DNA from: Methanomicrobiales archaeon
GTDB taxonomy: Archaea > Halobacteriota > Methanomicrobia > Methanomicrobiales > JACTUA01
Length of the DNA: 64,000 nt
Assembly (NCBI GenBank): GCA_015660865.1
Contig: JACTUA010000003.1
Span: forward strand, 1 to 64,000
Direction of reading: 5' to 3'
The notes under the pieces were generated by a model that saw only the letters and a list, made by a program, of their open reading frames with translations, ran no database searches and was not told where the DNA came from. Position numbers and translations under genes: made by a program. Below are positions 1 through 64,000 of this stretch, one piece after another (positions within the stretch are counted from its first letter, which is position 1; each line of letters opens with the position of its first letter).

Positions 1-930
1 ACCGACCAGTCCACCAACACCCCCACCTCCTGGTCCTGGGACTTCGGAGACGGCGCGACCAGCAACCTGCAGAACCCGGTCCACACGTACACCGCTGCCG
101 GGACCTACACGGTGAAGCTCACAGCCTCGAACGGGGATGGATCCAATACACTGGTGAAAGCGACCTACATCACCGTAAACATGGCGACACCGCCGGTTGC
201 AGGCTTCACCGCTGACGTCACCACCGGAAAAGCCCCGCTCACCGTGACCTTCACCGACCAGTCCACCAACACCCCCACTTCCTGGTCCTGGGACTTCGGA
301 GACGGCGCAACCAGCACCTTGCAGAGCCCGGTCCACACGTACACCGCTGCCGGGACCTATACGGTGAAGCTCACAGCCTCCAACGGGGATGGATCCAATA
401 CACTGGTGAAATCGACCTACATCACCGTAAACATGGCGACACCGCCGGTTGCAGGCTTCACCGCTGACGTCACCACCGGAAAAGCACCTCTCACCGTGAC
501 CTTCACCGACCAGTCCACCAACACTCCCACTTCCTGGTCCTGGGACTTCGGAGACGGCGCAACCAGCAACCTGCAGAACCCGGTCCACACGTACTCTGCC
601 GGGACCTACACGGTGAAGCTCACAGCCTCCAACGGGGATGGATCCAATACACTGGTGAAAGCGATCTACATCACCGTAAACATGGCGACCCCGCCGGTTG
701 CAGGCTTCACCGCTGACGTCACCACCGGAAAAGCACCTCTCACCGTGACCTTCACCGACCAGTCCACCAACACCCCCACCTCCTGGTCCTGGGACTTCGG
801 GGACGGTGCAACCAGCACCTTGCAGAGCCCGTCCCATACCTACTCTGCCGGGACCTATACGGTGACGCTCACCGCTTCGAACGGGGATGGATCAGATACC
901 CTTGGGAAAGCGGACTACATCACCGTATCC
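1..930 (+). repeat. Tandem 249-252 bp direct repeats encoding PKD domains
   Basis: The repeat junctions are marked by the same ATGGCGAC sequence at 181, 433 and 682, and the matching ATGG at 931. This gives units of 252, 249 and 249 bp plus a partial unit before 181. Copies differ at only scattered bases and by a one-codon change in the HTYTAAG/HTYSAG segment. Such long, nearly identical direct repeats can change copy number by recombination and can be collapsed in short-read assemblies. Confidence 0.95.
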
Positions 931-1320
931 ATGGATTGCGGCGATTCCTACAGCCTTGTTACCGGGTCTGGAGAAACAGCCGGATGCGTTGCCGTCAGGA
1001 ACGATTGGACGGTAAACGAGGCGACAGATGAGCACCTGAATACGCTATCTGTGGCATATACCCTGGCAGATGCATACTGTTTGAGGAGCGCCGATGCAGC
1101 GATCGGGGGTGCCGTCTCCTTCCATCCCTCCCAGGACTTTGACGCCTCGACCTGCATAAAATCATATACCTTCAGTATCCCGATGGGGGATACAGGCGAT
1201 GTCTCCTATCTCTACGTCACTGTCCATGGAGTCGTCCAGAAAGTGACTGGTAGAACCACCTCAGCCGACATGGATGTGGTTTCCCCGGACAACCCCATCT
1301 ACTATATCATGCAGTTCTGA
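1..1320 (+). CDS. PKD-repeat surface protein, 5' end outside window
   Basis: The reading frame is open from base 1, so the start lies upstream. What is visible is 439 codons: the tail of one PKD domain followed by three complete PKD domains of 83-84 residues, each with the family core WDFGDG and a Y-T-V-x-L-T-A-S-N-G strand. The last 130 residues are not PKD; they contain four Cys and end in a short aromatic tail without a membrane anchor or sorting motif. PKD domains are extracellular Ig-like folds in archaeal surface and adhesion proteins, so a cell-surface or secreted role is inferred. The repeats are nearly identical at DNA level, which implies recent duplication or homogenisation. The nature of the N-terminus and the function of the C-terminal domain are unknown. 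Confidence 0.9.
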   Translation, partial: TDQSTNTPTSWSWDFGDGATSNLQNPVHTYTAAGTYTVKLTASNGDGSNTLVKATYITVNMATPPVAGFTADVTTGKAPLTVTFTDQSTNTPTSWSWDFGDGATSTLQSPVHTYTAAGTYTVKLTASNGDGSNTLVKSTYITVNMATPPVAGFTADVTTGKAPLTVTFTDQSTNTPTSWSWDFGDGATSNLQNPVHTYSAGTYTVKLTASNGDGSNTLVKAIYITVNMATPPVAGFTADVTTGKAPLTVTFTDQSTNTPTSWSWDFGDGATSTLQSPSHTYSAGTYTVTLTASNGDGSDTLGKADYITVSMDCGDSYSLVTGSGETAGCVAVRNDWTVNEATDEHLNTLSVAYTLADAYCLRSADAAIGGAVSFHPSQDFDASTCIKSYTFSIPMGDTGDVSYLYVTVHGVVQKVTGRTTSADMDVVSPDNPIYYIMQF

Positions 1321-1467
1321 CCTTCGGATACCATTCTCTTTTCTTTCATTTATTCCAGGTTTTCCTCTCGGCACCGGTTCATGGATCCAGGAGGAGAGCT
1401 GGAAGAGAAGAATGAAGGACCCTTCCTCTACCAGGGCGAACGCGAATGGGGACCGGGATGGATGGCG

Positions 1468-1689
1468 TCAGTCACCTGGCCGGGGACGGATGGGCTCCTC
1501 CCCGTAGAAGAAGATCTCCTCGATGTTCACCCCGAAGTGCCGGGCGATCTTGAAGGCGAGGTCGAGGGACGGGACGTACCTCCCCTTCTCGATGGCGAGG
1601 ATGGTCTGGCGGGTGACACCGATCTTTATCGCGAGATCCTCCTGGGTGAGGTCATGCATCGCCCGGTAGACCTTGATCTTATTCTTCAT
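1468..1689 (-). CDS. Xre-family HTH transcriptional regulator, 73 aa
   Basis: A compact single-domain regulator. Residues 5-60 form a Cro/CI helix-turn-helix with the pattern TQEDLAIKIGVTRQTI followed by IEKGRYVPSLDLAFKIA, typical of the short YgzD-like archaeal and bacterial Xre proteins. It has no ligand domain. Its start overlaps the 3' end of the upstream DUF2178 membrane protein by 11 bases, so the two are translated from one mRNA. This HTH plus small membrane protein pairing is common, and the membrane protein may sense or sequester the regulator (inference). The exporter operon transcribed divergently, and the palindromes at 2145-2162 and 2298-2315, are its most obvious candidate targets. 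Confidence 0.88.
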   Translation of the reverse strand: MKNKIKVYRAMHDLTQEDLAIKIGVTRQTILAIEKGRYVPSLDLAFKIARHFGVNIEEIFFYGEEPIRPRPGD

Positions 1690-2125
1690 CGGTCTCCCAC
1701 TCCCCGTACTTCCGGGCGTAATAGATCCGGAAGCCGACGTAGAGGAAGATCATCAGGCAGAGGAGGCCCAGCTGGATGTATCCCATGAGCCTGGGCGGGA
1801 GGATCTCGGGAGGGCGTTCAGGGTGGAGTAGCCTCGGGAATTCCGGTACATGGAGTATCTCCATCACTGCACCGATGGAGAAGGCGAAGAAGATCACCCA
1901 GAAGACCTGGAATGTCCGCAACGCCGCCTTCTCGGTGATCTTTACGCTGCGTTCATCCTCGATGAGATCCTCAACCCGTCTCCGCGCCAGGTAGACGAGC
2001 ACGATACCGACGATGAATGCAGCCTCGATCAGGAGGGGCTGGAGAGTCTCGATCGAGTACCAGAGTATGGCGATGAGGGCGAGGGCGATACAACCGATGA
2101 GGAGGTAGAACGTGTTCTTCTTCAT
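1679..2125 (-). CDS. DUF2178-like small integral membrane protein, 148 aa
   Basis: Four hydrophobic segments are visible, at about residues 6-22, 30-46, 73-92 and 112-132. A charged cytoplasmic loop (RRRVEDLIEDERSVKITEKAA) lies between the second and third, which is the layout of DUF2178 proteins encoded with small Xre regulators. The start ATG at 2125 follows a 2126-2386 AT-rich intergenic region shared with the divergent exporter operon. No catalytic motif is seen. A role as membrane partner of the downstream regulator is inferred only from the overlap and from how often the pair co-occurs. Confidence 0.7.
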   Translation of the reverse strand: MKKNTFYLLIGCIALALIAILWYSIETLQPLLIEAAFIVGIVLVYLARRRVEDLIEDERSVKITEKAALRTFQVFWVIFFAFSIGAVMEILHVPEFPRLLHPERPPEILPPRLMGYIQLGLLCLMIFLYVGFRIYYARKYGEWETDEE

Positions 2126-2144
2126 GCCGTGAAGCAGCCTCTTT

Positions 2145-2162
2145 TGTAAATGATATTTTACA
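2145..2162. promoter_or_regulatory. Operator-like palindrome TGTAAA-N6-TTTACA
   Basis: The sequence TGTAAATGATATTTTACA is a perfect 6+6 inverted repeat ending 20 bases upstream of the DUF2178/Xre operon start at 2125. On the minus strand it contains the AT-rich stretch that would be the TATA box, so a bound protein would block transcription. A second, similar palindrome lies at 2298-2315. Confidence 0.6.
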
Positions 2163-2297
2163 TTATGTTATATATGGCTATTTATAGTCCGGTTCAAGAA
2201 CCAATAGAATGGGACCCATTCGGTAGTCCTCCTGATGAGATCTTCAGGGACCGGTTCTCCGGATCAGCCCTGTACCAGTTAATATTAAATAACTAAA

Positions 2298-2315
2298 TGT
2301 AAAATATATATTACA
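2298..2315. promoter_or_regulatory. Second operator-like palindrome TGTAA-N8-TTACA
   Basis: TGTAAAATATATATTACA has perfect 5+5 arms and the same 18-base span as the element at 2145-2162. It includes a TATA-like core (AAATATATAT) that could serve the plus-strand exporter operon starting at 2387. The shared TGTAA-N8-TTACA pattern at both divergent promoters suggests one regulator. Confidence 0.55.
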
Positions 2316-2386
2316 ATTTCAGAGAAAAATTCTATGAGAACGAAAGAAGAAGGGAACGCGCAAGAAGTGAACCTTACGGTGGAAAA

Positions 2387-3655
2387 ATGAAACCTCACGT
2401 GTACTTGATCCTCCTTATCCTCGTCGCGATCTCCGGGAGTGCCGTTTCAGCCCAGACCACGTCAACGTCTGATACATCCACGCAGGTCGTGGTCTCGAAG
2501 ATCACGGTCAGCCCCGCGGTACTGATGGTCGGCGATATGGGAACAATCACGGTTACGGTGTTGAATACAGGTACCGAGACCGTGCCGATCGACAGGGCTA
2601 CGCTCTATACGGACGGGATTGTCCTGATGAACAACGGGGCATACGACGCGCTCACGAACCTGGGTCCCGGGAACTCGAAGGATTTCACCTTCCAGGTCCA
2701 GGCCACGGGCATCGGGGGATTGTACCAACCCAAGTTTTACCTCGATTTCCAGGGGGCAGGGAGCATGAGCTCCTACATCCCGCTGCAGATAGACGACACC
2801 GGGCTCCAGGTATCGGTGGACAGTGTTCCCGATTTCTTTGCCACGGGGAGGGAGGACCAGGTCACCCTGCGGGTCGGGAATCCCCGGGATGATAACCTGA
2901 CGGGCATCACCATCACGCCGAACGGTCAGGGGATCAGGACGATCCAGAGCAACTACTTTGTCGGGGATCTCGGCCCCGGGGCAACCACCGAGGTGGTCTT
3001 TGACGTCATCCCCTCCCAGGAGACGAACCTCACCTTCCACACGACCTACCGGAACGGGATCAATGTCCATACGACCGATACAGAAGTTCCCATCCTAGTC
3101 GACAACAGCCGGCGGAGCGCGAACCTCGTCATCAACAACGTGAAGCTCACCGCATCCGGGGGGAGTTCTCAGCTCGACGGGGACATCACGAATGGCGGTC
3201 TCGACGAGGCAAAATCCGTCGTTGTATCGGTCCAGAGCCCGGCCACGCCGGTGGATCCCTACCCGTCCTACGTGATCGGCACCCTCGCCGTGGATGACTT
3301 CTCCAGCTTCACCCTCACCTTCACCTCACAGGCCCTCACGTCGGTTCCCATCCTCGTCCAGTGGAAGGATTCGGACGGGAATTCCTACCAGAACACGATC
3401 GATGTCAATCTGCGAACCGCCACCGTGAGCGGGAGCACAGGGAGCACGAGCGCGCAGGCCGCCGCCGCAGCCCGCGGAGGGGGAGGCGGTTTCGGTATCT
3501 TCGGTGGCGGGAGGGGTATGCAGCTCCCGATCACCGAGATCGTCATCGTGATCGCCGTGGCCATCATCGGTATCGTCGCTTGGCGCAAAGGGGTGTTCTC
3601 GAAGATCCTGAGGAGAGGGAAGGGAAAGCAGGGGAACCAGCAGACCAAGCGGTAA
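2387..3655 (+). CDS. Membrane-anchored extracellular protein of an ABC exporter operon (COG1361/CARDB-like)
   Basis: A 422-residue protein with an N-terminal signal peptide (about residues 1-22, ending SAVSAQ). It is followed by about 350 residues of beta-rich, CARDB-like repeats with patterns such as TVTVLNTGTE and VTLRVGNPRDDNLTG, a glycine-rich linker, and one C-terminal transmembrane helix near residues 382-402 (TEIVIVIAVAIIGIVAW) with a basic cytoplasmic tail. It lies directly upstream of an ABC ATPase and a MacB-type permease with only 15 bases between. COG1361-type proteins often accompany such transporters in archaea, probably as an adaptor or substrate-binding surface component (inference). 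Transcription likely starts at the AT-rich block 2281-2315. Confidence 0.8.
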   Translation: MKPHVYLILLILVAISGSAVSAQTTSTSDTSTQVVVSKITVSPAVLMVGDMGTITVTVLNTGTETVPIDRATLYTDGIVLMNNGAYDALTNLGPGNSKDFTFQVQATGIGGLYQPKFYLDFQGAGSMSSYIPLQIDDTGLQVSVDSVPDFFATGREDQVTLRVGNPRDDNLTGITITPNGQGIRTIQSNYFVGDLGPGATTEVVFDVIPSQETNLTFHTTYRNGINVHTTDTEVPILVDNSRRSANLVINNVKLTASGGSSQLDGDITNGGLDEAKSVVVSVQSPATPVDPYPSYVIGTLAVDDFSSFTLTFTSQALTSVPILVQWKDSDGNSYQNTIDVNLRTATVSGSTGSTSAQAAAAARGGGGGFGIFGGGRGMQLPITEIVIVIAVAIIGIVAWRKGVFSKILRRGKGKQGNQQTKR

Positions 3656-3670
3656 GCGGGATCTGGAATC

Positions 3671-4345
3671 ATGAGCGATGGCCCGGTCATCAGCCTTGCC
3701 GACGTGACGAAGGTCTACCACATGCTCGCGGAGGATGTGGTGGCCCTCGACCATGTCTCCCTCGACATAGCCCATGGTGACTTCATCGCCATCATGGGGC
3801 CCTCAGGTTCAGGGAAATCGACCCTCCTGAACCAGATCGGCTGCCTCGACAAGCCGACCTCGGGCGATGTCCTCATCAACGGGAGGTCCATCCGGCAGAT
3901 GAATGACAACGAGCTCACCGATATGCGGCGTGACACCATCGGCTACATCTTCCAGACCTTCAACCTCATCCCCCTCCTCACGGCCTACGAGAACGTGGAA
4001 TACCCCATCATTCTCAGGGACAAGACCCGCGCAGAGAGAGAGAAGATCCTCGGCCTCCTCCAGACGGTGGGGATCGACGAGGCCCTCGCCCACCATACCC
4101 CGAGCGAACTCTCGGGTGGGCAGCAGCAGAGGATTGCCATCGCCCGCGCTCTTGTCAACAACCCCGATATCCTCCTCTGCGACGAACCCACCGGAAACCT
4201 TGACTCGAAGACGGGCACGCAGATCATGGAGATGCTCCGCACCTTCAACGAGCAGGGGAAGACGATCATCATGGTCACCCACGATACCCGGATTGCGGGA
4301 TATGCCCAGCGAACCATCACCATCCAGGACGGGAGGATCAGATAA
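3671..4345 (+). CDS. ABC transporter ATPase, MacB/LolD type
   Basis: A 224-residue ATPase with all expected motifs: Walker A GPSGSGKS near residue 38, the signature LSGGQQQR near 143, Walker B ILLCDEPTGNLD near 165 and the H-loop MVTHD. GNLD after Walker B is typical of the LolD/MacB/FtsE branch, which power mechanotransmission-type permeases rather than substrate import. Its stop codon overlaps the permease start (TAATG), so the two are translationally coupled. The substrate cannot be told from sequence; lipoprotein-like or peptide export is the family precedent. Confidence 0.92.
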   Translation: MSDGPVISLADVTKVYHMLAEDVVALDHVSLDIAHGDFIAIMGPSGSGKSTLLNQIGCLDKPTSGDVLINGRSIRQMNDNELTDMRRDTIGYIFQTFNLIPLLTAYENVEYPIILRDKTRAEREKILGLLQTVGIDEALAHHTPSELSGGQQQRIAIARALVNNPDILLCDEPTGNLDSKTGTQIMEMLRTFNEQGKTIIMVTHDTRIAGYAQRTITIQDGRIR

Positions 4346-5547
4346 TGGCAGGGGACATCTTCGTCAGCCTTGCATTCAGGAGCGTCAGGCTCCACCTCCT
4401 GCGTTCCCTCCTCGCGGCACTCGGTATCGTCATCGGGGTGGTCGCCATCACCACCCTGGGCATCATGGGTGCAAACCTGACCCTCTCGATCACCGCGCAG
4501 CTCTCCAGTTCGGGCAACGTGATCATGATCTCCCCGTATTCCGGCGGGGGCAGGGGGTTTGGCGGTGGCGGGGGAGCGGAAGGGACCAACCTGAATATCA
4601 CCCAGAGCCAGCTCCAGGAGATCGAGAGAGTCGTCGGTGCGAATCAGGTCATCCCAATCTATTCAAGCTCCGACAGGATCACGGTGGGTCCCAACGTCGG
4701 GAGGGCGAGCATCCTCGGCCTGAAGCCCGACACGGTCCAGGACATCCTGGTCGTCACGGACGGCACCTTCCTCAAAGGAGGGGACGGCGCCCTGGTCGGA
4801 CCCACCCTCGCCGCCGATTTCAGCCTGAAAGTGGGGAGCAGGATCAAGCTCGGGACCGATAGCAACTCCACGAAAAGCGTCCGCGTTGTCGGCATCCTCC
4901 AGAGTGCGGGGTTCGGGGGCGGCCTTTCCACCGACAGGGCGATCGTCGTCACCGACACATGGTATACCGCGAACTACGGCGAGTCAGGCCAGTACCAGTC
5001 GGTCAATGTCATCGCAAGCGACATCAGCCAGATCGGGACCATCGAGAATAACACGGCGAAGGCACTGAACAGGAACGCGAAGCTCCCCGCGGTCCGGATC
5101 AGCGATTCAGGGCAGTTCCTCAACACCATCTCCACGACGATCGGGAGCCTCACGTCCTTTGTCACGATGCTCGGGGCCATATCCCTCGTCGTGGCGGCGG
5201 TGAGCATCTTCAACGTGATGATCATGTCGGTCTCCGAGCGGGTCAAGGAGATCGGGATCCTGCGGTCCATAGGCACACGGAAGAGCGAGATCCGGAAGAT
5301 GTTCCTCTACGAGGCCATCATCATTGGATTCATCGGGGCATTCATCGGGGCCGTCCTCTCGATAGTATCCGGTTACCTGACCGTGATCGCGATCGTCGGG
5401 AACACGGCGTACTTCTTCACACCTGCAAGCATGATCTATATCCCGCAGGGCATGGTCATCGGGATCGCGACATGCGTGCTCTCGGGAGTCTATCCTGCCT
5501 GGCGGGCGGCCGACCTCGACCCGATAGAGGCGCTGAGGGCAGAGTAA
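4345..5547 (+). CDS. ABC transporter permease, MacB/FtsX family
   Basis: A 400-residue permease with the MacB topology: one N-terminal helix (about residues 18-40, LLRSLLAALGIVIGVVA), an extracellular domain of roughly 230 residues (MacB_PCD) with a glycine-rich insertion near 66-78, and three C-terminal helices ending with the conserved YPAWRAADLDPIEALR tail. It is the last gene of the exporter operon and is convergent with the ThiC-family gene 12 bases away. The family couples ATP hydrolysis in the cytoplasm to movements of the extracellular domain. The likely partner is the COG1361-like protein at the operon's head. Confidence 0.92.
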   Translation: MAGDIFVSLAFRSVRLHLLRSLLAALGIVIGVVAITTLGIMGANLTLSITAQLSSSGNVIMISPYSGGGRGFGGGGGAEGTNLNITQSQLQEIERVVGANQVIPIYSSSDRITVGPNVGRASILGLKPDTVQDILVVTDGTFLKGGDGALVGPTLAADFSLKVGSRIKLGTDSNSTKSVRVVGILQSAGFGGGLSTDRAIVVTDTWYTANYGESGQYQSVNVIASDISQIGTIENNTAKALNRNAKLPAVRISDSGQFLNTISTTIGSLTSFVTMLGAISLVVAAVSIFNVMIMSVSERVKEIGILRSIGTRKSEIRKMFLYEAIIIGFIGAFIGAVLSIVSGYLTVIAIVGNTAYFFTPASMIYIPQGMVIGIATCVLSGVYPAWRAADLDPIEALRAE

Positions 5548-5559
5548 GACGGGCCTGTT

Positions 5560-6786
5560 TCAAAGGCCTCTCATCATTTTTATCGCGCAGAATTCCCCGC
5601 ACATGGTGCACGGCCCATCGGTCGGCGCCATCTCCCTGGCCCGTTCCCCGTCGAGGGCGTAGGAGAACTGCCCCTCCCAGTCCAGATCTGCCCTCCTCAT
5701 GGCGAGCTCACGGTCGCGCCTATCCGGCCCGTACTTGATGGAATCCCCGATATGGGCCGCGATCCGGAAAGCGATCAGCCCCTCCCGCACCTGCTCAGGA
5801 CCCGGGAGCCCGAGGTGCTCTGCCGGCGTGATGTAGCAGAGATAGTCCGCTCCTGCTCCGGCAGCAATACTTGCACCCACGCAACCGGCAATATGGTCAT
5901 GCCCCACGGCAATATCAATGGGCAGCGGTCCGGCGACGAACAGGGGAGCGTTCGATGCCTTCTTGTATCGTTTCACGTACCTCACGATGAGATCGGCACG
6001 GACATGCCCCCCCATCCCTTCGACGATCACCTGGACATCCTCTTCGTACGCACGCTTCGCGAGCATCGCGTTCAGTTTCATCTCCTCCTTCTGCGCCTTA
6101 TCCATCGCGTCGTGGATGCACCCACTCCGCATAGTATTCCCCAGGGAGAGGACGATGTCATGCCTCTTCAGGATCGCAAGGATCTCATCGAGACAGGTAA
6201 TGAAGGGATTCTCGCGCCCCGAAAGGTTCATCCATGCGATGGTCATGGAACCCCCTTTGGATACAACACCCATTATCCGCGCCTTCTTCCGGTACTTCGC
6301 GAATATTTCATTATTGGTGAAGTGCAGAACAAAGGAACTGACCCCTTCTCCTGCCTGCTGCCTGATAATACGAATCAGCTGGTCCTCATCTAGGTTTTGC
6401 AGGCCGATCTCTGCGGCGGCTTGGTAGATGGGCACCGTGGTGATGGGGATCGTGGTATTCTCGAAGATCCGGGTGCGGATCGCCCGGATGTCCCCGCCCA
6501 TGGAGAGGTCGGTGAGGGTATCGGCCCTGCACCTCTCTGCAAGGACCGCTTTCTTTACCTCTTCATCAGGGTCGACCCTGATAGGGGATGTCCCGATATT
6601 CACATTCACCTTGGTTTTCAGGCTCTTCCCGATGCCGACCGATCGCTTCCCTCTTCGCATGACGACAACATCGCCGCGGGCGACGGAATGAAGAAGGGCT
6701 GTGCTGTCCATCCCCTCAGCACGGGCAACCGATCGAATCTCCGGAGTCAGTCTTCCGAGTTTTGCCTGTTTGAGCTGGGTCTTCAT
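5560..6786 (-). CDS. ThiC-family radical SAM synthase (ThiC or 5-hydroxybenzimidazole synthase BzaF)
   Basis: A 408-residue protein of the ThiC fold, with the C-terminal cluster motif C-x2-C-x4-C (CTMCGEFC) used for the noncanonical radical SAM [4Fe-4S] cluster, plus NIGTSP, VPIYQA and LCYITPAEHLGLP. The start at 6786 is chosen because the reverse strand reads GGGAGTGGC before ATG and the ThiC-like homology begins there; the open frame runs 52 codons further upstream. Two ThiC landmarks differ: GDGLRPG is GNTMRSG and EGPGHVP is EGMGGHVRAD. From memory, such changes fit the BzaF branch, which converts the same substrate, aminoimidazole ribotide, into 5-hydroxybenzimidazole, the lower ligand of methanogen corrinoids. 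ThiC (HMP-P for thiamine) remains possible. No TPP riboswitch is visible upstream. Confidence 0.8.
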   Translation of the reverse strand: MKTQLKQAKLGRLTPEIRSVARAEGMDSTALLHSVARGDVVVMRRGKRSVGIGKSLKTKVNVNIGTSPIRVDPDEEVKKAVLAERCRADTLTDLSMGGDIRAIRTRIFENTTIPITTVPIYQAAAEIGLQNLDEDQLIRIIRQQAGEGVSSFVLHFTNNEIFAKYRKKARIMGVVSKGGSMTIAWMNLSGRENPFITCLDEILAILKRHDIVLSLGNTMRSGCIHDAMDKAQKEEMKLNAMLAKRAYEEDVQVIVEGMGGHVRADLIVRYVKRYKKASNAPLFVAGPLPIDIAVGHDHIAGCVGASIAAGAGADYLCYITPAEHLGLPGPEQVREGLIAFRIAAHIGDSIKYGPDRRDRELAMRRADLDWEGQFSYALDGERAREMAPTDGPCTMCGEFCAIKMMRGL

Positions 6787-6940
6787 GCCACTCCCTACAT
6801 CGCTCCTTGTTTCCGGCGGAATCATCCAGACTGGAGTTGGTACAGGGTCAGCAAACGGGTTTATCAGTCTTGTTGATATTCTGCCCCGCCCGCAGAACGT
6901 TTCAAATGGGCCGGGTGCGAAACAATCCCTGAGGTTTTCC

Positions 6941-7297
6941 ATGGCAGGACTTCACGAGACCCTCGGGGAACGCGAGAAGAATCGCGAACGGATCCAGCGG
7001 GATGCACCCGATCTCTTCACCGCTTTCTCGGGATTGATAGCATCGAACATGAAGCCCGGGGCACTCGACCGGAGGCAGAAGGAACTGATCGGAGTTGCGG
7101 GATCGGTGATCACCCGGTGCGAACCATGCCTCGCCCATCACATCCGTGATGCCTTTACGGCCGGGGCTGGCCGGCAGGAGATCATCGAGGCCGCATCGGT
7201 GGGCGTCAACTTCGGCGGGGCCCCTTCGTTTGTCTTCGTCTATTCGGTCCTCATGGGGTTCCTCGAGGAGGCTGAGGGGGGGAAGGAACCCGGGTAA
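6941..7297 (+). CDS. AhpD-like carboxymuconolactone decarboxylase family protein, 118 aa
   Basis: The start ATG at 6941 (MAGLHETLG) is chosen because the homology begins there; upstream codons in the same frame overlap the ThiC-family promoter region. The protein is all-helical with the AhpD core KELIGVAGSVITRCEPCLAHHI, in which the Cys-x2-Cys pair and the following His are the redox-active residues of the family. A peroxidase-partner or thiol-disulfide role is therefore plausible. It is transcribed divergently from the ThiC-family gene and is followed at once by a T8 tract. A paralogue without the Cys pair is at 44279-44605. Confidence 0.85.
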   Translation: MAGLHETLGEREKNRERIQRDAPDLFTAFSGLIASNMKPGALDRRQKELIGVAGSVITRCEPCLAHHIRDAFTAGAGRQEIIEAASVGVNFGGAPSFVFVYSVLMGFLEEAEGGKEPG

Positions 7298-7305
7298 TTT
7301 TTTTT
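7298..7305 (+). terminator. T8 tract after the AhpD-like gene
   Basis: An uninterrupted run of eight T starts directly after the TAA stop codon. Archaeal RNA polymerase terminates at such T tracts without needing a hairpin. Confidence 0.6.
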
Positions 7306-7378
7306 GGAATCTGTCTCCTTGCGATCTCACGGGATGGAGACGAGGATGAAGAACGGGGGCACTCAAAGGAATATATGA

Positions 7379-7463
7379 TGCGAGGGGTGAGATTTGAACT
7401 CACGAACCCCTACGAGAATGGACCCTGAATCCATCGCCTTTGACCTGGCTTGGCAACCCTCGC
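7379..7463 (-). tRNA. tRNA-Leu (anticodon CAG)
   Basis: On the minus strand the gene begins GCGAGGG and ends CCCTCGC plus discriminator A, giving a perfect 7-bp acceptor stem. The anticodon loop reads TTCAGGG, so the anticodon is CAG and the decoded codon CUG. A long variable arm lies before the T arm (GGTTCGTGAGTTCAAATCTCACC region), as expected for class II tRNA-Leu. CCA is not encoded. Confidence 0.95.
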
Positions 7464-7582
7464 GCACCGGAAGAATACAATATCAGACGACATAAAGATA
7501 GTGATACCGGCCTTGTCGTCGGAGAAGTTCACAATGGATTCCGTCCGGGGCGGCAGAATATGGCTTAAATTCATCATATTGT

Positions 7583-7631
7583 TGGGCTCTTGGGGGACTA
7601 CCGCCCCCGCCGCGGGCATCCCCCGTCGTGT
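7583..7631 (+). ncRNA. GC-rich structured intergenic element, copy A (candidate small RNA)
   Basis: This 49-base stretch matches the reverse complement of 40824-40873 with one substitution and one single-base indel. It contains GGGGG (7592-7596), which can pair with the CCCCC at 7604-7608 or with the one at 7620-7624, plus a GCCGCGGGC core. An AT-rich block with TTAAATTC lies roughly 15-30 bases upstream, compatible with a promoter. It points away from tRNA-Leu, whose 5' end is 119 bases upstream. It is not a conserved ORF because the indel shifts frame between copies. RNA status is inferred; the repeat itself is directly visible. Confidence 0.5.
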
Positions 7632-7702
7632 ACCGGAGTATATGAAGGGCGGTTTACGGTGACTGTGACGATCCCGCAGTCCCTGGTAGGACCCCATTTC
7701 CT

Positions 7703-10432
7703 CTACCAGAACCGGTGGGTGCGGATGAAGTTCCGCTCGGCCTTCAGGATCTCCCGGTAGAAGGCGTCCCCCTCGGTCATCGTGGCGAGGATCCGGGAGG
7801 CGATCTCGGGCCCGACGCCCCGCCCGGCGAGGGCGATGACCGCCTTCTTACCCGAGGAGAGGACGATGTTTGCGTTCCTGAGGAGCCTAACCTGGATGGC
7901 CTTCTCCTCCTCGTTCGCCGGCTTCCTCCGGACGAGAGCGCAGAGATCCTCCTCGTACGGCTTCACCGCGGCGATGAGCCGGGCGCTGCAGTTCGGGCAC
8001 TGGGGCCGGTCGGGCACCCGGGCCACCGGTGTCCTTGCATGCCACTTCCGGCAGTGAAGGCAGCAGAGGATCACCTCCTCGCGGTCGAGGCGCTGCTTGA
8101 GGGTCGCAAGGACTGCCTGGTCGGCGAGGGGCGGGGGGATCATGTCCCGGGAGGAGAAGATCCCCTCACGGCCGAGGATGGTGAGAGGCCCCGTGGCGAC
8201 CGTGACCTCCCCTTTCCTGATAGCGGTGAGAATGCTCGCGGCCCCCGGGACATCCATGTACCGGGTAAAGAGCTCGCGGTACGCCTCCTCCTGGATTATG
8301 GTGCCCTCGAAGAGATCGAGGAGGCGGTAGATGCTGAACCGCTCGTAGTCCGCGTCGACGTCGATCGCACCGAACTTCTTTGCTACCTGCACGAGCTTCC
8401 AGCGAAAGAGGGAGGTCCGCTTCAGGGCGAGGGCGAGGATGCCGTCAAGGTGGGCGGGATCGGTGGAGAGGAGGATCTCCTTCACCTGTTCAGGCCCGAC
8501 GGTGGATGGCAGGCGCAGGAGGAACCGGTAGGCCCCCACGTCGATCCCCACCGTCGTCCCGTGCCGGGCGGAGAGGAGGATGGAGAGGACCCGGGCCAGG
8601 GCCTCGTTCGCCTTGTGGCCTCCGCAGATGTTCGCCACCACCCCCTCATCCGATGCCTCCAGGGTTATGAGCCGGTCATCAGGGATCCGGTCCTTTACCC
8701 GGTCCATCCGCGCGAGGAATCCCGAGACAAACCGGACCGCCACTTCGTCCACAGGGTAGCGGGAGAAGTCCCGCTCGCGGCGGAGCCTCCCCACCTCGCG
8801 GGCGACCTCGAAGGGGACGGGTATCTGCTCGCCCTCCCAGGAGGGGAGCTCCCCCTTCGCCTTCTTCGCCGGTTCGACGGTGATCCTCTCGCTGTCCATG
8901 TCGAGGATGCGCCAGAGCTGCCCTTTTGCGATGAAGACCGCGCCTGTGTAGGCCCACCCGACGACGAAGGACTCGTCCAGCGTGGCAACCGTCCTGCGGG
9001 AGACCATGTCGAAGACCCGGATTTTCTTCTCGTCGTGGATCATGGAGAGGTTGAGAGAGAGGTACTTGCGGGTCCGGCCTGTTCTCCGGATGAGGTCCCC
9101 GTCGATTCGGATGAGCCGGTGCGAGGCCATCTGTTCGCAGACCCGGTCGAGGAGGGCGCCGGGGTCCGGGTAGCATCCCGAGCGGGAGAGGATTTCCAGG
9201 GCCTTCGCCCGGGAGATCTCGCCGTATTCGACGGCCATTGCCGCGACCTGGTTTGCGAGCGTATCGGCCGCCCCGATGTGGGGGACCACCGGTTCCACCT
9301 GGTTCTCCTTTGCCATCCGCGCGATGACCATGGACTCGAGGGTGTCGTCGAAACCGGTGGTGAGGATGGTGCCCCGGGAGATGGTGTGGAGCTGGTGGCC
9401 CGCACGCCCGACCCGCTGGACCAGGCGGGAGACCTCCCTGGGGGATCCGAACTGGATCACATGCCCGACCCGGCCGATGTCTATCCCGAGTTCCATCGAT
9501 GAGGTGCAGATGAGGGTGTGGATCTCGCCCCGCTTGAAACGCTCCTCGGCATCGACCCGCACCTCCTTTGAGAGGGACCCGTGGTGGACCTCCACGTCGC
9601 CTGTCTCGTACAGCTCGTGGCCCAGCGCCTCGGCCGTGACCCGGGTGTTCACGAAGACGAGGCTCGATCCCTTCCCGCCGATGCACCTCCCCACGTACCT
9701 CGCCTGGTCGGCGAAGTCCTCACCGGCGTATCGGACTCTGATCTCCAGGTGGGGGGTGACCGGGATCTCCACCACCTGGTACGGGCGGTTCCCGCAGAGG
9801 AATGCGGCGACATCCCCTGGGTTCCCTACCGTTGCGGAGAGGCCGATGCGCTGGAACTCTCCGGCATAGACAGCGAGCCGCTCCAGGGCGACCGAGAGCT
9901 GGGCACCCCGCTTCGACCCGGCAAGCTCGTGGATCTCGTCCACGATGACGTGGCGGACGCAGGCGAGGTGCTTGCGCAGCCTCTTTCCCATGAAGATGGC
10001 CTGGAGGGTCTCCGGCGTGGTGATGAGGAGGTGGGGCGGGTGGAGGGCCTGCCTCCTCCGCTCGGATGCCGAGGTGTCCCCGTGCCGGACCCCGACGGTC
10101 AGGCCCAGCTCCCTGCACCACCACTCCATCCTCTGAAGGATATCCCGGTTCAGGGAACGGAGCGGGGTGATGTAGAGGGCGCGGAACCCCGGGCCTTCCT
10201 CGCGGACGAGCCGGTCGAAGACCGGGAGCATGGCGGACTCGGTCTTCCCCGAGCCGGTGGGAGCGATGAGGACGAGATGTTTTCCGGCGAGGAGGGGAGG
10301 GATGGCCTCGGCCTGGGGCTCGGAGAGGTCCTTCCAGCCCCTCTTTCCCACAGCGTCCCTCACCCTCCCGTCGAGGAGGGAGAGGGTGTCACTCCTCCCC
10401 GAGGGAACCGAGGAGCCCGAGGTAGGTTCCAT
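7703..10432 (-). CDS. lhr: Lhr-type DEAD/DEAH superfamily 2 helicase
   Basis: A 909-residue ATP-dependent helicase. The N-terminal half carries the Lhr motifs in order: EPQAEAI (Q motif), APTGSGKTES (Walker A), DEIHEL (motif II), SATVG (III), FVNTR (IV), SMELGIDIGRVGH (V) and QRVGRAGH (VI). The C-terminal half is the long Lhr extension and includes a C-x2-C...C-x2-C zinc-ribbon-like segment near residues 795-820 (CLHC, CPNC). The ATG at 10432 is preceded by GGAGGTG at a 10-base spacing, which favours it over the ATG at 10453. It overlaps the 3' end of the metallophosphoesterase gene by 44 bases. Lhr proteins translocate 3'-5' on DNA and are linked to repair. Coupling to a phosphoesterase is a known arrangement. 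Confidence 0.9.
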   Translation of the reverse strand: MEPTSGSSVPSGRSDTLSLLDGRVRDAVGKRGWKDLSEPQAEAIPPLLAGKHLVLIAPTGSGKTESAMLPVFDRLVREEGPGFRALYITPLRSLNRDILQRMEWWCRELGLTVGVRHGDTSASERRRQALHPPHLLITTPETLQAIFMGKRLRKHLACVRHVIVDEIHELAGSKRGAQLSVALERLAVYAGEFQRIGLSATVGNPGDVAAFLCGNRPYQVVEIPVTPHLEIRVRYAGEDFADQARYVGRCIGGKGSSLVFVNTRVTAEALGHELYETGDVEVHHGSLSKEVRVDAEERFKRGEIHTLICTSSMELGIDIGRVGHVIQFGSPREVSRLVQRVGRAGHQLHTISRGTILTTGFDDTLESMVIARMAKENQVEPVVPHIGAADTLANQVAAMAVEYGEISRAKALEILSRSGCYPDPGALLDRVCEQMASHRLIRIDGDLIRRTGRTRKYLSLNLSMIHDEKKIRVFDMVSRRTVATLDESFVVGWAYTGAVFIAKGQLWRILDMDSERITVEPAKKAKGELPSWEGEQIPVPFEVAREVGRLRRERDFSRYPVDEVAVRFVSGFLARMDRVKDRIPDDRLITLEASDEGVVANICGGHKANEALARVLSILLSARHGTTVGIDVGAYRFLLRLPSTVGPEQVKEILLSTDPAHLDGILALALKRTSLFRWKLVQVAKKFGAIDVDADYERFSIYRLLDLFEGTIIQEEAYRELFTRYMDVPGAASILTAIRKGEVTVATGPLTILGREGIFSSRDMIPPPLADQAVLATLKQRLDREEVILCCLHCRKWHARTPVARVPDRPQCPNCSARLIAAVKPYEEDLCALVRRKPANEEEKAIQVRLLRNANIVLSSGKKAVIALAGRGVGPEIASRILATMTEGDAFYREILKAERNFIRTHRFW

Positions 10433-11135
10433 CGGTGAGAAACACCTCCGCATTCCCGAAGTCCATGCACCTGGAGAGGGGGCCCAGGTTGCTCTCCTTC
10501 ATCCGGGTGAGATCGAAGCCGGTGAACTCGTTGAAGGCCGGCATGACGAGAACCCGTGTGGTGCCGGCCCCCCCCGCAGCACCCGCGAGCCCGAGGCAGC
10601 CCTCGTCAACCGTGGTGAGAAGGTAGGCCCGGTCGCGCAAGGCGCACCCGACCTCGTCCCGAAGGGTGACCATAGGGTGGTGGTGCCCGATGACGAGGAG
10701 GTGCCCGATGAGGGAGGGATCCGGGTAGGTGTGGCCGTGGAGGTAGCCCACGCCGTCGAGGAGGGCGCCCCGCATGGGGAGCAGCTCCCCCTCTTCCAGG
10801 AATCGTTCGAGACCCCCGTCGTGGTTGCCGGGCACCACTTTCAGGGACACGCGTGATCGGATTGCTTCGAGCAGGTCAGGGATCTCATGGTACTCCTGGC
10901 GCGTGGTGAGGGGGACCGAGTGCTTCACGTCTCCGAGGAGGATGACGAGATCGGGTTTTCCCTCGTCGATGCAGGCAAGGACACGGTCAAGCCTCCCCCC
11001 GGTCTGGCTCGGGATGTGGACCCCGTGCACATCGAGGTCTGACTCGATCCCGATGTGGAGGTCTGCGATGACGAGGACCCGGTCCGTATGCTCGATGACG
11101 AGAGCCGGCCCCTCGGGAAGGAAGTTGAGCGCCAT
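10389..11135 (-). CDS. ICC-like metallophosphoesterase (COG1407)
   Basis: A 248-residue calcineurin-like phosphoesterase with the two-metal motifs ADLHIG, GDVKHS, GNHDGG and GHHHP in the correct order. The ATG at 11135 lies 5 bases after the stop of the RPA-associated gene and matches the family N-terminus; an earlier in-frame codon at 11180 would overlap that gene. It sits between an OB-fold protein and the Lhr helicase, so a nucleic-acid end-processing role in repair is inferred. The family is usually encoded next to Lhr in archaea, and in bacteria a phosphoesterase is found with Lhr, a ligase and an exonuclease. Confidence 0.87.
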   Translation of the reverse strand: MALNFLPEGPALVIEHTDRVLVIADLHIGIESDLDVHGVHIPSQTGGRLDRVLACIDEGKPDLVILLGDVKHSVPLTTRQEYHEIPDLLEAIRSRVSLKVVPGNHDGGLERFLEEGELLPMRGALLDGVGYLHGHTYPDPSLIGHLLVIGHHHPMVTLRDEVGCALRDRAYLLTTVDEGCLGLAGAAGGAGTTRVLVMPAFNEFTGFDLTRMKESNLGPLSRCMDFGNAEVFLTDGTYLGLLGSLGEE

Positions 11136-11140
11136 GCCGG

Positions 11141-11917
11141 TTATACCAGCCTGATGGAGCCCTTCCTGGGCATATAGCACTCCCCTTCCGCGAGGAGTTC
11201 GTTCAACGCCCGGGTGCCTGCCTCAGTACCGATACCGTGCCTGCCCAGCTCCCCGAGGACCATCTCGAAGGGAACCAACTCCTTCGGCCGCGCCGCGAGG
11301 AAGGCGAGGACGAGTTCCTTGGGGTCCACATTCTCCGCCTTTGTCTTCTCTCCTGCTCCCCCTGCGGATGCGAGAGCCACCTCGACCATATCGGCGAGCT
11401 CCATGAGGAGCGACGGGGTAATCCGGTAATGGGCAATGATCTGGTCCATGGCCGGTTCCTGAACTTTCCCGATAAGGGCTGCGCTCAGCCGTTCGAGCCG
11501 GCCGATGGTCATCTCGGCCGTCGTTATCACCCAGGTGTCCCTGGCCAGGCGGTCCACCTCCGCGACAGCCTCCGGGAGAAGGACCATCCGGGATGCAGGA
11601 GACCGCGACGTCAGCATGGGCGTAGCGGTGACCGCGACAAATGACGGGGGTTCGATCCTGGCGAGCGCCCCCGTGACCTCGGGGCGGTGCCACCCGCTTC
11701 GCAGGGTGAACGCTCCGGTCGGGTCGGCGACCCGTGCATGGACGAAATCGCCGGAATTTCCCTCGACCTCCGTGAGCGCCCCGACGATGGTAAGGCGCTG
11801 GAGGGAGAGGCCGGTGGGGGTGAGGAGCGAGGGCTGCCCCTCCGGTTCGCCCGAGGGGGCCACGAGGTCCGAGCGGTTGAACTCGCCTGCAAAGAGATGC
11901 TCCACCTTCGCCCTCAT
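11141..11917 (-). CDS. RPA-associated OB-fold protein (COG3390-like)
   Basis: A 258-residue protein. Residues 30-110 look like an OB fold (SLQRLTIVGALTEVEG, HARVADPTGAFTLRSG). A helical middle follows, then a winged-helix-like C-terminal end from about 190 (ELVLAFLAARPKELVPFEMVLGELG). This is the architecture of archaeal proteins encoded with replication protein A and thought to assist single-strand binding. No RPA large subunit is adjacent here. It heads the minus-strand operon with the phosphoesterase and Lhr; a TATA-like TTATACTTATAG on the minus strand near 11985-11998 could be the promoter. Confidence 0.75.
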   Translation of the reverse strand: MRAKVEHLFAGEFNRSDLVAPSGEPEGQPSLLTPTGLSLQRLTIVGALTEVEGNSGDFVHARVADPTGAFTLRSGWHRPEVTGALARIEPPSFVAVTATPMLTSRSPASRMVLLPEAVAEVDRLARDTWVITTAEMTIGRLERLSAALIGKVQEPAMDQIIAHYRITPSLLMELADMVEVALASAGGAGEKTKAENVDPKELVLAFLAARPKELVPFEMVLGELGRHGIGTEAGTRALNELLAEGECYMPRKGSIRLV

Positions 11918-12162
11918 ACTCTCTTACCTTTTCCCGGAGTCCGGATCCCTTCACGCGATCCGTACCCGAACACCTTCACCACGCATCTATAAGTATAATT
12001 TCCTATCAGGCTGATACCTACAGACTGGAGAGACCAGCCCGGCGAACAACACGCCCGTCAGGGGTCGGGGGTCACCTGGGCACACATGTCAATTAGATCT
12101 CTCCCGCACGCCGTTTATACTTGATTGCATGAAGGGTCCTGCCCGAGGGAGGACGAGGCTCG

Positions 12163-13131
12163 ATGGACGAGAATCACACCATCTGGATCGAGAAGTACCG
12201 GCCCGCAAAGCTCGGGGACATGGTGGGGCAGAAGGAGATCGTGGAACGGCTCCAGTCCTATGTCAGGAGCGGCTCCATGCCCCACCTCCTCTTTACAGGG
12301 AGCGCCGGGGTGGGGAAGACCACGGCGGCGGTGGCCCTGGCCCGGGAGTTCTTCGGCGGGACATGGCACACGAACTTCCGGGAGCTGAACGCCTCGGACG
12401 AGCGGGGGATCGACGTGGTACGGAACCAGATCAAGCAGTTCGCCCGGACCTCCCCCCTCGAAGGGGCCAGCTTCAAGATCCTCTTCCTCGACGAGGCGGA
12501 CGCCCTCACCACCGATGCCCAGGCCGCCCTCCGCCGGACCATGGAGAGCTATGCCGGGACCTGCCGGTTCATCCTCTCCTGCAACTACTCCTCCAAGATC
12601 ATAGACCCCATCCAGAGCCGGTGCGCCATCTACCGGTTCAGGCCGCTCGATCGCGGGGCTATCGGAGAAGAGATCCGGCGAATCGCGGCCCGCGAGGGGC
12701 TCACCGTCGCCGAAAAGGCGCTGGATGCCATCGTCTACATCGCGCAGGGGGATATGAGAAAGGCGATCAACGCCCTCCAGGGGGCCGCCATCCTCTCGCC
12801 CATCATCGAGGAGAGGATGGTCTATGAGATCACCGCGAACGCGCGCCCCGAGGAGATACGGGAGCTCCTGGACCTCTCCCTTGCGGGCGACTTCGAGGGT
12901 GCGGAGGGGGTCCTGGACCGGCTCCTGCGCGAGAGGGGGATCGCCCCTGCCGAGCTCCTGAGCCAGTGCTACCGCGCGCTCGTCTCCCGGAAGATGGACC
13001 TCGCCCTCAAGGTCTGCCTCATCGACGGCCTCGGGGAGACCGACTTCCGGCTCTCGGAGGGGGCGGACAGCGAGATCCAGATGGAGGCCCTCATCGCGCG
13101 GTTCGTCCTCGCCGCGAAGGGCGGGAGGTGA
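12163..13131 (+). CDS. rfcS: Replication factor C small subunit (RfcS)
   Basis: A 322-residue clamp-loader ATPase. It begins with the RFC signature WIEKYRP, then GSAGVGKTT (Walker A), FLDEADALT (Walker B), the sensor region SCNYSSKII and the SRC arginine-finger motif (PIQSRC), and ends with the collar domain. Length and motifs are canonical, and no intein is present. TTTATACTT at about 12114-12122 is a TATA candidate and GGGAGGACGAGG precedes the ATG. The MCM helicase gene starts two bases after the stop. It would load PCNA together with the RfcL subunit (not in this window) and the second small subunit at 21362. Confidence 0.96.
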
Positions 13132-13132
13132 C

Positions 13133-15235
13133 GTGGTGGCGAAGCAGGAGCAGGTCCAGGCCGAGGTGACCGACGTTGCCGGCGAGTGGCGGAGGTTCCT
13201 CGTCAGGCACTACAAGCACCCCCTGGGAGAGCTCCAGAGGGAGTTCCCCCACAGCCGGTCCCTGTACATTAATTACCGGACGATCCTCCCCAATAACCTC
13301 GCGAATGCCGTCCTGGAATCACCGGGGAAGGTCATCGAGGATATCCGCGATGCTCTGGTCCAGCACAAGACCATCGACGAGAAGGACCGGGACAGGGTGA
13401 ACATACGGTTCACCAATCTCCTTGTCAAGACGCCGATCCGCGAGATCCGGGCCGACCAGATGAACAAGTTCCTCACCGTGGAGGGAATACTCAGGAAGAC
13501 CACGGAGGTGCGCCCCAGGATCGTGGAGGCCGCATTGCGGTGCACAGCCTGCGGCAAGATCACGACCATCTCCCAGTCCTACGGGAAGTTCCAGGAGCCG
13601 GAGTTCTGCCCGAGCTGCGAGAAGAAGGCGAGGATGGATCTCGTGGCATCCCGGTCGCGGTTCACCGACTCCCAGAAGCTCCGGATCCAGGAGTCCCCCG
13701 AGGGCCTCCGGGGCGGCGAGCAGCCCCAGACCATGGACGTTGACGTGACCGACGACCTGACAGGGAGGGTCGCTCCCGGGGACCGAGTGGTCATCAACGG
13801 GATCCTCAGGACCATCCAGAGGGTGAGCGCCGGGGTGAAGGGGACCCTCTTTGACATCTACCTCGAGTGCAACTCCATCGAGATCTCCGAGAAGGAGTTC
13901 GAGGAGGTCTCCATCAGCGAGGAGGACGAGAAGACCATCACGTCCCTCTCGAAGGACACCCAGCTCCTGCGGAAGATCATCCGGTCCATTGCCCCCACCA
14001 TCTACGGGAACGAGGACGTGAAGGAGGCCGTCGCGCTCCAGCTCTTCGGGGGGATCCCGAAGGAGATGCCCGACGGGTCCCACCTCCGGGGCGACATCCA
14101 TATGCTCCTCGTCGGGGATCCAGGGATCGCCAAGTCCCAGATCCTCCGCTATGTGGTGACGCTCTCCCCGAGGGGCATATACACGAGCGGGAAGTCCTCG
14201 ACGGCAGCAGGCCTCACGGCAACCGCGGTGAAGGACGAGTTCGGCGACGGCCGGTGGACGCTCGAGGCCGGCGCCCTCGTCCTCGCCGACATGGGGATAG
14301 CCGCCGTGGACGAGATGGACAAGATGCGCACAGAGGACCGCTCGGCCCTGCACGAGGCCATGGAGCAGCAGTCCATCTCGGTGGCGAAGGCCGGGATCAC
14401 CGCGACGCTGCGCTGCCGCTGTGCCCTTCTCGGGGCCGCGAACCCGAAGCTCGGGAGGTTTGATGCCTATACCCCTATCTCCGAGCAGATCAACATGCCA
14501 GCCGCGCTCCTCTCCCGGTTCGACCTTATCTTTGTCATGCAGGACCAGCCGGACCCGAAGCTCGACGAGGCGATCGCCGAGCACATCCTGAAGACCCACC
14601 GCGTCGGGGAGCTCATCGTCCAGCACAGCAAGAAGCCCATCCCCGGGGTCGACGACGAGTTCATCAAGCAGCAGCTCGCCCCAGTCACGCCGGATATCCC
14701 CCCGACCCTCATGCGGAAGTACGTGGCATTTGCCAAGCGGACCTGCTACCCCATCCTCTCGGACGAGGCGAAGGACGCCCTCGAGTCGTACTACCTGAAG
14801 CTGAGGGGCCTTGCGGATGCCAACAAGCCCGTCCCGATCACCGCCCGGCAGATTGAGGCCCTCGTCCGGCTGGGGGAGGCAAGCGCCCGGATCCGGCTCT
14901 CAAATACCATCGAGGCAGCGGATGCAGAGCGGGTGATCCACATTGTGGACGCCTGCCTGCGCCAGGTGGCCTACGATGCCGAGAGCGGTTCGTTTGATAT
15001 CGACAAGCTGGTGACCGGCGTCCCCAAGTCCCAGAGGGACATCATCCGCTCGATCAAGGAGGTGATCCGGGACCTGGGCGGCGAGAGCCGCGAGGCGCGG
15101 GTCGACCAGGTGCTCGAGATCGTGACCGGCCAGGGCTTTGCGAAGGAGAAGATCGAACAGATGATCAAGATGCTCCTGCGGGAGGGGGAGGCCATCGAGC
15201 CCCGGAGCGGGATCATCAAGCTCATCGGATACTGA
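13133..15235 (+). CDS. mcm: Minichromosome maintenance helicase MCM
   Basis: A 700-residue replicative helicase. The N-terminal domain has the zinc-binding CTAC...CPSC pair near residues 140-165. The AAA+ domain has Walker A GDPGIAKSQ, Walker B ADMGIAAVDEMDK and the arginine-finger region LLSRFDLIF. A winged helix occupies the last 80 residues. Length fits an intein-free archaeal MCM. The start is GTG at 13133, with GGGAGGTGA just upstream, overlapping the end of rfcS; GTG at 13136 is an alternative. Co-transcription with rfcS puts helicase and clamp loader under one promoter. Confidence 0.96.
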   Translation: MVAKQEQVQAEVTDVAGEWRRFLVRHYKHPLGELQREFPHSRSLYINYRTILPNNLANAVLESPGKVIEDIRDALVQHKTIDEKDRDRVNIRFTNLLVKTPIREIRADQMNKFLTVEGILRKTTEVRPRIVEAALRCTACGKITTISQSYGKFQEPEFCPSCEKKARMDLVASRSRFTDSQKLRIQESPEGLRGGEQPQTMDVDVTDDLTGRVAPGDRVVINGILRTIQRVSAGVKGTLFDIYLECNSIEISEKEFEEVSISEEDEKTITSLSKDTQLLRKIIRSIAPTIYGNEDVKEAVALQLFGGIPKEMPDGSHLRGDIHMLLVGDPGIAKSQILRYVVTLSPRGIYTSGKSSTAAGLTATAVKDEFGDGRWTLEAGALVLADMGIAAVDEMDKMRTEDRSALHEAMEQQSISVAKAGITATLRCRCALLGAANPKLGRFDAYTPISEQINMPAALLSRFDLIFVMQDQPDPKLDEAIAEHILKTHRVGELIVQHSKKPIPGVDDEFIKQQLAPVTPDIPPTLMRKYVAFAKRTCYPILSDEAKDALESYYLKLRGLADANKPVPITARQIEALVRLGEASARIRLSNTIEAADAERVIHIVDACLRQVAYDAESGSFDIDKLVTGVPKSQRDIIRSIKEVIRDLGGESREARVDQVLEIVTGQGFAKEKIEQMIKMLLREGEAIEPRSGIIKLIGY

Positions 15236-15242
15236 AAGGACC

Positions 15243-15611
15243 ATGGTGAAGGGAATGGTAACCGATCGCGAACGCGCTGCCTTCGAGGCAGGGATCAAGC
15301 TTGGCGCACTCTACCACCAGTGGGTTGGAACGCCCGTCTCACCGGCGACCGCGGAGTTTCTGGAACAGGCGATAGAGCGGAGCATAGCCCTCCAGCCTGC
15401 CGTGGAATCGGTCCGGGTGCACCTCGACCGGCGGCTCATGTCCCCGAACTCCTTCGGGTACAGCGAGCTCGGCGGGATGATGTTCGACGTGGAGGTGACA
15501 ACCCGGGTCGGTGGGATCCGCTGCCGCGCCGGCCTCAGCCGCACCGAAGACTATCCCCTCATGAGCCTGGTGGCCTGTGACGAGATCGCTCCCGATCCCC
15601 ATCACCGATGA
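15243..15611 (+). CDS. mptD: Archaeal dihydroneopterin aldolase MptD
   Basis: A 122-residue protein matching the archaeal DUF372/COG2098 family, with the signature FEAGIKLGALYHQWVGTPVS near residues 13-33 and GYSELGGMMFDVEV. In this family the enzyme cleaves 7,8-dihydroneopterin to 6-hydroxymethyl-dihydropterin on the way to methanopterin. It follows MCM by 7 bases and overlaps the TatD-like gene by 35 bases, so it belongs to the same transcript. ATG at 15243 is preceded by AAAGGA; ATG at 15255 is an alternative. Confidence 0.85.
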   Translation: MVKGMVTDRERAAFEAGIKLGALYHQWVGTPVSPATAEFLEQAIERSIALQPAVESVRVHLDRRLMSPNSFGYSELGGMMFDVEVTTRVGGIRCRAGLSRTEDYPLMSLVACDEIAPDPHHR

Positions 15612-16410
15612 CCATATCCACATCGATCCGGTAAACGGTCGCGGACTGGAAGCCGCGAAGGACTTCAGGCGGGCAGGAGGGACCCATCTCTTCCTCGTCT
15701 CCAAGCCCTCCTGGTCGTTCGGGATAACACCGGGAAAAGGCGAGGATTTCATCCCCGTCTTTGAGGGGACCCTCTCCATCGCCCGGCAGATTCGTGACCT
15801 GGGGATCGTCGTCTTTCCGGTTCTCGGGGTGCACCCGGCCGAGATCACGAGGCTCGCCGGAACTATGGATCTCTCCCGTGCAGAGCAGGTCATGGTGGAA
15901 GGCCTTGACGCGGCCGCCGGATTCGTGGCACGCGGGGAGGCTGTCGCCCTGAAGAGCGGCCGCCCCCATTACGAGGTGCCCGAAGCGGTTCTCGGGACAT
16001 CGAACCGCATCCTCCGGCACGCACTCATTCTTGCAGGGGAATGCGGCTGTGCCGTCCAGCTCCATGCCGAGGGCGGCCCATGCAGTGATGTCGTCGGAAT
16101 GGCTCGTGAGACGGGCATCCCCGCCGAAAGGGTGGTGAAGCACTTCGCGACCCCAGATACCCCTCTCGTTCCTTCCCTGATCGCCCGCCATGAGGCGATC
16201 CCTGCCCTTGCAGGGGCAGGCCGCCCCTTCATGATGGAGAGCGATTACATGGACGAGAATACCCGGCCCGGGTCAGTCATCGGCCCGAAGTCGGTTCCCC
16301 GGTTCACCCGACGGCTCCTGGAGAAGGGGGAGCTGACCGAGGAGGCTATATACCGCATCCATGTCGAGACCCCGTCCCGCACCTACGGCGTCGAGATCCA
16401 CCCACCGTAG
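15577..16410 (+). CDS. TatD-like metal-dependent hydrolase (archaeal COG1831 type)
   Basis: A 277-residue amidohydrolase-fold protein. Metal-site motifs are DDHIHID near the N-terminus, LGVHPAE, LHAEGG, KHFA and ESDYMDE near the C-terminus, in the order used by TatD-family phosphohydrolases. The start is a GTG inside the mptD gene. No upstream ATG is possible, because the metal motif begins at residue 11. TatD enzymes act as 3'-5' DNases or RNA/phosphoester hydrolases; the natural substrate of this archaeal branch is not known. Its place in a replication and cofactor operon does not decide it. Confidence 0.8.
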   Translation: MTRSLPIPITDDHIHIDPVNGRGLEAAKDFRRAGGTHLFLVSKPSWSFGITPGKGEDFIPVFEGTLSIARQIRDLGIVVFPVLGVHPAEITRLAGTMDLSRAEQVMVEGLDAAAGFVARGEAVALKSGRPHYEVPEAVLGTSNRILRHALILAGECGCAVQLHAEGGPCSDVVGMARETGIPAERVVKHFATPDTPLVPSLIARHEAIPALAGAGRPFMMESDYMDENTRPGSVIGPKSVPRFTRRLLEKGELTEEAIYRIHVETPSRTYGVEIHPP

Positions 16411-16460
16411 AGGTCCGTGGCAGATCACCTTTTTCACCTGCACGGGCTCAGAAGTACGTG

Positions 16461-16754
16461 ATGTTTCTGAAGGTCCACAGGATCCCAGATGCGGGGGAGA
16501 TCGTGGCGGTGTGCGACAGGGAGCTCCTGAACACGACCCTTCGCCACCGGGACGTGGAGGTGCACATCTCCGAGACCTTCTACGGGAATACCCAGGCTGA
16601 CGAGGAACGGGTGAGGGCCGCCCTTACGACCGCCACGAATGCGAATCTCTTCGGCAAGCGCACCATTGAGATCGCAATCGGGTGCGGGGCCGTGGACCGC
16701 GGGTGTGTGGTCCTCATCGGCGGCGTCCCGCACGCCCAGATCTACAGGTTCTAG
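16461..16754 (+). CDS. DUF424 family protein, 97 aa
   Basis: A small archaeal protein with the conserved blocks FLKVHR, CDRELLNTTLR and ANLFGKRTIEIAI that define DUF424 (COG2412). GTG at 16458 immediately precedes the ATG at 16461 and is an equally possible start. The gene ends 4 bases before an NMD3-like gene. DUF424 commonly neighbours translation genes in archaea, so a ribosome- or tRNA-linked role is likely, but no activity is known to me. Confidence 0.8.
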   Translation: MFLKVHRIPDAGEIVAVCDRELLNTTLRHRDVEVHISETFYGNTQADEERVRAALTTATNANLFGKRTIEIAIGCGAVDRGCVVLIGGVPHAQIYRF

Positions 16755-16758
16755 AGAG

Positions 16759-17799
16759 ATGAGCATCCGGGAATCCTTCTGCCCCCTCTGTGGCCAGCCC
16801 TCGGCCGGGGATCTCTGCGGCCGGTGCAGGGTGGGAAAGACCCGGTGGATGGAGGCATCCCCCAGGGTCGAATGCATCACCTGCCCGACCTGCGGATCTA
16901 GGAAGACAGGTGCAATCTGGCAGGATTCGCCGGTATCCCGCGAGGAGCTCACCAGGGAACTTGCCATCCGGGCAGTGAGGCTCATCCCCGAAGGACGGGA
17001 TGCAGAATTCCAGGTGACATCCAGGGAACGGAGCCCGAACCGGACCATCGCAAAGGTCCAGGTGAAGGCGAACGTTTTCGGGGTCCCGGTAGCGGATGAA
17101 GCTGAGGTCGAGGTGGTATGGAGGGGGGAGACCTGCGACCGGTGCAGCAGGATCTCGGGCGGCTACTTCGAAGGGGTTGTCCAGGTGCGGGCAGCCGGAA
17201 GGGCCCTCTCCCCTCGCGAGCAGGAGGTCGCGACCCGGATCGCCTGCGAGGTGGAGGAACGGCTCAAGGAAGGGGGTGCACGCCTCTCCTTTATCTCCCG
17301 GATGACCGGGGAGGAGGGGCTTGACATCGTCGTCGGGCAGAGCAGGATGGGGGAGCGGATCGCCCAGGAGATCACCGCGGCTCTCGGGGGAAGATACACG
17401 GTCCACCCGAAGCTCACCGGCGAGAAGGACGGGAAACGCCTGTACCGCATCACCTACTCCATCCGCCTCCCCAGGCTCCAGAAGGGGGACGTGGTCGAGG
17501 TGGAGGGGGATTACCTGGAGGTGCGGGAGACCGGGAAGCGGCAGCTGAAGGTCTTTCACCTGGGCACCGGTTCCATGACTATCCTGCCCCCATCATCCAC
17601 CTACCGGCTCGTCGGGAACGTGAGGGATTCGGTGCCTGCCCTCATCGCGTTCATCGAGGGGGAAACCGCTGGTATCCTCGATCCCGAGACCTTTGCGACC
17701 CGGGAGGTGCGGATGCCCGGCTGGGTGAAGACCGCGACCGGTTCCCAGGTCAGGGTGCTCCCCGACAAACAGACGGACCGCATCGTCGTTGTGGGGTAA
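16759..17799 (+). CDS. NMD3-like zinc-ribbon protein (COG1499)
   Basis: A 346-residue archaeal homologue of the N-terminal part of eukaryotic NMD3, the 60S export adaptor. Cysteine pairs are CPLC, CGRC, CPTC and CDRC within the first 135 residues and form the zinc-binding domain. They are followed by the NMD3-like beta-rich core with repeated HPKLTGEKDGKRLYRI and GDVVEVEGD elements. The ATG at 16759 is chosen over longer frames that overlap DUF424. Archaea have no nuclear export, so a role in late large-subunit assembly is inferred. It lies between DUF424 and the tRNA-modifying enzyme. Confidence 0.88.
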   Translation: MSIRESFCPLCGQPSAGDLCGRCRVGKTRWMEASPRVECITCPTCGSRKTGAIWQDSPVSREELTRELAIRAVRLIPEGRDAEFQVTSRERSPNRTIAKVQVKANVFGVPVADEAEVEVVWRGETCDRCSRISGGYFEGVVQVRAAGRALSPREQEVATRIACEVEERLKEGGARLSFISRMTGEEGLDIVVGQSRMGERIAQEITAALGGRYTVHPKLTGEKDGKRLYRITYSIRLPRLQKGDVVEVEGDYLEVRETGKRQLKVFHLGTGSMTILPPSSTYRLVGNVRDSVPALIAFIEGETAGILDPETFATREVRMPGWVKTATGSQVRVLPDKQTDRIVVVG

Positions 17800-17802
17800 A
17801 GG

Positions 17803-18681
17803 ATGCGGGTCAGAAGGTTCCGGCCCTGCGATCTGCAGGGGGCAGCCCGTGAGGACTGGGTTGACGCGGAACGGAGAGCCGTGGTTCAGGACGGGGTGGC
17901 GTACATTCCGGTGAAGGAGGGTGAGCGCCACGACCTGGTCATCCCCGAGCGGAAGCCCTACCGTGGAAGAGGATACCAGCTCCTGGGGGATCTCGTTCTT
18001 CTTCACGGGAGCCCCCCCACATCCCAGGAAGTGGACGAGATCAGGGAATGGCTCGATCCCCGGGGGATCCTCTGGGTCCGTGGAATCGCCGGGATCGAGC
18101 GGGCTCCCCGGGTGGAGATCATCTGGGGAACTGCCGGCGAGGTGCGCCAGAAGGAGTATGGCTGCACCTTTACTCTTGACCCTGCCAGGGTGATGTATGC
18201 CATGGGAAACCTCAGCGAACGTCACCGTGTGGTGAACCTGGTAAAGGAGAACGGGGCCGGCGAACGGGTTGGAGATCTCTTTGCCGGAATCGGTTACTTC
18301 TCCATCCCCCTGGCTCGGGCAGGGTGCAGGGTCCATGCCATGGAGATCTCGCCGGTGGCATTCGGGTATCTCCTCCGGAATATCCGTGAAAATGATGTCT
18401 CGGACCGGGTCAAGCCAGAATGTGGGAACTGCAGGGATCTCCTTGAGGGTGAGTATGACCGGCTCATCCTGGGGCACTTCGATGCCCCCGACCACCTTTC
18501 CGAGGCTCTCGCCCATGTGAAAGCCGGATCTGTCCTCCATATCCACTCCCTCCGCGACGAGAGCAACCGGATCGGTTCTCTCGCCCGCGGGGCAGGGTTC
18601 ACCCCTGCCATCACCACGCGAAGGGTAAAGAGTTATGCTCCCCATACATGGCATATGGTGCAGGACGTGGCGCTCTCGTGA
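17803..18681 (+). CDS. Taw2/Trm5-family SAM-dependent tRNA-Phe wyosine enzyme
   Basis: A 292-residue COG2520 protein. The Rossmann core shows DLFAGIGYFSIPLARAG and AMEISPVAFGYLL, the SAM site of Trm5/Taw2 enzymes. Where Trm5 methyltransferases normally have an NLP motif this protein has ILGHFDAP, which from memory fits Taw2, the enzyme that adds the 3-amino-3-carboxypropyl group of wyosine at G37 of tRNA-Phe. Trm5 (m1G37) is the main alternative. It starts 3 bases after the NMD3-like gene and its stop overlaps the coaBC start by 4 bases. Confidence 0.78.
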   Translation: MRVRRFRPCDLQGAAREDWVDAERRAVVQDGVAYIPVKEGERHDLVIPERKPYRGRGYQLLGDLVLLHGSPPTSQEVDEIREWLDPRGILWVRGIAGIERAPRVEIIWGTAGEVRQKEYGCTFTLDPARVMYAMGNLSERHRVVNLVKENGAGERVGDLFAGIGYFSIPLARAGCRVHAMEISPVAFGYLLRNIRENDVSDRVKPECGNCRDLLEGEYDRLILGHFDAPDHLSEALAHVKAGSVLHIHSLRDESNRIGSLARGAGFTPAITTRRVKSYAPHTWHMVQDVALS

Positions 18682-19814
18682 CAGGAAGGACCCTTGAGGG
18701 GAAGGTCATCGCCCTGGGCGTGACCGGATCCATCGCCGCCGTGGAAGTAGTGGGGCTCGCCCATGCGCTGCGCAGGCGGGGGGCAGAGGTCCAGGCAGTG
18801 ATGACCCAGGCTGCCACCCGGATCATCCATCCAGATGCGGTCACCTATGCAACCGGCCGTCCTGCAATCACCGCTATCACCGGCATGGTGGAGCACGTGG
18901 AGTTCTGCGGTGAGGGTGGGAAGGCCGATCTCTTCCTTGTTGCACCGTGCACCGCGAACACCCTGACAAAGATCGCCCTCGGGATTGATGATACCCCGGT
19001 CACGACCTTCGCTACCACCGCCATCGGGAGGGGAATGCCCGTCATCATCGCCCCCGCCATGCACGGTTCCATGTACCGGCACCCTGCAATCGCCGGACAT
19101 ATGAAGGGACTGGCAGAGTGGGGGATCGATGTGGTCGAACCACGCATCGACGAGGGAAAGGCGAAGCTTGCCACCCCGGAATCCATCGTCCTCCACGTGG
19201 AGCGGGCCCTCCTGGGGAAGCCCCTCGGCGGGAGACGGGTGGTGGTCACGAGTGGACCCTGCGCCGAGGCCGTGGACGACGTGAGGATCCTCACCACCCG
19301 ATCGACTGGCATGATGGGGAGGGAGATGGCTCTCCAGGCGTACCGGCTCGGCGCGGATGTCACGGTGGTACACAACGGGGACCTCCCCTGTGTGAGGAAC
19401 ATTCCGGCCGGGAGTGCGGCGGAGATGCGGGAGGCAGTCCACCGCATCTTCAGGGAAGAGGGGGCTGACATCTACGTCTCGGCTGCGGCAATCTCGGACT
19501 TCTCCCCGAGGAGGGTAAAGGGGAAGATCCGGAGCGGGGCTCCGGTGACCCTGGACCTTGACCCTCTCCCGAAACTCCTTGGAGAGGTACAGGCTTCCTA
19601 CCACCCGGTGACCATCGCCTTCAAGCTGGGCAGGGATGAGACGAGAGCTGCGAAGGAGATGCTGGACCTTGGGGTCCGGGCCGTCGTGGTTAACACCCCC
19701 GAAGCCATGGGAGCCCCGGCGGCCGAGGTCACTATCCTCTCCCGGAGCGGGACCCGGACTGCAAGGGGGTCAAAGGAGGAGGTCGCCGCTGCCGTATGGA
19801 CGGCGCTGCTATAG
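18678..19814 (+). CDS. coaBC: Phosphopantothenoylcysteine decarboxylase / phosphopantothenate-cysteine ligase (CoaBC)
   Basis: A 378-residue bifunctional enzyme. The N-terminal flavodoxin-like CoaC domain has VTGSIAAVE, the catalytic-region EHVEF histidine, APCTANTLTKIA and APAMHGSMY. The C-terminal CoaB domain has VTSGPCAEAVDDVRILT and the CTP-ligase lysine motif SPRRVKGKI. The start is GTG at 18678, giving a GTGA overlap with the preceding stop; ATG at 18648 would give a 34-base overlap. It converts 4'-phosphopantothenate to 4'-phosphopantetheine and is followed directly by the two archaeal enzymes that make its substrate. Confidence 0.93.
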   Translation: MTGRTLEGKVIALGVTGSIAAVEVVGLAHALRRRGAEVQAVMTQAATRIIHPDAVTYATGRPAITAITGMVEHVEFCGEGGKADLFLVAPCTANTLTKIALGIDDTPVTTFATTAIGRGMPVIIAPAMHGSMYRHPAIAGHMKGLAEWGIDVVEPRIDEGKAKLATPESIVLHVERALLGKPLGGRRVVVTSGPCAEAVDDVRILTTRSTGMMGREMALQAYRLGADVTVVHNGDLPCVRNIPAGSAAEMREAVHRIFREEGADIYVSAAAISDFSPRRVKGKIRSGAPVTLDLDPLPKLLGEVQASYHPVTIAFKLGRDETRAAKEMLDLGVRAVVVNTPEAMGAPAAEVTILSRSGTRTARGSKEEVAAAVWTALL

Positions 19815-20647
19815 CCCGCTCACCGGGGCATATCTCCGGCTACTTCCGGTGCATCCCCGGTGCCACTCCCCGGGAGACAGGGTCTGCCGGGGCTGGCATC
19901 GTCATCGAGGAAGGGGTGGTCGCGAGGGCGATCCCTTCCCCATCACCGGCGGTGAGGATGCTGTTTCCGGAGAACCGGCTGGCTGGAGGAGGGCCGCCAC
20001 TCATCGAACACGCGATGGAGAGGCTCGGGGTCTCGGCCGAGGTGACCACCAAGAGTACGCTCCCGGCGGGCGCAGGTTTCGGGCTCTCGGCGGCCGCCCT
20101 CCTTGCATCCATCTCGGCCCTCTCGGCCCTCTTCGATCTCCGGCTCGCGGATCCGGAGATCGCATCCCTCGCACACGAGATCGAGGTGATCCACCGGACG
20201 GGCCTCGGGGACGTCGCTGCCTGCTTGGGGGGCGGGATCGAATGCAGGAAAGGGCCGGGGGTCCGGGCAGAGATAGAACGGATCCCCTCTCCTGGTGGTA
20301 TCATTCATGCCATCAGCTTCGGTCCTATCCCGACACCTCAGGTCCTCGGTGACCCTGCAAGAATGGAGATGATAGACCGTGCATTCCCGGGGAGATGCCC
20401 CCGGAATCTCGGGGACCTTTTCAGCCTCTCCCGATCCTTTGCCGAGAAGAGCGGCCTCGTCACCCCCCGGGTCGGGGAGGTCCTCGGTGCATGCGACAGG
20501 GCCGGAGTCAGCTCGAGCATGACGATGCTCGGGGAAGGGGTCTTCGCCCTGGGCGACGAGGCAGTTCCGGTCCTCTCGCCCTTCGGGAAGGTCTTCAGAC
20601 TCAGGATCGCCGGGCGGGGCTTCTCGCGGGGCGAGGTGGTCAGGTGA
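19796..20647 (+). CDS. Pantoate kinase (archaeal PoK, GHMP family)
   Basis: A 283-residue GHMP-superfamily kinase with the ATP-binding motif LPAGAGFGLSAAAL near residues 85-98 and the C-terminal GEGVFALG region. Its position between CoaBC and phosphopantothenate synthetase identifies it as the archaeal pantoate kinase (COG1829) that phosphorylates pantoate before condensation with beta-alanine. It overlaps coaBC by 19 bases, and its TGA overlaps the next gene's GTG, so the three CoA genes are translationally coupled. Confidence 0.9.
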   Translation: MDGAAIARSPGHISGYFRCIPGATPRETGSAGAGIVIEEGVVARAIPSPSPAVRMLFPENRLAGGGPPLIEHAMERLGVSAEVTTKSTLPAGAGFGLSAAALLASISALSALFDLRLADPEIASLAHEIEVIHRTGLGDVAACLGGGIECRKGPGVRAEIERIPSPGGIIHAISFGPIPTPQVLGDPARMEMIDRAFPGRCPRNLGDLFSLSRSFAEKSGLVTPRVGEVLGACDRAGVSSSMTMLGEGVFALGDEAVPVLSPFGKVFRLRIAGRGFSRGEVVR

Positions 20648-21375
20648 TCCCGGCCGATCACCCCCGGTACCGTTCCCTCCTCGCCCGCGAGCGGCTCGCC
20701 TCCTGCGCCCGGGAAGGCGTGGTGAGCCTCGAGGGCCTCGCCGCCCACGGGAGGGGGGAGGCCTTCGACTACCTCATCGGCGAGCGGACTACGGAGAGTG
20801 CACTCCTTGCCGAACGCACCGCCGCGGCCATGCTCCTCTCCGCACGCTCTCCCGTCATCTCGGTGAACGGGAACACCGCCGCACTCGCCGCGGCCTCCAT
20901 CGCCGAGCTCCAGAGCGCGTCCCGGGCCGGGGTGGAGGTGAACCTCTTCCACCGCACCGAGGAGCGGGTAGAGAAGATCACAAGGCTCCTCGAGTCGGCG
21001 GGTGTGGAGGTGCTCTCAGGGAGGGCGGAACCGCTCCTCCCCCTCTCCCATGCAAGGGCGCTCTGCCTCCGCGAGGGGATCTTCTCCGCGGACTCGGTCC
21101 TCGTCCCCCTGGAGGACGGGGACCGGTGCCAGGCCCTCGTCTCCATGGGAAAACGGGTCATCGCCATCGACTTGAATCCCCTCTCCCGGACGGCGCGGAC
21201 CGCCACCCTCACGGTCGTGGACGAACTCACGAGGGCCCTCCCCAGCATCACGGGGGCCTGCGGGGAGATCGACCCTGAGGAAGGTGAAAGGCTCATGAGG
21301 TCCCCTGACAATAGCTACTTCCTAAGGGCAGCCTTGGATGAGATCAGGGGGAACCTTGAGCATGCTCTGGATTGA
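20644..21375 (+). CDS. 4-phosphopantoate--beta-alanine ligase (archaeal phosphopantothenate synthetase)
   Basis: A 243-residue protein of COG1701. The start is GTG at 20644, four bases into the end of the pantoate kinase gene (GTGA). Typical blocks are HPRYRSLLARERL at the N-terminus, SVNGNTAALAA near residue 75, EVNLFHRTEER near 100 and VIAIDLNPLSRTARTAT near 178. It condenses 4-phosphopantoate and beta-alanine with ATP, replacing the bacterial PanC/CoaA route. The last 14 bases overlap rfcS2. Confidence 0.9.
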   Translation: MIPADHPRYRSLLARERLASCAREGVVSLEGLAAHGRGEAFDYLIGERTTESALLAERTAAAMLLSARSPVISVNGNTAALAAASIAELQSASRAGVEVNLFHRTEERVEKITRLLESAGVEVLSGRAEPLLPLSHARALCLREGIFSADSVLVPLEDGDRCQALVSMGKRVIAIDLNPLSRTARTATLTVVDELTRALPSITGACGEIDPEEGERLMRSPDNSYFLRAALDEIRGNLEHALD

Positions 21376-22360
21376 GAAATACCGCCCGCAGGCCCTGGGG
21401 GAGGTGGTGGGGCAGGAGCAGGTAGTGAGGCACCTCCATCGCTTCGCCGCCGAGCGGAGCGTCCCCCACCTCCTCGTCACCGGCCCCCACGGGACCGGGA
21501 AGAGCGCGGCCATCGAGTGCCTGGCAAAAGCCCTGTACGGGGAAGACTGGGAGGGGAATACCACCATCCTCGACGCTGCCTCCCTCTTCCTCCAGGGGAA
21601 GAGCTCCCTCTCCGCGGACGAGCGTTTCGCCCACCTCTACCGGAAGGACGAGAGCCTCTCGGCGAACTTCAAGCGGATCGTGAGGTGGTACGCCTCGATG
21701 CGTCCCCTGGGCGCCGAGTTCAAGCTCCTGGTGCTCGAAGGGGCGCATTCCCTTCCCCGGGAGATCCAGCAGGCGCTCCGGAGGACCCTTGAACGGTACT
21801 CTGCGACCTGCCGCTTCATCCTCTGCACCACGAACCAGAGCGCGATCATCCCTGCGATCACCTCCCGGTGCCTCCCCCTCTCTTTCTCCCCCGTGGAAGG
21901 TCCCATCATCCTCGCTACCCTCGGCAGGATCCTCGATGAGGAGGTTCCGGGGAGGCGAAGGGAACTCCGGGAGGAGGTGGAGATGATCGCCCATGCAGCG
22001 GGTGGCGACCTGCGGAAGGCCACCATGCTCCTCCAGCTCCTCGTGGAGTCCGGGAAGGGGGCCGGGTCCGCGGAGATCAACACCTCGGAGACCGGAAATA
22101 TCGCCATCCAGCTGGTGAGATCGATGCGGGCGGGGGACTTTGCCGTGGCCCAGCGGACCTGCGAGTCCCTCCTCATCGACTACGGCCTGTCCGGGAGGGA
22201 GGCGCTCCGGGAGATCCGCCGGGCGGTGAAGCAGGAGTACAATGATCCAAGGATCGCCCTGATCCTGGGGGAGGCCGATCATTCCATGGAGCGGGCGGGG
22301 AACGAGTTCGTCCAGGTGAACGCCATGATCGCGAGGGTCATCCAGGAGGTGTTCAGCTGA
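21362..22360 (+). CDS. Second replication factor C small subunit (RfcS2) with altered Walker B
   Basis: A 332-residue RFC-type AAA+ protein starting MLWIEKYRP. Walker A is intact (GPHGTGKSA) and the SRC arginine-finger motif is present (ITSRC). At the Walker B position, however, the protein reads LVLEGAHSL instead of LFLDEADAL as in the canonical RfcS at 12163; the Asp-Glu-Ala-Asp box is lost. It may bind but not efficiently hydrolyse ATP and act as a structural or regulatory clamp-loader subunit. Methanogens and haloarchaea are known to have two RFC small subunits. It overlaps the CoA synthetase gene by 14 bases, an unusual operon partner. Confidence 0.88.
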   Translation: MLWIEKYRPQALGEVVGQEQVVRHLHRFAAERSVPHLLVTGPHGTGKSAAIECLAKALYGEDWEGNTTILDAASLFLQGKSSLSADERFAHLYRKDESLSANFKRIVRWYASMRPLGAEFKLLVLEGAHSLPREIQQALRRTLERYSATCRFILCTTNQSAIIPAITSRCLPLSFSPVEGPIILATLGRILDEEVPGRRRELREEVEMIAHAAGGDLRKATMLLQLLVESGKGAGSAEINTSETGNIAIQLVRSMRAGDFAVAQRTCESLLIDYGLSGREALREIRRAVKQEYNDPRIALILGEADHSMERAGNEFVQVNAMIARVIQEVFS

Positions 22361-22365
22361 AGAAG

Positions 22366-23073
22366 GTGGCGGATCACTACAACCAGGTCGCGCGGGTCTA
22401 CGACCTCCGGTACGACACGTCTTGCGGGAAGGTGTACCACCGGCACATCTGCCGGCACATGCTCGACTGGCTCCCGGGGGGAAAGCTCCTCCTTGACCTC
22501 GGGTGCGGTACCGGCCTCTTCATGCGCCGCTACGGGGAGCTGGGCGGGACCGCCATCGGCCTCGACATCAGCAGGGGGATGGTCGAGGCGGCCCGGGAGC
22601 AGGGGAGATGGTTCGAGTACCTGGTGGGGACCGCCGAGGGCCTCCCGTTCCGGGACGGCACCTTCGATGCGGTCTCCTGTGTCCTCGCCTTCTCGTACCT
22701 CGAGAACCCCGGGTGGATGCTCGGGGAAGCTTTCCGGGTGCTGAAGCCCGGCGGGTTCCTCGGGGTGAGCACCCTCTCCCGGAGCGTCATCACCTCCCTC
22801 GTCCCTGTCATCTACCGGCTCGGCGAGAAGATGGAGCTCGGCCGGATCGGGGTCGGCGATTTCGGGGAGAGGTACTATACTCAGGAGGAGATGGTCAGGA
22901 TCTTCTCGAATGCCGGTTTTGTCGACGTGAAGGCGAAGCGCTGCTCCTTTGCCCACCATTCCCTGAAGGAGCCGATCTTCGACATCGCCCGGCGGGTCGA
23001 GCCCTTCATCGAGAAAAGGGTCCCCGGGCTCGCCTATAACCTCGTGGTCTGCGGCAGGGTGCCGGGGGATTAG
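22366..23073 (+). CDS. Class I SAM-dependent methyltransferase
   Basis: A 235-residue UbiE/Methyltransf_11-like protein. SAM motif I is LLDLGCGTGLFM, followed by GLDISRGMVEAAR (acidic loop), GTAEGLPFRDGTFDAV (motif II) and LKPGGFLGVSTL (motif III). The start is GTG at 22366, five bases after rfcS2. The C-terminal substrate region is not recognisable, so the methyl acceptor is unknown. It is the last gene of the plus-strand run and its stop overlaps the convergent AIR-synthase-like gene by 4 bases. Confidence 0.87.
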   Translation: MADHYNQVARVYDLRYDTSCGKVYHRHICRHMLDWLPGGKLLLDLGCGTGLFMRRYGELGGTAIGLDISRGMVEAAREQGRWFEYLVGTAEGLPFRDGTFDAVSCVLAFSYLENPGWMLGEAFRVLKPGGFLGVSTLSRSVITSLVPVIYRLGEKMELGRIGVGDFGERYYTQEEMVRIFSNAGFVDVKAKRCSFAHHSLKEPIFDIARRVEPFIEKRVPGLAYNLVVCGRVPGD

Positions 23074-24401
23074 GACCGGGGTCTCGTCCCGAGTCTTGCA
23101 AGGACCCTCTTCTTCTTCCCGATAGCAGCCTCGGCGGCATTGTCGACACCCCGCTTCATCGCATCGAAGTCCTTCACCCGCCGGTCCACGACCTTCTTGA
23201 CGGGTGTGTAGGCAGACTCGCGGAAGCGCGGTGAGAAATCCCGGTCCTCTCCGTCCACCCTGAGAACCGACTCCGCACGGCCCTCTTCCACGAACCCGAC
23301 CTCCTCCATGGGGACCCCGCACCCCCTCACGACCCGGAGGATGGCGGGGGCAGCGTCGGGGGGTACGACCACGAGGAGGGCATCCAGGGAGACCCCCAGG
23401 TAGTCGATCCCGAGCGTATCGAGCATGGCGAGGACGACCGGATCCACGAGCCGGCGGAGATTTGCATCCCCAATGACGACCCTCACCCCCGCGGTCTCCG
23501 CGAGTTCGTGGGCGTCCCCCCGCAGGCCGCCGTTGGTCACGTCGGTCATCGCATGGATCATAGGGAGGACCGGGCTCGAGAGAAGAGCCTCGCATGCATG
23601 GAGGAAGTGGAGGTTGATGGTCCTCTCCACCACCTGCGGATGGCCCGAGTAGATGGCGGCGGTCGCGATGGTCCCGCCGCCGGCTCCGGCGGTCATGAGA
23701 ATCACGTCACCGGCCGCGGCGGCCCTCCGGGGCGTGAGGTGCCTTGCCACCCCCACCGCCCCCACGCACCCGGTCATCCTGTCGCCGATGACCATGTCAC
23801 CCCCGATCCGGAGCGTGGACCCTGCGACGAGGGGGACCCCCATGGCCTCCCCGACCGTTGTTACGCCGGCCGTGTAATCGAAGATCTTTCCCACGTCGCC
23901 GTCATCTGCCACATGGATATCGGAGAAGAGGGCGACCGGGTGGGCCCCCATCACGTAGACGTCCCTGAGGGTGGCCCGGGTGGCATGGAACCCGGCCAGG
24001 AAGGGGTAATCCGAGAGCCGGGAGTGCATCCCGTCCACGGTGCAGGCGATGAACTCGCCCCCGGCCGAGACCACGCCCGCGTCATCCATCTCGTCGACCC
24101 CGACAGCGGCCCCAGTCCTCCCGATGATCCGGGCGATCTGGCGGTGGGCGTAGAAGTCGCCCTTTCCCCGGGAACCGACGCCGAAGTCCCCCATCCCGAC
24201 CCCGGCGGGGGTGAACTCGAAGAGGTCACCTCTCGCCCCACGGGTGTTCCTCACCTCCTCGACGACGGCAGCGGCAAATTCCCCGGCATGGTCCGAAGAA
24301 CCGCCTTTGATCCTGAGGATATGCTCGGTGAGGTTGCGGACCACCGCATCCTCCTTCATGCCCCTCTCCAGGCATCGGCGGGTGAATCCCTCGAGATCCA
24401 T
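23070..24401 (-). CDS. AIR synthase-related (PurM/HypE/SelD-fold) protein
   Basis: A 443-residue protein of the archaeal COG2144 type. It has the nucleotide-binding signatures GVGMGDFGVGSRGKGDF, VDEMDDAGVV, GAHPVALFSDIHVADDGD and AMTDVTNGGLRGD of the PurM/HypE/SelD superfamily. The N-terminal 60 residues are helical and the C-terminal 60 basic. ATG at 24401 has AGGA upstream on its strand. Members use ATP to activate acyl or phosphate intermediates, but this branch has no established substrate. It could be a methanogenesis-linked HypE/PurM relative; I would not call it purM. Confidence 0.8.
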   Translation of the reverse strand: MDLEGFTRRCLERGMKEDAVVRNLTEHILRIKGGSSDHAGEFAAAVVEEVRNTRGARGDLFEFTPAGVGMGDFGVGSRGKGDFYAHRQIARIIGRTGAAVGVDEMDDAGVVSAGGEFIACTVDGMHSRLSDYPFLAGFHATRATLRDVYVMGAHPVALFSDIHVADDGDVGKIFDYTAGVTTVGEAMGVPLVAGSTLRIGGDMVIGDRMTGCVGAVGVARHLTPRRAAAAGDVILMTAGAGGGTIATAAIYSGHPQVVERTINLHFLHACEALLSSPVLPMIHAMTDVTNGGLRGDAHELAETAGVRVVIGDANLRRLVDPVVLAMLDTLGIDYLGVSLDALLVVVPPDAAPAILRVVRGCGVPMEEVGFVEEGRAESVLRVDGEDRDFSPRFRESAYTPVKKVVDRRVKDFDAMKRGVDNAAEAAIGKKKRVLARLGTRPRS

Positions 24402-24763
24402 AGCACTTCCTAGCTCACTCCGTATTCCCATAAAATCACCGGGCCGATGGATACTGAGTAGCAGAGGATGGGGAATACTGACCCCAAAGAAGGGGAACCG
24501 GTGTTATCATAAGGGGAGGATGATTCAGGAGAGGGGAATGATCATGCCCTTATGGATCCCGCTCCTCCCTCTCCCGGAATTCCCGGGCCGGCATGACGGG
24601 CCGGGCGCTCAGGGAGGCCCCGCGCCTTCGGATGGTCCCGGTTGCTCTGATCCGGGGATCTTAAAAGGATATGATCCACACAACAAGGGGGAAATTTGCC
24701 ATAATATAAATATTTTATGTATGAAAAAGTAAATAAAGATTTAATGCGGTGTTAGGAAATTAG

Positions 24764-24778
24764 ATATATTTATATATC
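24764..24778 (+). promoter_or_regulatory. TATA-like promoter element of the pilin genes
   Basis: ATATATTTATATATC is the most TATA-like sequence near the pilins. If transcription starts about 25 bases downstream, the mRNA would have a leader of roughly 40 bases that contains the hairpin 24805-24828 and the ribosome binding site. Confidence 0.5.
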
Positions 24779-24804
24779 ACTACAAGATATTCTTACATAT
24801 CCTA

Positions 24805-24828
24805 CCAGTGTACCGTACCGGTCACTGG
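24805..24828 (+). promoter_or_regulatory. 5' leader hairpin abutting the pilin ribosome binding site
   Basis: CCAGTG (24805-24810) and CACTGG (24823-24828) form a perfect 6-bp stem, extended across a bulged T by ACC/GGT, with a 5-base loop. The last two G of the stem are the first two of the GGAGGGGAGTG ribosome-binding sequence, and the ATG follows at 24844. This geometry could modulate access of the ribosome. The structure is read by eye, not folded computationally. Confidence 0.5.
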
Positions 24829-24843
24829 AGGGGAGTGTGAAAC

Positions 24844-25233
24844 ATGAAGTTCTTGAAGAGAGAAGATGCAGTATCACCGGTCATTGGCGTCATCCTTATG
24901 GTCGCCATCACGGTGATCCTCGCCGCGGTCATCGCCGCATTCGTATTCGGCATGGCGAGCGGCGTTCAGAAGACGAAGTCGGTCGCAGCGACCGCCCGGC
25001 AGACCGGAGCCAACGGATGCACGGTCACCTGGGAGGGCGGGCAGGACAACGCAATGGTATCGACCTATAACGTCACTATGGTTGATGCCGCTGCTCCGCA
25101 GGGTGTGAATCTGCCAGCCACAGTCGGGAACTCGACCACATGGGGCCTGTGTACTGTTGGTCAAGACCATATAGTTGTGACTGCTATCTTCACCGATGGA
25201 ACAGCTCAGGTTATTCTCGACACATATGTCTGA
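24844..25233 (+). CDS. Archaeal type IV pilin 1, 129 aa
   Basis: A class III signal peptide MKFLKREDA followed by VSPVIGVILMVAITV, the archaeal pilin N-terminal domain (DUF1628/PF07790); prepilin peptidase would cut after DA or nearby. The hydrophobic helix runs to about residue 40. The rest is a short beta-rich head with sequons of the N-x-S/T type (NVT, NST) and two Cys. A strong GGAGGGG site precedes the ATG. The second pilin gene follows after 22 bases with an almost identical N-terminal half, so the pair arose by tandem duplication. Adhesive pili are the expected product. Confidence 0.93.
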   Translation: MKFLKREDAVSPVIGVILMVAITVILAAVIAAFVFGMASGVQKTKSVAATARQTGANGCTVTWEGGQDNAMVSTYNVTMVDAAAPQGVNLPATVGNSTTWGLCTVGQDHIVVTAIFTDGTAQVILDTYV

Positions 25234-25255
25234 GCCATCGCTGGGTGTGAACAGA

Positions 25256-25651
25256 ATGATGAAAAAAAGAGAAGATGCAGTATCACCGGTCATTGGCGTC
25301 ATCCTCATGGTCGCCATCACGGTGATCCTCGCCGCGGTCATCGCCGCCTTCGTATTCGGCATGGCGAGCGGCGTCTCGAAGACCAAGTCCGTCGCAGCGA
25401 CCGCCCGGCAGACCGGATCCAGTATTCTTGTCACCTGGGTGGGCGGGCAGGATAACGCGATGGTGTCGAGCTACAACATTTCCATTGTAAACTCGTCAGG
25501 TACAACGGCGCTTGTCGTTGTTCCTGGTAACAGTGTAGGTAACTCCACCATTGTAGGAGGAGGGATAGGATCCCCTGGTCAGGACCACGTGACCGTTGTT
25601 GGCGTTTTCACTGACGGTACACAGCAGGTCATCCTGGATACCTACGTTTAA
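25256..25651 (+). CDS. Archaeal type IV pilin 2, 131 aa
   Basis: Same architecture as the preceding gene: MMKKREDA, VSPVIGVILMVAITV, then a divergent head domain ending with the shared QVILDTYV. ATG codons at 25256 and 25259 are both possible starts. The first roughly 55 codons match pilin 1 almost base for base while the heads differ and this one lacks Cys. That pattern suggests recent duplication or gene conversion of the N-terminal module, with diversification of the exposed surface. Two pilins of similar size and different heads could form mixed filaments. Confidence 0.93.
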   Translation: MMKKREDAVSPVIGVILMVAITVILAAVIAAFVFGMASGVSKTKSVAATARQTGSSILVTWVGGQDNAMVSSYNISIVNSSGTTALVVVPGNSVGNSTIVGGGIGSPGQDHVTVVGVFTDGTQQVILDTYV

Positions 25652-25661
25652 TCCCATCCTC

Positions 25662-25668
25662 TTTTTTT
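25662..25668 (+). terminator. T7 tract after pilin 2
   Basis: Seven consecutive T, eleven bases after the TAA stop of the second pilin, at the end of the pilin transcript. Confidence 0.55.
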
Positions 25669-25746
25669 AGTGATTCGGCAGAGAAGAGAAGTCCCTGGAG
25701 AGCCCCGGTTCTCGATCCGTACCGGATCTCCTCCTGAGCATCCCCT

Positions 25747-26322
25747 TCAGGAAGAGGACGCCCCGGCCTTCGCAAGGTACCCATCGAGCATCTCCAGGGC
25801 CTCGAGCTCCTTCGGTCCTCCACACCTCCGGATGATACTCCGGTGGTGGTCGATGAGTTTGCGGATCTCGGGATCCCTGTTCCAGAGATAGCGGGTCCCG
25901 TGGACCGCTGCCTCGATGACGCTGTTGTACCCCCGGTTCACCGGGTGAATCACCGGCGAGAGGGTCATCTCCTTCATGGGGCTGAGGATCGCGGTCATCG
26001 ATTCCCGTGCACTGTGCTCGATTGCGGCATCAAAGGCGATCCATGCCTCGACCTCGGGGAGGCGGTGGACGAGGAACCCCTCCACCTCCTCCTCCACGAA
26101 TGCCGACTGGGGAAGATCGTCGAATGCGGTCTTTACGAAGAGGACAGGATCATGGACGATATTTGCAACGACCCAGCCCCACCGTTCCACGTTCATCGCG
26201 GTGTGGCTCCCCCTGAAGAGGACCATCCGGTACGCCCCGTCCCGGAGGATGATCCCCATCGGGGCGGCATTGGACCACGTGGTGGCGATGACCTCGTTTA
26301 TTCCTTCCTGGAGCAGTCCCAT
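25747..26322 (-). CDS. DUF447 family protein (COG2457), 191 aa
   Basis: The protein starts MGLLQEGINEVIATT (ATG 26322; ATG 26328 also possible) and shows SNAAPMGIILRDG, which resembles a flavin-reductase-like split-barrel N-terminus, then a helical C-terminal half. It overlaps the end of the CitG-like gene and is last of a three-gene minus-strand operon. From memory, DUF447 and CitG-like proteins also occur in the methanopterin-linked C1 gene sets of methylotrophic bacteria, so a role in methanopterin or C1 cofactor metabolism is a reasonable inference. No catalytic residues are assigned. Confidence 0.8.
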   Translation of the reverse strand: MGLLQEGINEVIATTWSNAAPMGIILRDGAYRMVLFRGSHTAMNVERWGWVVANIVHDPVLFVKTAFDDLPQSAFVEEEVEGFLVHRLPEVEAWIAFDAAIEHSARESMTAILSPMKEMTLSPVIHPVNRGYNSVIEAAVHGTRYLWNRDPEIRKLIDHHRSIIRRCGGPKELEALEMLDGYLAKAGASSS

Positions 26323-27116
26323 GCCCATCCCTCCCCGAGAGCGGTATAGATGGCGGCGATGATGATGTCCGCGGTGGAGCCCGGGTTGATCCCGCGGGCG
26401 ATGCACTCGGAGTCGAATGCCCCGAGATCCCCCCTGCCATCGAGGATCCCGGCCGCCCTTTGCTTCACCTCTTCTGCGACGAGAGGTCCGTGCTCTTTCA
26501 CGATGAAGGTGTCGATCTCTGTGGAGAGGAGCCGGAGGAAGGTCCCGACAATGCCATCCCTCCCGCAGCCCGCGCGGTGGAGCTGGTCTGCGGCCTTCCT
26601 CGTCAGGCGAAACCCGTTCACCCACTCGCGGGCCACCATGTCGTGCTCCTTTGAGTGGTCCATGACATCAAAAAGGGTCATCCTCCTGTCTCTGATAAGA
26701 TCGAGGGCATGCGGGTCGGCGACGTCCAGGGGATCGCCCGGGAGCATCCGCACCTTCGTGAGCGAGAAGGCCTGGTAGAAACTGACCGCGTCTTCAACCG
26801 TTGAATCCTGGACGGCCCTGACCGCCCCGGGGATATCGCCTCCCCGGAGGAGGGGGATGAGGAGGATGAATGCCCCGAAGTGGGTGTTTCCCCCGCCATG
26901 GGCCGTGGTGAGCCTCACCGCCTCGCGGAGGATCTCCCCGATCCCGCCACTGCACCCCGCGGCTTTCTCGAGGGCGGGGCGGGCGAGGATCGCGGAGGCG
27001 AGGAAGTGCTCCAGCCGGGTCCCCTCGTAGTCATGGCACCGGTCCACGTTCCCGGGCTTCGGGTAGGCGGTGACCTCGAGGATCATGGCCATCTGCGCCC
27101 GCTCAACCGGCGTCAT
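26298..27116 (-). CDS. CitG/MdcB-like protein (COG1767), 272 aa
   Basis: A protein of the triphosphoribosyl-dephospho-CoA synthase family. Blocks include LEVTAYPKPGNVDRCHDYEGT near residue 15, TTAHGGGNTHFGAFILL near 90 and GINPGSTADIIIAAIY near the C-terminus. Classical CitG makes the prosthetic-group precursor of citrate lyase, but no citrate or malonate lyase genes are visible here. In archaea the family keeps different company, here marker 9 and DUF447. The ATG at 27116 is preferred over GTG 27125; both overlap the marker 9 gene. Confidence 0.85.
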   Translation of the reverse strand: MTPVERAQMAMILEVTAYPKPGNVDRCHDYEGTRLEHFLASAILARPALEKAAGCSGGIGEILREAVRLTTAHGGGNTHFGAFILLIPLLRGGDIPGAVRAVQDSTVEDAVSFYQAFSLTKVRMLPGDPLDVADPHALDLIRDRRMTLFDVMDHSKEHDMVAREWVNGFRLTRKAADQLHRAGCGRDGIVGTFLRLLSTEIDTFIVKEHGPLVAEEVKQRAAGILDGRGDLGAFDSECIARGINPGSTADIIIAAIYTALGEGWAWDCSRKE

Positions 27117-28239
27117 GCCCGTCACGTGAGGGGAAGACCCGTTCCATGATGGCCCGGGAGAGTTCGCGCTTCTTCTGCATGTACTCCTTCTTCGAGATGC
27201 CCATCTGCTCGAGGGTGGCGTCCCGGAGGAGGCAGGGCGAGCTCACCTTGCAGCACCAGGCAAGGGACCCGAAGCAGGTGTACGGCCCGTCCTCGAGTGC
27301 GGTCCCCTTCACGGCCTCCCTCTTCAGGCTGACGTACTCCTCCTGGGAGAGCCCGACCTTCGAGAGCATCGGGAGGAGGGGGCAGTCTTTGACAGGGAGG
27401 CAGCAGAAGGTCAGGGCCCTGACATCCCCTCCCCGGCAGAGCTGCTTGGGGGCATTGTACCAGCCGAACTCGTTCGCGTACCGGGTGATGGCCGCATCGA
27501 GGCCTGCGAGGGTCTGGATATCGGAGCGGCGGGCCAGGGAGACGAGGTCCGCCCCGTGGGAGAACATCTCCATCACCCGGTCGAAGGACTGCATGGAGTT
27601 GTTCGCGATGACGAGGATGGGGGAGGCGTTCCGGATCTGCCGGATCTTTGCATAGCCCGCGTCCATGAGATCCACGTGGAGCAGGTCGGCACCTGCCTCC
27701 CAGAGCCTGCGTGCGAGCTTCGGATCGTTCTCGGAAACACCAGCCCGGATCTTCACCGATACGAGCACACCCTCGGACTTGAGGGCGCAGACCATCTCGA
27801 CAAGCCGGTCCGGGTGGTGGAGGAGGAACTCCCCGGATCCTGCCTCCACCATCGGCGCCTGCCGGCAGTGGGCGTCGATCTCGTAGATGACCCGGTCCCC
27901 GAGGGATCTGGCCACCCCGGAGAGGGCCTCCGGGGTGCTCGCCCTGAGGTTTATCCCGCCCACCACGGGGCTCGCGGCGAGGAGGTCAGCCTGTTGCCTG
28001 AGCTCCGCGACGGGGTCTCCGGGGAGGAACTCGCACCTCCCGGCCTCGGCCATCCTCCGGCTCGCTTCGATGGTCGGCGGATCGATGGAGTAGCCGCCGA
28101 TGAATCCCATCCCGACATGCCCGGCCCGGGCTGCCACATAGGCGGCATCGACCGTCCCGGCCATGGATGCGATGGCGATCGGGGTCTTCACCCTGTGCCC
28201 GTTCAGGGCAAGGTCGAAGAGATCGCCGGGAGAGGACAT
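27103..28239 (-). CDS. Methanogenesis marker 9 domain protein with Dus-like TIM barrel
   Basis: A 378-residue two-part protein. Residues 1-265 are a TIM barrel of the tRNA-dihydrouridine synthase/flavin oxidoreductase type (TPIAIASMAGT, VSVKIRAGVSEND, GADLVSLARRSD). The C-terminal about 105 residues are the marker 9 domain, with many conserved Cys (CRGG, CCLPVKDC, CFGSLAWCCKVSSPC). The cysteine pattern suggests metal or Fe-S binding. The domain occurs almost only in methanogens and its function is unknown. The gene heads the overlapping operon with the CitG-like and DUF447 genes. Confidence 0.87.
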   Translation of the reverse strand: MSSPGDLFDLALNGHRVKTPIAIASMAGTVDAAYVAARAGHVGMGFIGGYSIDPPTIEASRRMAEAGRCEFLPGDPVAELRQQADLLAASPVVGGINLRASTPEALSGVARSLGDRVIYEIDAHCRQAPMVEAGSGEFLLHHPDRLVEMVCALKSEGVLVSVKIRAGVSENDPKLARRLWEAGADLLHVDLMDAGYAKIRQIRNASPILVIANNSMQSFDRVMEMFSHGADLVSLARRSDIQTLAGLDAAITRYANEFGWYNAPKQLCRGGDVRALTFCCLPVKDCPLLPMLSKVGLSQEEYVSLKREAVKGTALEDGPYTCFGSLAWCCKVSSPCLLRDATLEQMGISKKEYMQKKRELSRAIMERVFPSRDGHDAG

Positions 28240-28274
28240 AGATTCGTACTGGTTTCACTCCGGAACCTTTATGT

Positions 28275-28733
28275 TTATCTCTCCAGCTCTTTGAGGATGT
28301 AGCCCTCCGGTTTGCGAAGGAGGGCGATGAAGCCCCGGAACTCGTCTATCCCGATCCCCGGGGCGGTCCGGTAGAACCTGACGAGGGAATCCCAGGGGAT
28401 GAGGTAGGCCTCCCGAGCCTTCCCTGACCCGAAGCGGAACTCGATGGCGAGGTAGCCCCTCCTTCCTGTCCGCGAGAGGAATGCGCTGATGCCGTCGACC
28501 TGGTGGACATGGTCCCGGTCGTTGTGGAAGTGCTGGGTGAAGTAGAGCTTCTTCCCCCTGATGGACTTGCACTCTATCGCGCAGTAGTAGCGGGGGTCCA
28601 GGGAGTCCACCAGGACGTCCACGTGCTGGGTGGACCACTTGGACTGCTTGAGCCGGTAGGCGAAGCCCTGCCTCTTCCCTGCCTCGAAGAACCGGTTCAG
28701 GCAGGTGACAATCTCCCGCTCGAAATCGCTCAC
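28275..28733 (-). CDS. Hjc-like PD-(D/E)XK nuclease superfamily protein, 152 aa
   Basis: A small protein with a helical start (SDFEREIVTCLNRFF), then HVDVLVDSL and YYCAIECKSIRGKKLYF, which supply the D...E-x-K catalytic triad of PD-(D/E)XK nucleases. A QVDGISAFL helix and a Trp-containing strand follow, as in archaeal Holliday-junction resolvases. It is longer and more divergent than typical Hjc, so a related restriction-like nuclease is possible. The start is GTG at 28733 after GGGGG. It stands alone, 35 bases upstream of the marker 9 operon and probably with its own promoter. Confidence 0.7.
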   Translation of the reverse strand: MSDFEREIVTCLNRFFEAGKRQGFAYRLKQSKWSTQHVDVLVDSLDPRYYCAIECKSIRGKKLYFTQHFHNDRDHVHQVDGISAFLSRTGRRGYLAIEFRFGSGKAREAYLIPWDSLVRFYRTAPGIGIDEFRGFIALLRKPEGYILKELER

Positions 28734-28938
28734 CCCGTATCCCCCGCAGCCCGGTACCCGCTGATGGCCGAAGATTCCACTGATACAATGTAGGACGTCT
28801 TCTCAAATAGTGTTAACGCATCCATTTCACGATCCGACCGATCCTCGCCCCTTTTGAGACCGCTATGGGGGAAAACGGCTGCGTTTCTGCGTTCCATTCC
28901 GATAATCATTTTACCCATGCAGGTATACAGAATACCTC

Positions 28939-29343
28939 ATGAGCAAGAAGGGCCTGTTGCTGGTGGGCCACGGGAGTTCGATGCCTTTCAACAAGCAGCT
29001 CGTCGAGGATACCGCGCGCCTCGTCTCCCAGAAGGACCCGGGTTACATCGTGAAGTGTGCCTTCATGAATATGAACACGCCCACCATACAGGAGGCCCTT
29101 GAGGAGTTCAGGAAGGAGGATATCGATACCGTGATCGTGGTGCCCCTCTTCCTCGCCCGCGGGGTCCACATCAACAGGGACATCCCCCAGGTCCTCGGCC
29201 TCCCCGAGGGCTCGTACCGGGGCAGTCTCCTGAAGAACGGTTCGGAGATCCCCCTTATCTACGCGGACCCGATAGGGAGCGATCCCCTCCTCGCCGAGCT
29301 CATGCTCAAGAACGCAGCGCGTGCCCTCAGGGAGCGCCTCTGA
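28939..29343 (+). CDS. cfbA: Sirohydrochlorin nickel/cobalt chelatase CfbA (short CbiX)
   Basis: A 134-residue short-form CbiX, the homodimeric type found in archaea. Metal-site histidines lie in LLVGHGSS and ARGVHINRDIP. It inserts nickel into sirohydrochlorin for coenzyme F430 and can also insert cobalt for cobamides. First of a tight four-gene cluster with cfbE, cfbD and cfbB. The upstream 28734-28938 interval has a TATA-like ATAATCATTTTAC near 28900. Confidence 0.92.
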   Translation: MSKKGLLLVGHGSSMPFNKQLVEDTARLVSQKDPGYIVKCAFMNMNTPTIQEALEEFRKEDIDTVIVVPLFLARGVHINRDIPQVLGLPEGSYRGSLLKNGSEIPLIYADPIGSDPLLAELMLKNAARALRERL

Positions 29344-29350
29344 CCATCCC

Positions 29351-30556
29351 ATGGAGATCCTCGTACTCGATACTATCCATGGCGGAACGGAACTCGCCAC
29401 CGAGCTGGAGAGGTCCGGCCATCGCGTGGATGAGGTCGATATTTACCGGGGGGAGAGAGGCATCACTCCGGAAGAGGCCGCGGGGCGGCGATACGATCTC
29501 CTCGTCGCACCCGTCCACCTGGACCCCGATCACCCCCTCATGAAGACCATCGCGGCCCCCCGCATCACCCATCACGGCGCGGTCCGGATGCTCCTCTCGG
29601 GAGAGACCCCGCGCCCGATGATCGAGCTGACCGGTGCACGGGGGAAGACCACCACGGCCCACGCCATCGCTCATTGCCTTGGAGGGCCAGGCATCCTCCA
29701 TACCTCACGGGGCACCTTCCTGTATCCCGGGAGGACCCTCCTCTGGAAGAGGTCCATCACCCCTGCCTCGGTCGTTCCGGCCGCACGCGAGGCGGCCAGG
29801 GTCTCCGGCTGGCTCGTGGCCGAGGAGTCCCTCGGTGTCTCCGGGGCCGGGGATGTGGCCGTTCTCACCTCCGGGGATGATTACCGCATCGCGGCCGGGA
29901 AGCGCTCCGCCCTCGCCGCAAAGCTCGAGAGCATGAGGGATTCCCCCCTGGTGGTGGTCCCTCCAGGAGTACGATTCGATCACCCGAATGGGATCGACGC
30001 GGGCGAATGCGTCTGTTGGGAGGGGGATCGCTGCTCCTATGATCACAATGGCATCCTTGGCGAGTTCCGGAACCCTCTCGGGGAGCTGCCCTCATACCAG
30101 GTCCCCCTCTCCCTGGCGGCCGCCACCCTCTGCGCCCTCGGGAGAGACCCGGGAGGCCTCGCCGGCTTCGCGGGCGTGGAGGGCCGGTTGTCCACCGAAA
30201 AGAGGAACGGGGTCCTTATCGTCGATAACTCGAACAGCGGGACCTCGGCCGAGACCACGGAGGCCGCGGCCTCCTATGCCCGGGCGATCTCAACCGGTGG
30301 GTGGATCACCCTCGTGATCGGGGAGGAGGACCGGACCATCTGCGAGGGGTTCCCGCCCGATGACATCGCCTTCTCCATCCGGAAGATCCACCCCGACAGG
30401 CTGATCCTTGTCGGTGAACGGGGCCGGTCGGTCAGGCCGGAGGGGTTCGGGAGGCGGGTTGCCTATGCAGACACCCTCGAAGCGGCGCGGGGCCTTGCCC
30501 TCCGGGAGACCCCCGGTGGGGGGGCTGTCGTCCTCTCGGTCAAGACGTGGAGGTGA
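29351..30556 (+). CDS. cfbE: Coenzyme F430 synthetase CfbE (Mur-ligase family)
   Basis: A 401-residue Mur-ligase-like enzyme with the P-loop TGARGKTTTAHA near residue 98 and a VDNSNSGTSAETTEAA block in the middle domain. In F430 synthesis this enzyme closes the six-membered carbocyclic ring of 15,17(3)-seco-F430 with ATP. The ATG at 29351, seven bases after cfbA, fits the family N-terminus (MEILVLDTIHGG); the frame could extend 10 codons upstream. Its TGA overlaps the cfbD start. Confidence 0.9.
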   Translation: MEILVLDTIHGGTELATELERSGHRVDEVDIYRGERGITPEEAAGRRYDLLVAPVHLDPDHPLMKTIAAPRITHHGAVRMLLSGETPRPMIELTGARGKTTTAHAIAHCLGGPGILHTSRGTFLYPGRTLLWKRSITPASVVPAAREAARVSGWLVAEESLGVSGAGDVAVLTSGDDYRIAAGKRSALAAKLESMRDSPLVVVPPGVRFDHPNGIDAGECVCWEGDRCSYDHNGILGEFRNPLGELPSYQVPLSLAAATLCALGRDPGGLAGFAGVEGRLSTEKRNGVLIVDNSNSGTSAETTEAAASYARAISTGGWITLVIGEEDRTICEGFPPDDIAFSIRKIHPDRLILVGERGRSVRPEGFGRRVAYADTLEAARGLALRETPGGGAVVLSVKTWR

Positions 30557-31623
30557 TGATGCACTACATCCAGCCGAGACCCTCGTCCATCGTCGCGGCG
30601 CTTTATACCGCCCGGGATCTGGACGTGGACGTGGCGATCCTCCACGGGCCCTCGGGATGCTCCTTCAAGCATGCCCGGCTCCTCGAGGAGGACGGGATGC
30701 GGGTCCTCACCACCTCCCTCGCCGACCATGAGTTCATCTTCGGCGGGCAGGGCCCCCTCGAGCGGGTGCTCCGTTACGCCGAGGAGAAGTTCTCCCCCTC
30801 CCGGATCGCGGTCATCGGCACCTGCGTCTCCATGATCATCGGGGAGGACCTCCCGTCCGCGGTTGCGGGGAGCGGGATCTCCACCCCCACCATAGTCGTG
30901 AACATCCATGCCGGGTTCCGGGAGAACATCGAGGGCGTGATCGCAACCCTGGAGGCCGCTGCCGAGGCCGGCTGGATCGGGGCCGAAGAGCTCGAACGCC
31001 AGCGGTACCTCATGGCCCGGGCGAACGAGGTGGAGCACCTGCGGGGGGCGGCCATCCAGGAGTACATCGAACCATCCCGTGGGGACCTGAAGCACATGGT
31101 GGCCGCAAGGCTCCTCGAGGCAGCCCGCTCCGGGGAGCACGGGATGGCGGTGATGAACGCGAAGAAGGAGACCGCGTACATGTTCGCTGACGAGATCCTT
31201 GCCCTCCACGACGTCTGCCCGGATGCCCCTGTCACCTACCTCGCGAACCTGGAGGCCCGCGGGCTCCCCAAGGTCAGGGAGGATGCCCGGATCATCAGGG
31301 CGGCCCTGTCGGAACGGGGCCTCTCCCCCGAGCTCCTTGGTGCCCTGGACGAGTACGGGGCGAATGGCGATGCCATCGGCGAGCGGATATGCGCCGAGAG
31401 CCCTGCGTTCCTCCTCCTCGTCGGCGTTCCCCATGCAGTCCCCCCCGAGTTCACGAGGGGGATCGAGGTCTTCTCGGTGACGAACGGCCCGAGGCAGGTG
31501 GAGCCCATCCGGATGCTCGGCCACCAGCACGTCGTGGTGGAGGTGGACCTCCACCCCAAGACCCTCGGGGTCCGGCACCTGGTCGAGAGCGAGTTCGGGG
31601 CGGTGCTGAGGTCCCTCGGATGA
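30556..31623 (+). CDS. cfbD: Ni-sirohydrochlorin a,c-diamide reductive cyclase subunit CfbD (NifD-like)
   Basis: A 355-residue nitrogenase component 1-like protein with the cluster-binding cysteines in HGPSGCSFKHA and GTCVSMIIGEDL, as in NflD/CfbD. It is the catalytic component that, with the NifH-like CfbC, reduces Ni-sirohydrochlorin a,c-diamide by six electrons. GGAGG at 30549 precedes two adjacent ATG codons, 30556 and 30559. It overlaps both neighbours by one to four bases. cfbC is not in this window and must be elsewhere in the genome. Confidence 0.92.
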   Translation: MMHYIQPRPSSIVAALYTARDLDVDVAILHGPSGCSFKHARLLEEDGMRVLTTSLADHEFIFGGQGPLERVLRYAEEKFSPSRIAVIGTCVSMIIGEDLPSAVAGSGISTPTIVVNIHAGFRENIEGVIATLEAAAEAGWIGAEELERQRYLMARANEVEHLRGAAIQEYIEPSRGDLKHMVAARLLEAARSGEHGMAVMNAKKETAYMFADEILALHDVCPDAPVTYLANLEARGLPKVREDARIIRAALSERGLSPELLGALDEYGANGDAIGERICAESPAFLLLVGVPHAVPPEFTRGIEVFSVTNGPRQVEPIRMLGHQHVVVEVDLHPKTLGVRHLVESEFGAVLRSLG

Positions 31624-32993
31624 AGGCCCTCGTCATCTCGGGAGACCGTTCGGGAACTGGGAAGACCTCCATCTCCCTCGCCCTCGCATCCCTCCTCTCC
31701 GATCGCGCGCCGGTCCAGACCTTCAAGGTAGGGATGGACTATATTGACCCCTCCTACCTATCAGCCGTGACAGGCCGCCCCTGCCGGAACCTCGACAGTT
31801 TTGTTATGGGGGACGCCGAGATCCGGGCCTGTTTTGCTCACGGGTGCCGAGGGGCGGAGTTCGCCCTCATCGAGGGTGTCCGCGGCCTGTACGAGGGGGC
31901 GGATGCCCTCACGGACAGGGGATCGACGGCAGGAGTGGCAAAGGACCTCGGGTTGCCCGTCGTCCTGGTGGTGAACGCCAGGTCCATCACCCGATCCGCG
32001 GCAGCGCTCGTGAAGGGGTTCCAGGCTTTCGACCCGTCCATCGACATCAGGGGGGTGATCTTAAACAACGTGGCCGGGGAGTCCCACACCAGGAAGGCGG
32101 TGACCGCCATCGAGCATGCTTGCGGCATCCCTGTCCTCGGGGCAATCCCGCATGACCCCCGCGTCGAACTCACCATGCGGCATCTCGGGCTCGTCCCATA
32201 CCGCGAGGGGAGCGGGGACGATGGATTCAGGGGCCGGCTCGGGGATGTGAGGGACCTCGTGGGGGCTCACATCGACCTCGATAGGATCATTGGCTGCGCC
32301 GCGGAGCTGGATCCGGCCCCCGTTGCACCTTCGCCCTTCACAGTGGAGCGGGAACCGGATGTGACCATCGGGGTAGCCTACGACGAGGCCTTCAACTTCT
32401 ACTACGCCGACCTCTTCGACCTCCTCCCTGCGCTCGGCGCGCGGGTAGAGACCTTCAGCCCTGTCCATGGCAGGCTTCCCGAGGCGGACGGGTATATCCT
32501 GGGCGGCGGCTACCCGGAGCTCTTCGGTCCCGAGCTGGAGGCAAACGAAGGGATGAAGGACGGGTTGCGGTCCGCCTCCTCCCGCGGAACCCCCATCTAC
32601 GGCGAGTGCGGTGGGCTCATGTACCTGACGGACCGGATCGTTCTCTCTCCGGGATGGCGCGGCGGGAAAGGGGAGTCCTTTGCCATGTGCGGGGTGTTTC
32701 CCGGCGAGACCCGGATGCCAGCCCGCCGGGTGGTGAGCTATGTGGAGGGGGTCGCTTCCGATGCAAGCCCTCTCGGCGGCGGTGCGTTCCGCGGGCACGA
32801 GTTCCATTACAGCGACGTAGTACTTGACAAAGACACCCCCTACGCCTACCGGATCACGCGGGGGCTGGGCATCCGCGACGGCCTGGACGGGGCGCTGATC
32901 CAGCGCTCACTCGGTTCTTACACCCACCTGCACCCCCTCGCAAGCCTCCCCATGTTCGCGTCCTTTGTCCAGGCCTGCCGGACCAGCGGATGA
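31620..32993 (+). CDS. cfbB: Ni-sirohydrochlorin a,c-diamide synthase CfbB (CbiA family)
   Basis: A 457-residue glutamine-dependent amidase. The N-terminal ATPase domain has GDRSGTGKTSISLALA and KVGMDYIDPSYL. The C-terminal glutaminase domain has the nucleophile Cys in GECGGLMYL and the His in HEFHYS. It amidates the a and c acetates of Ni-sirohydrochlorin. It is homologous to cobyrinate diamide synthase CbiA, and the cluster context favours CfbB. ATGA overlap with cfbD. Confidence 0.9.
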   Translation: MKALVISGDRSGTGKTSISLALASLLSDRAPVQTFKVGMDYIDPSYLSAVTGRPCRNLDSFVMGDAEIRACFAHGCRGAEFALIEGVRGLYEGADALTDRGSTAGVAKDLGLPVVLVVNARSITRSAAALVKGFQAFDPSIDIRGVILNNVAGESHTRKAVTAIEHACGIPVLGAIPHDPRVELTMRHLGLVPYREGSGDDGFRGRLGDVRDLVGAHIDLDRIIGCAAELDPAPVAPSPFTVEREPDVTIGVAYDEAFNFYYADLFDLLPALGARVETFSPVHGRLPEADGYILGGGYPELFGPELEANEGMKDGLRSASSRGTPIYGECGGLMYLTDRIVLSPGWRGGKGESFAMCGVFPGETRMPARRVVSYVEGVASDASPLGGGAFRGHEFHYSDVVLDKDTPYAYRITRGLGIRDGLDGALIQRSLGSYTHLHPLASLPMFASFVQACRTSG

Positions 32994-33230
32994 GCCGCCT
33001 GGAAAGGTTTCCTCCCCCGGCGTCTATTCTTTCTCCGGTCCATCCCTCCTTTCTCTATTCCCGGGATCGGTTCTGTTCATCAAAGGGACTTAGGTCAAAT
33101 TCGAAGAGATCTTACGGGAGGTTTTTCTCTCCAAGTCCCGACGATGCCACAGAACCCTCTAGAAACTGCCATGGCGGCATCTCATAATTTATATGTCTCC
33201 AGTCGTTACAGGATAGTGAGTGAACCTCCC

Positions 33231-36200
33231 ATGTCCCGTTCTTGCCTCTGTTTTCTCTTCCTTCTCGCTCTTCTGGCAATCACCGGCTCTGTGAGCGGTG
33301 CCGGTGTGCCCACCCGGGTGGCCTTCCCCCTGCCTGCCAGCACGACCCCGACGACTGCCCCCGCAACGGGCGTGCTCTCTCTTGACAGCGTGCCCTCCGG
33401 GGCCTTGGTCTCCGTTGACGGCACCGCCGCCGGAACGGCACCGGTCACGCTCAGCTCGGTCGCCGGGGGCTGGCACACTATTATCCTCACGCTGCCCGGT
33501 TACAGCGATTACACGACCCGCATCGAGGTCCCCGCGGGTGGATCGGTCCGGCAGGTGTACACCCTCACGGCCATCCAGACCGAAGCTCCGACTCCGACCA
33601 CGACCACGACGACCACGGTACCAACAGTTACCTGCACGCCTCCCTGCGAATGCCTCCTCCCTGCAGAGGCACAGGAGAAGTTCGGAACCTACAGCCAGTG
33701 CCTCGATGCGCCCTGCGGGTACGAGACCGACCCGTCCGGCGCCCGGCAGGCGAAATACTGCTTCCACCTGGTTCCTCCCGCGGTTACCACCACGGCCACG
33801 ACAACCGCTCCGGTGATCTCGGTGATAACAACGCCGGTACCGGCAACCAATCAGCCGCTGCCTGTGGCAACGGTGCCGGTGACGGTACCTCCCACGACTC
33901 AGCAGCCAGTAAGTCCGGTGCCGACGCAGCTTCCGGTAGGGTCGGCCAGCCTCCCGAAGTTCACCCCCCTCTCAATCAATATCGCAGGTAAGACCCATAC
34001 CACACCCCTCGAGCTGGGATCGCCTCTCTACCTGGCCCAGTTCGGCCCATCCCAGGGTCTCGTTTCCCACCTCCCTCAGACCCTCACCTTCCTCGAGGTT
34101 GACGAGGTGAACGGGGACCTTTCAGACTACCACGCCGGGGTGGAGATGCACCACCTCCCCAACTGGACCTATGCCGATACGAGCGTGATCGACCGGAATA
34201 GGACTATCCAGTTCGTGAACTTCCGGGTTCTGACCGCCGAGAAGGATGTAAAGGCGATGGTGTGGCAGGTCTCCCGGTTCCCCTTCCCCGCGAATGCATC
34301 CCGGTGGCAGAACGAGTACGTTCCCGGGCTCATCGCGTACGGGCAGGTGAAGGGCGAATACACGGACAGCGAGGGGTACACCTGGTTCAGGATCAATTTT
34401 GCCCGTGTCGCCAACCGGAACCCCTCCCTCCCACCGTATTACGCCGGTACGGTCTCGCTTGAAGGGGGAGGCCTCCCCGGTATGGGAACGCCGCAGGGTG
34501 TCGCGAAGATTCCCTTCACGCAGGCCGGGATTGTGATGAAAACCCTCACACTCGGTCCCATCTCCGTTCCAGTCCCGTCAGGTCTCCAGTTTTTCGCTGG
34601 CGGGGAGCTGACCCAGGAAGAGCTCGGCAGCCCTTCGGCAGGCATGAAGCTTGTGAGCGAGGATACCGTGACCCTGCACCCGTTCACGCCAATCGAATCC
34701 CTCTCCCTGAACTGGCTGGACCAGACCTACTACATCCGCGTCATCCCCATTCATGATGGAGGGATCGGTGGGCTCCCCTCCGCACCGGTGACATCCACCA
34801 TCAAGCGCCCTCACCCCTGCCCGACCGGCCTCTCCGCCGATGTCACTCTCAAACCCCCGTCGGCCCGGATCATCTCCTACATCGAGATCCTCTGGGCACC
34901 GAACCAGATCCCCAGCCATTATGTCTGGTTCACAGACCCATGCAAGAACCTGAGTTCTGCGCCTCCTGAGCACCAGTCGTACAGCGTTTGGGGTATGGGT
35001 GGAAACACGACCTGGTCTAACCAGAACCTCTACTGCAACATCTTCAAGAACGGACCGGCACAGGGGCGGGTCGGGTACCACTACTATGTCCCGCCCCCCG
35101 CCCCGAAGGAGCACCATTGGTACGACTTCATCACCGACTTCTTCAGCGACCTTCTGGGGTTCTTCGAGACCTTCGTGGATGCCATGGCGGTGACCTTCGG
35201 CGCTATCAAGGACTTTGCAGCAGTCCTCGTGGCAAAGGTCATCTCCACGGTCCTGACCCTCGGGACGTATGACTGCTCGGCCCACGAGGCATGCCTCGAC
35301 ATCGTGAAGACCGGCGAGGACGCGGTCCTTGCGTACTTCGGGGTCCCCCCCACCATCCCGACCTTCGACGAGCTCGAGGACGCCGGTGCCGAGTACCTTG
35401 TCTCCCTTGCCGCCGACCAGATGGGGGCCGGCGGGATCTATGACGGCCTGCCGGACGATGCGAAGGCCTCCGTCGCAAAGAACCTGGGGAGCGGCGCCCG
35501 GGACGTCGCGGAGAGCATGGTGGAGGGCCAGCGGGAGGGGACAAAGAGCCAGATCCAGCAGGCCATCGGCGGAGGATGGACCATGCCGGACCCGATGTTT
35601 GTCGCCCCGCACCCTGCGACGGTGATGGTCGGCGTGAGGAACCCGAATACCCAGCCGAGCGACCGCGCGCTGATCACGGTACGGGACACGGGCGGATTCT
35701 TCGTTCCCGAACAGCGGATCATCCCGCCACTCCATTCCGGGGAAGGTGTCACGGTGCCGGTCACCATGAAAGAGGACTACGAACAGTACTATGGCAACGG
35801 ATGCCCGAAACAGGAGGACGCGGTTGAGTACTCCAATGTACAATACCCCTGGCAGATCGACTGCGTGCACGAGAAGTGGTGGACCAAATTCGCGGCTGCT
35901 TCCCAGGACACCTTCACGGTCTCCGTCGGGGAATGGACGGGCCAGGGAGAAGGCTATGGCGGCGGGGGGGCATTTATGGACGGCCTCGACCAAGGCGCCG
36001 ACGGGAAGAAGCTCACAACGTACCTCATGCTCGACCCAGGTACGACACAGGGGTACTGCCCCATCTCATCATCTCTCCATTACCCGGCAGGCTGGCAGAT
36101 CTCGATCCAGGGGAGGACCGTCGACCCCCGTAAATGGGACAACGGGGTGCTGGATCAGAACAATGGATGGGAGGGGATGTTTGTCAAGGAGCAGAGTTCT

Positions 36201-36242
36201 CCGCTGTTCACGTCGCTGCAAGGAATCCAGTATAAATCATGA
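33231..36242 (+). CDS. Large PEGA-domain secreted protein, 1003 aa
   Basis: A signal peptide (residues 1-23, LLALLAITGSVSGAG) is followed by a PEGA domain at about 42-108 (SLDSVPSGALVSVDGTAAG, GWHTIILTLPGY) and Thr/Pro-rich linkers around a six-Cys segment at 130-175. A long unrecognised region follows. Around 640-690 there is a hydrophobic, amphipathic stretch (FFSDLLGFFETFVDAMAV). No C-terminal membrane helix is seen, so it is either secreted or retained by other means. The ATG at 33231 is chosen because the signal peptide starts there, and AATTTATATG at 33187-33196 is a TATA candidate. PEGA domains are typical of archaeal S-layer-like and surface proteins; the function is unknown. Confidence 0.85.
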   Translation: MSRSCLCFLFLLALLAITGSVSGAGVPTRVAFPLPASTTPTTAPATGVLSLDSVPSGALVSVDGTAAGTAPVTLSSVAGGWHTIILTLPGYSDYTTRIEVPAGGSVRQVYTLTAIQTEAPTPTTTTTTTVPTVTCTPPCECLLPAEAQEKFGTYSQCLDAPCGYETDPSGARQAKYCFHLVPPAVTTTATTTAPVISVITTPVPATNQPLPVATVPVTVPPTTQQPVSPVPTQLPVGSASLPKFTPLSINIAGKTHTTPLELGSPLYLAQFGPSQGLVSHLPQTLTFLEVDEVNGDLSDYHAGVEMHHLPNWTYADTSVIDRNRTIQFVNFRVLTAEKDVKAMVWQVSRFPFPANASRWQNEYVPGLIAYGQVKGEYTDSEGYTWFRINFARVANRNPSLPPYYAGTVSLEGGGLPGMGTPQGVAKIPFTQAGIVMKTLTLGPISVPVPSGLQFFAGGELTQEELGSPSAGMKLVSEDTVTLHPFTPIESLSLNWLDQTYYIRVIPIHDGGIGGLPSAPVTSTIKRPHPCPTGLSADVTLKPPSARIISYIEILWAPNQIPSHYVWFTDPCKNLSSAPPEHQSYSVWGMGGNTTWSNQNLYCNIFKNGPAQGRVGYHYYVPPPAPKEHHWYDFITDFFSDLLGFFETFVDAMAVTFGAIKDFAAVLVAKVISTVLTLGTYDCSAHEACLDIVKTGEDAVLAYFGVPPTIPTFDELEDAGAEYLVSLAADQMGAGGIYDGLPDDAKASVAKNLGSGARDVAESMVEGQREGTKSQIQQAIGGGWTMPDPMFVAPHPATVMVGVRNPNTQPSDRALITVRDTGGFFVPEQRIIPPLHSGEGVTVPVTMKEDYEQYYGNGCPKQEDAVEYSNVQYPWQIDCVHEKWWTKFAAASQDTFTVSVGEWTGQGEGYGGGGAFMDGLDQGADGKKLTTYLMLDPGTTQGYCPISSSLHYPAGWQISIQGRTVDPRKWDNGVLDQNNGWEGMFVKEQSSPLFTSLQGIQYKS

Positions 36243-36432
36243 TAGGGGAATGGTACGGATCCGGTGAAAGCCGGCGGTCCGCGGCCCGGTCCTCATCCTT
36301 TTCCCCGTCTCCTGCATCAACGATTGAGGAGGAGCCTCTGCCGCCCGGCTGGGAGGGGGACCACCATGATGGAGAAATTTGGGCGGAGGGAATCGCAAGG
36401 TACAAAAGAGGCGCGATCCAAAGGTTATAGTC

Positions 36433-37296
36433 ATGTGGATCTACCTGGATGGGAGGTTCGTCCAGAAGGAGGAGGCGAAGATCTCGGTCTTCGACCACGG
36501 CCTCCTCTATGGCGACGGCGTCTTCGAGGGCATCCGCGCCTACAACGGGAAGGTCTTCCGCCTCGACGCCCACCTCGACCGGCTCTACGACTCGGCAAAG
36601 ACCATCGACTTAAAACCGCCCTTCACGAAGGAGAAGATGAAGGATCTCGTCCTCGAGACCTTAAGGAAGAACAAGCTCCGTGACGGCTACATCCGCCCGG
36701 TCATCACCCGGGGCGTGGGGGACCTCGGCCTCGACCCCCGCAGTTGCCCGAAGGCCACGGTCTTTATCATCGCCGTGGAATGGGGCGCGATGTACGGGGA
36801 CCTCTACGAGAAGGGCTTAAAGGCGGTCACCGTCTCGGTGAGGAGGAACGCCGCCGAGTCCCTCCCGCCCAATGCAAAGACCCTCAACTACCTGAACAAT
36901 ATCCTTGCCAAGCAGGAGTCGATCTGCAAGGGAGGCGACGAGGCCATCATCTTCGACACGAACGGCTATCTCTCCGAGGGGTCGGGGGACAACATCTTTG
37001 TCGTGAAGAACGGGGTCGTTGCCACCCCGCCGTGCCTGAACAACCTGCGGGGGATCACCCAGCAGGTGGTCGTCGAGTGCGCGAAGGAGCTCGGGATCGA
37101 GGTCTGGTGGCAGAACATGGGCTTCCATGACCTCTACACCGCCGACGAGGTCTTCGTCACCGGTACAGCCGCCGAGGTCGCTCCCATAGTTCTGATCGAC
37201 GGGAGATCTATCGGGACCGGGAAGCCGGGCCCGGTCACGAAGAAGCTCATGAAGGCGTTCCGCGGGGTTACGAAGCGCGAGGGGACGCCGATTTAG
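36433..37296 (+). CDS. ilvE: Branched-chain amino acid aminotransferase IlvE
   Basis: A 287-residue class IV PLP aminotransferase. Landmarks are [16 protein letters not shown] near residue 20, [13 protein letters not shown] near 90, the PLP lysine in [16 protein letters not shown] near 155, and [10 protein letters not shown] and [10 protein letters not shown]. It catalyses the last step of Val, Leu and Ile synthesis. ATG 36433 is chosen because it matches the family start ([10 protein letters not shown]). TACAAAAG at 36401-36408 is a plausible TATA region, which would give a short or absent leader. D-amino acid transaminase or aminodeoxychorismate lyase are less likely alternatives. Confidence 0.93.
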
Positions 37297-37299
37297 GCT

Positions 37300-37336
37300 C
37301 CGGGGAGACTCGGATCCCTCCCCGGATTCAATTTTT
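37300..37336 (+). terminator. Hairpin plus T-tract terminator after ilvE
   Basis: CCGGGGAG (37300-37307) and CTCCCCGG (37318-37325) form a perfect 8-bp stem with a 10-base loop, followed by TTTTT at 37332. It resembles an intrinsic terminator for ilvE and overlaps the 3' end of the convergent histidine kinase gene. Confidence 0.65.
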
Positions 37337-40300
37337 CTTCTTCTCTTCTTCCACGGTGTTCTTTGTATCAGGGATCCGGATGGTATACCCTGTCCCTCCA
37401 GCCCGGTCCAGGGTGATGGTCCCGTCCACCTGGGAGACGAGGCCGTGAATGAGCCTCATCCCGAGGGTATTCGACTTCTGCCAGTCGAAGGTCTCGGGGA
37501 TTCCCACCCCGTTGTCAGCGATCCGGATACTGTATGCCTCGCCGGATTTTTCGGCGGAGATGGAGATCTTTCCCTGCCTGCCGTCGGGAAATGCATACTT
37601 GAGGGAGTTGGTGATGATCTCGTTCAGGATCAACCCCACGGGGACGGCCAGGTTAATATCGAGGAAGATCCCGTGGATATCGAGGTCCAGCTCGACCTTC
37701 TGCGATATCTTCTGGGATCTCAGCAGCTCCTCGGTAAGCTTCGAGATATAGTCGGCAAAGTCGATCCTCGAGAGCTCCTGGGTCTTGTACAGGCGTTCGT
37801 GGACGAGAGACATCGCCCGTACCCGGGTCTGGGTGTCGGTCAGTGCCATGATCGTCTTGGGATCGCCCACCTTCTGGATCTGGAGGTTCATGAGGCTGTT
37901 CACGATCTGGAGGTTGTTCTTGACCCGGTGGTGGATCTCGCGGAGCATCACCTCCTTCTCCCTGAGGGACTCGGCTATCTGGTCCGCCATCTTCTTTCGC
38001 TCGGTGACGTCGATAATGGTCGCGTACACGGCGGGGCGGCCATGGAAGATCATTGACGAGCCGTATGCCTCGGCATCGATGATCGTTCCATCCTTCCGGA
38101 CTGCCCTGTACTCGAGGTGCTCAGCAGGCATGTCCCCGCGGAGCATCCGTCCGAGCGCATCCTTCACCATCGGCAGGTCCTCGGCCAGGATCAACGATTC
38201 AAAGGCCCTGTTGAGTAGCTCTTCCCGGGGATACCCGGCTATCTCGGCCAGCTTCGAGTTGGCGTAATGCACGACCCCGTCCTGGACGAGGAATATCCCC
38301 ACGGACGAATGTTCGACCGGGTTCCGGAACATCTCCTCGGACTCCCGGAGCGCAGTCTCGGTCTGTTTCCTGATTGTAATATCACGGGTATAGATCCTGA
38401 CTGTCCCGATCTGGGGGGTATTGGAGATATTTTCGAGGAATATCCTCTTCCCGACCTGAACCTCCCTCTCGATAGCATCGGTCTCACCTTTCAGGACACC
38501 GGGAAGGATCGCCAGGAGATCATGGGGCAGGAAGAGATGGGGATCATCCGGGACGCCCGCCAAAAGGAGGGACTCTGTGACAGCCGGGTTCACATAGAGG
38601 ATGTCGCCAGCGGGGTTCAGCTCCAGGACGGGGTTCGGGTTCAGCTCCGGGAACGACGCGAGGTGGGCGATCTCCTCTTCTGCCCGTTTCCGGTCGGTGA
38701 TGTCCCGGAAGATGCCGAGCTGGTACTGCCTGCCCTGCATGGTGATTGGGGTGGAACTGATATCGGCTAAATAGGCCGTGCCGTCTTTGCGCTGTATTAC
38801 TATGTCAGAAGACAGGGCAGTCTCCCCGCGGACCTGCTTCTTGAACTGCTCGATCGCTGCCGGCCGAGCTGCCGGAGGGACGAGGTCGGTCACTGAGAAG
38901 CTGAACAGTTCCGCCTTCGTATAGCCGGTCTGTTTCATAATGGCTGCATTTGCCATCACGAACCGGCGTGTTTCCGAGTCAGCAAGGAGCAATCCGTCCG
39001 GTGAAGAGTCAAACAAGGTGCGGAATTTCTGCTCGGATTCAGTGAGGGCTTTTTCTGTTGCTCTCCGTTCCGTGATATCACGCGCTACCCCGAGAATCGC
39101 AGTGACATTTCCCGTCTCATCTTTTAACGGCACCAGACTGGTGTCAATCCATAATTCCTGCGTACCGAAATGAATTTTCTCTTCCGTTTGAACGTGCTCT
39201 CCCGTTTTGAATATATTCTTTAAAAGAATGCCTTGTGCATCTGCAATATCAGATGGGAAAAGATTCTTTCTTGGTGTTCCAATCACCTGATCGTAAGAAC
39301 GGCGGAACAATTTCAGCGCAGCGGTATTGACGTACTTTATGGTATCATCCCTGCCAACGATGAAGATCTGATCAGGTGACGCTTCCGCTAAGGTACGATA
39401 CCGTTCTTCGCTCTCCCTGATTACCTCTTCCGCCCTTTTCCGCTCGGTGATATCCTTGAAGGTGATGAGGAGGTATCTCTTTCCAGCAATGATGACAAGG
39501 GCAAAGCTGATATCGGCGTAAAAGATGCTCCCGTCCCGTCGCCTGAACCTGCCGTCGTTGCGTATCCCCTCTTCTCCCCTGCTGTATTTACCGATCTGTT
39601 CATAGATGAAAGGCAGGTCTTCCCGGGGGTGTATGTCGGCGACATCCAGGTTCGGAAACCTCCCCTGATCGTAACCCAGCATCTTCGCGCACGCATTGTT
39701 ACAGGAAAAGAATTTCCTGGTATCCAGATCCACGAGGAACATCCCATCGCTCGCATGATCGAAGATAACCCTAAATTTTTCTTCCGACTCTTTCAGCGCA
39801 TCTTCCGCCCGCCTGCTCTCGGTAACGTCGACGCCGATAGCGATGAAACGCTCATCTTTATCACCGTCTCCCGGGATCATCCTGGTGTTCCAGGAGATGA
39901 TCTTCCGGTCGCCGTTCCTGCACTGGATGGTAGTCTCCAGGTTCTCGAAGAAATTATTCTCCCCGATGATCTTTGTGATCTTTCCCGTTATTCTATCCCG
40001 GTACTCCTTCTCCGGATACAGCAGCTTCCAGATATCGTTTCTTCCGATTACCTCCGCCGCGGTGTACCCGGTGATCCGCTCCGCGGCGTTGTTCCAGATC
40101 TGAATCCTCCCTCTGGAGTCGAGGAGCATAAGGAGCACGTTGGCATTCATGAGGCTGCTCTCCTGGATATCCGTGACTCTCTTGGTTTCATCCCGGATCC
40201 GGACAAGGCGCTCTGAAAGGTAGGCAACGAGGGCCGCAATCCCCAGGAAGACAAAGAACCGGATTGCCGCTTCCAGGATCATTGTAGGATTTGCGGGGAA

Positions 40301-40621
40301 GAAATGCGCGACAAGCCCCACGTAGGAGAGGCCGAGGAGGGTCTCGAGGTAGACCCCTTTTCTCCTATAATGGTAAGCGAGGAGGACGATGGGGAAGTAG
40401 TAGAGATGCATGAAGACGATGGTGATCCCGCGGGAGAGGCAGTAGAACGAAAGAAAGGTTACAGCAGCCGCACTACCCAGGATCAGGGCCCGCCAGGTGT
40501 TCTCGGACAGGGGTACAGGTAAAATGTGCGATTTTCCCGTGCCCGTGGAGGGATCCTCTGGTTCTTGGATAGCTTCAGCTTCTGTTATAGCTCCAGCTCC
40601 TATGGGATGGAGTTTCTCCAC
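37328..40621 (-). CDS. Membrane-bound multi-PAS sensor histidine kinase
   Basis: A 1097-residue sensor. After a cytoplasmic start, about residues 43-150 contain four hydrophobic segments (LILGSAAAVTFLSFY, VFMHLYYFPIVLLAY and others). Six PAS/PAC units follow, each ending in a DITERKRAE-like signature, between about 160 and 890; the fifth is divergent. The transmitter is of the HisKA_2 type with the phospho-acceptor in MLREIHHRVKNNLQIV, and the HATPase domain has NEIITNSLKYA and DNGVGIPE. The start appears to be GTG at 40621. No response regulator is adjacent, as is common for archaeal multi-PAS kinases. The signal is unknown; several PAS domains could bind flavin, haem or small ligands. Confidence 0.93.
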   Translation of the reverse strand: MEKLHPIGAGAITEAEAIQEPEDPSTGTGKSHILPVPLSENTWRALILGSAAAVTFLSFYCLSRGITIVFMHLYYFPIVLLAYHYRRKGVYLETLLGLSYVGLVAHFFPANPTMILEAAIRFFVFLGIAALVAYLSERLVRIRDETKRVTDIQESSLMNANVLLMLLDSRGRIQIWNNAAERITGYTAAEVIGRNDIWKLLYPEKEYRDRITGKITKIIGENNFFENLETTIQCRNGDRKIISWNTRMIPGDGDKDERFIAIGVDVTESRRAEDALKESEEKFRVIFDHASDGMFLVDLDTRKFFSCNNACAKMLGYDQGRFPNLDVADIHPREDLPFIYEQIGKYSRGEEGIRNDGRFRRRDGSIFYADISFALVIIAGKRYLLITFKDITERKRAEEVIRESEERYRTLAEASPDQIFIVGRDDTIKYVNTAALKLFRRSYDQVIGTPRKNLFPSDIADAQGILLKNIFKTGEHVQTEEKIHFGTQELWIDTSLVPLKDETGNVTAILGVARDITERRATEKALTESEQKFRTLFDSSPDGLLLADSETRRFVMANAAIMKQTGYTKAELFSFSVTDLVPPAARPAAIEQFKKQVRGETALSSDIVIQRKDGTAYLADISSTPITMQGRQYQLGIFRDITDRKRAEEEIAHLASFPELNPNPVLELNPAGDILYVNPAVTESLLLAGVPDDPHLFLPHDLLAILPGVLKGETDAIEREVQVGKRIFLENISNTPQIGTVRIYTRDITIRKQTETALRESEEMFRNPVEHSSVGIFLVQDGVVHYANSKLAEIAGYPREELLNRAFESLILAEDLPMVKDALGRMLRGDMPAEHLEYRAVRKDGTIIDAEAYGSSMIFHGRPAVYATIIDVTERKKMADQIAESLREKEVMLREIHHRVKNNLQIVNSLMNLQIQKVGDPKTIMALTDTQTRVRAMSLVHERLYKTQELSRIDFADYISKLTEELLRSQKISQKVELDLDIHGIFLDINLAVPVGLILNEIITNSLKYAFPDGRQGKISISAEKSGEAYSIRIADNGVGIPETFDWQKSNTLGMRLIHGLVSQVDGTITLDRAGGTGYTIRIPDTKNTVEEEKKKN

Positions 40622-41010
40622 CGAAGGTAAATAGTTTCATGCGCACAGCCTTCGATCGCGTCATCCCGGCTGACTGTTTCCACCCGTGAAGAGGCCCAAT
40701 CATTCCCCTGCAAACGAACAGGTATTTTTTCGAACATACGGCGTCCCCCACCGTGGGGATAGAGCCCTTCAGAGGCACATGGAATCTGGACTTCCGAGAA
40801 ACCTTTCCATCACCGGTTCCAACACACGACGGGGGATGCCCGCGGGCGGGGGCGGAAGTCCCCCAAGAGCCCAGTAAAGGAAGGCGTATATTCTATACTC
40901 CGGGGATTTCGTGATGAACCGATCCAGAAGAATCTACACGTAAGCAGAACCCGCGAGAATCCACTCTATCCCGGAACCTTTTTGATCTTTCACACGCAAC
41001 GGTATCCGGC
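40622..41010. other. Intergenic region between the histidine kinase and tRNA-Glu
   Basis: No protein gene is supported in these 389 bases. The region holds copy B of the repeated GC-rich element on the minus strand (40824-40873) with a TATA-like GTATAGAATATACGCC (minus strand, about 40884-40899) upstream of it, and the promoter region of tRNA-Glu with CTTTTTGATC near 40978. Confidence 0.6.
40824..40873 (-). ncRNA. GC-rich structured intergenic element, copy B (candidate small RNA)
   Basis: On the minus strand this 50-base stretch reads like copy A at 7583-7631, with one substitution and one extra C. It has the same GGGGGACT, CCGCCCCCG, GCGGGCATCCCCC and GTCGTGT blocks. The minus strand carries GTATAGAATATACGCC some 12-25 bases upstream, a plausible archaeal promoter. 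The 5' end of tRNA-Glu lies 137 bases away on the opposite strand, again a head-to-head arrangement. Confidence 0.5.
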
Positions 41011-41085
41011 GCTGCTATAGTGTAGACCGGCCAATCATCCCGGCCTTTCACGCCGGGGACTGGGGTTCAAATCCCCATAGCAGCA
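41011..41085 (+). tRNA. tRNA-Glu (anticodon TTC)
   Basis: The acceptor stem GCTGCTA pairs with TAGCAGC, with discriminator A. The anticodon stem CCGGC/GCCGG encloses the loop CTTTCAC, giving anticodon TTC. The T arm is CTGGGGTTCAAATCCCCA. CCA is not encoded. An AT-rich radical SAM gene ends 47 bases downstream. Confidence 0.95.
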
Positions 41086-41132
41086 CTTTGATGCCGAAGG
41101 TCCCAATCCTGTTTTAAAGTACTGTAATGAGA

Positions 41133-42227
41133 TTAGTGGTTTGATAAGGACTGAGCCGGTCCATTATTTCGTTCTCTTATTCTTTTCATTGTTGGTAAAA
41201 TCGAGCCACAAAAACTATCATTTATTACAAATTTCAAATCGTACGTTGACCATGCGGATTCTATAACACAACCAAGGTTACACAATTTACAACTGGCATA
41301 GTTAGAATAGATTTTTTGAATTTTTCTCCATACATCCGATAAATTATTTTTGCACAGGTCAATTTTTCTTCCATCCGGGAAAATTTCAGGATTCGTTAAA
41401 GATAAGAGGCAGGGTACTAACAAAAAACCTTTTTCATTTATCTGTACACTTTTCCATGGATTACATCGGTAATCAAAATTTCCAAGTTGGCTGAAGAATC
41501 GTTTAGAATTACTGATTGGATACAATGATTTATGATCAAAAATGACCTTTGTGATATAATTTATTTGTTCAGGTGTTGGTGTAAGTTCTTTCGCAAGTGC
41601 ACCTCCATTTGGGTCTAATAAATTAAACGATATTGTATCCATTCCGAGATTATCAAAAATCATGTGAAGTACGTCGTGCATTTCATATGCATTCCTATTA
41701 CTTATGGTAACCATTCCACAAACTTGCACATCGGCCTTTAAATCAGTCAGACCAGCCATTATTTTGTGAGTATTTTCTTTAATTTGTTCTAACCAGTCAA
41801 CGCCTCTGATTTCTTTATAAATCTCTGACCGTGTACTATCTATCGAAATTCCGAAAAAATCGAAACTTTCCGCTATTTTTTCTATATGACTTTGTTTGAA
41901 CAAACTCAGGTTTGTTACAACCATTGTGATTAATCCCTGCGATTTTGCATAAGACGCGAGTTCGAACAGATCTTCGCGAATAAATGGCTCTCCACCACTA
42001 AAAGTCAATGTCACAACGCCAAGCTTTACCAATTCATCGATAATTCTTTTCCATTCGTCAGTATCCGGCTCGCTCTCTACTTTATCTTTCCACATATCAC
42101 AATACTTGCATCGGGAATTGCACAAAGACGTAATTTTAATATACGCATATGATGGGCGTTTGACAGAATCAAACACACGATTAGAGATGTGGTTCTTCAA
42201 AAATCTCAAACCGGCTGAATTATTCAT
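41133..42227 (-). CDS. AT-rich radical SAM/SPASM-type protein, 364 aa
   Basis: The radical SAM cluster motif is C-x3-C-x2-C (CNSRCKYC) near residue 34, with TFSGGEPF after it. The C-terminal part has further Cys clusters (CNPW, CLLS, CKLCNLGC) typical of SPASM/twitch auxiliary Fe-S domains used in peptide or cofactor maturation. The gene is visibly AT-rich: bases 41581-41640 contain 22 G+C of 60, unlike its neighbours. It starts with an ATGA overlap to the upstream HExxE gene and lies just beyond tRNA-Glu, which suggests transfer. No short precursor peptide gene is obvious nearby. The substrate is unknown. Confidence 0.85.
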   Translation of the reverse strand: MNNSAGLRFLKNHISNRVFDSVKRPSYAYIKITSLCNSRCKYCDMWKDKVESEPDTDEWKRIIDELVKLGVVTLTFSGGEPFIREDLFELASYAKSQGLITMVVTNLSLFKQSHIEKIAESFDFFGISIDSTRSEIYKEIRGVDWLEQIKENTHKIMAGLTDLKADVQVCGMVTISNRNAYEMHDVLHMIFDNLGMDTISFNLLDPNGGALAKELTPTPEQINYITKVIFDHKSLYPISNSKRFFSQLGNFDYRCNPWKSVQINEKGFLLVPCLLSLTNPEIFPDGRKIDLCKNNLSDVWRKIQKIYSNYASCKLCNLGCVIESAWSTYDLKFVINDSFCGSILPTMKRIRERNNGPAQSLSNH

Positions 42228-42925
42228 ACTATCATCCCAGGTGTTTCACCCTCGCCAGTCCTTCCTTTAGCTTTGGTTCCGGGTCTTCCCCGGGTGCCTT
42301 GCCGTTGCTCTCGCTGTATCACCTTCTGCATGGCCCTGAGAACGGCAGTGTCATGCTCATCCCGGTAGGGCTTGATATCCAGATCCGGTGGGATTCGGTT
42401 CAGGTGTTCGTCGCCGACATCCTTTATGAACCGGTCCATGAACCGGTCATAGTCGCGCCATGACACGCCTTCGGCTCTCACGGCTGCCTCTTCTGCCCGC
42501 AGCGCAATCTGGTGAGCGTGCTGATAGACCAGCCCCAGTTCATCGAGAAGCGATTTCTCGACTGCCTCGTGCAGGATCAGGAACTGATCGATCGCAACTT
42601 CTTTACCACGGGTCCGGAACGACCCGGGCAAATGCCTGTCGATGTAGATGGTCTTTCCATTGCGGCTGTACCCTGCAAGGTACGGAATATCCCACGTGCG
42701 GTCCAGTGTTACCCGGCTGAGGATCTCCCTCACGGCCTTTTCAAGCATTTCCGCAGATACCAGGGTGTCGTCACGACCCAGGCTTCTCCGTTTTCTTCCG
42801 GGCATCTTCGCGGTCTTTCCTATTTCGGGGTCAATCCCCCTTCTCCTTGCCCTCGCCCGATTCCTCGGTTCCAGTTTTTTCCCGGCTGGTATCGCCATAG
42901 AACAGCTTTCTTTACCGCGTGCCAT
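42224..42925 (-). CDS. Unrecognised protein with HExxE motif, 233 aa
   Basis: A basic N-terminus (residues 1-50, rich in Arg and Lys) is followed by DIPYLAGYSRNGKTIYIDRHLP, then LILHEAVEKSL and YQHAHQIALRAE. The HEAVE plus later HAH resembles a metal site of zincin-like proteins, though the order and spacing are not those of a known peptidase family that I can name. The C-terminal 30 residues are Arg/Gly/Lys-rich. From memory, similar sequences occur in alphaproteobacteria, which would fit bacterial origin. Its stop overlaps the start of the AT-rich radical SAM gene (ATGA), so they are co-translated. Its base composition is like the host's, unlike its partner. Confidence 0.6.
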   Translation of the reverse strand: MARGKESCSMAIPAGKKLEPRNRARARRRGIDPEIGKTAKMPGRKRRSLGRDDTLVSAEMLEKAVREILSRVTLDRTWDIPYLAGYSRNGKTIYIDRHLPGSFRTRGKEVAIDQFLILHEAVEKSLLDELGLVYQHAHQIALRAEEAAVRAEGVSWRDYDRFMDRFIKDVGDEHLNRIPPDLDIKPYRDEHDTAVLRAMQKVIQREQRQGTRGRPGTKAKGRTGEGETPGMIV

Positions 42926-43040
42926 TATAGTATGGGTTTAACGTTCGTATCTTTCTGCAGGGCAGGAAATAAAAGGGCCGACGGTCCTCAGGGAGACCCT
43001 ACCGATGCGGCGTGGCGCTGGTGCAGTTTCCTTCCCTGTT

Positions 43041-44246
43041 TTAAATTCCCAGGAACCCCTCCGGCGCGAGGCTCGTCGCGAGCATCACCATGTTGATCTC
43101 ACGGTGCTCCGTCCAGCTCCCCGCCGCCTGGTTCCCGCTGTCAAGCCAGAACCTCTCGATGGCCTCCCCGATAGGCACGTATGACTGGAGTGCCTCAACC
43201 TGCACCTGGAGGGAACTGTCTCCCCCGAACAGGGCCGGGTTCTCGTGGATCATGTGGGGCAGCCCCCCGACGCCCGACAGGCCGATGGAGAGCCCGAGTT
43301 CGCGGAATGCGAGGCGGTAATCGGAAGGCAGCCGGGGTGATCCGCTCTCGGCGAAGGCTTCGAGGCCGAGCAGGGCCGAATCCACGACGCTACCGAGCAC
43401 ACTCAGGAGCAGGGAATGACCATCCAGCCCGAGGTCCGCCATGAATCCAGCCCCCCCTCTTACCAGAATCTGCGCAATCCGTGAAGCATCGAAGAGAAGT
43501 CCGCCGGTGCCGAGGGGGTCGTCGGTCGCAAGGCTCATTCCCCGGCAGATACCGGCCATGTCTTCGATCTCGGGCCTGAACCAGGGCTGAGGCGGTTGTC
43601 CGAGCTCCTTCGCGGCCAGATGCAGTTCGCAGTAGGTGACAAGCCCGTCGAGGGGATCATGGTGGCCCATGAAGGGAACGAGGGGATAGGTGAGGTCGAT
43701 GCTCATCTTCCAGTACATCTTCTTCCCGCCGCCTCGTGGAGAATTATAGGTGAATTTCGCGTGTGCGGTCTTCGCGAGCTCAAGCGCCCACCGGTTATAG
43801 AGAGGATCGCCCATGGCCCGGCTCGCCCTGTTGAGAGCATGCATCCACTTGGTCAGGTAGTGGTAGTACTGCCCGTCCTGGTCCCATTCGAGCCGCTCGC
43901 TGGCCGGTTCGCCCCGCCTTCGCTCGGGGAGCCTCTTCCCGATCCGCAGGCCACCCGCAGTCGGGTGGCGCTCACCCTCCCGCTCGTCCAATCCGCTGAT
44001 CCAGCCTCTCCTCGGATCATCATCGCGATGCCGGCCGAGGGTATGGTGCACCTGATCGACCAGGCGCAGGGCAAGATCGCGGAAGGCTTCGTCCTTCGTC
44101 AACCGGAAGAGTTCGAGGTAGTTGCACACCGCGAACGCATCAGTCCACAGGTAGCGACGCGGCGGAGGCCCGGCGGGGGAGAGCCCGGTCAGGCGTGCAA
44201 ACTCCTGCATGATCTCCCGGGCGGTTGCGATGTCCGTATCCTTCAT
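43041..44246 (-). CDS. Conserved hypothetical, probably alpha/alpha-toroid protein, 401 aa
   Basis: The sequence is largely helical, with repeated aromatic, glycosidase-like blocks: YLWTDAFAVCNYLELFRLTKD, LVDQVHHTLGRHR, WDQDGQYYHYLTKWMHAL, YPLVPFMGHHDPLDG. This pattern suggests a six-hairpin toroid fold, but no catalytic acid pair can be assigned. No signal peptide is seen, so it is cytoplasmic. It is followed on the same strand, 32 bases upstream of its start, by the AhpD-like gene at 44279-44605, which may be co-transcribed. Function unknown. Confidence 0.65.
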   Translation of the reverse strand: MKDTDIATAREIMQEFARLTGLSPAGPPPRRYLWTDAFAVCNYLELFRLTKDEAFRDLALRLVDQVHHTLGRHRDDDPRRGWISGLDEREGERHPTAGGLRIGKRLPERRRGEPASERLEWDQDGQYYHYLTKWMHALNRASRAMGDPLYNRWALELAKTAHAKFTYNSPRGGGKKMYWKMSIDLTYPLVPFMGHHDPLDGLVTYCELHLAAKELGQPPQPWFRPEIEDMAGICRGMSLATDDPLGTGGLLFDASRIAQILVRGGAGFMADLGLDGHSLLLSVLGSVVDSALLGLEAFAESGSPRLPSDYRLAFRELGLSIGLSGVGGLPHMIHENPALFGGDSSLQVQVEALQSYVPIGEAIERFWLDSGNQAAGSWTEHREINMVMLATSLAPEGFLGI

Positions 44247-44278
44247 GCCCTTCCCCTACCGGAAGTCAATGACCCGGA

Positions 44279-44605
44279 TCATGTCTGCCGAGGGCCGGTT
44301 TCGCTATCAAAGAACCTCACCGCTTCAGGGAGGCAGGTGACCACTCCGCGGATCCCGGCCACGGTCAGGGTCATGAGGATGGCGTCGATCACCTCCTCCC
44401 GGGTCGCACCCGCCTGCTTCGCCATGGGCAGGTGGGCCTTCACCGCAGGGGAATCTCCCATCGCAGCCTTCATCGCGATGTAGACGAGCTGTTTGGTCTT
44501 CGGGTCGAGGCCTTTCGAGGTGACGATCGACATGATGAGGCCATTGAAGGCCTTCGCGACCTCGGGGGCCTCCCTCTGGAAGAGTTCCATCGGGTTCTCA
44601 TGCAT
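44279..44605 (-). CDS. Carboxymuconolactone decarboxylase-like protein without the Cys pair, 108 aa
   Basis: The helical AhpD/CMD core is visible (AFNGLIMSIVTSKGLDPKTKQLVYIAMKAA, here cited by its blocks FNGLIMSI and KTKQLVYIA), followed by GATREEVIDAILMTLTVAG. The Cys-x2-Cys of AhpD is absent, replaced around SPAVKAHLP, so thiol chemistry is unlikely and a decarboxylase-like or unknown role remains. It contrasts with the Cys-bearing paralogue at 6941-7297. It probably forms a transcript with the downstream unknown protein. Confidence 0.8.
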   Translation of the reverse strand: MHENPMELFQREAPEVAKAFNGLIMSIVTSKGLDPKTKQLVYIAMKAAMGDSPAVKAHLPMAKQAGATREEVIDAILMTLTVAGIRGVVTCLPEAVRFFDSETGPRQT

Positions 44606-44824
44606 ATGCTACATCATACGTCTGCCTGTCTCATATCGTTCGCGATCAGGGATGCGAAGATGATTGAATCTCCGTTGAACCTGTCGTTTGATGGTCCGGG
44701 CAGGTCCTTACAGGACACAGGTGGAGGAAGATTCTCGTCAGGAGAATCCATACCGGGGATCTCCAAGGCCTGGGAGAAAATATGTGCCAGCAAGGGGAAA
44801 GGTCTCAAAAAGAAGAGAGGGGGT

Positions 44825-45208
44825 TCAGCCGACCCTGATCTCCTTCTTCCCTGACCAGAGCCCGTGGAGGTTGCAGTACTGCACGGCGTGGATCACCCCG
44901 CCCTTCTGGAGCTTCAGCTTGAAGACCAGCTCGGGCTGGGTCGTGACCGGCGTAAGGGATGCCTTCCCGAGGAAGACCGGGTTAAACGCCCTCCCATCCT
45001 CGTTCAGGTAGACCGCGATCCACCGGATGGAGTGCTCGACCGTGTTCGGGTGGGGTCCGACGGTGACCTTCACCTCGAACATCTCGTCGGGCTTCACCTT
45101 CGCGGGGACCTCGATCTTGGGGGTATGGCTCTCGCGCTTCCCGAGTGCCTCCCCGGCCGCATTGTCAAAGGTGTAGATCAGTTCTCCGAAGTTCTTCATA
45201 TCGGCCAT
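44825..45208 (-). CDS. Superoxide reductase (neelaredoxin type)
   Basis: A 127-residue protein with the single iron-centre ligands of 1Fe superoxide reductase: GKRESHTPKI (Glu-Lys loop and His), HPNTVEHSIRW (His pair) and C-N-L-H near the C-terminus (QYCNLHGLW). There is no N-terminal desulforedoxin-type rubredoxin domain, so it is neelaredoxin rather than desulfoferrodoxin. It reduces superoxide to peroxide in the cytoplasm of anaerobes. ATG 45208 with GGTGA five bases upstream is preferred over GTG 45217. A T-rich stretch follows the stop on the minus strand. Confidence 0.92.
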   Translation of the reverse strand: MADMKNFGELIYTFDNAAGEALGKRESHTPKIEVPAKVKPDEMFEVKVTVGPHPNTVEHSIRWIAVYLNEDGRAFNPVFLGKASLTPVTTQPELVFKLKLQKGGVIHAVQYCNLHGLWSGKKEIRVG

Positions 45209-45282
45209 AACGTTCACCGGTGTAGGGAGGGGCGAAGGATATTAATGAAGATTGCGGTCACGGAACCTGTCCTCCTATTGGT

Positions 45283-45654
45283 ATGGCCAGGGGCGAAATT
45301 CTTATCATGCAGTATCTCCAGGGTGAAGAATGGCGGAGGCCGGGCAGGACTATGGCAGGAAAGGGTGGAAGGCCGCACCCCGGGAAGGGAGGCGAAGGAC
45401 CCGATGAGCTGGGGACATCCTTGCGTGCAAGGTACAAAACATCGCTCGTCGATAAGCTGACCCGGAGGGATCTCAGGGATCTCAAGTTCTACCTTGAGAA
45501 CCAGTTCGACGAGCATCACAACCTGAACAGCGATTACAAAGGAAAGTTCGAGTGGACTTTGCGCAAGTACCTTCACGAAGAAGTACTGACGAGGGAGATC
45601 ACGGGAATCGAGGCACTCATTCGAAGCCTGAGGCCGGAAGAGCTGAAAGGCTAG
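45283..45654 (+). CDS. Small basic protein of unknown function, 123 aa
   Basis: I do not recognise this protein. The N-terminal 45 residues are Gly/Arg-rich and probably disordered. The C-terminal 75 residues are helical and charged (SLVDKLTRRDLRDLKFYLENQF, KGKFEWTLRKYLHEE) and look like a compact folded unit. ATG 45283 is the first start; ATG 45310 and 45352 are alternatives. GATATTAATG at 45238-45247 could be the promoter. It stands between the divergent superoxide reductase and the convergent proline dehydrogenase. Confidence 0.55.
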   Translation: MARGEILIMQYLQGEEWRRPGRTMAGKGGRPHPGKGGEGPDELGTSLRARYKTSLVDKLTRRDLRDLKFYLENQFDEHHNLNSDYKGKFEWTLRKYLHEEVLTREITGIEALIRSLRPEELKG

Positions 45655-45673
45655 ATCCCACAACGGGCCGGTC

Positions 45674-46480
45674 TCACGGCGCAGGGGTCCGGCCCGACTT
45701 CTCCAGGTCCCTGAGATACCGCTCCCTTCTCAGGATGTACGCATCTCCCCCGGGGCCGAAGGGGACATACTCGGAGACCCTCCACCCTCCCGAGGCGAGC
45801 CTGAGTTTTGTGACCTCCGAGAGGCCCTTCAGGAACCCGAACTCCACGAGATCCCTCTGATCCCCGAACTCCCGCAGGGTCCATTCGATCAGGTCCGGAT
45901 CATGAGTACCGAGCGAGAATGGGAGACGGAGCGCCTTCAGGATCCGGGCATCCTGCTCCGTCAGCTGCTGGATCTTCATAAAATCGGATACATCCCCAAG
46001 ATATGCACCTTTCACGAGCCGGACACCGATCCCCGAGGAGACCATCCTGCGGATATCCTCCGCTGTCCGCTGGAGATATGACTGGAGGGCGACGGTGATG
46101 CTGGGGTGCTCCTTCCTGCACGCGAGAGCAGCGTCGAGAGTGAGATCCACGGATCCCTTCCCTTCCATATCGAGCTCGAGGGGGACCTGGTATCGGGCCG
46201 CTTCGCGGGCGATCCGGAGCATGTGTTCAAGGCAGGCAGCCCGGTCGAAGAGGCTCCCGATCGCACTGAGCTTCACGGAGAGTGAGGCATCGGATTGCGC
46301 CCGGGCAATCCCCTGGAGACACGCGATATTTCCCTCGAGCCCTGTCCGTGCCACATCCGGAGTTTCTGCGAACCCGCCGAGCAGCGCGAGGGTGCACCGT
46401 ATCTTCCGGCCTTTCCGGTCCTTTACCCACGCAAGGGCGGATGCCTGGTCCGGCAGGGTCCAGCGATGAGACACGTCCAT
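45674..46480 (-). CDS. Proline dehydrogenase (PRODH) family protein
   Basis: A 268-residue TIM-barrel flavoprotein with the PRODH strand motifs in order: SVKLSAIGS, LELDMEGKG, VALQSYLQRT, GVRLVKGAYLG, LGTHD and the C-terminal SEYVPFGPGGDAYILRR, which holds the substrate-binding arginines. It would oxidise proline to pyrroline-5-carboxylate. Length fits monofunctional PRODH of the short type. No P5C dehydrogenase is adjacent. Proline catabolism is unexpected in a hydrogenotrophic methanogen, so another role or a transferred gene is possible. ATG 46480 is preferred; GTG 46483 also fits. Confidence 0.85.
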   Translation of the reverse strand: MDVSHRWTLPDQASALAWVKDRKGRKIRCTLALLGGFAETPDVARTGLEGNIACLQGIARAQSDASLSVKLSAIGSLFDRAACLEHMLRIAREAARYQVPLELDMEGKGSVDLTLDAALACRKEHPSITVALQSYLQRTAEDIRRMVSSGIGVRLVKGAYLGDVSDFMKIQQLTEQDARILKALRLPFSLGTHDPDLIEWTLREFGDQRDLVEFGFLKGLSEVTKLRLASGGWRVSEYVPFGPGGDAYILRRERYLRDLEKSGRTPAP

Positions 46481-46691
46481 CACTGGATTGTACCAAACTA
46501 ACCTGATAAGGGAGCTGGCTCCAATTCGGGTATCAGCATACCCGTCCCCGGGCCCTTCCCCGGAAAGAACGGATCTTCTTCCTTCAGGTTACCCGGGCGA
46601 TCCCGCCCCTCACCCTTTCCCCGTGATCTCCGGTGCACGGCCGAAATCGCGGAAGTGCTTCTCCATTATATGCCCGGGGGATACTATTTTT

Positions 46692-49154
46692 ATGGATGCC
46701 AGTCCCGATACAGCCGGCCGGTCAGGGCTCTCCACAGGGGAGGCCCGCGAACGGCTCGAGCGGTTCGGGCCCAACCGGATCACGAGGCCCTACGAGATCA
46801 CGTTCCTCGGTATCGCAAAAGAGGAGATCACCGAGCCGATGATCCTCCTCCTCCTCGCGGTCGGGGTATTCTACACGGTCCTCTCCAACCTGAACGACGC
46901 GCTCACGCTCTATGCCATCATCATCACCCTGGTCTTCGTCGAGATCGCGAACGAGTACCGTGCAAAGAAGGCCATCTCCTCGCTCGCTGCCCTTGCCGAA
47001 CCGAGGACAAAGGTCATGCGGGACGCGGGGATCACCGAGGTCGCCACCGAGGAGGTGGTGCCCGGCGACCTCCTCGTCCTCGTGCCCGGCACCCGGATCG
47101 CCGCCGACGGCACGATCGTCTCGGGTGTCAGCCTCCAGGTGGACGAGTCATCGCTGACCGGCGAATCATTCCCCCGGGAGAAGATACCCGGGAGCGAGGC
47201 ATATGCCGGTACCCTCGCCGTCTCCGGTGAAGGGCTGGTGGAGACCATGCATACGGGCGGCGAGACACGCATCGGGAAGATCTCGGAGCTCGCGCGGGAG
47301 ATCCGGCCGCCGAAGACCCCCCTCCAGATCGCGATGAAGTCCCTGGCAAAGACCCTAGTCTTCGTCGCCCTCTTCTTCTCCATCGTCATCCCGCTCATCG
47401 GCGCCCTCCAGGGGCAGCCCCTGCGGGTGATGTTCCTCACCGGCCTCGCCCTCGCGTTCGCCACCATCCCCGAGGAGCTCCCCATCATCATCACCATGAA
47501 CCTGGGGCTCGGCTCCTACCTCCTCTCGAGGGAGAACTTCCTCGTCAAGAAACTCAAGGCCGCGGAGACCCTCGGGAATGCCACCGTGATCGTCACGGAT
47601 AAGACCGGAACCCTCACCGAGAGTAAGATGCGGGTGGTCGCGATCTCCCCTGAGCAGGACGCCGGATCTGTCTTTGCGTCCGCCCGCGGGGCTATCACCG
47701 ATCTCTCCCTCTCCATCACGGATCGCGCGATCGCTGAAGCAGCTGATGCCCGGTCCATCCCCCCCGGAACTGGAAAGGTGGTAAAGGAGCGGTCCTTTGA
47801 CAGGGGGATGAAGACGAGGGCGGTCATCCGGGAGCTCGACGGAAAGGCCGCCCTTTTCCTGATAGGGGCCCCCGAGGAGGTGCTCGCCAGCGTTACCGGC
47901 GATACCCGCGATGCAGCAGAGGCTCTCGCCAGGGAAGCCGCCCTGGGAAGACGGGTGATCGCGGTTGCGCACCGGGACCTCGATTCCGGGGATATCGGCC
48001 GTCCCTCCGGGGAGCTCGAGCAGGGGCTTGTCCTTGACGGCCTCATCGCCCTGGAGGACCCGCCCAGGCCGGGCGTGAAGGAGACGATAGAACGGGCGCG
48101 CAGGGCAGGCATCCGGACGGTCATGGTGACGGGCGATCACCCGAAGACGGCTGCAGCCATCGCTGCCGAAGTAGGTATCACACCCGCACCCCTCCTTGAG
48201 GGAAGGGATCTCGACGGAATGTCAGACGAGGAACTCCGCGCGGTGGTCGGGAAGGTCTCCGTATTCGCACGCGCCACTCCGGAGCACAAGTACCGGCTCG
48301 TAAAGGCGCTCCAGGAGGACGGGGAGGTCGTGGCGGTCACCGGTGACGGGGTGAACGACTCCCTCGCCCTGAAGGGGGCCGATATCGGGATCGCAATGGG
48401 CATCAAGGGGACCGATGCCGCGAAGGAGGCCGCCGATATCGTGATAGCCGATGACAACTTCATCACCATCGGGAAGGGCGTCTTTGAAGGCAGGCGCATC
48501 TTCGACAACCTCTCCAAGGGAGTGAGGTACTATCTCTCGGTGAAGATCGCCCTCATCGCCGTCTTCGCGGCATCCCTCGTCTTTTCCATCCCTTTCCCCT
48601 TCTCCCCCATCCAGATTATCCTCCTCGAACTCTTCATGGACCTCGGGGCCTCTGCATCCTTCGTTGCCGAACCGGCCGAGCCGTCCATCGACCGGCGGCC
48701 CCCGCACGACCCGAGTGTCCCCTTCCTCAATGGAGCGATGATCTCGGGCATCGCGGCTGGAGGGTTCGCTCTCTGGGTGGCGGTCTTTGCCCCGTACTGG
48801 GTCACCCTCGCCGAGAACGTCCCCCTCCCCATGGCCCAGACCTACGCGTTCTCGGCCTGGATGATCGGGCATGTCCTCCTTGCCCTCTTCTCGAGGTCTG
48901 CGCGTGACCCCCTCTACCGGATCGGGCTCTTCTCCAACCGGGTGCTCCTCGTCTGGATGGCGGGTGCGCTCGGGTTCCTTGCAGCAGCACTCCTCGTTCC
49001 CGCCGTGGGGCAGCACCTCAACGTCGTACCCGTTACCCCCGCCGGTACGGCTGTCCTCATCCTCTTCGTGATCCTCTGCATGGCGGGGTTCGAACTGACA
49101 AAGATCGTGAAGGCAGCCCGTGGCGCGCCGACTCAGGGACTGGGAGGGGGATGA
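46692..49154 (+). CDS. P-type cation-transporting ATPase (P2-like)
   Basis: An 820-residue pump. It has an N-terminal cation ATPase domain (STGEARERLERFGPN), M1-M2, the actuator motif LTGES, M4 with ATIPEELPI (PEE in place of PEG), the phosphorylation site DKTGTLTES, MVTGDHPKTA, GDGVNDSLALKGADIG and a C-terminal helix bundle with LELFMDLGASASF. This is the Ca2+/Mn2+ or monovalent P2 branch; PEEL leaves the ion uncertain. The ATG 46692 lies about 24 bases after ATTATATGCC, so a leaderless mRNA is likely. The frame could be extended upstream, but the extra residues are unlike the family. Confidence 0.92.
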   Translation: MDASPDTAGRSGLSTGEARERLERFGPNRITRPYEITFLGIAKEEITEPMILLLLAVGVFYTVLSNLNDALTLYAIIITLVFVEIANEYRAKKAISSLAALAEPRTKVMRDAGITEVATEEVVPGDLLVLVPGTRIAADGTIVSGVSLQVDESSLTGESFPREKIPGSEAYAGTLAVSGEGLVETMHTGGETRIGKISELAREIRPPKTPLQIAMKSLAKTLVFVALFFSIVIPLIGALQGQPLRVMFLTGLALAFATIPEELPIIITMNLGLGSYLLSRENFLVKKLKAAETLGNATVIVTDKTGTLTESKMRVVAISPEQDAGSVFASARGAITDLSLSITDRAIAEAADARSIPPGTGKVVKERSFDRGMKTRAVIRELDGKAALFLIGAPEEVLASVTGDTRDAAEALAREAALGRRVIAVAHRDLDSGDIGRPSGELEQGLVLDGLIALEDPPRPGVKETIERARRAGIRTVMVTGDHPKTAAAIAAEVGITPAPLLEGRDLDGMSDEELRAVVGKVSVFARATPEHKYRLVKALQEDGEVVAVTGDGVNDSLALKGADIGIAMGIKGTDAAKEAADIVIADDNFITIGKGVFEGRRIFDNLSKGVRYYLSVKIALIAVFAASLVFSIPFPFSPIQIILLELFMDLGASASFVAEPAEPSIDRRPPHDPSVPFLNGAMISGIAAGGFALWVAVFAPYWVTLAENVPLPMAQTYAFSAWMIGHVLLALFSRSARDPLYRIGLFSNRVLLVWMAGALGFLAAALLVPAVGQHLNVVPVTPAGTAVLILFVILCMAGFELTKIVKAARGAPTQGLGGG

Positions 49155-49181
49155 ACAGAAAAGAGATCTGCCTTTCTCCCC

Positions 49182-49418
49182 TCACTCCTTTGATTTCCCG
49201 GATTCCCCATTCTTCTCCTTCCCCTTCTTCGAGAACCGCACCGTCCCTTCCGAGACTTCGGTCACCTTGCCGCAGTTCGGGCAGACGAGGCTCTCCTTCT
49301 CAGGGTGCTCCTCCGCCCATTCGTCCCAGGATCCAAAATGGATGGGCTCCCTCGGGTGGTGCCACCACCACCCGCAGTGGGGGCACTTCACCTCCCGCTT
49401 CATCTCCTGTCCGGTCAT
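49182..49418 (-). CDS. Small zinc-ribbon protein, 78 aa
   Basis: Two Cys pairs, CPHC and CPNC, are separated by about 35 residues that are rich in Trp and His (GWWWHHPREPIHFGSWDEW), followed by a Lys/Glu-rich tail. This is a treble-clef or zinc-ribbon type fold and could bind nucleic acid or protein. It is convergent with the P-type ATPase gene, 27 bases away. No function can be given. Confidence 0.7.
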   Translation of the reverse strand: MTGQEMKREVKCPHCGWWWHHPREPIHFGSWDEWAEEHPEKESLVCPNCGKVTEVSEGTVRFSKKGKEKNGESGKSKE

Positions 49419-49480
49419 CGCGCCTTACCTTGAATGGGGAGGAGATAACGGTTGCGACCCCTGAGGCCCGGATGGGGGGA

Positions 49481-50035
49481 TCACCCGCTCTCCTTACGGG
49501 CCTCCAGCTCCCCTTTCGCCTTCTTCAGGCGGGTGGAAAGGGGGCTCTTCCCGTCAGCGAGGATGAACATCGCATCGAGGTAGGCCTCTGAGATCCTCTC
49601 GAGGAGGTGCGTGAGGTGCGGGAACCGCCCGACGAGGACGGCGTTCACCTGCCCGAGCCGGGCGGAGGCACGCCGTACCTCCTTCTTCACATCGCCCGTC
49701 GCCCCGATCTCCCCCCTGAGATAGCGAAGGGCCGGCTCCCGTATCTGCCGGTCGAGCCTCTCCACCTCGAGAGCGAGGCCGTCCTCCTCGAGCATCCTCC
49801 TCCGCCCGTCGGGAGCCAGGCTCCCTGCCTTCCGGATCCGTTCCTCGACAGAATTCCCGAACTCCTCCCTGTTCATCGAGGACGCAGAGAGGGTGAAGAG
49901 GTCCCTGTAGGTGGAGCCCGCCTTCTCCACGTCGTCCTGTCGCAAACCCTCGGTGAAGTTCGGGAGAAAACGGTCGAGGGCGTCCTTTACGGCATCGTCC
50001 CTCCAGTCCGGAGCTTCTCTAATGTCCGTGGTCAA
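49481..50035 (-). CDS. Helical hypothetical protein, 184 aa
   Basis: The protein is almost entirely helical and charged, with several predicted coiled segments (LRQDDVEKAGSTYRDLF, VERLDRQIREPALRYL, LERISEAYLDAMFILADG). No family is recognised. The start is an apparent TTG at 50035, which is weak; translation might begin further in. It lies between the zinc-ribbon protein and the protease/inhibitor pair, with a 123-base gap upstream of it. Confidence 0.5.
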   Translation of the reverse strand: MTTDIREAPDWRDDAVKDALDRFLPNFTEGLRQDDVEKAGSTYRDLFTLSASSMNREEFGNSVEERIRKAGSLAPDGRRRMLEEDGLALEVERLDRQIREPALRYLRGEIGATGDVKKEVRRASARLGQVNAVLVGRFPHLTHLLERISEAYLDAMFILADGKSPLSTRLKKAKGELEARKESG

Positions 50036-50158
50036 TCACCTGACGATCAGCTGCTTTCAGGATCTGGACCGGTTCGGAGAAAAACCCGTTGATTCAGCTC
50101 CTGAGTGCATCAAGAGGAAATACGAAAAGCGAGGAGGGTAATAGGGAACGGCGACACC

Positions 50159-50455
50159 TCACCCCGAAAAGTGCTTCGAGATCTCGCGGATGAGGGGGCG
50201 GAGGATATCCGGGAGGGAAGGCTCGCTCACCTCCACGGTATGAACACGCTCCCCGTCATCCACCGTGATGGAGTAGGTGAAGAAGTCCGCCCCCTTACCC
50301 GGCCGCGGGAACTTCCCGGGGAGGGAGAAGAACCCGGAGGCCTTGACGAGACCCTCGAGCGGTTCCCGCTCCTCGGACGAGAGGGATCGCGTCTCGATCC
50401 GGACCTCCCTCCGGATACCCCCGAAGCCACCGCTCCGGACGAGATGGATGATCAT
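50159..50455 (-). CDS. Emfourin-like inhibitor of the adjacent M4 protease, 98 aa
   Basis: The protein shows the emfourin layout: a first strand MIIHLVRSGGFGGI, then SSEEREPLEGLV, GFFSLPGKFP, FFTYSITVDDGERVHTVEV and a C-terminal helix. Emfourins are small protein inhibitors of protealysin-like metalloproteases and are encoded beside their target, as here. The ATG at 50455 matches the family N-terminus; a GTG at 50473 would overlap the protease stop by four bases. Family assignment is from remembered pattern and context. Confidence 0.75.
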   Translation of the reverse strand: MIIHLVRSGGFGGIRREVRIETRSLSSEEREPLEGLVKASGFFSLPGKFPRPGKGADFFTYSITVDDGERVHTVEVSEPSLPDILRPLIREISKHFSG

Positions 50456-50469
50456 GCCGGTATCGCCCG

Positions 50470-51498
50470 TCACTTCGGTATCTTCACCCCGACGCCTGTC
50501 CAGCCCTTCTTCACCGCGGCCTGCTCCGCACTCCCCTCGCCGAAGAGCACCCCTGCGACCTGGTACGTCCTCTTCGCTGCGGTGGCAAAGGAGGTCTTCG
50601 GCTTCAGCGCATCCCTGAGGGTGACGTACCAGATCCTCCCGGCCTTCTCCCAGGCATGCCCGCCGAGCTCCATGGCGGCCAGGTAGAAGGCATGGTTCGG
50701 GATGCCGGAGTTGATGTGGACCCCGCCCTCGTCCTCTGAGGTCTTCACGTAATGTTTCATGTCCGCGGGCTGGGGGTCCTTCCCGAGCTTGGGATCGTCA
50801 TAGGCGGTTCCCGGGGCGCTCATGGACCGGAGGGCCTTCCCCTTCACCTTCTTCGTGAAGATCCCCTCGCCGATGAGCCAGTCGGCCTGATCCACGGTCT
50901 CGTTGAGCACCCGCTGCTTCACGAGGGTCCCGAAGACATCGCTCATGGATTCGTTCAGGGCACCGGGCTGGTCCTGGTACACGAGGCCTGCCTCGTACTC
51001 GGTGACCCCGTGGGTCAGCTCGTGCCCGATGACGTCGATGGCTATCGTGAACCGGTTGAAGTACACCCCGTCCCCGTCCCCGTAGATCATCTGCCGCCCG
51101 TCCCAGCCGGCGTTGTCATAGTCCGTCTCGAAGTGGACGGAGGAGTCGATGCACATCCCCTTGTCGTCGATGGAGTTCCGGCCGTACAGGTCCTTGTAGA
51201 ACGAGTACGTCGCATCTGCCCCCTTGTAGGCCTCCTTGACCTCGGGATCCTTGCTCTTTGCAGGGTTCGCGAGGAGGTCGCCGGGAAGATCACTGTCGCT
51301 CCCGTGCTTCACATCATAGACCCTGATGCACCTGCCCCCGGTAGGGGTTGCCACGTAGACTTCGCCGAGCGCCCGGCGCATTCCCCGCACCTTCTCGATT
51401 CTCATGAGCATCCGGACCGCGAGCTTGCGATCCTCGGGGTCGCTGCTCTCTGCGAGATGCTTCAGCATGTGCGGCGGGATGATCCCGCGGACGGCCAT
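50470..51498 (-). CDS. M4 (protealysin-type) zinc metalloprotease
   Basis: A 342-residue thermolysin-family protease. The zinc site is HELTH with the downstream GALNESMSDVFG glutamate, and the C-terminal helper motif GGVHINSGIPNHAFYL includes the transition-state His. There is no signal peptide and only a short propeptide bearing the IIPPHML motif, as in protealysins rather than secreted thermolysins. ATG 51498 (MAVRGIIPPHML) is chosen; an ATG at 51576 gives 26 more residues. The downstream gene encodes an emfourin-like inhibitor. Such pairs are typical of bacteria, so this looks horizontally acquired. Confidence 0.9.
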   Translation of the reverse strand: MAVRGIIPPHMLKHLAESSDPEDRKLAVRMLMRIEKVRGMRRALGEVYVATPTGGRCIRVYDVKHGSDSDLPGDLLANPAKSKDPEVKEAYKGADATYSFYKDLYGRNSIDDKGMCIDSSVHFETDYDNAGWDGRQMIYGDGDGVYFNRFTIAIDVIGHELTHGVTEYEAGLVYQDQPGALNESMSDVFGTLVKQRVLNETVDQADWLIGEGIFTKKVKGKALRSMSAPGTAYDDPKLGKDPQPADMKHYVKTSEDEGGVHINSGIPNHAFYLAAMELGGHAWEKAGRIWYVTLRDALKPKTSFATAAKRTYQVAGVLFGEGSAEQAAVKKGWTGVGVKIPK

Positions 51499-51796
51499 GA
51501 GTGCGCTGCTCCCCCTGCGTCCCCCCGTAAGGGGGTCTCCCCGGGGATGTGAGAGATATCTTCTTCGAGATTCCATGTCCCCACTCTCTCATTCAGGATG
51601 GACCGGTTCCCTGTTTCATCCTGTATTGCCAGGTACAGGGTGTTGGTACACGAGAGAAGGTCTCCTCCCCCGGTGTCCGGAACCCCCTGCCGGCGAGCGT
51701 TGCTCTGTATTCCGGTGATATAAACCTATGGCACCCGCCTGGAGAATGAACGGGGTGGGAACCCGGGAGGAGTTGTACAGGGAGGCCGGCACGCCG

Positions 51797-53077
51797 TCAG
51801 GCACCATCCGCCGGTCCCCGCTCCCGTGAACGGGATGCCCGGATCTCCGCGATCACCCTCGAGAGTTCCCTCTCCCCGGCAAAGCATGCGGTCCGCTGGC
51901 TCCCGTGCATCATATCGATGTGGGGGATCCCGAGCATCGAGGCAAGGGGCCTCTCGGACATGCCCCCGATGATCAGATCCACACCGAGGGCCGAGAGCCT
52001 GGACAGGATCTCTTCCTGCGAGGGCTCGATCAGGATCTCGAGATCCCGGATCCCGAGGCCCGCCAGATTCTCCCGGGCCCCGGTATCGAAGTCCACCACC
52101 AGGAGGACGGGTTCCAGGCCCGAGTCCCTGAGGAAACGGCACATCGAGACGGCCCGGGTGGGCCCGCCCACTACAGCCACCCTGAGGGGAGGGGGTCGCT
52201 CCCTCTCTGGGATCTCCTCATGGAGATCGGCCCCCGGGGACCGGCCTGCGCCCTCTTCTCCCGCTTCCGGAGGGACCGCTGCCCCGAACTCCCCGTCAAG
52301 GCATTGCGGGGAGAAAGGGAGACCGAGCGCCGAGGTGATATGCCCCAGGAAGGATGCGGCAGCACGGGCCCCGATGGGGAACTCCTCAACGATGAAAGGG
52401 GTCCCGAACTTCTTCTCCAGGAATAAGGCAGCGTCACGTCCCGCAGGTTCGCAGACCACGACATTGAGGGCGGCTTCGCCGAGCACCCCGAGATCCCGGA
52501 GGCTGGCATCCGCCGAGAGCACGGCCAGGACCTCGATGCCCGCGAGGGAGAGGACCCGTTTCAACTCCCGGAGGTCGGGGCCGCCCCGCAGCAGACCGAC
52601 AAGGTTCACGGAGGAGGGGCGGGGCTTCCCTGCCGGTCCCGAGAGTTCCCCCGCGAGCCGGGAGAGGGTCTCCCCGTAGGCCGTGTGGTGGTCCCCCTCG
52701 AAACCCCCGGACTCGAACCCGATCACCTTCGCCCGGCTCCGTGCAGCCCGGCAGGCGCTCTCCACGTCCTCCCCGATGATGGACGAGGCGCAGCATGAGA
52801 GGACGAAGATGAGGTCCGGCGTGAGCCTCCTGTCGAGCTCCTCGATAGCCGAGGTGAGCTTCCCTTCAGCACCGAAGATGACATCCTGCTCGTCCAGCGA
52901 GGTGGTGTAGATGGCGCTCGGGCGATCGCCCCTCATGCCCATGATGTAGTTGATATGGTACACGCACCCCTTCGGGCCGTGGACGAGGATCGCGCTCCTC
53001 TTCACGGTGGAGAGGGCCTTGATGGTGCCGAAGAGACGGCAGGTGCTCCGGGGGATTTCCAGGGTATTCGGGGTCAT
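51797..53077 (-). CDS. Orphan nitrogenase component 1-like protein (NifD/NifE-like)
   Basis: A 426-residue protein of the oxidoreductase/nitrogenase component 1 superfamily. Cluster-type cysteines appear in HGPKGCVYHIN near residue 38 and VLSCCASSIIGEDV near 95, and the region around TTSLDEQDVIFGAEGKL is typical of NifD/NifE/NifN proteins. It is shorter than NifD, lacks an obvious FeMo-co Cys/His pair in the C-terminal domain, and has no nifH, nifK or other component 1 gene nearby. It is distinct from CfbD at 30556. It may act in tetrapyrrole, cofactor or unknown reductions with a NifH-like protein encoded elsewhere. Substrate unknown. Confidence 0.82.
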   Translation of the reverse strand: MTPNTLEIPRSTCRLFGTIKALSTVKRSAILVHGPKGCVYHINYIMGMRGDRPSAIYTTSLDEQDVIFGAEGKLTSAIEELDRRLTPDLIFVLSCCASSIIGEDVESACRAARSRAKVIGFESGGFEGDHHTAYGETLSRLAGELSGPAGKPRPSSVNLVGLLRGGPDLRELKRVLSLAGIEVLAVLSADASLRDLGVLGEAALNVVVCEPAGRDAALFLEKKFGTPFIVEEFPIGARAAASFLGHITSALGLPFSPQCLDGEFGAAVPPEAGEEGAGRSPGADLHEEIPERERPPPLRVAVVGGPTRAVSMCRFLRDSGLEPVLLVVDFDTGARENLAGLGIRDLEILIEPSQEEILSRLSALGVDLIIGGMSERPLASMLGIPHIDMMHGSQRTACFAGERELSRVIAEIRASRSRERGPADGA

Positions 53078-53292
53078 GAGCTGGACAGGGAGGATCTCCT
53101 CCCTCCAGCATGGGGGTGTCGAGGCAAAAAATCATTGGCAGGGGATAACCAGGGCCGGATCGACAGGAAGAGCCGGTCGGAAACGTTTGTAGGAGAGGAG
53201 ATGGGAGGAGATCGTGCCATCCCGACCACCCGTGTCAGACGGGAATCTTCTCAGGGGACCCTGCAGAACCCTTCCCTCGCCAGGGAATGAAA

Positions 53293-53925
53293 CTACGTTG
53301 GCGCCGTGGCAAGGACCATCGGCTGGTCTGTGAGAACGGGCGGGGCCTCGGCGGTCACGATGACCTGGGTCGGGGGGGTCTGAATGGCCATGATGAAGTT
53401 CTGGCCCGCGTAGATCTCGTACGGGGGCAGAATGTGAACCAGGACAACGAAGGACTCTCCCTCGTCGAGGATATGGTCCCCGTTCTCATCGCCTGAGAGG
53501 ATCTGGTAGTTGCTCCCGAACTGCTTCCCTGACTTGGTGAAGATGATCTGGGTGTTCGGGATATCGAAGGTCACGGGATCAACCCTGGGTGCCTTCACCA
53601 CCGTGAATTGAATCGCGTCGATGAAAGGTCCCCTCGCCGATTTAAGGCCGACGATATCTCCCGTGATGAGGACCGCGGTCCCGCTCTGGGCGACGGTCCC
53701 GGGCATCCATGGGGGGGTTACCACTGGGGTGGGCGGGCTCGGGGTCGTTCCAGGCTGGACGGGCACGGAGGTCTCAGGGACGGGGGTTGCCGGCATCGTG
53801 GTGGCGATGGTTATGGTCCTGGCTGGAGGCTGGGATTCCCCTTTCTGCCCTGTACACCCGGAAAACAGGATCGAGAACACCATGAGTGCTGCGAGAACCG
53901 CCATAAGGGACCTGAGCTGGACCAT
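53293..53925 (-). CDS. Lipoprotein with archaellin-like beta domain, 210 aa
   Basis: An N-terminal lipobox (MVFSILFSGCTG) is followed by a Thr/Pro-rich linker to about residue 80 and a beta domain with TAVLITGDIVGLKSA, IDAIQFTVV, NTQIIFTKSG and DENGDHILDEGESFVV. These blocks look like the head domain of archaellins, but the archaellin N-terminal class III signal and hydrophobic helix are replaced by a lipoprotein anchor. It would sit on the outer face of the membrane. Function unknown. A gene for a second lipoprotein follows 160 bases upstream. Confidence 0.72.
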   Translation of the reverse strand: MVQLRSLMAVLAALMVFSILFSGCTGQKGESQPPARTITIATTMPATPVPETSVPVQPGTTPSPPTPVVTPPWMPGTVAQSGTAVLITGDIVGLKSARGPFIDAIQFTVVKAPRVDPVTFDIPNTQIIFTKSGKQFGSNYQILSGDENGDHILDEGESFVVLVHILPPYEIYAGQNFIMAIQTPPTQVIVTAEAPPVLTDQPMVLATAPT

Positions 53926-54085
53926 GAAACCCCTCTCTCAGGATCATCCGCCCTCCTCTTTTAATATCCTGCTCATGCCGGCTGCATCTGGGGAATTTTC
54001 TCCCCGGTTTCGCCGTTATTCCTGGCGAACCGTCGAAAAGAAGAAGAGAGGATGGAGGGGGCTTTCTCCGGGTCCTCGGCGAAAT

Positions 54086-54730
54086 TCAGTAGGTGATCTG
54101 GAAGGATTTGAACATGGCATCCATCTGGACAACGTACCCCGCGTACTTATCCTCTCTGGATGTATAGGTGAGGGTATAGGCGGACATGCCCTTCATGGCA
54201 TAGATCTCCACCCACTCCATGAGCGATCCCTGATTACCGGTATACGCGACCTTCCACCCGGTAAATCCATTCCCTTTGTAAGGCCCGTCCTGAATGAGAT
54301 TGAATCCATCAATCCCCTTCTTCTTCGCGAGCTGAGCGGCCTTGTATTGTTCGAGGCTCATCGGGTTTGCAGTGAGATCCTCCACGGTGATCCTCATGCT
54401 GGCCGGCATATCCCCCATCCCTCCGGAGGGTGAGGTGAAGGTGACCACGCTCGAGGCGGCATTCTCCTGCTTTGTCCAGCTGGAAGGATAGGAGATACTG
54501 AACCCGTACTGACCGTTCGAATAGGTGAGGTAATCTGATCCGGTGGGTGTAGCCCTGCTGGTAGGAACCTGGGGCGGAGTGGGAGGGTTCGTTGGCCCGA
54601 TGGGTGGGGAAGTCGTGGATACAGGGCCGGGTGAGGGGATCACCGGCTGGGTACACCCTGAGAATACGACAAAGCAGAGAAGAATGGCGATACCTAATCG
54701 CCCGGGTGAGATGGAGGGATGTCGAGACAT
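54086..54730 (-). CDS. PsbP/DUF1795-like lipoprotein, 214 aa
   Basis: A lipobox (CFVVFSGCTQ) with a Pro/Thr/Ser-rich spacer to about residue 65 is followed by a PsbP-like fold starting YSNGQYGFSISYPSSWTKQE and ending DKYAGYVVQMDAMFKSFQI. Such domains are common in extracellular lipoproteins of methanogens and bacteria and have no assigned activity here. It is membrane-anchored outside the cell. Confidence 0.8.
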   Translation of the reverse strand: MSRHPSISPGRLGIAILLCFVVFSGCTQPVIPSPGPVSTTSPPIGPTNPPTPPQVPTSRATPTGSDYLTYSNGQYGFSISYPSSWTKQENAASSVVTFTSPSGGMGDMPASMRITVEDLTANPMSLEQYKAAQLAKKKGIDGFNLIQDGPYKGNGFTGWKVAYTGNQGSLMEWVEIYAMKGMSAYTLTYTSREDKYAGYVVQMDAMFKSFQITY

Positions 54731-54845
54731 GTACGGTGATTGGCTGACAGGTTTTTAAAGGTATTGACTGAATGGGGTGTATCCCTGCAACGTTCCCGGG
54801 GATGTCGGAACCTGCCAGGGGGGATCCCTGGCATTCCCTTCCTGG

Positions 54846-55316
54846 TTACGGGGGTTCCAGGTTCTTCCTGAGGCTTGCCACGAGGTTCCTCCCGTGGGAT
54901 CCCATCCAGTAGAGCTTATTGCACCTCGGGCACAGGAAGAACTCGATCGAGGTCCTCTCTTCCGGGACATAGTCAGCTCCCTCGACTTCGGCATCGGTTG
55001 CAGGGCGGAGCTCGGTGTTGCAGAGCGAGCAGCGATCCATCACCACGGCCGGGGTGATGAGCCCGAGGGAACGGAGGATCCGGATCTGGGCCATCACGTC
55101 ATTCCCTTCCACGAAGATCGCCATCTCCCCCCCTCTCCTCGCGAGTTCCCTGTCTCTCGTAAGGAGGATCCTTCCCTCGGTTCTCGCGATCTCGAGGAGG
55201 GCGGTATCCTCCCTCGTGCTGCCGGCTTCCAGGCTGTTTGCCGAGAGGGTGTCGTATCCCATGAACCGGAGGTACCGGGTGAGGGTGCCGAGCATCCGGT
55301 CTGCGATGAACCTCAT
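54846..55316 (-). CDS. Mut7-C RNase-domain protein, 156 aa
   Basis: The N-terminal PIN-like Mut7-C domain shows RFIADRMLGTLTRYLRFMGYDT, LLTRDRELARRG and the acidic residues expected for a metal-dependent nuclease. A C-terminal zinc ribbon has CSLC...CPRC. It ends 14 bases beyond the end of the AmrS-type gene upstream and is probably co-transcribed with it. RNase activity is a family-level prediction. Confidence 0.85.
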   Translation of the reverse strand: MRFIADRMLGTLTRYLRFMGYDTLSANSLEAGSTREDTALLEIARTEGRILLTRDRELARRGGEMAIFVEGNDVMAQIRILRSLGLITPAVVMDRCSLCNTELRPATDAEVEGADYVPEERTSIEFFLCPRCNKLYWMGSHGRNLVASLRKNLEPP

Positions 55317-55329
55317 CCCTGCATCCCCT

Positions 55330-56343
55330 TCATCGGGCTGCCTGCCTGATCTCGATCGTTTCCCCGCACTCCCCGCACCGGTCCCCCTTCAGCTGCCGGA
55401 CCCTGGTCTGGTAACCGCTCCGTTCGATGAGGAGGGCCCCGCACTTCGGGCAGTAGGTATTCTCAAAGGGATGGCCCGGGACATTGCCCAGGTAAGGGAA
55501 CCGGATACCGAGTTCCTTCGCCCTCCGGTGGATCTTCTCAAGGGTGGCAACCGGGGTCGGTTCCCTGTCCTGCATCCGGTAGTCGGGGTGGAAGCGGGAG
55601 AAATGCATCGGGGTCGTCGGCCCCAGGTTCTCCACCACCCACCGGATGAGCCCCTCCATCTCCTCCATCGTGTCGTTCAGGCCCGGGATGACGAGGGTCA
55701 CCGTTTCGATGTGCATCCCGAGTTCCTTTGCCTTCTTCGAGGCATCGAGGACCGGTTGGAGCCGGGCTTTGCAGACCTTCCGGTAGAAGTCCTCGGAGAA
55801 GGACTTCAGGTCGACCCGGAAGGCCTCGAGCATGGGGGCGATGTCCTGGAGGGCTTCCTCGGTAATGTACCCGTTCGTCACGTAGACCGTGCCAAGTCCC
55901 TTCTCCCTCGCAAGGGTCCCCATGTCACGGGGATACTCGTGCCAGATGGTCGGCTCGTTGTAGGTCCACGAGATGGACCTGCAGCCGGTCCCTTGGGCCC
56001 GGGCGACCCCCTCTTCAGGAGAAAGGCTCCTCGTGAGGCCGTCCGAAAGGGTAGCCCTGGAGATGTGCCAGTTCTGGCAGTGCTCGCATTGGAAGTTGCA
56101 CCCGACGCTCCCCAGGGAGTAGGAGAGGGTCCCGGGAAGGTAGTGGAAGAGGGGCTTCTTCTCGATCGGGTCCACGGCCTCAGCACTGACCTTCCCGTAG
56201 GTGGCGGCGTAGAGGATACCCTTCCGGTTCAGGCGGACCCCGCAGATACCGTGCCCTCCCTCCTTGATCCGGCAGCGGTGGGCGCAGACCGAGCAGTGGA
56301 CCCCCTGGTCTTCGAGCTTCGTATACTGTCTGGCCTCGTGCAT
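55330..56343 (-). CDS. amrS: AmrS-type radical SAM protein (AmmeMemoRadiSam system)
   Basis: A 337-residue radical SAM protein with N-terminal Cys motifs CSVCAHRCRI and CGVRLN, the SAM cluster CNFQCEHCQNW, SWTYNEPTIW, VTNGYI, DLKSFSEDFYR and a C-terminal zinc-like CPKC...CGEC. This is the AmrS/PFL-activating-like branch, found with MEMO and AMMECR1 proteins; those partners are not in the window. ATG 56343 is preferred since homology starts with the Cys motif; ATG 56421 and 56445 are possible. It is co-directional with the Mut7-C gene. The reaction is unknown. Confidence 0.87.
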   Translation of the reverse strand: MHEARQYTKLEDQGVHCSVCAHRCRIKEGGHGICGVRLNRKGILYAATYGKVSAEAVDPIEKKPLFHYLPGTLSYSLGSVGCNFQCEHCQNWHISRATLSDGLTRSLSPEEGVARAQGTGCRSISWTYNEPTIWHEYPRDMGTLAREKGLGTVYVTNGYITEEALQDIAPMLEAFRVDLKSFSEDFYRKVCKARLQPVLDASKKAKELGMHIETVTLVIPGLNDTMEEMEGLIRWVVENLGPTTPMHFSRFHPDYRMQDREPTPVATLEKIHRRAKELGIRFPYLGNVPGHPFENTYCPKCGALLIERSGYQTRVRQLKGDRCGECGETIEIRQAAR

Positions 56344-56519
56344 GGCCCCTGTCACGATGGACTCTTCCCCTTTTGCAGGCACTCTCTCCTCCTCACTCTG
56401 AACCGATAAGGTACCATGCATATTTAATCCCTGCGCCTGTCGCATTCCGTAGAATGACCTGGCATCGGGTCCCGGGTGTTCGGGGCTCCTGTCCGACGCT
56501 TCCCCGACATCTCCTCGTC

Positions 56520-56690
56520 CTATTGTTCTCCGGGGTGATCACCAGTTTTATCGGTCCGTTCCCTGTTATCCTCGATCTCCACGATGAAGGAGCCCCGGTA
56601 TCCGCATTTCTTGCACCGGTAAATTGTCCCGGTGTAGCCACCGGTCTCAAGGAAGACATCGGTCCCTCCGCATCGGGGGCAGCAGAGCAT
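56520..56690 (-). CDS. Small zinc-ribbon protein, 56 aa
   Basis: Four Cys in the pattern CPRC...CKKC make a zinc ribbon, with an acidic, basic-mixed C-terminal tail (EIEDNRERTDK). The ATG 56690 begins the homologous part; a longer in-frame extension runs antisense to the UMP kinase gene and is not credible. It is divergent from pyrH, with ACCTATATGTG between the two starts as a shared promoter region. The function is unknown; short ribbons like this occur among archaeal transcription or RNA proteins. Confidence 0.65.
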   Translation of the reverse strand: MLCCPRCGGTDVFLETGGYTGTIYRCKKCGYRGSFIVEIEDNRERTDKTGDHPGEQ

Positions 56691-56729
56691 ACACCTATAT
56701 GTGCGCCCGGAGAGAATGAGCTTGATGCC

Positions 56730-57431
56730 ATGAAGCGGATCGTCATCTCCCTGGGGGGTTCTGTCCTTGTGCCCTCCCTTGAAGAGAACCACATAAGGGA
56801 GTACGCCACCATCCTCACGGAGCTCGGGAAGGATCACCGGATCTTTGTCGTCGTGGGCGGGGGCGGGGAGGCCCGCCGGTACATCGGGGTGGCCCGTACC
56901 CTCGGGATCGACGAATCGACGGCGGACGAGCTCGGGATCCTGGTCACCCGCCTCAACGCCACCCTGCTCGCAGGGGCCCTTTCCCAGGCTGCATACCCGA
57001 ATATCGCCGAGAGCTACCGGGAAGCGGCCAAATTCGGGGAGAACGGGAAGATCGTGGTGATGGGGGGCGTGATCCCGGGCCAGACGACCGATGCGGTGGC
57101 AGCCCTCCTCGCCGAGAAGGTCCGTGCCGATCTCATCATCAACTGGACATCGGTGGATGGGATCTACAGCAAAGACCCGAAGAAGCATCCTGGCGCGGTG
57201 AAACACTCGAAGCTCACCCCCGGGGAACTCCAGGCCATCATCCAGGGCGACCGGCTGGAGGCAGGATCGAACACGGTCTTTGACACCCTCGCTGCCAAGA
57301 TCATCGGGAGGAGCGGGATCCCGCTCATCGTGCTCGACGGGCGAGACCCGGAGGATCCCCGGAAGGCCATCCGCGGGAAGAAGGGAACCCTCGTCTCGGA
57401 GAAGAAGGGCTGGAAGGATATCTCATTCTGA
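56730..57431 (+). CDS. pyrH: UMP kinase (archaeal PyrH)
   Basis: A 233-residue amino acid kinase-fold enzyme with ISLGGSVLVPSLE, VVVGGGGEARRYIG, DELGILVTRLNA, INWTSVDGIYSKDPKK and GSNTVFDTLAAKII. These are the blocks of archaeal UMP kinases that phosphorylate UMP with ATP. The start at 56730 lies 36 bases after CCTATATG. Isopentenyl phosphate kinase is excluded by the conserved uridylate kinase DPKK/FDTLAA region (from memory). tRNA-Pro follows 91 bases downstream. Confidence 0.92.
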   Translation: MKRIVISLGGSVLVPSLEENHIREYATILTELGKDHRIFVVVGGGGEARRYIGVARTLGIDESTADELGILVTRLNATLLAGALSQAAYPNIAESYREAAKFGENGKIVVMGGVIPGQTTDAVAALLAEKVRADLIINWTSVDGIYSKDPKKHPGAVKHSKLTPGELQAIIQGDRLEAGSNTVFDTLAAKIIGRSGIPLIVLDGRDPEDPRKAIRGKKGTLVSEKKGWKDISF

Positions 57432-57522
57432 CCTGCGGCGGGCACGAAAAAAAGGTCAGGTGCCAGCTCCACCGCCGCTGCGGTAGCTATTTCTCATGGG
57501 GCTCCCAACCGCTAAAGGAGAC

Positions 57523-57597
57523 GGGGTAGTAGGGTAGCCTGGTCCATCCTAGAGCGTTTGGGACGCTTTGACGGCAGTTCGAATCTGCCCTACCCCA
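57523..57597 (+). tRNA. tRNA-Pro (anticodon TGG)
   Basis: The acceptor GGGGTAG pairs with CTACCCC plus discriminator A. The anticodon loop TTTGGGA gives TGG. The T arm is GGCAGTTCGAATCTGCC. The nth gene starts only 6 bases downstream, so the tRNA and the mRNA are likely separated by processing of a common transcript. Confidence 0.94.
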
Positions 57598-57603
57598 TGG
57601 CGC

Positions 57604-58248
57604 ATGAATTCCGCAACCGCTCTCCGGATCTTCCGGGCCCTCGCCGGGCGATACCCGGAGGCCCTGGAGCCCGACCGCGACAGGGGAAGCTCATTCCAGG
57701 TCCTCATCTCCACCGTCCTCTCTGCCCAGACGACAGATCGGAGCGTTGACGCGGTCGCACCCGCCCTCTTCTCCCGCTTCCCGACGCCCCAATCCCTGGC
57801 CGGGGCGGACATCGGGGAGATCGAGGAGATCATCCATTCCACCGGCTTCTTTCACATGAAGGCACGCCACATCATTGCAGCCTCCCGGATACTTGCAAGG
57901 GATTTCGGGGGGGAAGTCCCGGGAACCATGGAGGAGCTTCTCACCCTTCCGGGTGTGGGGAGGAAGACGGCGAACATCGTCCTTGCCCACGCGTTCCACA
58001 TCCACGACGGCATCGCCGTGGACACCCATGTGAAGAGGATAGCCGGGAGGATCGGCTTCTCGGATGAGACGGACCCGGACCGGATCGAACGGGACCTCAC
58101 CGGCATCTATCCGCGGGAACTCTGGGGTTCCGTCAACACCCTCTTTATCACCCATGGGCGGGCCCTGTGCACGGCGAGGAATCCCCGGTGCCCGGAGTGC
58201 CCGGTGAGAAGGGAGTGCAGGTATTTCAGGAACCTCAAAAAGGGATGA
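57604..58248 (+). CDS. nth: Endonuclease III (DNA glycosylase/AP lyase)
   Basis: A 214-residue HhH-GPD enzyme with the helix-hairpin-helix LPGVGRKTANIVLA (catalytic Lys), the catalytic Asp in VDTHVKRIAGRIG, and the C-terminal [4Fe-4S] motif C-x6-C-x2-C-x5-C (CTARNPRCPECPVRREC). It removes oxidised pyrimidines and nicks the backbone. ATG 57604 is the natural start; the longer frame runs back into tRNA-Pro. Confidence 0.95.
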   Translation: MNSATALRIFRALAGRYPEALEPDRDRGSSFQVLISTVLSAQTTDRSVDAVAPALFSRFPTPQSLAGADIGEIEEIIHSTGFFHMKARHIIAASRILARDFGGEVPGTMEELLTLPGVGRKTANIVLAHAFHIHDGIAVDTHVKRIAGRIGFSDETDPDRIERDLTGIYPRELWGSVNTLFITHGRALCTARNPRCPECPVRRECRYFRNLKKG

Positions 58249-58479
58249 CCGTCGACAGCCGGGCGGCGATCTCTTCATTGAGCCTGTGCGAATGACTGCG
58301 AAAGATTATTCTCTGAATAGTCAGCGGTCTTGGATTCACCCACGGCCTTCTCAGAAAATTCGCTCGAACCTTGTCTTTGCCTGTGCATCATGTCTCTTCT
58401 GGAGATAGGGTTCTGCCCTCGAAAAGGATCGGCCAGTGAAAGAGGCATGAGCCGACCCCCAGGGTCCGAATCCCGCCCG

Positions 58480-59508
58480 TCAGGGCAGAATGTGATAGAT
58501 CAGGGAGAACGAGGCGTATCCTATCAGGGCGCTGACAGGGATCGTCAGGAACCAGGCCCAGATAATGCTCCTTGCCATCCCCCACTTCACCGCGCTCGTC
58601 CCCCTCGTCGTCCCCACCCCCATGATGGACGAGGTGATGACGTGGGTGGTGCTCACCGGAATTCCCATCACCGAAGCGCTGATGATGGTCGCGGCGCTTG
58701 CGGTCTCGGCTGCAAACCCGTCGACGGGGCGGAGCCTCGTGATCTTGTAGCCCATCGTCTTCACGATCCGCCATCCTCCCGTGAGGGTCCCGAGTGCAAT
58801 TGCTGTATGCGCACTCAAGATTACCCAGATCGGCACGGGCAGGAAGTTGGGGTTGACGCCCGTTCCGAAGTAGCCGATGGAGAAGAGGAGCGGGGTGATG
58901 ATCCCCATAGTCTTCTGGGCGTCATTCGAGCCGTGGCTGAAGCTGAACGCCCCTGCGGAGAAGAGCTGGAGCTTCCGGAAATAGGTATCCACCTTTGAGC
59001 GATGATCGTCTCTCGCTATCCAGAGGACCGCGACCATGAAGAGGAAACCGCAGGCGAGGCCGATCATGGGCGAGAGGACCATGAAGGCAACCACGAAAAT
59101 GACAGTCGATATCTTTATCGCTGCCACCCCTGACGAGGCGATCCCGGCCCCCAAGAGGCCGCCGATGATGGCATGGGACGAGGAGGTGGGGAGCCCTAAG
59201 TACCAGGTCATGACATTCCAGCCGATGGCCCCGATGAGGGCTGCAAGGTGTATCCATGGGATGGAGTTGATGGGCACATAATCCAGCTTGACCAGATTGC
59301 TGATGGTGCTCGCCACCGCGACCCCGAAGGTAAAGGCTGCGACGAAGTTGAAGAACGCGGCAAAGAGGACCGCCTGCCTCGGCGAGAGGACCTTGGTGGA
59401 AACCACGGTGGATATGGCGTTCGCCGAATCATGGAACCCGTTCGTGAAATCGAAGGCAAGGGCGACGAGGATGATGAGACCGATGATGATGGGGGTTGGA
59501 GGAATCAT
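58480..59508 (-). CDS. PiT-family inorganic phosphate transporter
   Basis: A 342-residue membrane protein with the PiT signatures FDFTNGFHDSANAISTVVSTK at the N-terminus (family block G-x-H-D-x-A-N-A) and SHGSNDAQKTMG in the middle, separated by 5-6 hydrophobic segments. The family transports phosphate with Na+ or H+. It follows the DUF47/PhoU-like gene by 32 bases, a standard pairing in which the DUF47 protein regulates the carrier. Confidence 0.93.
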   Translation of the reverse strand: MIPPTPIIIGLIILVALAFDFTNGFHDSANAISTVVSTKVLSPRQAVLFAAFFNFVAAFTFGVAVASTISNLVKLDYVPINSIPWIHLAALIGAIGWNVMTWYLGLPTSSSHAIIGGLLGAGIASSGVAAIKISTVIFVVAFMVLSPMIGLACGFLFMVAVLWIARDDHRSKVDTYFRKLQLFSAGAFSFSHGSNDAQKTMGIITPLLFSIGYFGTGVNPNFLPVPIWVILSAHTAIALGTLTGGWRIVKTMGYKITRLRPVDGFAAETASAATIISASVMGIPVSTTHVITSSIMGVGTTRGTSAVKWGMARSIIWAWFLTIPVSALIGYASFSLIYHILP

Positions 59509-59540
59509 GGCGTTCCCGGCATTCTTGATCGTCCCTCAAC

Positions 59541-60170
59541 TCACGAGTGGCGGATGGCGATATCCGAGAGGACGTTCGCCGCATCCTCGCACTTGTCGGT
59601 GGCGCTCTCCAGGTTCTGGTAGATGTCCTTCAGCTTGATGATCGTCACCGCATCGGCCCCCTTGAAGAGCTCGGTGATGGCATGGGCGGTGACGTCGTCG
59701 GCCAGGTTCTCCAGCCGGTTCACCTCGATGCACTTCTCCTCGATGTAGGAGGGGTCCTTGATCTTTCGGATGGCCTTCGTTGCGAGGGCGATCTCGTTCA
59801 CCGAGAGGAAGATGAGCTGCGCGAGTTCCTTCATGGCGGCATCGGCATCGGTGATCCCGTAGCTCATCATCATCAGGGTGGTTCCCTCTATATAGTCAAG
59901 GATATCGTCGAGGGCCATCGTGAGCCGGTTTATCTCCTCTGGCTCGAGGGGTGTGATGAAGGTGCGGTTCAGCTGCTCGTAGATCCGGTGTGAGATCTCG
60001 TCCCCCCGGTGCTCGAGCTCCTCCATCTTGTGGCACCGGTTCTTTATGTCCGTATAGTCATCGGAAATGGTGACGAGGAGTTCTGCTGCCTCGGTGCAGG
60101 CGGTCCCGAGTTCTTCGAAGAGATCGAAGAAGATCTTGTCCTGAGGAACCAGCCACTCTACAAGGCCCAC
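59541..60170 (-). CDS. DUF47 (PhoU-like) protein, 209 aa
   Basis: All-helical protein with EELEHRGDEISHRIYEQL and a second, similar helix VNRLENLADDVTAHAITEL, the metal-binding E-x4-D/E repeats of PhoU-like bundles. It starts at an apparent GTG at 60170 and is transcribed with the PiT transporter, whose activity it probably controls in response to phosphate. tRNA-Ala lies just upstream on the same strand. Confidence 0.9.
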   Translation of the reverse strand: MGLVEWLVPQDKIFFDLFEELGTACTEAAELLVTISDDYTDIKNRCHKMEELEHRGDEISHRIYEQLNRTFITPLEPEEINRLTMALDDILDYIEGTTLMMMSYGITDADAAMKELAQLIFLSVNEIALATKAIRKIKDPSYIEEKCIEVNRLENLADDVTAHAITELFKGADAVTIIKLKDIYQNLESATDKCEDAANVLSDIAIRHS

Positions 60171-60222
60171 GGTTTGGTATGTCTCCCCTTTGGGATGAAA
60201 AATGCATCCAATTTGATCCGGA

Positions 60223-60294
60223 TGGACCGAGCGGGAATTGAACCCGCGGCCTCACGCATGCCAAGCGTGCGATCTACCACTGATCTATCGGCCC
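60223..60294 (-). tRNA. tRNA-Ala (anticodon GGC)
   Basis: Minus strand: GGGCCGA pairs with TCGGTCC, with the G3-U70 wobble that is the identity element of tRNA-Ala, and discriminator A. The anticodon loop is TTGGCAT, anticodon GGC. It has a T arm CGGGTTCAATTCCCG and no CCA. Confidence 0.95.
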
Positions 60295-61013
60295 CTACTC
60301 ATATTGTGCGCAGGTATTTTAAAGGATTCCGCTCGCTTTTACGGGGGATACCTCTTTCGTTCCGACGTTCCACACACCTCCCAATGGATACCCTTCCGGC
60401 AATCGTCCTTCGGGATCCCGAAAACCTTCCCCATGAGGCCGGCCTCGTGGTACCCGTCTCACTCCTCCCGCGGGATCTCATGGCATGATTCGGGAACGGC
60501 GCCTGGTGAAGAGTCCCGGGGAAAATGAAGGATAGGTTCTGGTGGTGGAACCATCCTCCGGGATGCTCCCGGTAAGGAGAGGGATGCAAGGTCTCCGGAG
60601 GATATATTGTCTTTTCGTAGTTATTATATAAATACTTTTCTTTTTTTAAATGTATAGATTTATGACTTATATTATCGAATTCATCTCCCATCAGTGGTGG
60701 GGTGGAAGAACATCCCTTATCCGCCCGGCATTAGGCGGGGCATCTGCAGGGATCCCGAGGTCCGTCCTCGATCGAGAAGCGTCCCGGAATCCCTGGAAAG
60801 GGGACGGAACCCTTTTGGGCCGTTGCCATGCAGGAACCCGGGACCCCGTATGCGGGGGCATGCTCACATACACCTTTTTTTACCCGCAGGAGAAACACCG
60901 GAGCATATCAGGCGTATACCGCCCGGGGGCCAGGGAAGGATGGTAGCAGCGTGCTTTGACCGTTCCAGGTCAGACGGAACACAGGAACTCATGGAATCTG
61001 CAGGGAGAAGCCG
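60295..61013. other. 719-bp gene-poor region with promoter and terminator-like signals
   Basis: No convincing protein gene is seen on either strand. An AT-rich block at 60609-60682 contains TATTATATAAATAC at 60622-60635, a strong TATA candidate. Downstream are the hairpins CCGCC/GGCGG at 60721-60738 and CCCCG/CGGGG at 60844-60857, the latter followed 18 bases later by T7 at 60875-60881. This could be a promoter and terminator of an unannotated RNA of about 200-230 bases. It could also be the promoter of the following purine-salvage genes. Confidence 0.5.
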
Positions 61014-61685
61014 ATGCTCGGTATCATAGGGGGGACCAGCCTCCTCTTCTCCCGGCTCCCTGATCTCGCACCCCGGAGGGTTGATACACCGTATGGACCC
61101 GCCGAGGCGCTCTGTGGCGGTTTCGCCCTCCTCATGCGCCACCAGCGGGGCCTCCCCCCCCATCGCATCAACTTCCGGGCCAACATGGCCGCCCTTGCCA
61201 TCCTGGGGGTGGACCGTCTCGTCGCCATCGGGTCGGCCGGATCCCTGAAGCGCGAGATCCCCCCGGGATCCCTCGCGATCCCCCAGGACTTCCTGACCTG
61301 GGGGGACTGCCCCTCCATCCATGACCATGCCATCAGCCATGTGCTCCCCGCCCTGGATCCCGCGCTCTCCGGGTCCCTCGGGAAGATCGCACCCGGGGCA
61401 CACCGGGGCTGTGTCTACGCCCAGACAAAGGGGCCCAGGATCGAGACCATGGCCGAGGTGAATGCCCTCGCCCGGGTGGCCGACCTCGTGGGGATGACCC
61501 TCGCGTCCGAGGCAACGCTTGCGGGCGAGCTCGGCATCCCCTTTGCCGCCCTCTGCACCGTGGACAACTATGCCCACGGGCTCGGGGGGGAGGCACCCAC
61601 CTGGGAGCATATCCTCGAGGCATCGCGGGCTCACCGGGACCGGACCGGAGCCATCGTGGAAAAGATCATCGAGGTGATGGGGTGA
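61014..61685 (+). CDS. MTAP/MTIP-type purine nucleoside phosphorylase, 223 aa
   Basis: A phosphorylase of the PNP/MTAP family with IIGGTSLLF (phosphate loop), RHQRGLPPHRINFRANMAAL, VAIGSAGSLK and CVYAQTKGPRIET, followed by LVGMTLASEATLAGEL, the nucleoside-binding segment. In methanogens the homologue acts on 5'-methylthioinosine. The next gene, a deaminase, overlaps it by 4 bases and would convert methylthioadenosine or 5'-deoxyadenosine to the inosine form. This supports a methylthioinosine phosphorylase in SAM by-product salvage. Confidence 0.88.
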   Translation: MLGIIGGTSLLFSRLPDLAPRRVDTPYGPAEALCGGFALLMRHQRGLPPHRINFRANMAALAILGVDRLVAIGSAGSLKREIPPGSLAIPQDFLTWGDCPSIHDHAISHVLPALDPALSGSLGKIAPGAHRGCVYAQTKGPRIETMAEVNALARVADLVGMTLASEATLAGELGIPFAALCTVDNYAHGLGGEAPTWEHILEASRAHRDRTGAIVEKIIEVMG

Positions 61686-63007
61686 AGGAACGGGCAGGGG
61701 GATCGGGCTTCCCCGCGGGAAGGGGGGAGATCCTCATCGAGGGCGTCAGGCACCGGGGAAGGACGGTGGATGTCTACATCGACGGGGAAGGGAGGATCGC
61801 AGCCATCGGGAGGGAGGCGGGACGGAGGTCGGGCCGGGAGGCGGAGACCCGGATCGACGGCAGGGGGCAGGTCCTCATCCACAGCCTCGTGAACACCCAC
61901 ACCCACGCGGCGATGACCCTCATGCGGGGCTATGCCGACGACATGCCCCTCCAGGAGTGGCTCACGACGAAGATCTGGCCCCTCGAGGCGCACCTGACAG
62001 GCGAGGACATCTATTGGGGGACGAAGCTCGCCTGCCTGGAGATGATCCGGACCGGCACCCTCGCCTTCAATGACATGTACTTCTTCATGGAAGAGGCAGC
62101 CCGGGCAGTCGGCGAGATGGGGCTCCGGGCGACCCTTGCCTACGGGTTCATCGACCTCGGGGATGAAGGGAGGCGCGAGAAGGAGATCCGGGCCACCGAG
62201 CGTCTTGTCTCGGTGGTGAAAGGGATGGCGAACCCGAGGATACGGCCCGCAGTGGGACCCCACGCGGTCTACACCGTCTCTCCCGAGGGTCTCCGGTGGT
62301 GCGCCGACTTCTCCCGCGAGGAGGGGATCTCGATCCATACGCACCTCGCCGAGACCGAGCAGGAGGTCAGGGACTGCGTGAAGATGCACGGGAAGCGACC
62401 CGTGGCCCACCTGGACACCTGCGGGTGCCTGACCGAACGGACCGTAGCCGCGCACTGCTGCTGGCTCGACCGCCCTGAATGCACCCTCCTCGCGGCCCGC
62501 GGCACCTCCGCCTCCCATAACCCCACGAGCAACATGAAACTCGCCGTGAACCGGGCCATGCCCTACCCGTGGATGAAGGAGGCCGGCGTGAACGTCACCC
62601 TCGGTACTGACGGGTGCGCTTCGAACAACAGCCTCGACATGTTCGGGGCCATGAAGGACGCGGCGCTCCTCCAGAAGTTCGCCTGGAACAACCAGACCGT
62701 GCTTCCCGCCCCCGAGGTTCTCCACATGGCCACGGAGGCCGGGGCACGGGCCCTGGGAATCCATGCGGGAAGGATCGAGGTAGGGGCTCCCGCGGACCTG
62801 GTCCTGATCTCCCTCGCAAAACCCCAGATGACGCCCCTCTTCTCCGAGGAGTCGAACCTCGTGTACTCTGCCGCGGGATCCGCTGTCGATACCGTCATCT
62901 GCGACGGGAGGATCCTCATGCTCCACGGGGTGGTCCCGGGCGAGGAGGAGATCCTTTCGAGAGCGTCAAAGGCTGCCGCCGCCCTCGTCGGGCGCTCCGT
63001 GATCTGA
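61682..63007 (+). CDS. 5'-deoxyadenosine/methylthioadenosine deaminase (DadD/MtaD-type amidohydrolase)
   Basis: A 441-residue amidohydrolase with the metal motifs HSLVNTHTHAAMTL, GPHAVYTVSPE, IHTHLAETEQE, AAHCCWL and LGTDGCASNNSLDM, as in the MtaD/DadD/TrzA group. In methanogens DadD deaminates 5'-deoxyadenosine, methylthioadenosine and SAH. The start is GTG at 61682 (GTGA overlap with the phosphorylase). The pair works in sequence: deaminate, then phosphorolyse. Confidence 0.9.
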   Translation: MKERAGGSGFPAGRGEILIEGVRHRGRTVDVYIDGEGRIAAIGREAGRRSGREAETRIDGRGQVLIHSLVNTHTHAAMTLMRGYADDMPLQEWLTTKIWPLEAHLTGEDIYWGTKLACLEMIRTGTLAFNDMYFFMEEAARAVGEMGLRATLAYGFIDLGDEGRREKEIRATERLVSVVKGMANPRIRPAVGPHAVYTVSPEGLRWCADFSREEGISIHTHLAETEQEVRDCVKMHGKRPVAHLDTCGCLTERTVAAHCCWLDRPECTLLAARGTSASHNPTSNMKLAVNRAMPYPWMKEAGVNVTLGTDGCASNNSLDMFGAMKDAALLQKFAWNNQTVLPAPEVLHMATEAGARALGIHAGRIEVGAPADLVLISLAKPQMTPLFSEESNLVYSAAGSAVDTVICDGRILMLHGVVPGEEEILSRASKAAAALVGRSVI

Positions 63008-63101
63008 CCCAGGGATGGAGCGATCTGTTCGGGCCCCTCACCTTCCCGAGCCACTGCACAAGCGTTAAATTCCGATAAGGAGACCCTGTAACGTCATCTG
63101 A

Positions 63102-63257
63102 GGGGCTGTGGCCTAGACCGGTATGGCGACGGGCTCCAGCGGTATTTGCGGGTGATGAACAATGGGTCTTCTGAACGATTGGGATGATGATCCGTTGGAG
63201 CACTGACGCATGTCGAAGAGACCCGTCGATCGTGAGTTCAAATCTCACCAGCCCCAC
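63102..63257 (+). tRNA. tRNA-Trp (anticodon CCA) with an intron
   Basis: The acceptor stem GGGGCTG pairs with CAGCCCC plus discriminator A at 63257. The anticodon stem ACGGG (63129-63133) pairs with CCCGT (63222-63226), and the anticodon CCA is at 63136-63138. The loop is interrupted after position 37 by an intron of about 81 bases (63140-63220). The mature tRNA is 75 bases. The intron has the box C/D features listed separately. Confidence 0.93.
63140..63220 (+). ncRNA. Box C/D guide RNA within the tRNA-Trp intron
   Basis: Box C GTGATGA (63152-63158), D' CTGA (63171-63174), C' ATGATGA (63184-63190) and D CTGA (63203-63206) are all present in order. By the N+5 rule the D guide (TTGGAGCA) pairs with GCTCCA of the anticodon loop and points to C34 (63136). 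The D' guide (ATGGGTCTT) pairs with the splice-site region AGACCCG and points to position 39 (63222). This is the known function of the euryarchaeal tRNA-Trp intron, directing 2'-O-methylation at positions 34 and 39. Intron ends are placed by the standard 37/38 position. Confidence 0.85.
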
Positions 63258-63477
63258 ATTTTCTATCCGGTGATCTCCCAGGTCTTCACCATCCTGCGGG
63301 ATCTCCCCTGAAAAGTTCCATGGTTTCTCCCGGCCCATGTCACCCTGCACTCCCGCCAGGAATCAGGTCCCCGACCCGTATCCACGCATGCGGGAAGATG
63401 GGAGCCCTCCCCTTTACGGCGCCGGACTCCCCCCTTTTTTATACTCCGGGGCACCATAATCTTTCAGGGAACGGAGC

Positions 63478-64000
63478 ATGTCCATGTACAGCATCGGAGA
63501 AGCCCTTATCGGGGATGGCGCGGAGCTGGCGCACATCGATCTCATCGTCGGGGACAAGGAAGGGCCGGTCGGGGCGGCGTTCGCGAACGCCCTCTCCCAG
63601 CTCTCGGCGGGGCACACCCCCCTCCTCGCCGTCATCCGGCCGAACCTCCTCACCAAGCCCGCGACCCTGGTCATCCCGAAGGTCACCTTAAAGAACGTGG
63701 ACCAGGTGAACGAGATGTTCGGCCCCGTCCAGGCTGCGGTGGCGAAGGCCGTCGCCGACTGCCTCGAGGAAGGGGTATTTTCGTCGGTCGATATCGAGAA
63801 GATCGTCATCCTCGCCTCGCCCTTCCTCCACCCCGAGGCCAAGGACTACAACAAGATCTACCGGTACAACTACGGGGCCATGAAGCTCGCCCTCCGCCGG
63901 GCCTTCGAGCAGTTCCCCGACGCGAAGACCCTCATCTACGAGAAGGACCGGCAGGCCCATGCCATCATGGGCTTCAAGGTCCAGCGCCTCTGGGACCCCC
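63478..64000 (+). CDS. Formaldehyde-activating enzyme (Fae) domain, 3' end outside window
   Basis: 174 codons are visible. They match Fae from [20 protein letters not shown] through the active-site block [31 protein letters not shown] and [13 protein letters not shown] to the C-terminal [12 protein letters not shown]. Fae condenses formaldehyde with tetrahydromethanopterin. The frame is still open at the window edge, at the point where Fae alone would end, so a Fae-Hps fusion with hexulose-6-phosphate synthase, common in methanogens, is likely. TTTTTTATACTCC at 63435-63447 is the promoter candidate. Confidence 0.9.

What the first reader, a model, noticed from the sequence alone, without database searches (positions are those of the whole stretch)
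7583..7631. A GC-rich intergenic element, copy A, repeated once more in the window and head-to-head with tRNA genes
Bases 7583-7631 (plus) match 40824-40873 (minus) with one substitution and one indel. Each copy points away from a tRNA gene: the distance from copy start to tRNA 5' end is 119 bases for tRNA-Leu and 137 for tRNA-Glu. Both are preceded by AT-rich TATA-like sequence, and both contain G5/C5 tracts that can pair. Flanking DNA outside the element differs. This is what a small family of structured RNAs, each with its own promoter, would look like. Because no protein reading frame is conserved between copies, selection on RNA or DNA structure is the simplest inference.
Basis: partly seen in the sequence, partly recalled or inferred. 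Interest (0 to 1): 0.8.

Follow-up and report, generated by a model that had tools for sequence, protein, structure and literature searches.

The report
Paired-hairpin DNA repeat in methanogens
The two look-alike stretches are worn copies of a palindromic DNA repeat found at roughly 35 places in this methanogen genome, mostly between genes that point at each other, and its hairpin motif also turns up inside unrelated jumping genes of archaea and gut bacteria.

Summary
In detail: 7584-7631(+) and 40824-40873(-) are near-identical. They are not RNA genes tied to tRNAs. They are truncated members of a dispersed, strand-symmetric repeat: two ~44-56-nt GC-rich hairpin arms (GACGCTCYYGGGGG-tip-CCCCCGCCGC..GGCATCCCCC) in inverted orientation, ~175 bp in all, at roughly 35 loci of this Methanomicrobiales genome. 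Of 33 scorable copies 21 lie between convergent genes (control gaps 7/46, Fisher p=1.3e-5); only 3/35 lie near a tRNA; TATA-like boxes do not clearly exceed shuffles. Several sites, copy A's included, are occupied in another genus. Tips vary in sequence but stay self-complementary. The family occurs in two of the order's families (70/232 genomes) and nowhere else in a phylum sample. No Y1/RAYT transposase was found: REP-like in build and placement, but not a REPIN/RAYT member. In Methanoregulaceae the arm sits inside MITEs of two unrelated end types with 7-8-bp target duplications; in Bacteroidales inside IS30 and IS110 noncoding ends. Best reading: a REP/MITE-like palindrome, probably acting at gene 3' ends as a two-way hairpin barrier (inferred). 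Most interesting open point: a hairpin module shared by unrelated mobile elements across two domains.

The parts
7576..7652 (+). Copy A: left arm (core 7584-7631; covariance-model hit 7580-7623) plus part of the interior; right half missing
   Evidence: ~40-50 bp beyond the stop codon of the Lhr-type helicase gene; an arm also lies 3' of the orthologous gene in G007
40824..40876 (-). Copy B: left arm (covariance-model hit 40832-40876)
40739..40761 (-). Copy B: remnant of the right half (CTATCCCCACGGTGGGGGACGCC), 91% to the right-half consensus; the rest of the right arm is lost
7379..7463 (-). tRNA-Leu(CAG): neighbour, not part of the element
   Evidence: tRNA proximity seen in only 3 of 35 copies
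41011..41086 (+). tRNA-Glu(TTC): neighbour, not part of the element
7703..10453 (-). Lhr-type DEAD helicase gene whose 3' end faces copy A
37328..40621 (-). PAS/histidine kinase gene; copy B lies upstream of its start, an untypical (5'-side) location

Best explanation
The two stretches are decayed copies of a dispersed palindromic repeat, REP/MITE-like in build. The intact form is two GC-rich hairpin arms in inverted orientation that can pair with each other over ~30 bp (long hairpin or cruciform) or fold singly. Shown: multi-copy, inverted-dimer build, intergenic, enriched between convergent genes, some sites kept across genera, hairpin tips that change sequence but stay self-complementary, restricted to two families of the order. 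Inferred: it spread by transposition in trans (in Methanoregulaceae the same arm is inside MITEs with target duplications), and many copies are now kept in place because a strand-symmetric hairpin at the ends of transcription units stops or insulates read-through and/or protects mRNA 3' ends in both directions.
For: Copies and build. Inter-arm stem of ~29 pairs. Convergent placement 21/33 vs 7/46 control gaps, p=1.3e-5; f5 loci 7 convergent, 9 tandem, 0 divergent. Site conservation: own L076 = G001 L295 (same genus), both elements of own L032 = G009 L002, own L034 = G007 L116, own L093 = G009 L015, copy A = G007 L322. Tip self-complementarity: 80 distinct tips, mean z -1.52, 90% below zero. 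Lineage: 70/232 genomes of the order, almost all in two families; in a 394-genome phylum sample only those two families. MITE form with TIR and 7-8-bp duplications in Methanoregulaceae.
Against: No movement shown in the window's own lineage: no target duplications around own copies (5.14 vs 5.13 shuffled) and no transposase identified (no Y1 and no IS110 in the genome). The main stem is invariant, so it gives no covariation support, and single copies do not fold better than shuffles. A third of the 3' flanks already have a T5 tract before the element (14 of 42), so it need not be the terminator. Retained sites were found by looking at fetched loci, not by a genome-wide orthologue table. No expression data. 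Gene calls for the context test are my own codon-usage calls.
Confidence: 0.6

Rival explanations
1. A family of small structured RNA genes, each with its own promoter.
For: Structure under selection; AT-rich DNA upstream of both window copies.
Against: TATA-like motif at the expected place in 2/25 copies; what precedes the core is a T-rich conserved stretch, part of the element; no Rfam match; placement between convergent 3' ends; many copies truncated or reduced to one arm.
Confidence: 0.12
2. Neutral MITE relics: copies are found at gene ends only because insertions elsewhere were purged; no present function.
For: True MITE forms in Methanoregulaceae; truncations; absence between divergent genes in f5.
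Against: Sites kept in another genus while the rest of the intergenic DNA has diverged; tips keep complementarity while changing sequence, although that could also reflect selection during spread.
Confidence: 0.25
3. A REPIN/BIME system of the known kind, mobilised by a RAYT (Y1 HUH) transposase.
For: Inverted-dimer build and placement as described for bacterial REPs (PMC3733652).
Against: No Y1 transposase in the genome; no GTAG tag; arms 44-56 nt.
Confidence: 0.03

Closest known systems
Bacterial REP elements / BIMEs and REPINs (GTAG superfamily, RAYT-associated)
   Same: Short GC-rich palindromic units, often paired in inverted orientation, extragenic, mainly between convergent or same-direction genes next to 3' ends (PMC3733652).
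   Different: Archaeal host; different unit sequence and length; no GTAG tag; no RAYT/Y1 gene in the genome.
CGTC-tagged REPs (PMC3733652)
   Same: Palindromic, dimeric, no dedicated transposase known.
   Different: Those have 8-9-bp stems that almost always begin with A-T pairs, and a CCA-like tail; here the stem is G5/C5 and the outer end reads GACG/GGGC. The paper's main text names no archaeal host.
Prokaryotic MITEs
   Same: In Methanoregulaceae the arm lies inside ~180-270-bp elements with terminal inverted repeats and 7-8-bp target duplications.
   Different: Own-genome copies show no duplications; the same arm occurs in elements with two unrelated kinds of ends, so it is not the transposase recognition end.
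Noncoding ends of IS110 (bridge RNA / seekRNA) and IS30 elements
   Same: In Bacteroidales the arm lies 3' of an IS110 transposase gene and between the end and start of an IS30 transposase gene.
   Different: No IS110 in the own genome; because unrelated IS30 elements carry it too, it cannot be an IS110-specific guide RNA.

Membership tests
REP-type repeat (general sense) | multi-copy short extragenic palindrome | tested here: met
   roughly 35 loci, intergenic
REP-type repeat (general sense) | units paired in inverted orientation | tested here: met
REP-type repeat (general sense) | location between convergent/same-direction genes near 3' ends | tested here: met
   21 convergent, 9 tandem, 3 divergent
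GTAG REP / REPIN-RAYT | GTAG tag next to the stem | tested here: not met
   outer ends read GACGCTC or GGGCTC
GTAG REP / REPIN-RAYT | RAYT (Y1_Tnp, PF01797) in the genome | tested here: not met
   0 matches; control genomes ring in 5 of 14
CGTC REP | CGTC tag followed by a stem of 8-9 bp beginning with A-T pairs | tested here: not met
   arm sequences, against PMC3733652
MITE | terminal inverted repeats plus target duplication, Methanoregulaceae copies | tested here: met
   two end types; duplications GAAAAATT (L141), AAAAATTA (L140), TAGATAA (L167, read by eye); 6.83/8 vs 5.34 shuffled, 4 of 500
MITE | target duplication around own-genome copies | tested here: not met
   5.14 vs 5.13 shuffled
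Small RNA gene with own promoter | TATA box at a fixed distance in the copies | tested here: not met
   2/25, shuffles 0.76 +- 0.83
Small RNA gene with own promoter | transcript | not testable with these tools
   no RNA data
Known Rfam family | match at gathering or relaxed threshold | tested here: not met
HDV-like ribozyme | conserved P1 pairing | tested here: not met
   the strand order looked similar, but the GACGC/GCGU pairing is absent in own left arms and in Bacteroidales arms (by inspection)
IS110 bridge/seekRNA | IS110 transposase in the host | tested here: not met
   PF01548: 0 in own genome and in G001, G002, G007, G009

The most novel reading that the evidence does not exclude
The ~45-nt hairpin arm is a portable noncoding module with one job, acquired repeatedly by unrelated mobile elements in two domains (MITEs of two end types and paired gene-end repeats in methanogens; IS30 and IS110 ends in Bacteroidales; possibly repA-side origin regions of alphaproteobacterial plasmids), and recognised by, or acting on, something shared by archaea and bacteria such as the transcription elongation machinery or a topoisomerase.
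Probability: 0.3. Interest if true: 0.75.

Novelty: new variant of a known kind. Interest (0 to 1): 0.52.

Why it matters
REP-like repeats are described mainly from bacteria, where their spread is tied to RAYT transposases. A large, old, dimeric REP-like family in methanogens without a RAYT, with sites kept across genera at gene ends, gives a second system for asking what such palindromes do. The same arm inside unrelated insertion sequences of gut Bacteroidales and inside methanogen MITEs makes a shared function of a short hairpin across domains directly testable.

Tried and rejected
tRNA-associated RNA genes: rejected (3/35 near a tRNA). Own promoters: not supported. Rfam families: none. REPIN/RAYT: no Y1 gene. 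HDV-like ribozyme: strand order looked suggestive but P1 is not conserved (by inspection of arms). IS110 guide RNA: no IS110 in the host, and IS30 carries the arm too. Single-stranded phage origin: the 5.7-kb 'Bacteriophage sp.' record MT838529 turned out to hold an IS30 beside chromosomal-type genes, and the IMG/VR contig an IS30-type end in tailed-phage genes. Target duplications in own copies: none. Energy z-scores of single copies: not better than shuffles, because GC-rich shuffles fold well. Compensatory changes in the main stem: none, it is invariant.

Full report
Observation. The tRNA genes are where stated. Neither copy lies in a convincing protein gene.

Copy number and true extent. 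A search of the window's own genome (1.94 Mb, 9 contigs) with the core gives 22 matches at E<=1e-4; an 18-mer of the core with up to 3 mismatches gives 27 hits against 1 for the reversed control; a search with the other end gives about 20 strong hits. Together these make roughly 35 loci. Aligning them shows a ~175-bp element: left arm TGGGCTCTTGGGGGACTWCCGCCCCCGCCGCGGGCAYCCCCC, an interior with conserved GTGAAGGACGGTTTT and CCTATCCTCAC (themselves an imperfect inverted repeat), and a right arm that, read on the other strand, is GACGCTCCTGGGGG-tip-CCCCCGCCGCTGTGGCGTCCCCC. The consensus fold pairs the two arms over ~29 base pairs. Copy A of the window keeps only the left half; copy B keeps the left arm and a stub of the right half. 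Other loci show single arms, fused ends (L052) and arms with long inserted hairpins in the tip.

The arm as unit. Thirty-eight arms were aligned (A1) and made into a covariance model (R1). In 394 genomes sampled from the phylum only members of these two families match. The window has exactly two arms.

Structure. The G5/C5 stem is invariant and so gives no covariation evidence. The tips between G5 and C5 do: 114 distinct tips, of which 80 are 9 nt or longer; closed by the stem they fold better than shuffles in 90% of cases, mean z -1.52, with unrelated sequences such as CATGCAAGCATG, GGACCTGACGGTCC, CGGTTTAGGCCG and CTACGGCATCTGATGCCTCCG. Tips are related by descent in part, so the z-scores are not independent. 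Single whole copies do not fold better than shuffles.

Placement. With codon-usage gene calls, 21 of 33 scorable own copies lie between convergent genes, 9 between tandem, 3 between divergent, against 7 convergent of 46 other gaps of 100 bp or more (Fisher p=1.3e-5, odds ratio 9.75). Methanoregulaceae loci: 7 convergent, 9 tandem, 0 divergent. tRNA genes within 300 bp: 3 of 35, two of which are the window's. TATA-like boxes 22-36 bases before the core: 2 of 25, shuffles 0.76 +- 0.83. A T5 tract lies between stop codon and element in 14 of 42 3' flanks, so some genes may have an ordinary archaeal terminator of their own.

Age. Comparing fetched loci, the same intergenic site carries the element in the sister species (own L076 and G001 L295, flanking genes 81-85% identical, intergenic DNA otherwise diverged) and in another genus (both elements around one small gene in L032 and L002; 3' of the same genes in L034/L116 and L093/L015). 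For copy A, the orthologous Lhr helicase gene of G007 also has an arm ~75-120 bases beyond its stop, while in G004 and G005 a gene abuts directly and there is no element. For copy B no arm was found upstream of tRNA-Glu in G002; G001 was cut by a contig end. My rough expectation for exact site sharing by chance is about 0.5 in the ~25 loci compared, against at least four seen; this is an estimate, not a formal test.

Mobility. Own copies show no target duplication, and the genome has no Y1 transposase and no IS110. In Methanoregulaceae, however, the same arm lies inside 180-270-bp elements with terminal inverted repeats GCTCTGTAGAAA (six elements; flanking 8-mers match 6.83/8 on average versus 5.34 shuffled, 4 of 500 shuffles as good; exact GAAAAATT in L141) and, separately, GGGTATAGT...ACTATACCC (AAAAATTA in L140; TAGATAA in L167, read by eye from the printed flanks). 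So the arm is cargo of at least two unrelated MITE types. L167 is filed as Bacteroidota but looks like a misbinned methanogen contig.

Across domains. There it lies within repeated units: 3' of an IS110 transposase gene (L219; NCBIfam NF033542, E 3e-66) and between the end and the start of IS30 transposase genes (L271, L294; NF033563). Model scores are 48-51 bits. In 396 Bacteroidota genomes spread over the phylum only Duncaniella itself matched, so it is local to some gut lineages. A weaker likeness (28 bits at best, E 0.0016) lies 360-500 bases from repA in plasmids of Acetobacteraceae, Methylorubrum and Sphingomonadales; I treat this as a lead only.

Mechanism. Shown: palindromic dimer, gene-end placement, conservation of some sites, self-complementary variable tips. 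Inferred: spread by transposition in trans, now kept as a strand-symmetric hairpin that limits read-through or protects 3' ends of converging transcripts. Alternatives such as gyrase binding (proposed for bacterial BIMEs; from general knowledge) cannot be separated here.

Comparison with the known. Bacterial REPs are small palindromes, often inverted dimers, mainly between convergent and same-direction genes (PMC3733652). The present family works like them in build and placement, but fails the defining tests for GTAG/RAYT REPs and for CGTC REPs, and that paper's main text names no archaeal host. I found no paper describing this family; the library holds only open-licence papers.

Verdict. Real, not RNA genes beside tRNAs, but a REP/MITE-like archaeal repeat of some interest because of its age, its gene-end placement and the cross-domain sharing of its arm.

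Noticed in passing
63102-63256 (+): A tRNA gene with a long intron that contains a C/D-box sR3 RNA (63148-63208; Rfam RF01133, 56.7 bits); ARAGORN missed this split tRNA. It resembles the intron-encoded guide RNA known from archaeal tRNA-Trp.
   Followed up: no
L290, L291, L292, L293 around 2501-2590: Alphaproteobacterial plasmids carry CTCTTGGGGGCTCCGCCCCC...GGCATCCCCC, 360-500 bases from repA, with hairpins inserted between the two halves; likeness to the arm is 18-28 bits.
   Followed up: partly
L003, L008, L012, L016, L019 (f1 genus g2): A second hairpin family (GGGACCGGGAGGGGG-tip-CCCCCTCCCG) follows or replaces the right half of the element; in G002 it also stands 3' of the Lhr helicase gene, where the window has copy A.
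   Followed up: no
L082 1509-1600, L104 1349-1435, L295 about 500-700: Some arm tips have grown by insertion of further perfect hairpins (GAGGTCGGTTTTTTACGAAACCTCCC-like, CGAGCGACGAAGTCGCGAG-like), keeping the G5/C5 stem.
   Followed up: no
L294 (MT838529) and L167: MT838529 is recorded as a bacteriophage but the stretch read holds an IS30 and chromosomal-type genes; L167 is filed under a Bacteroidota MAG but shares MITE ends with methanogen contigs (L222).
   Followed up: partly
G232 (Duncaniella) contigs C8, C25, C43, C79: Draft contigs repeatedly break at the arm, consistent with a multi-copy or hard-to-sequence hairpin; copies in draft genomes are therefore likely undercounted.
   Followed up: no
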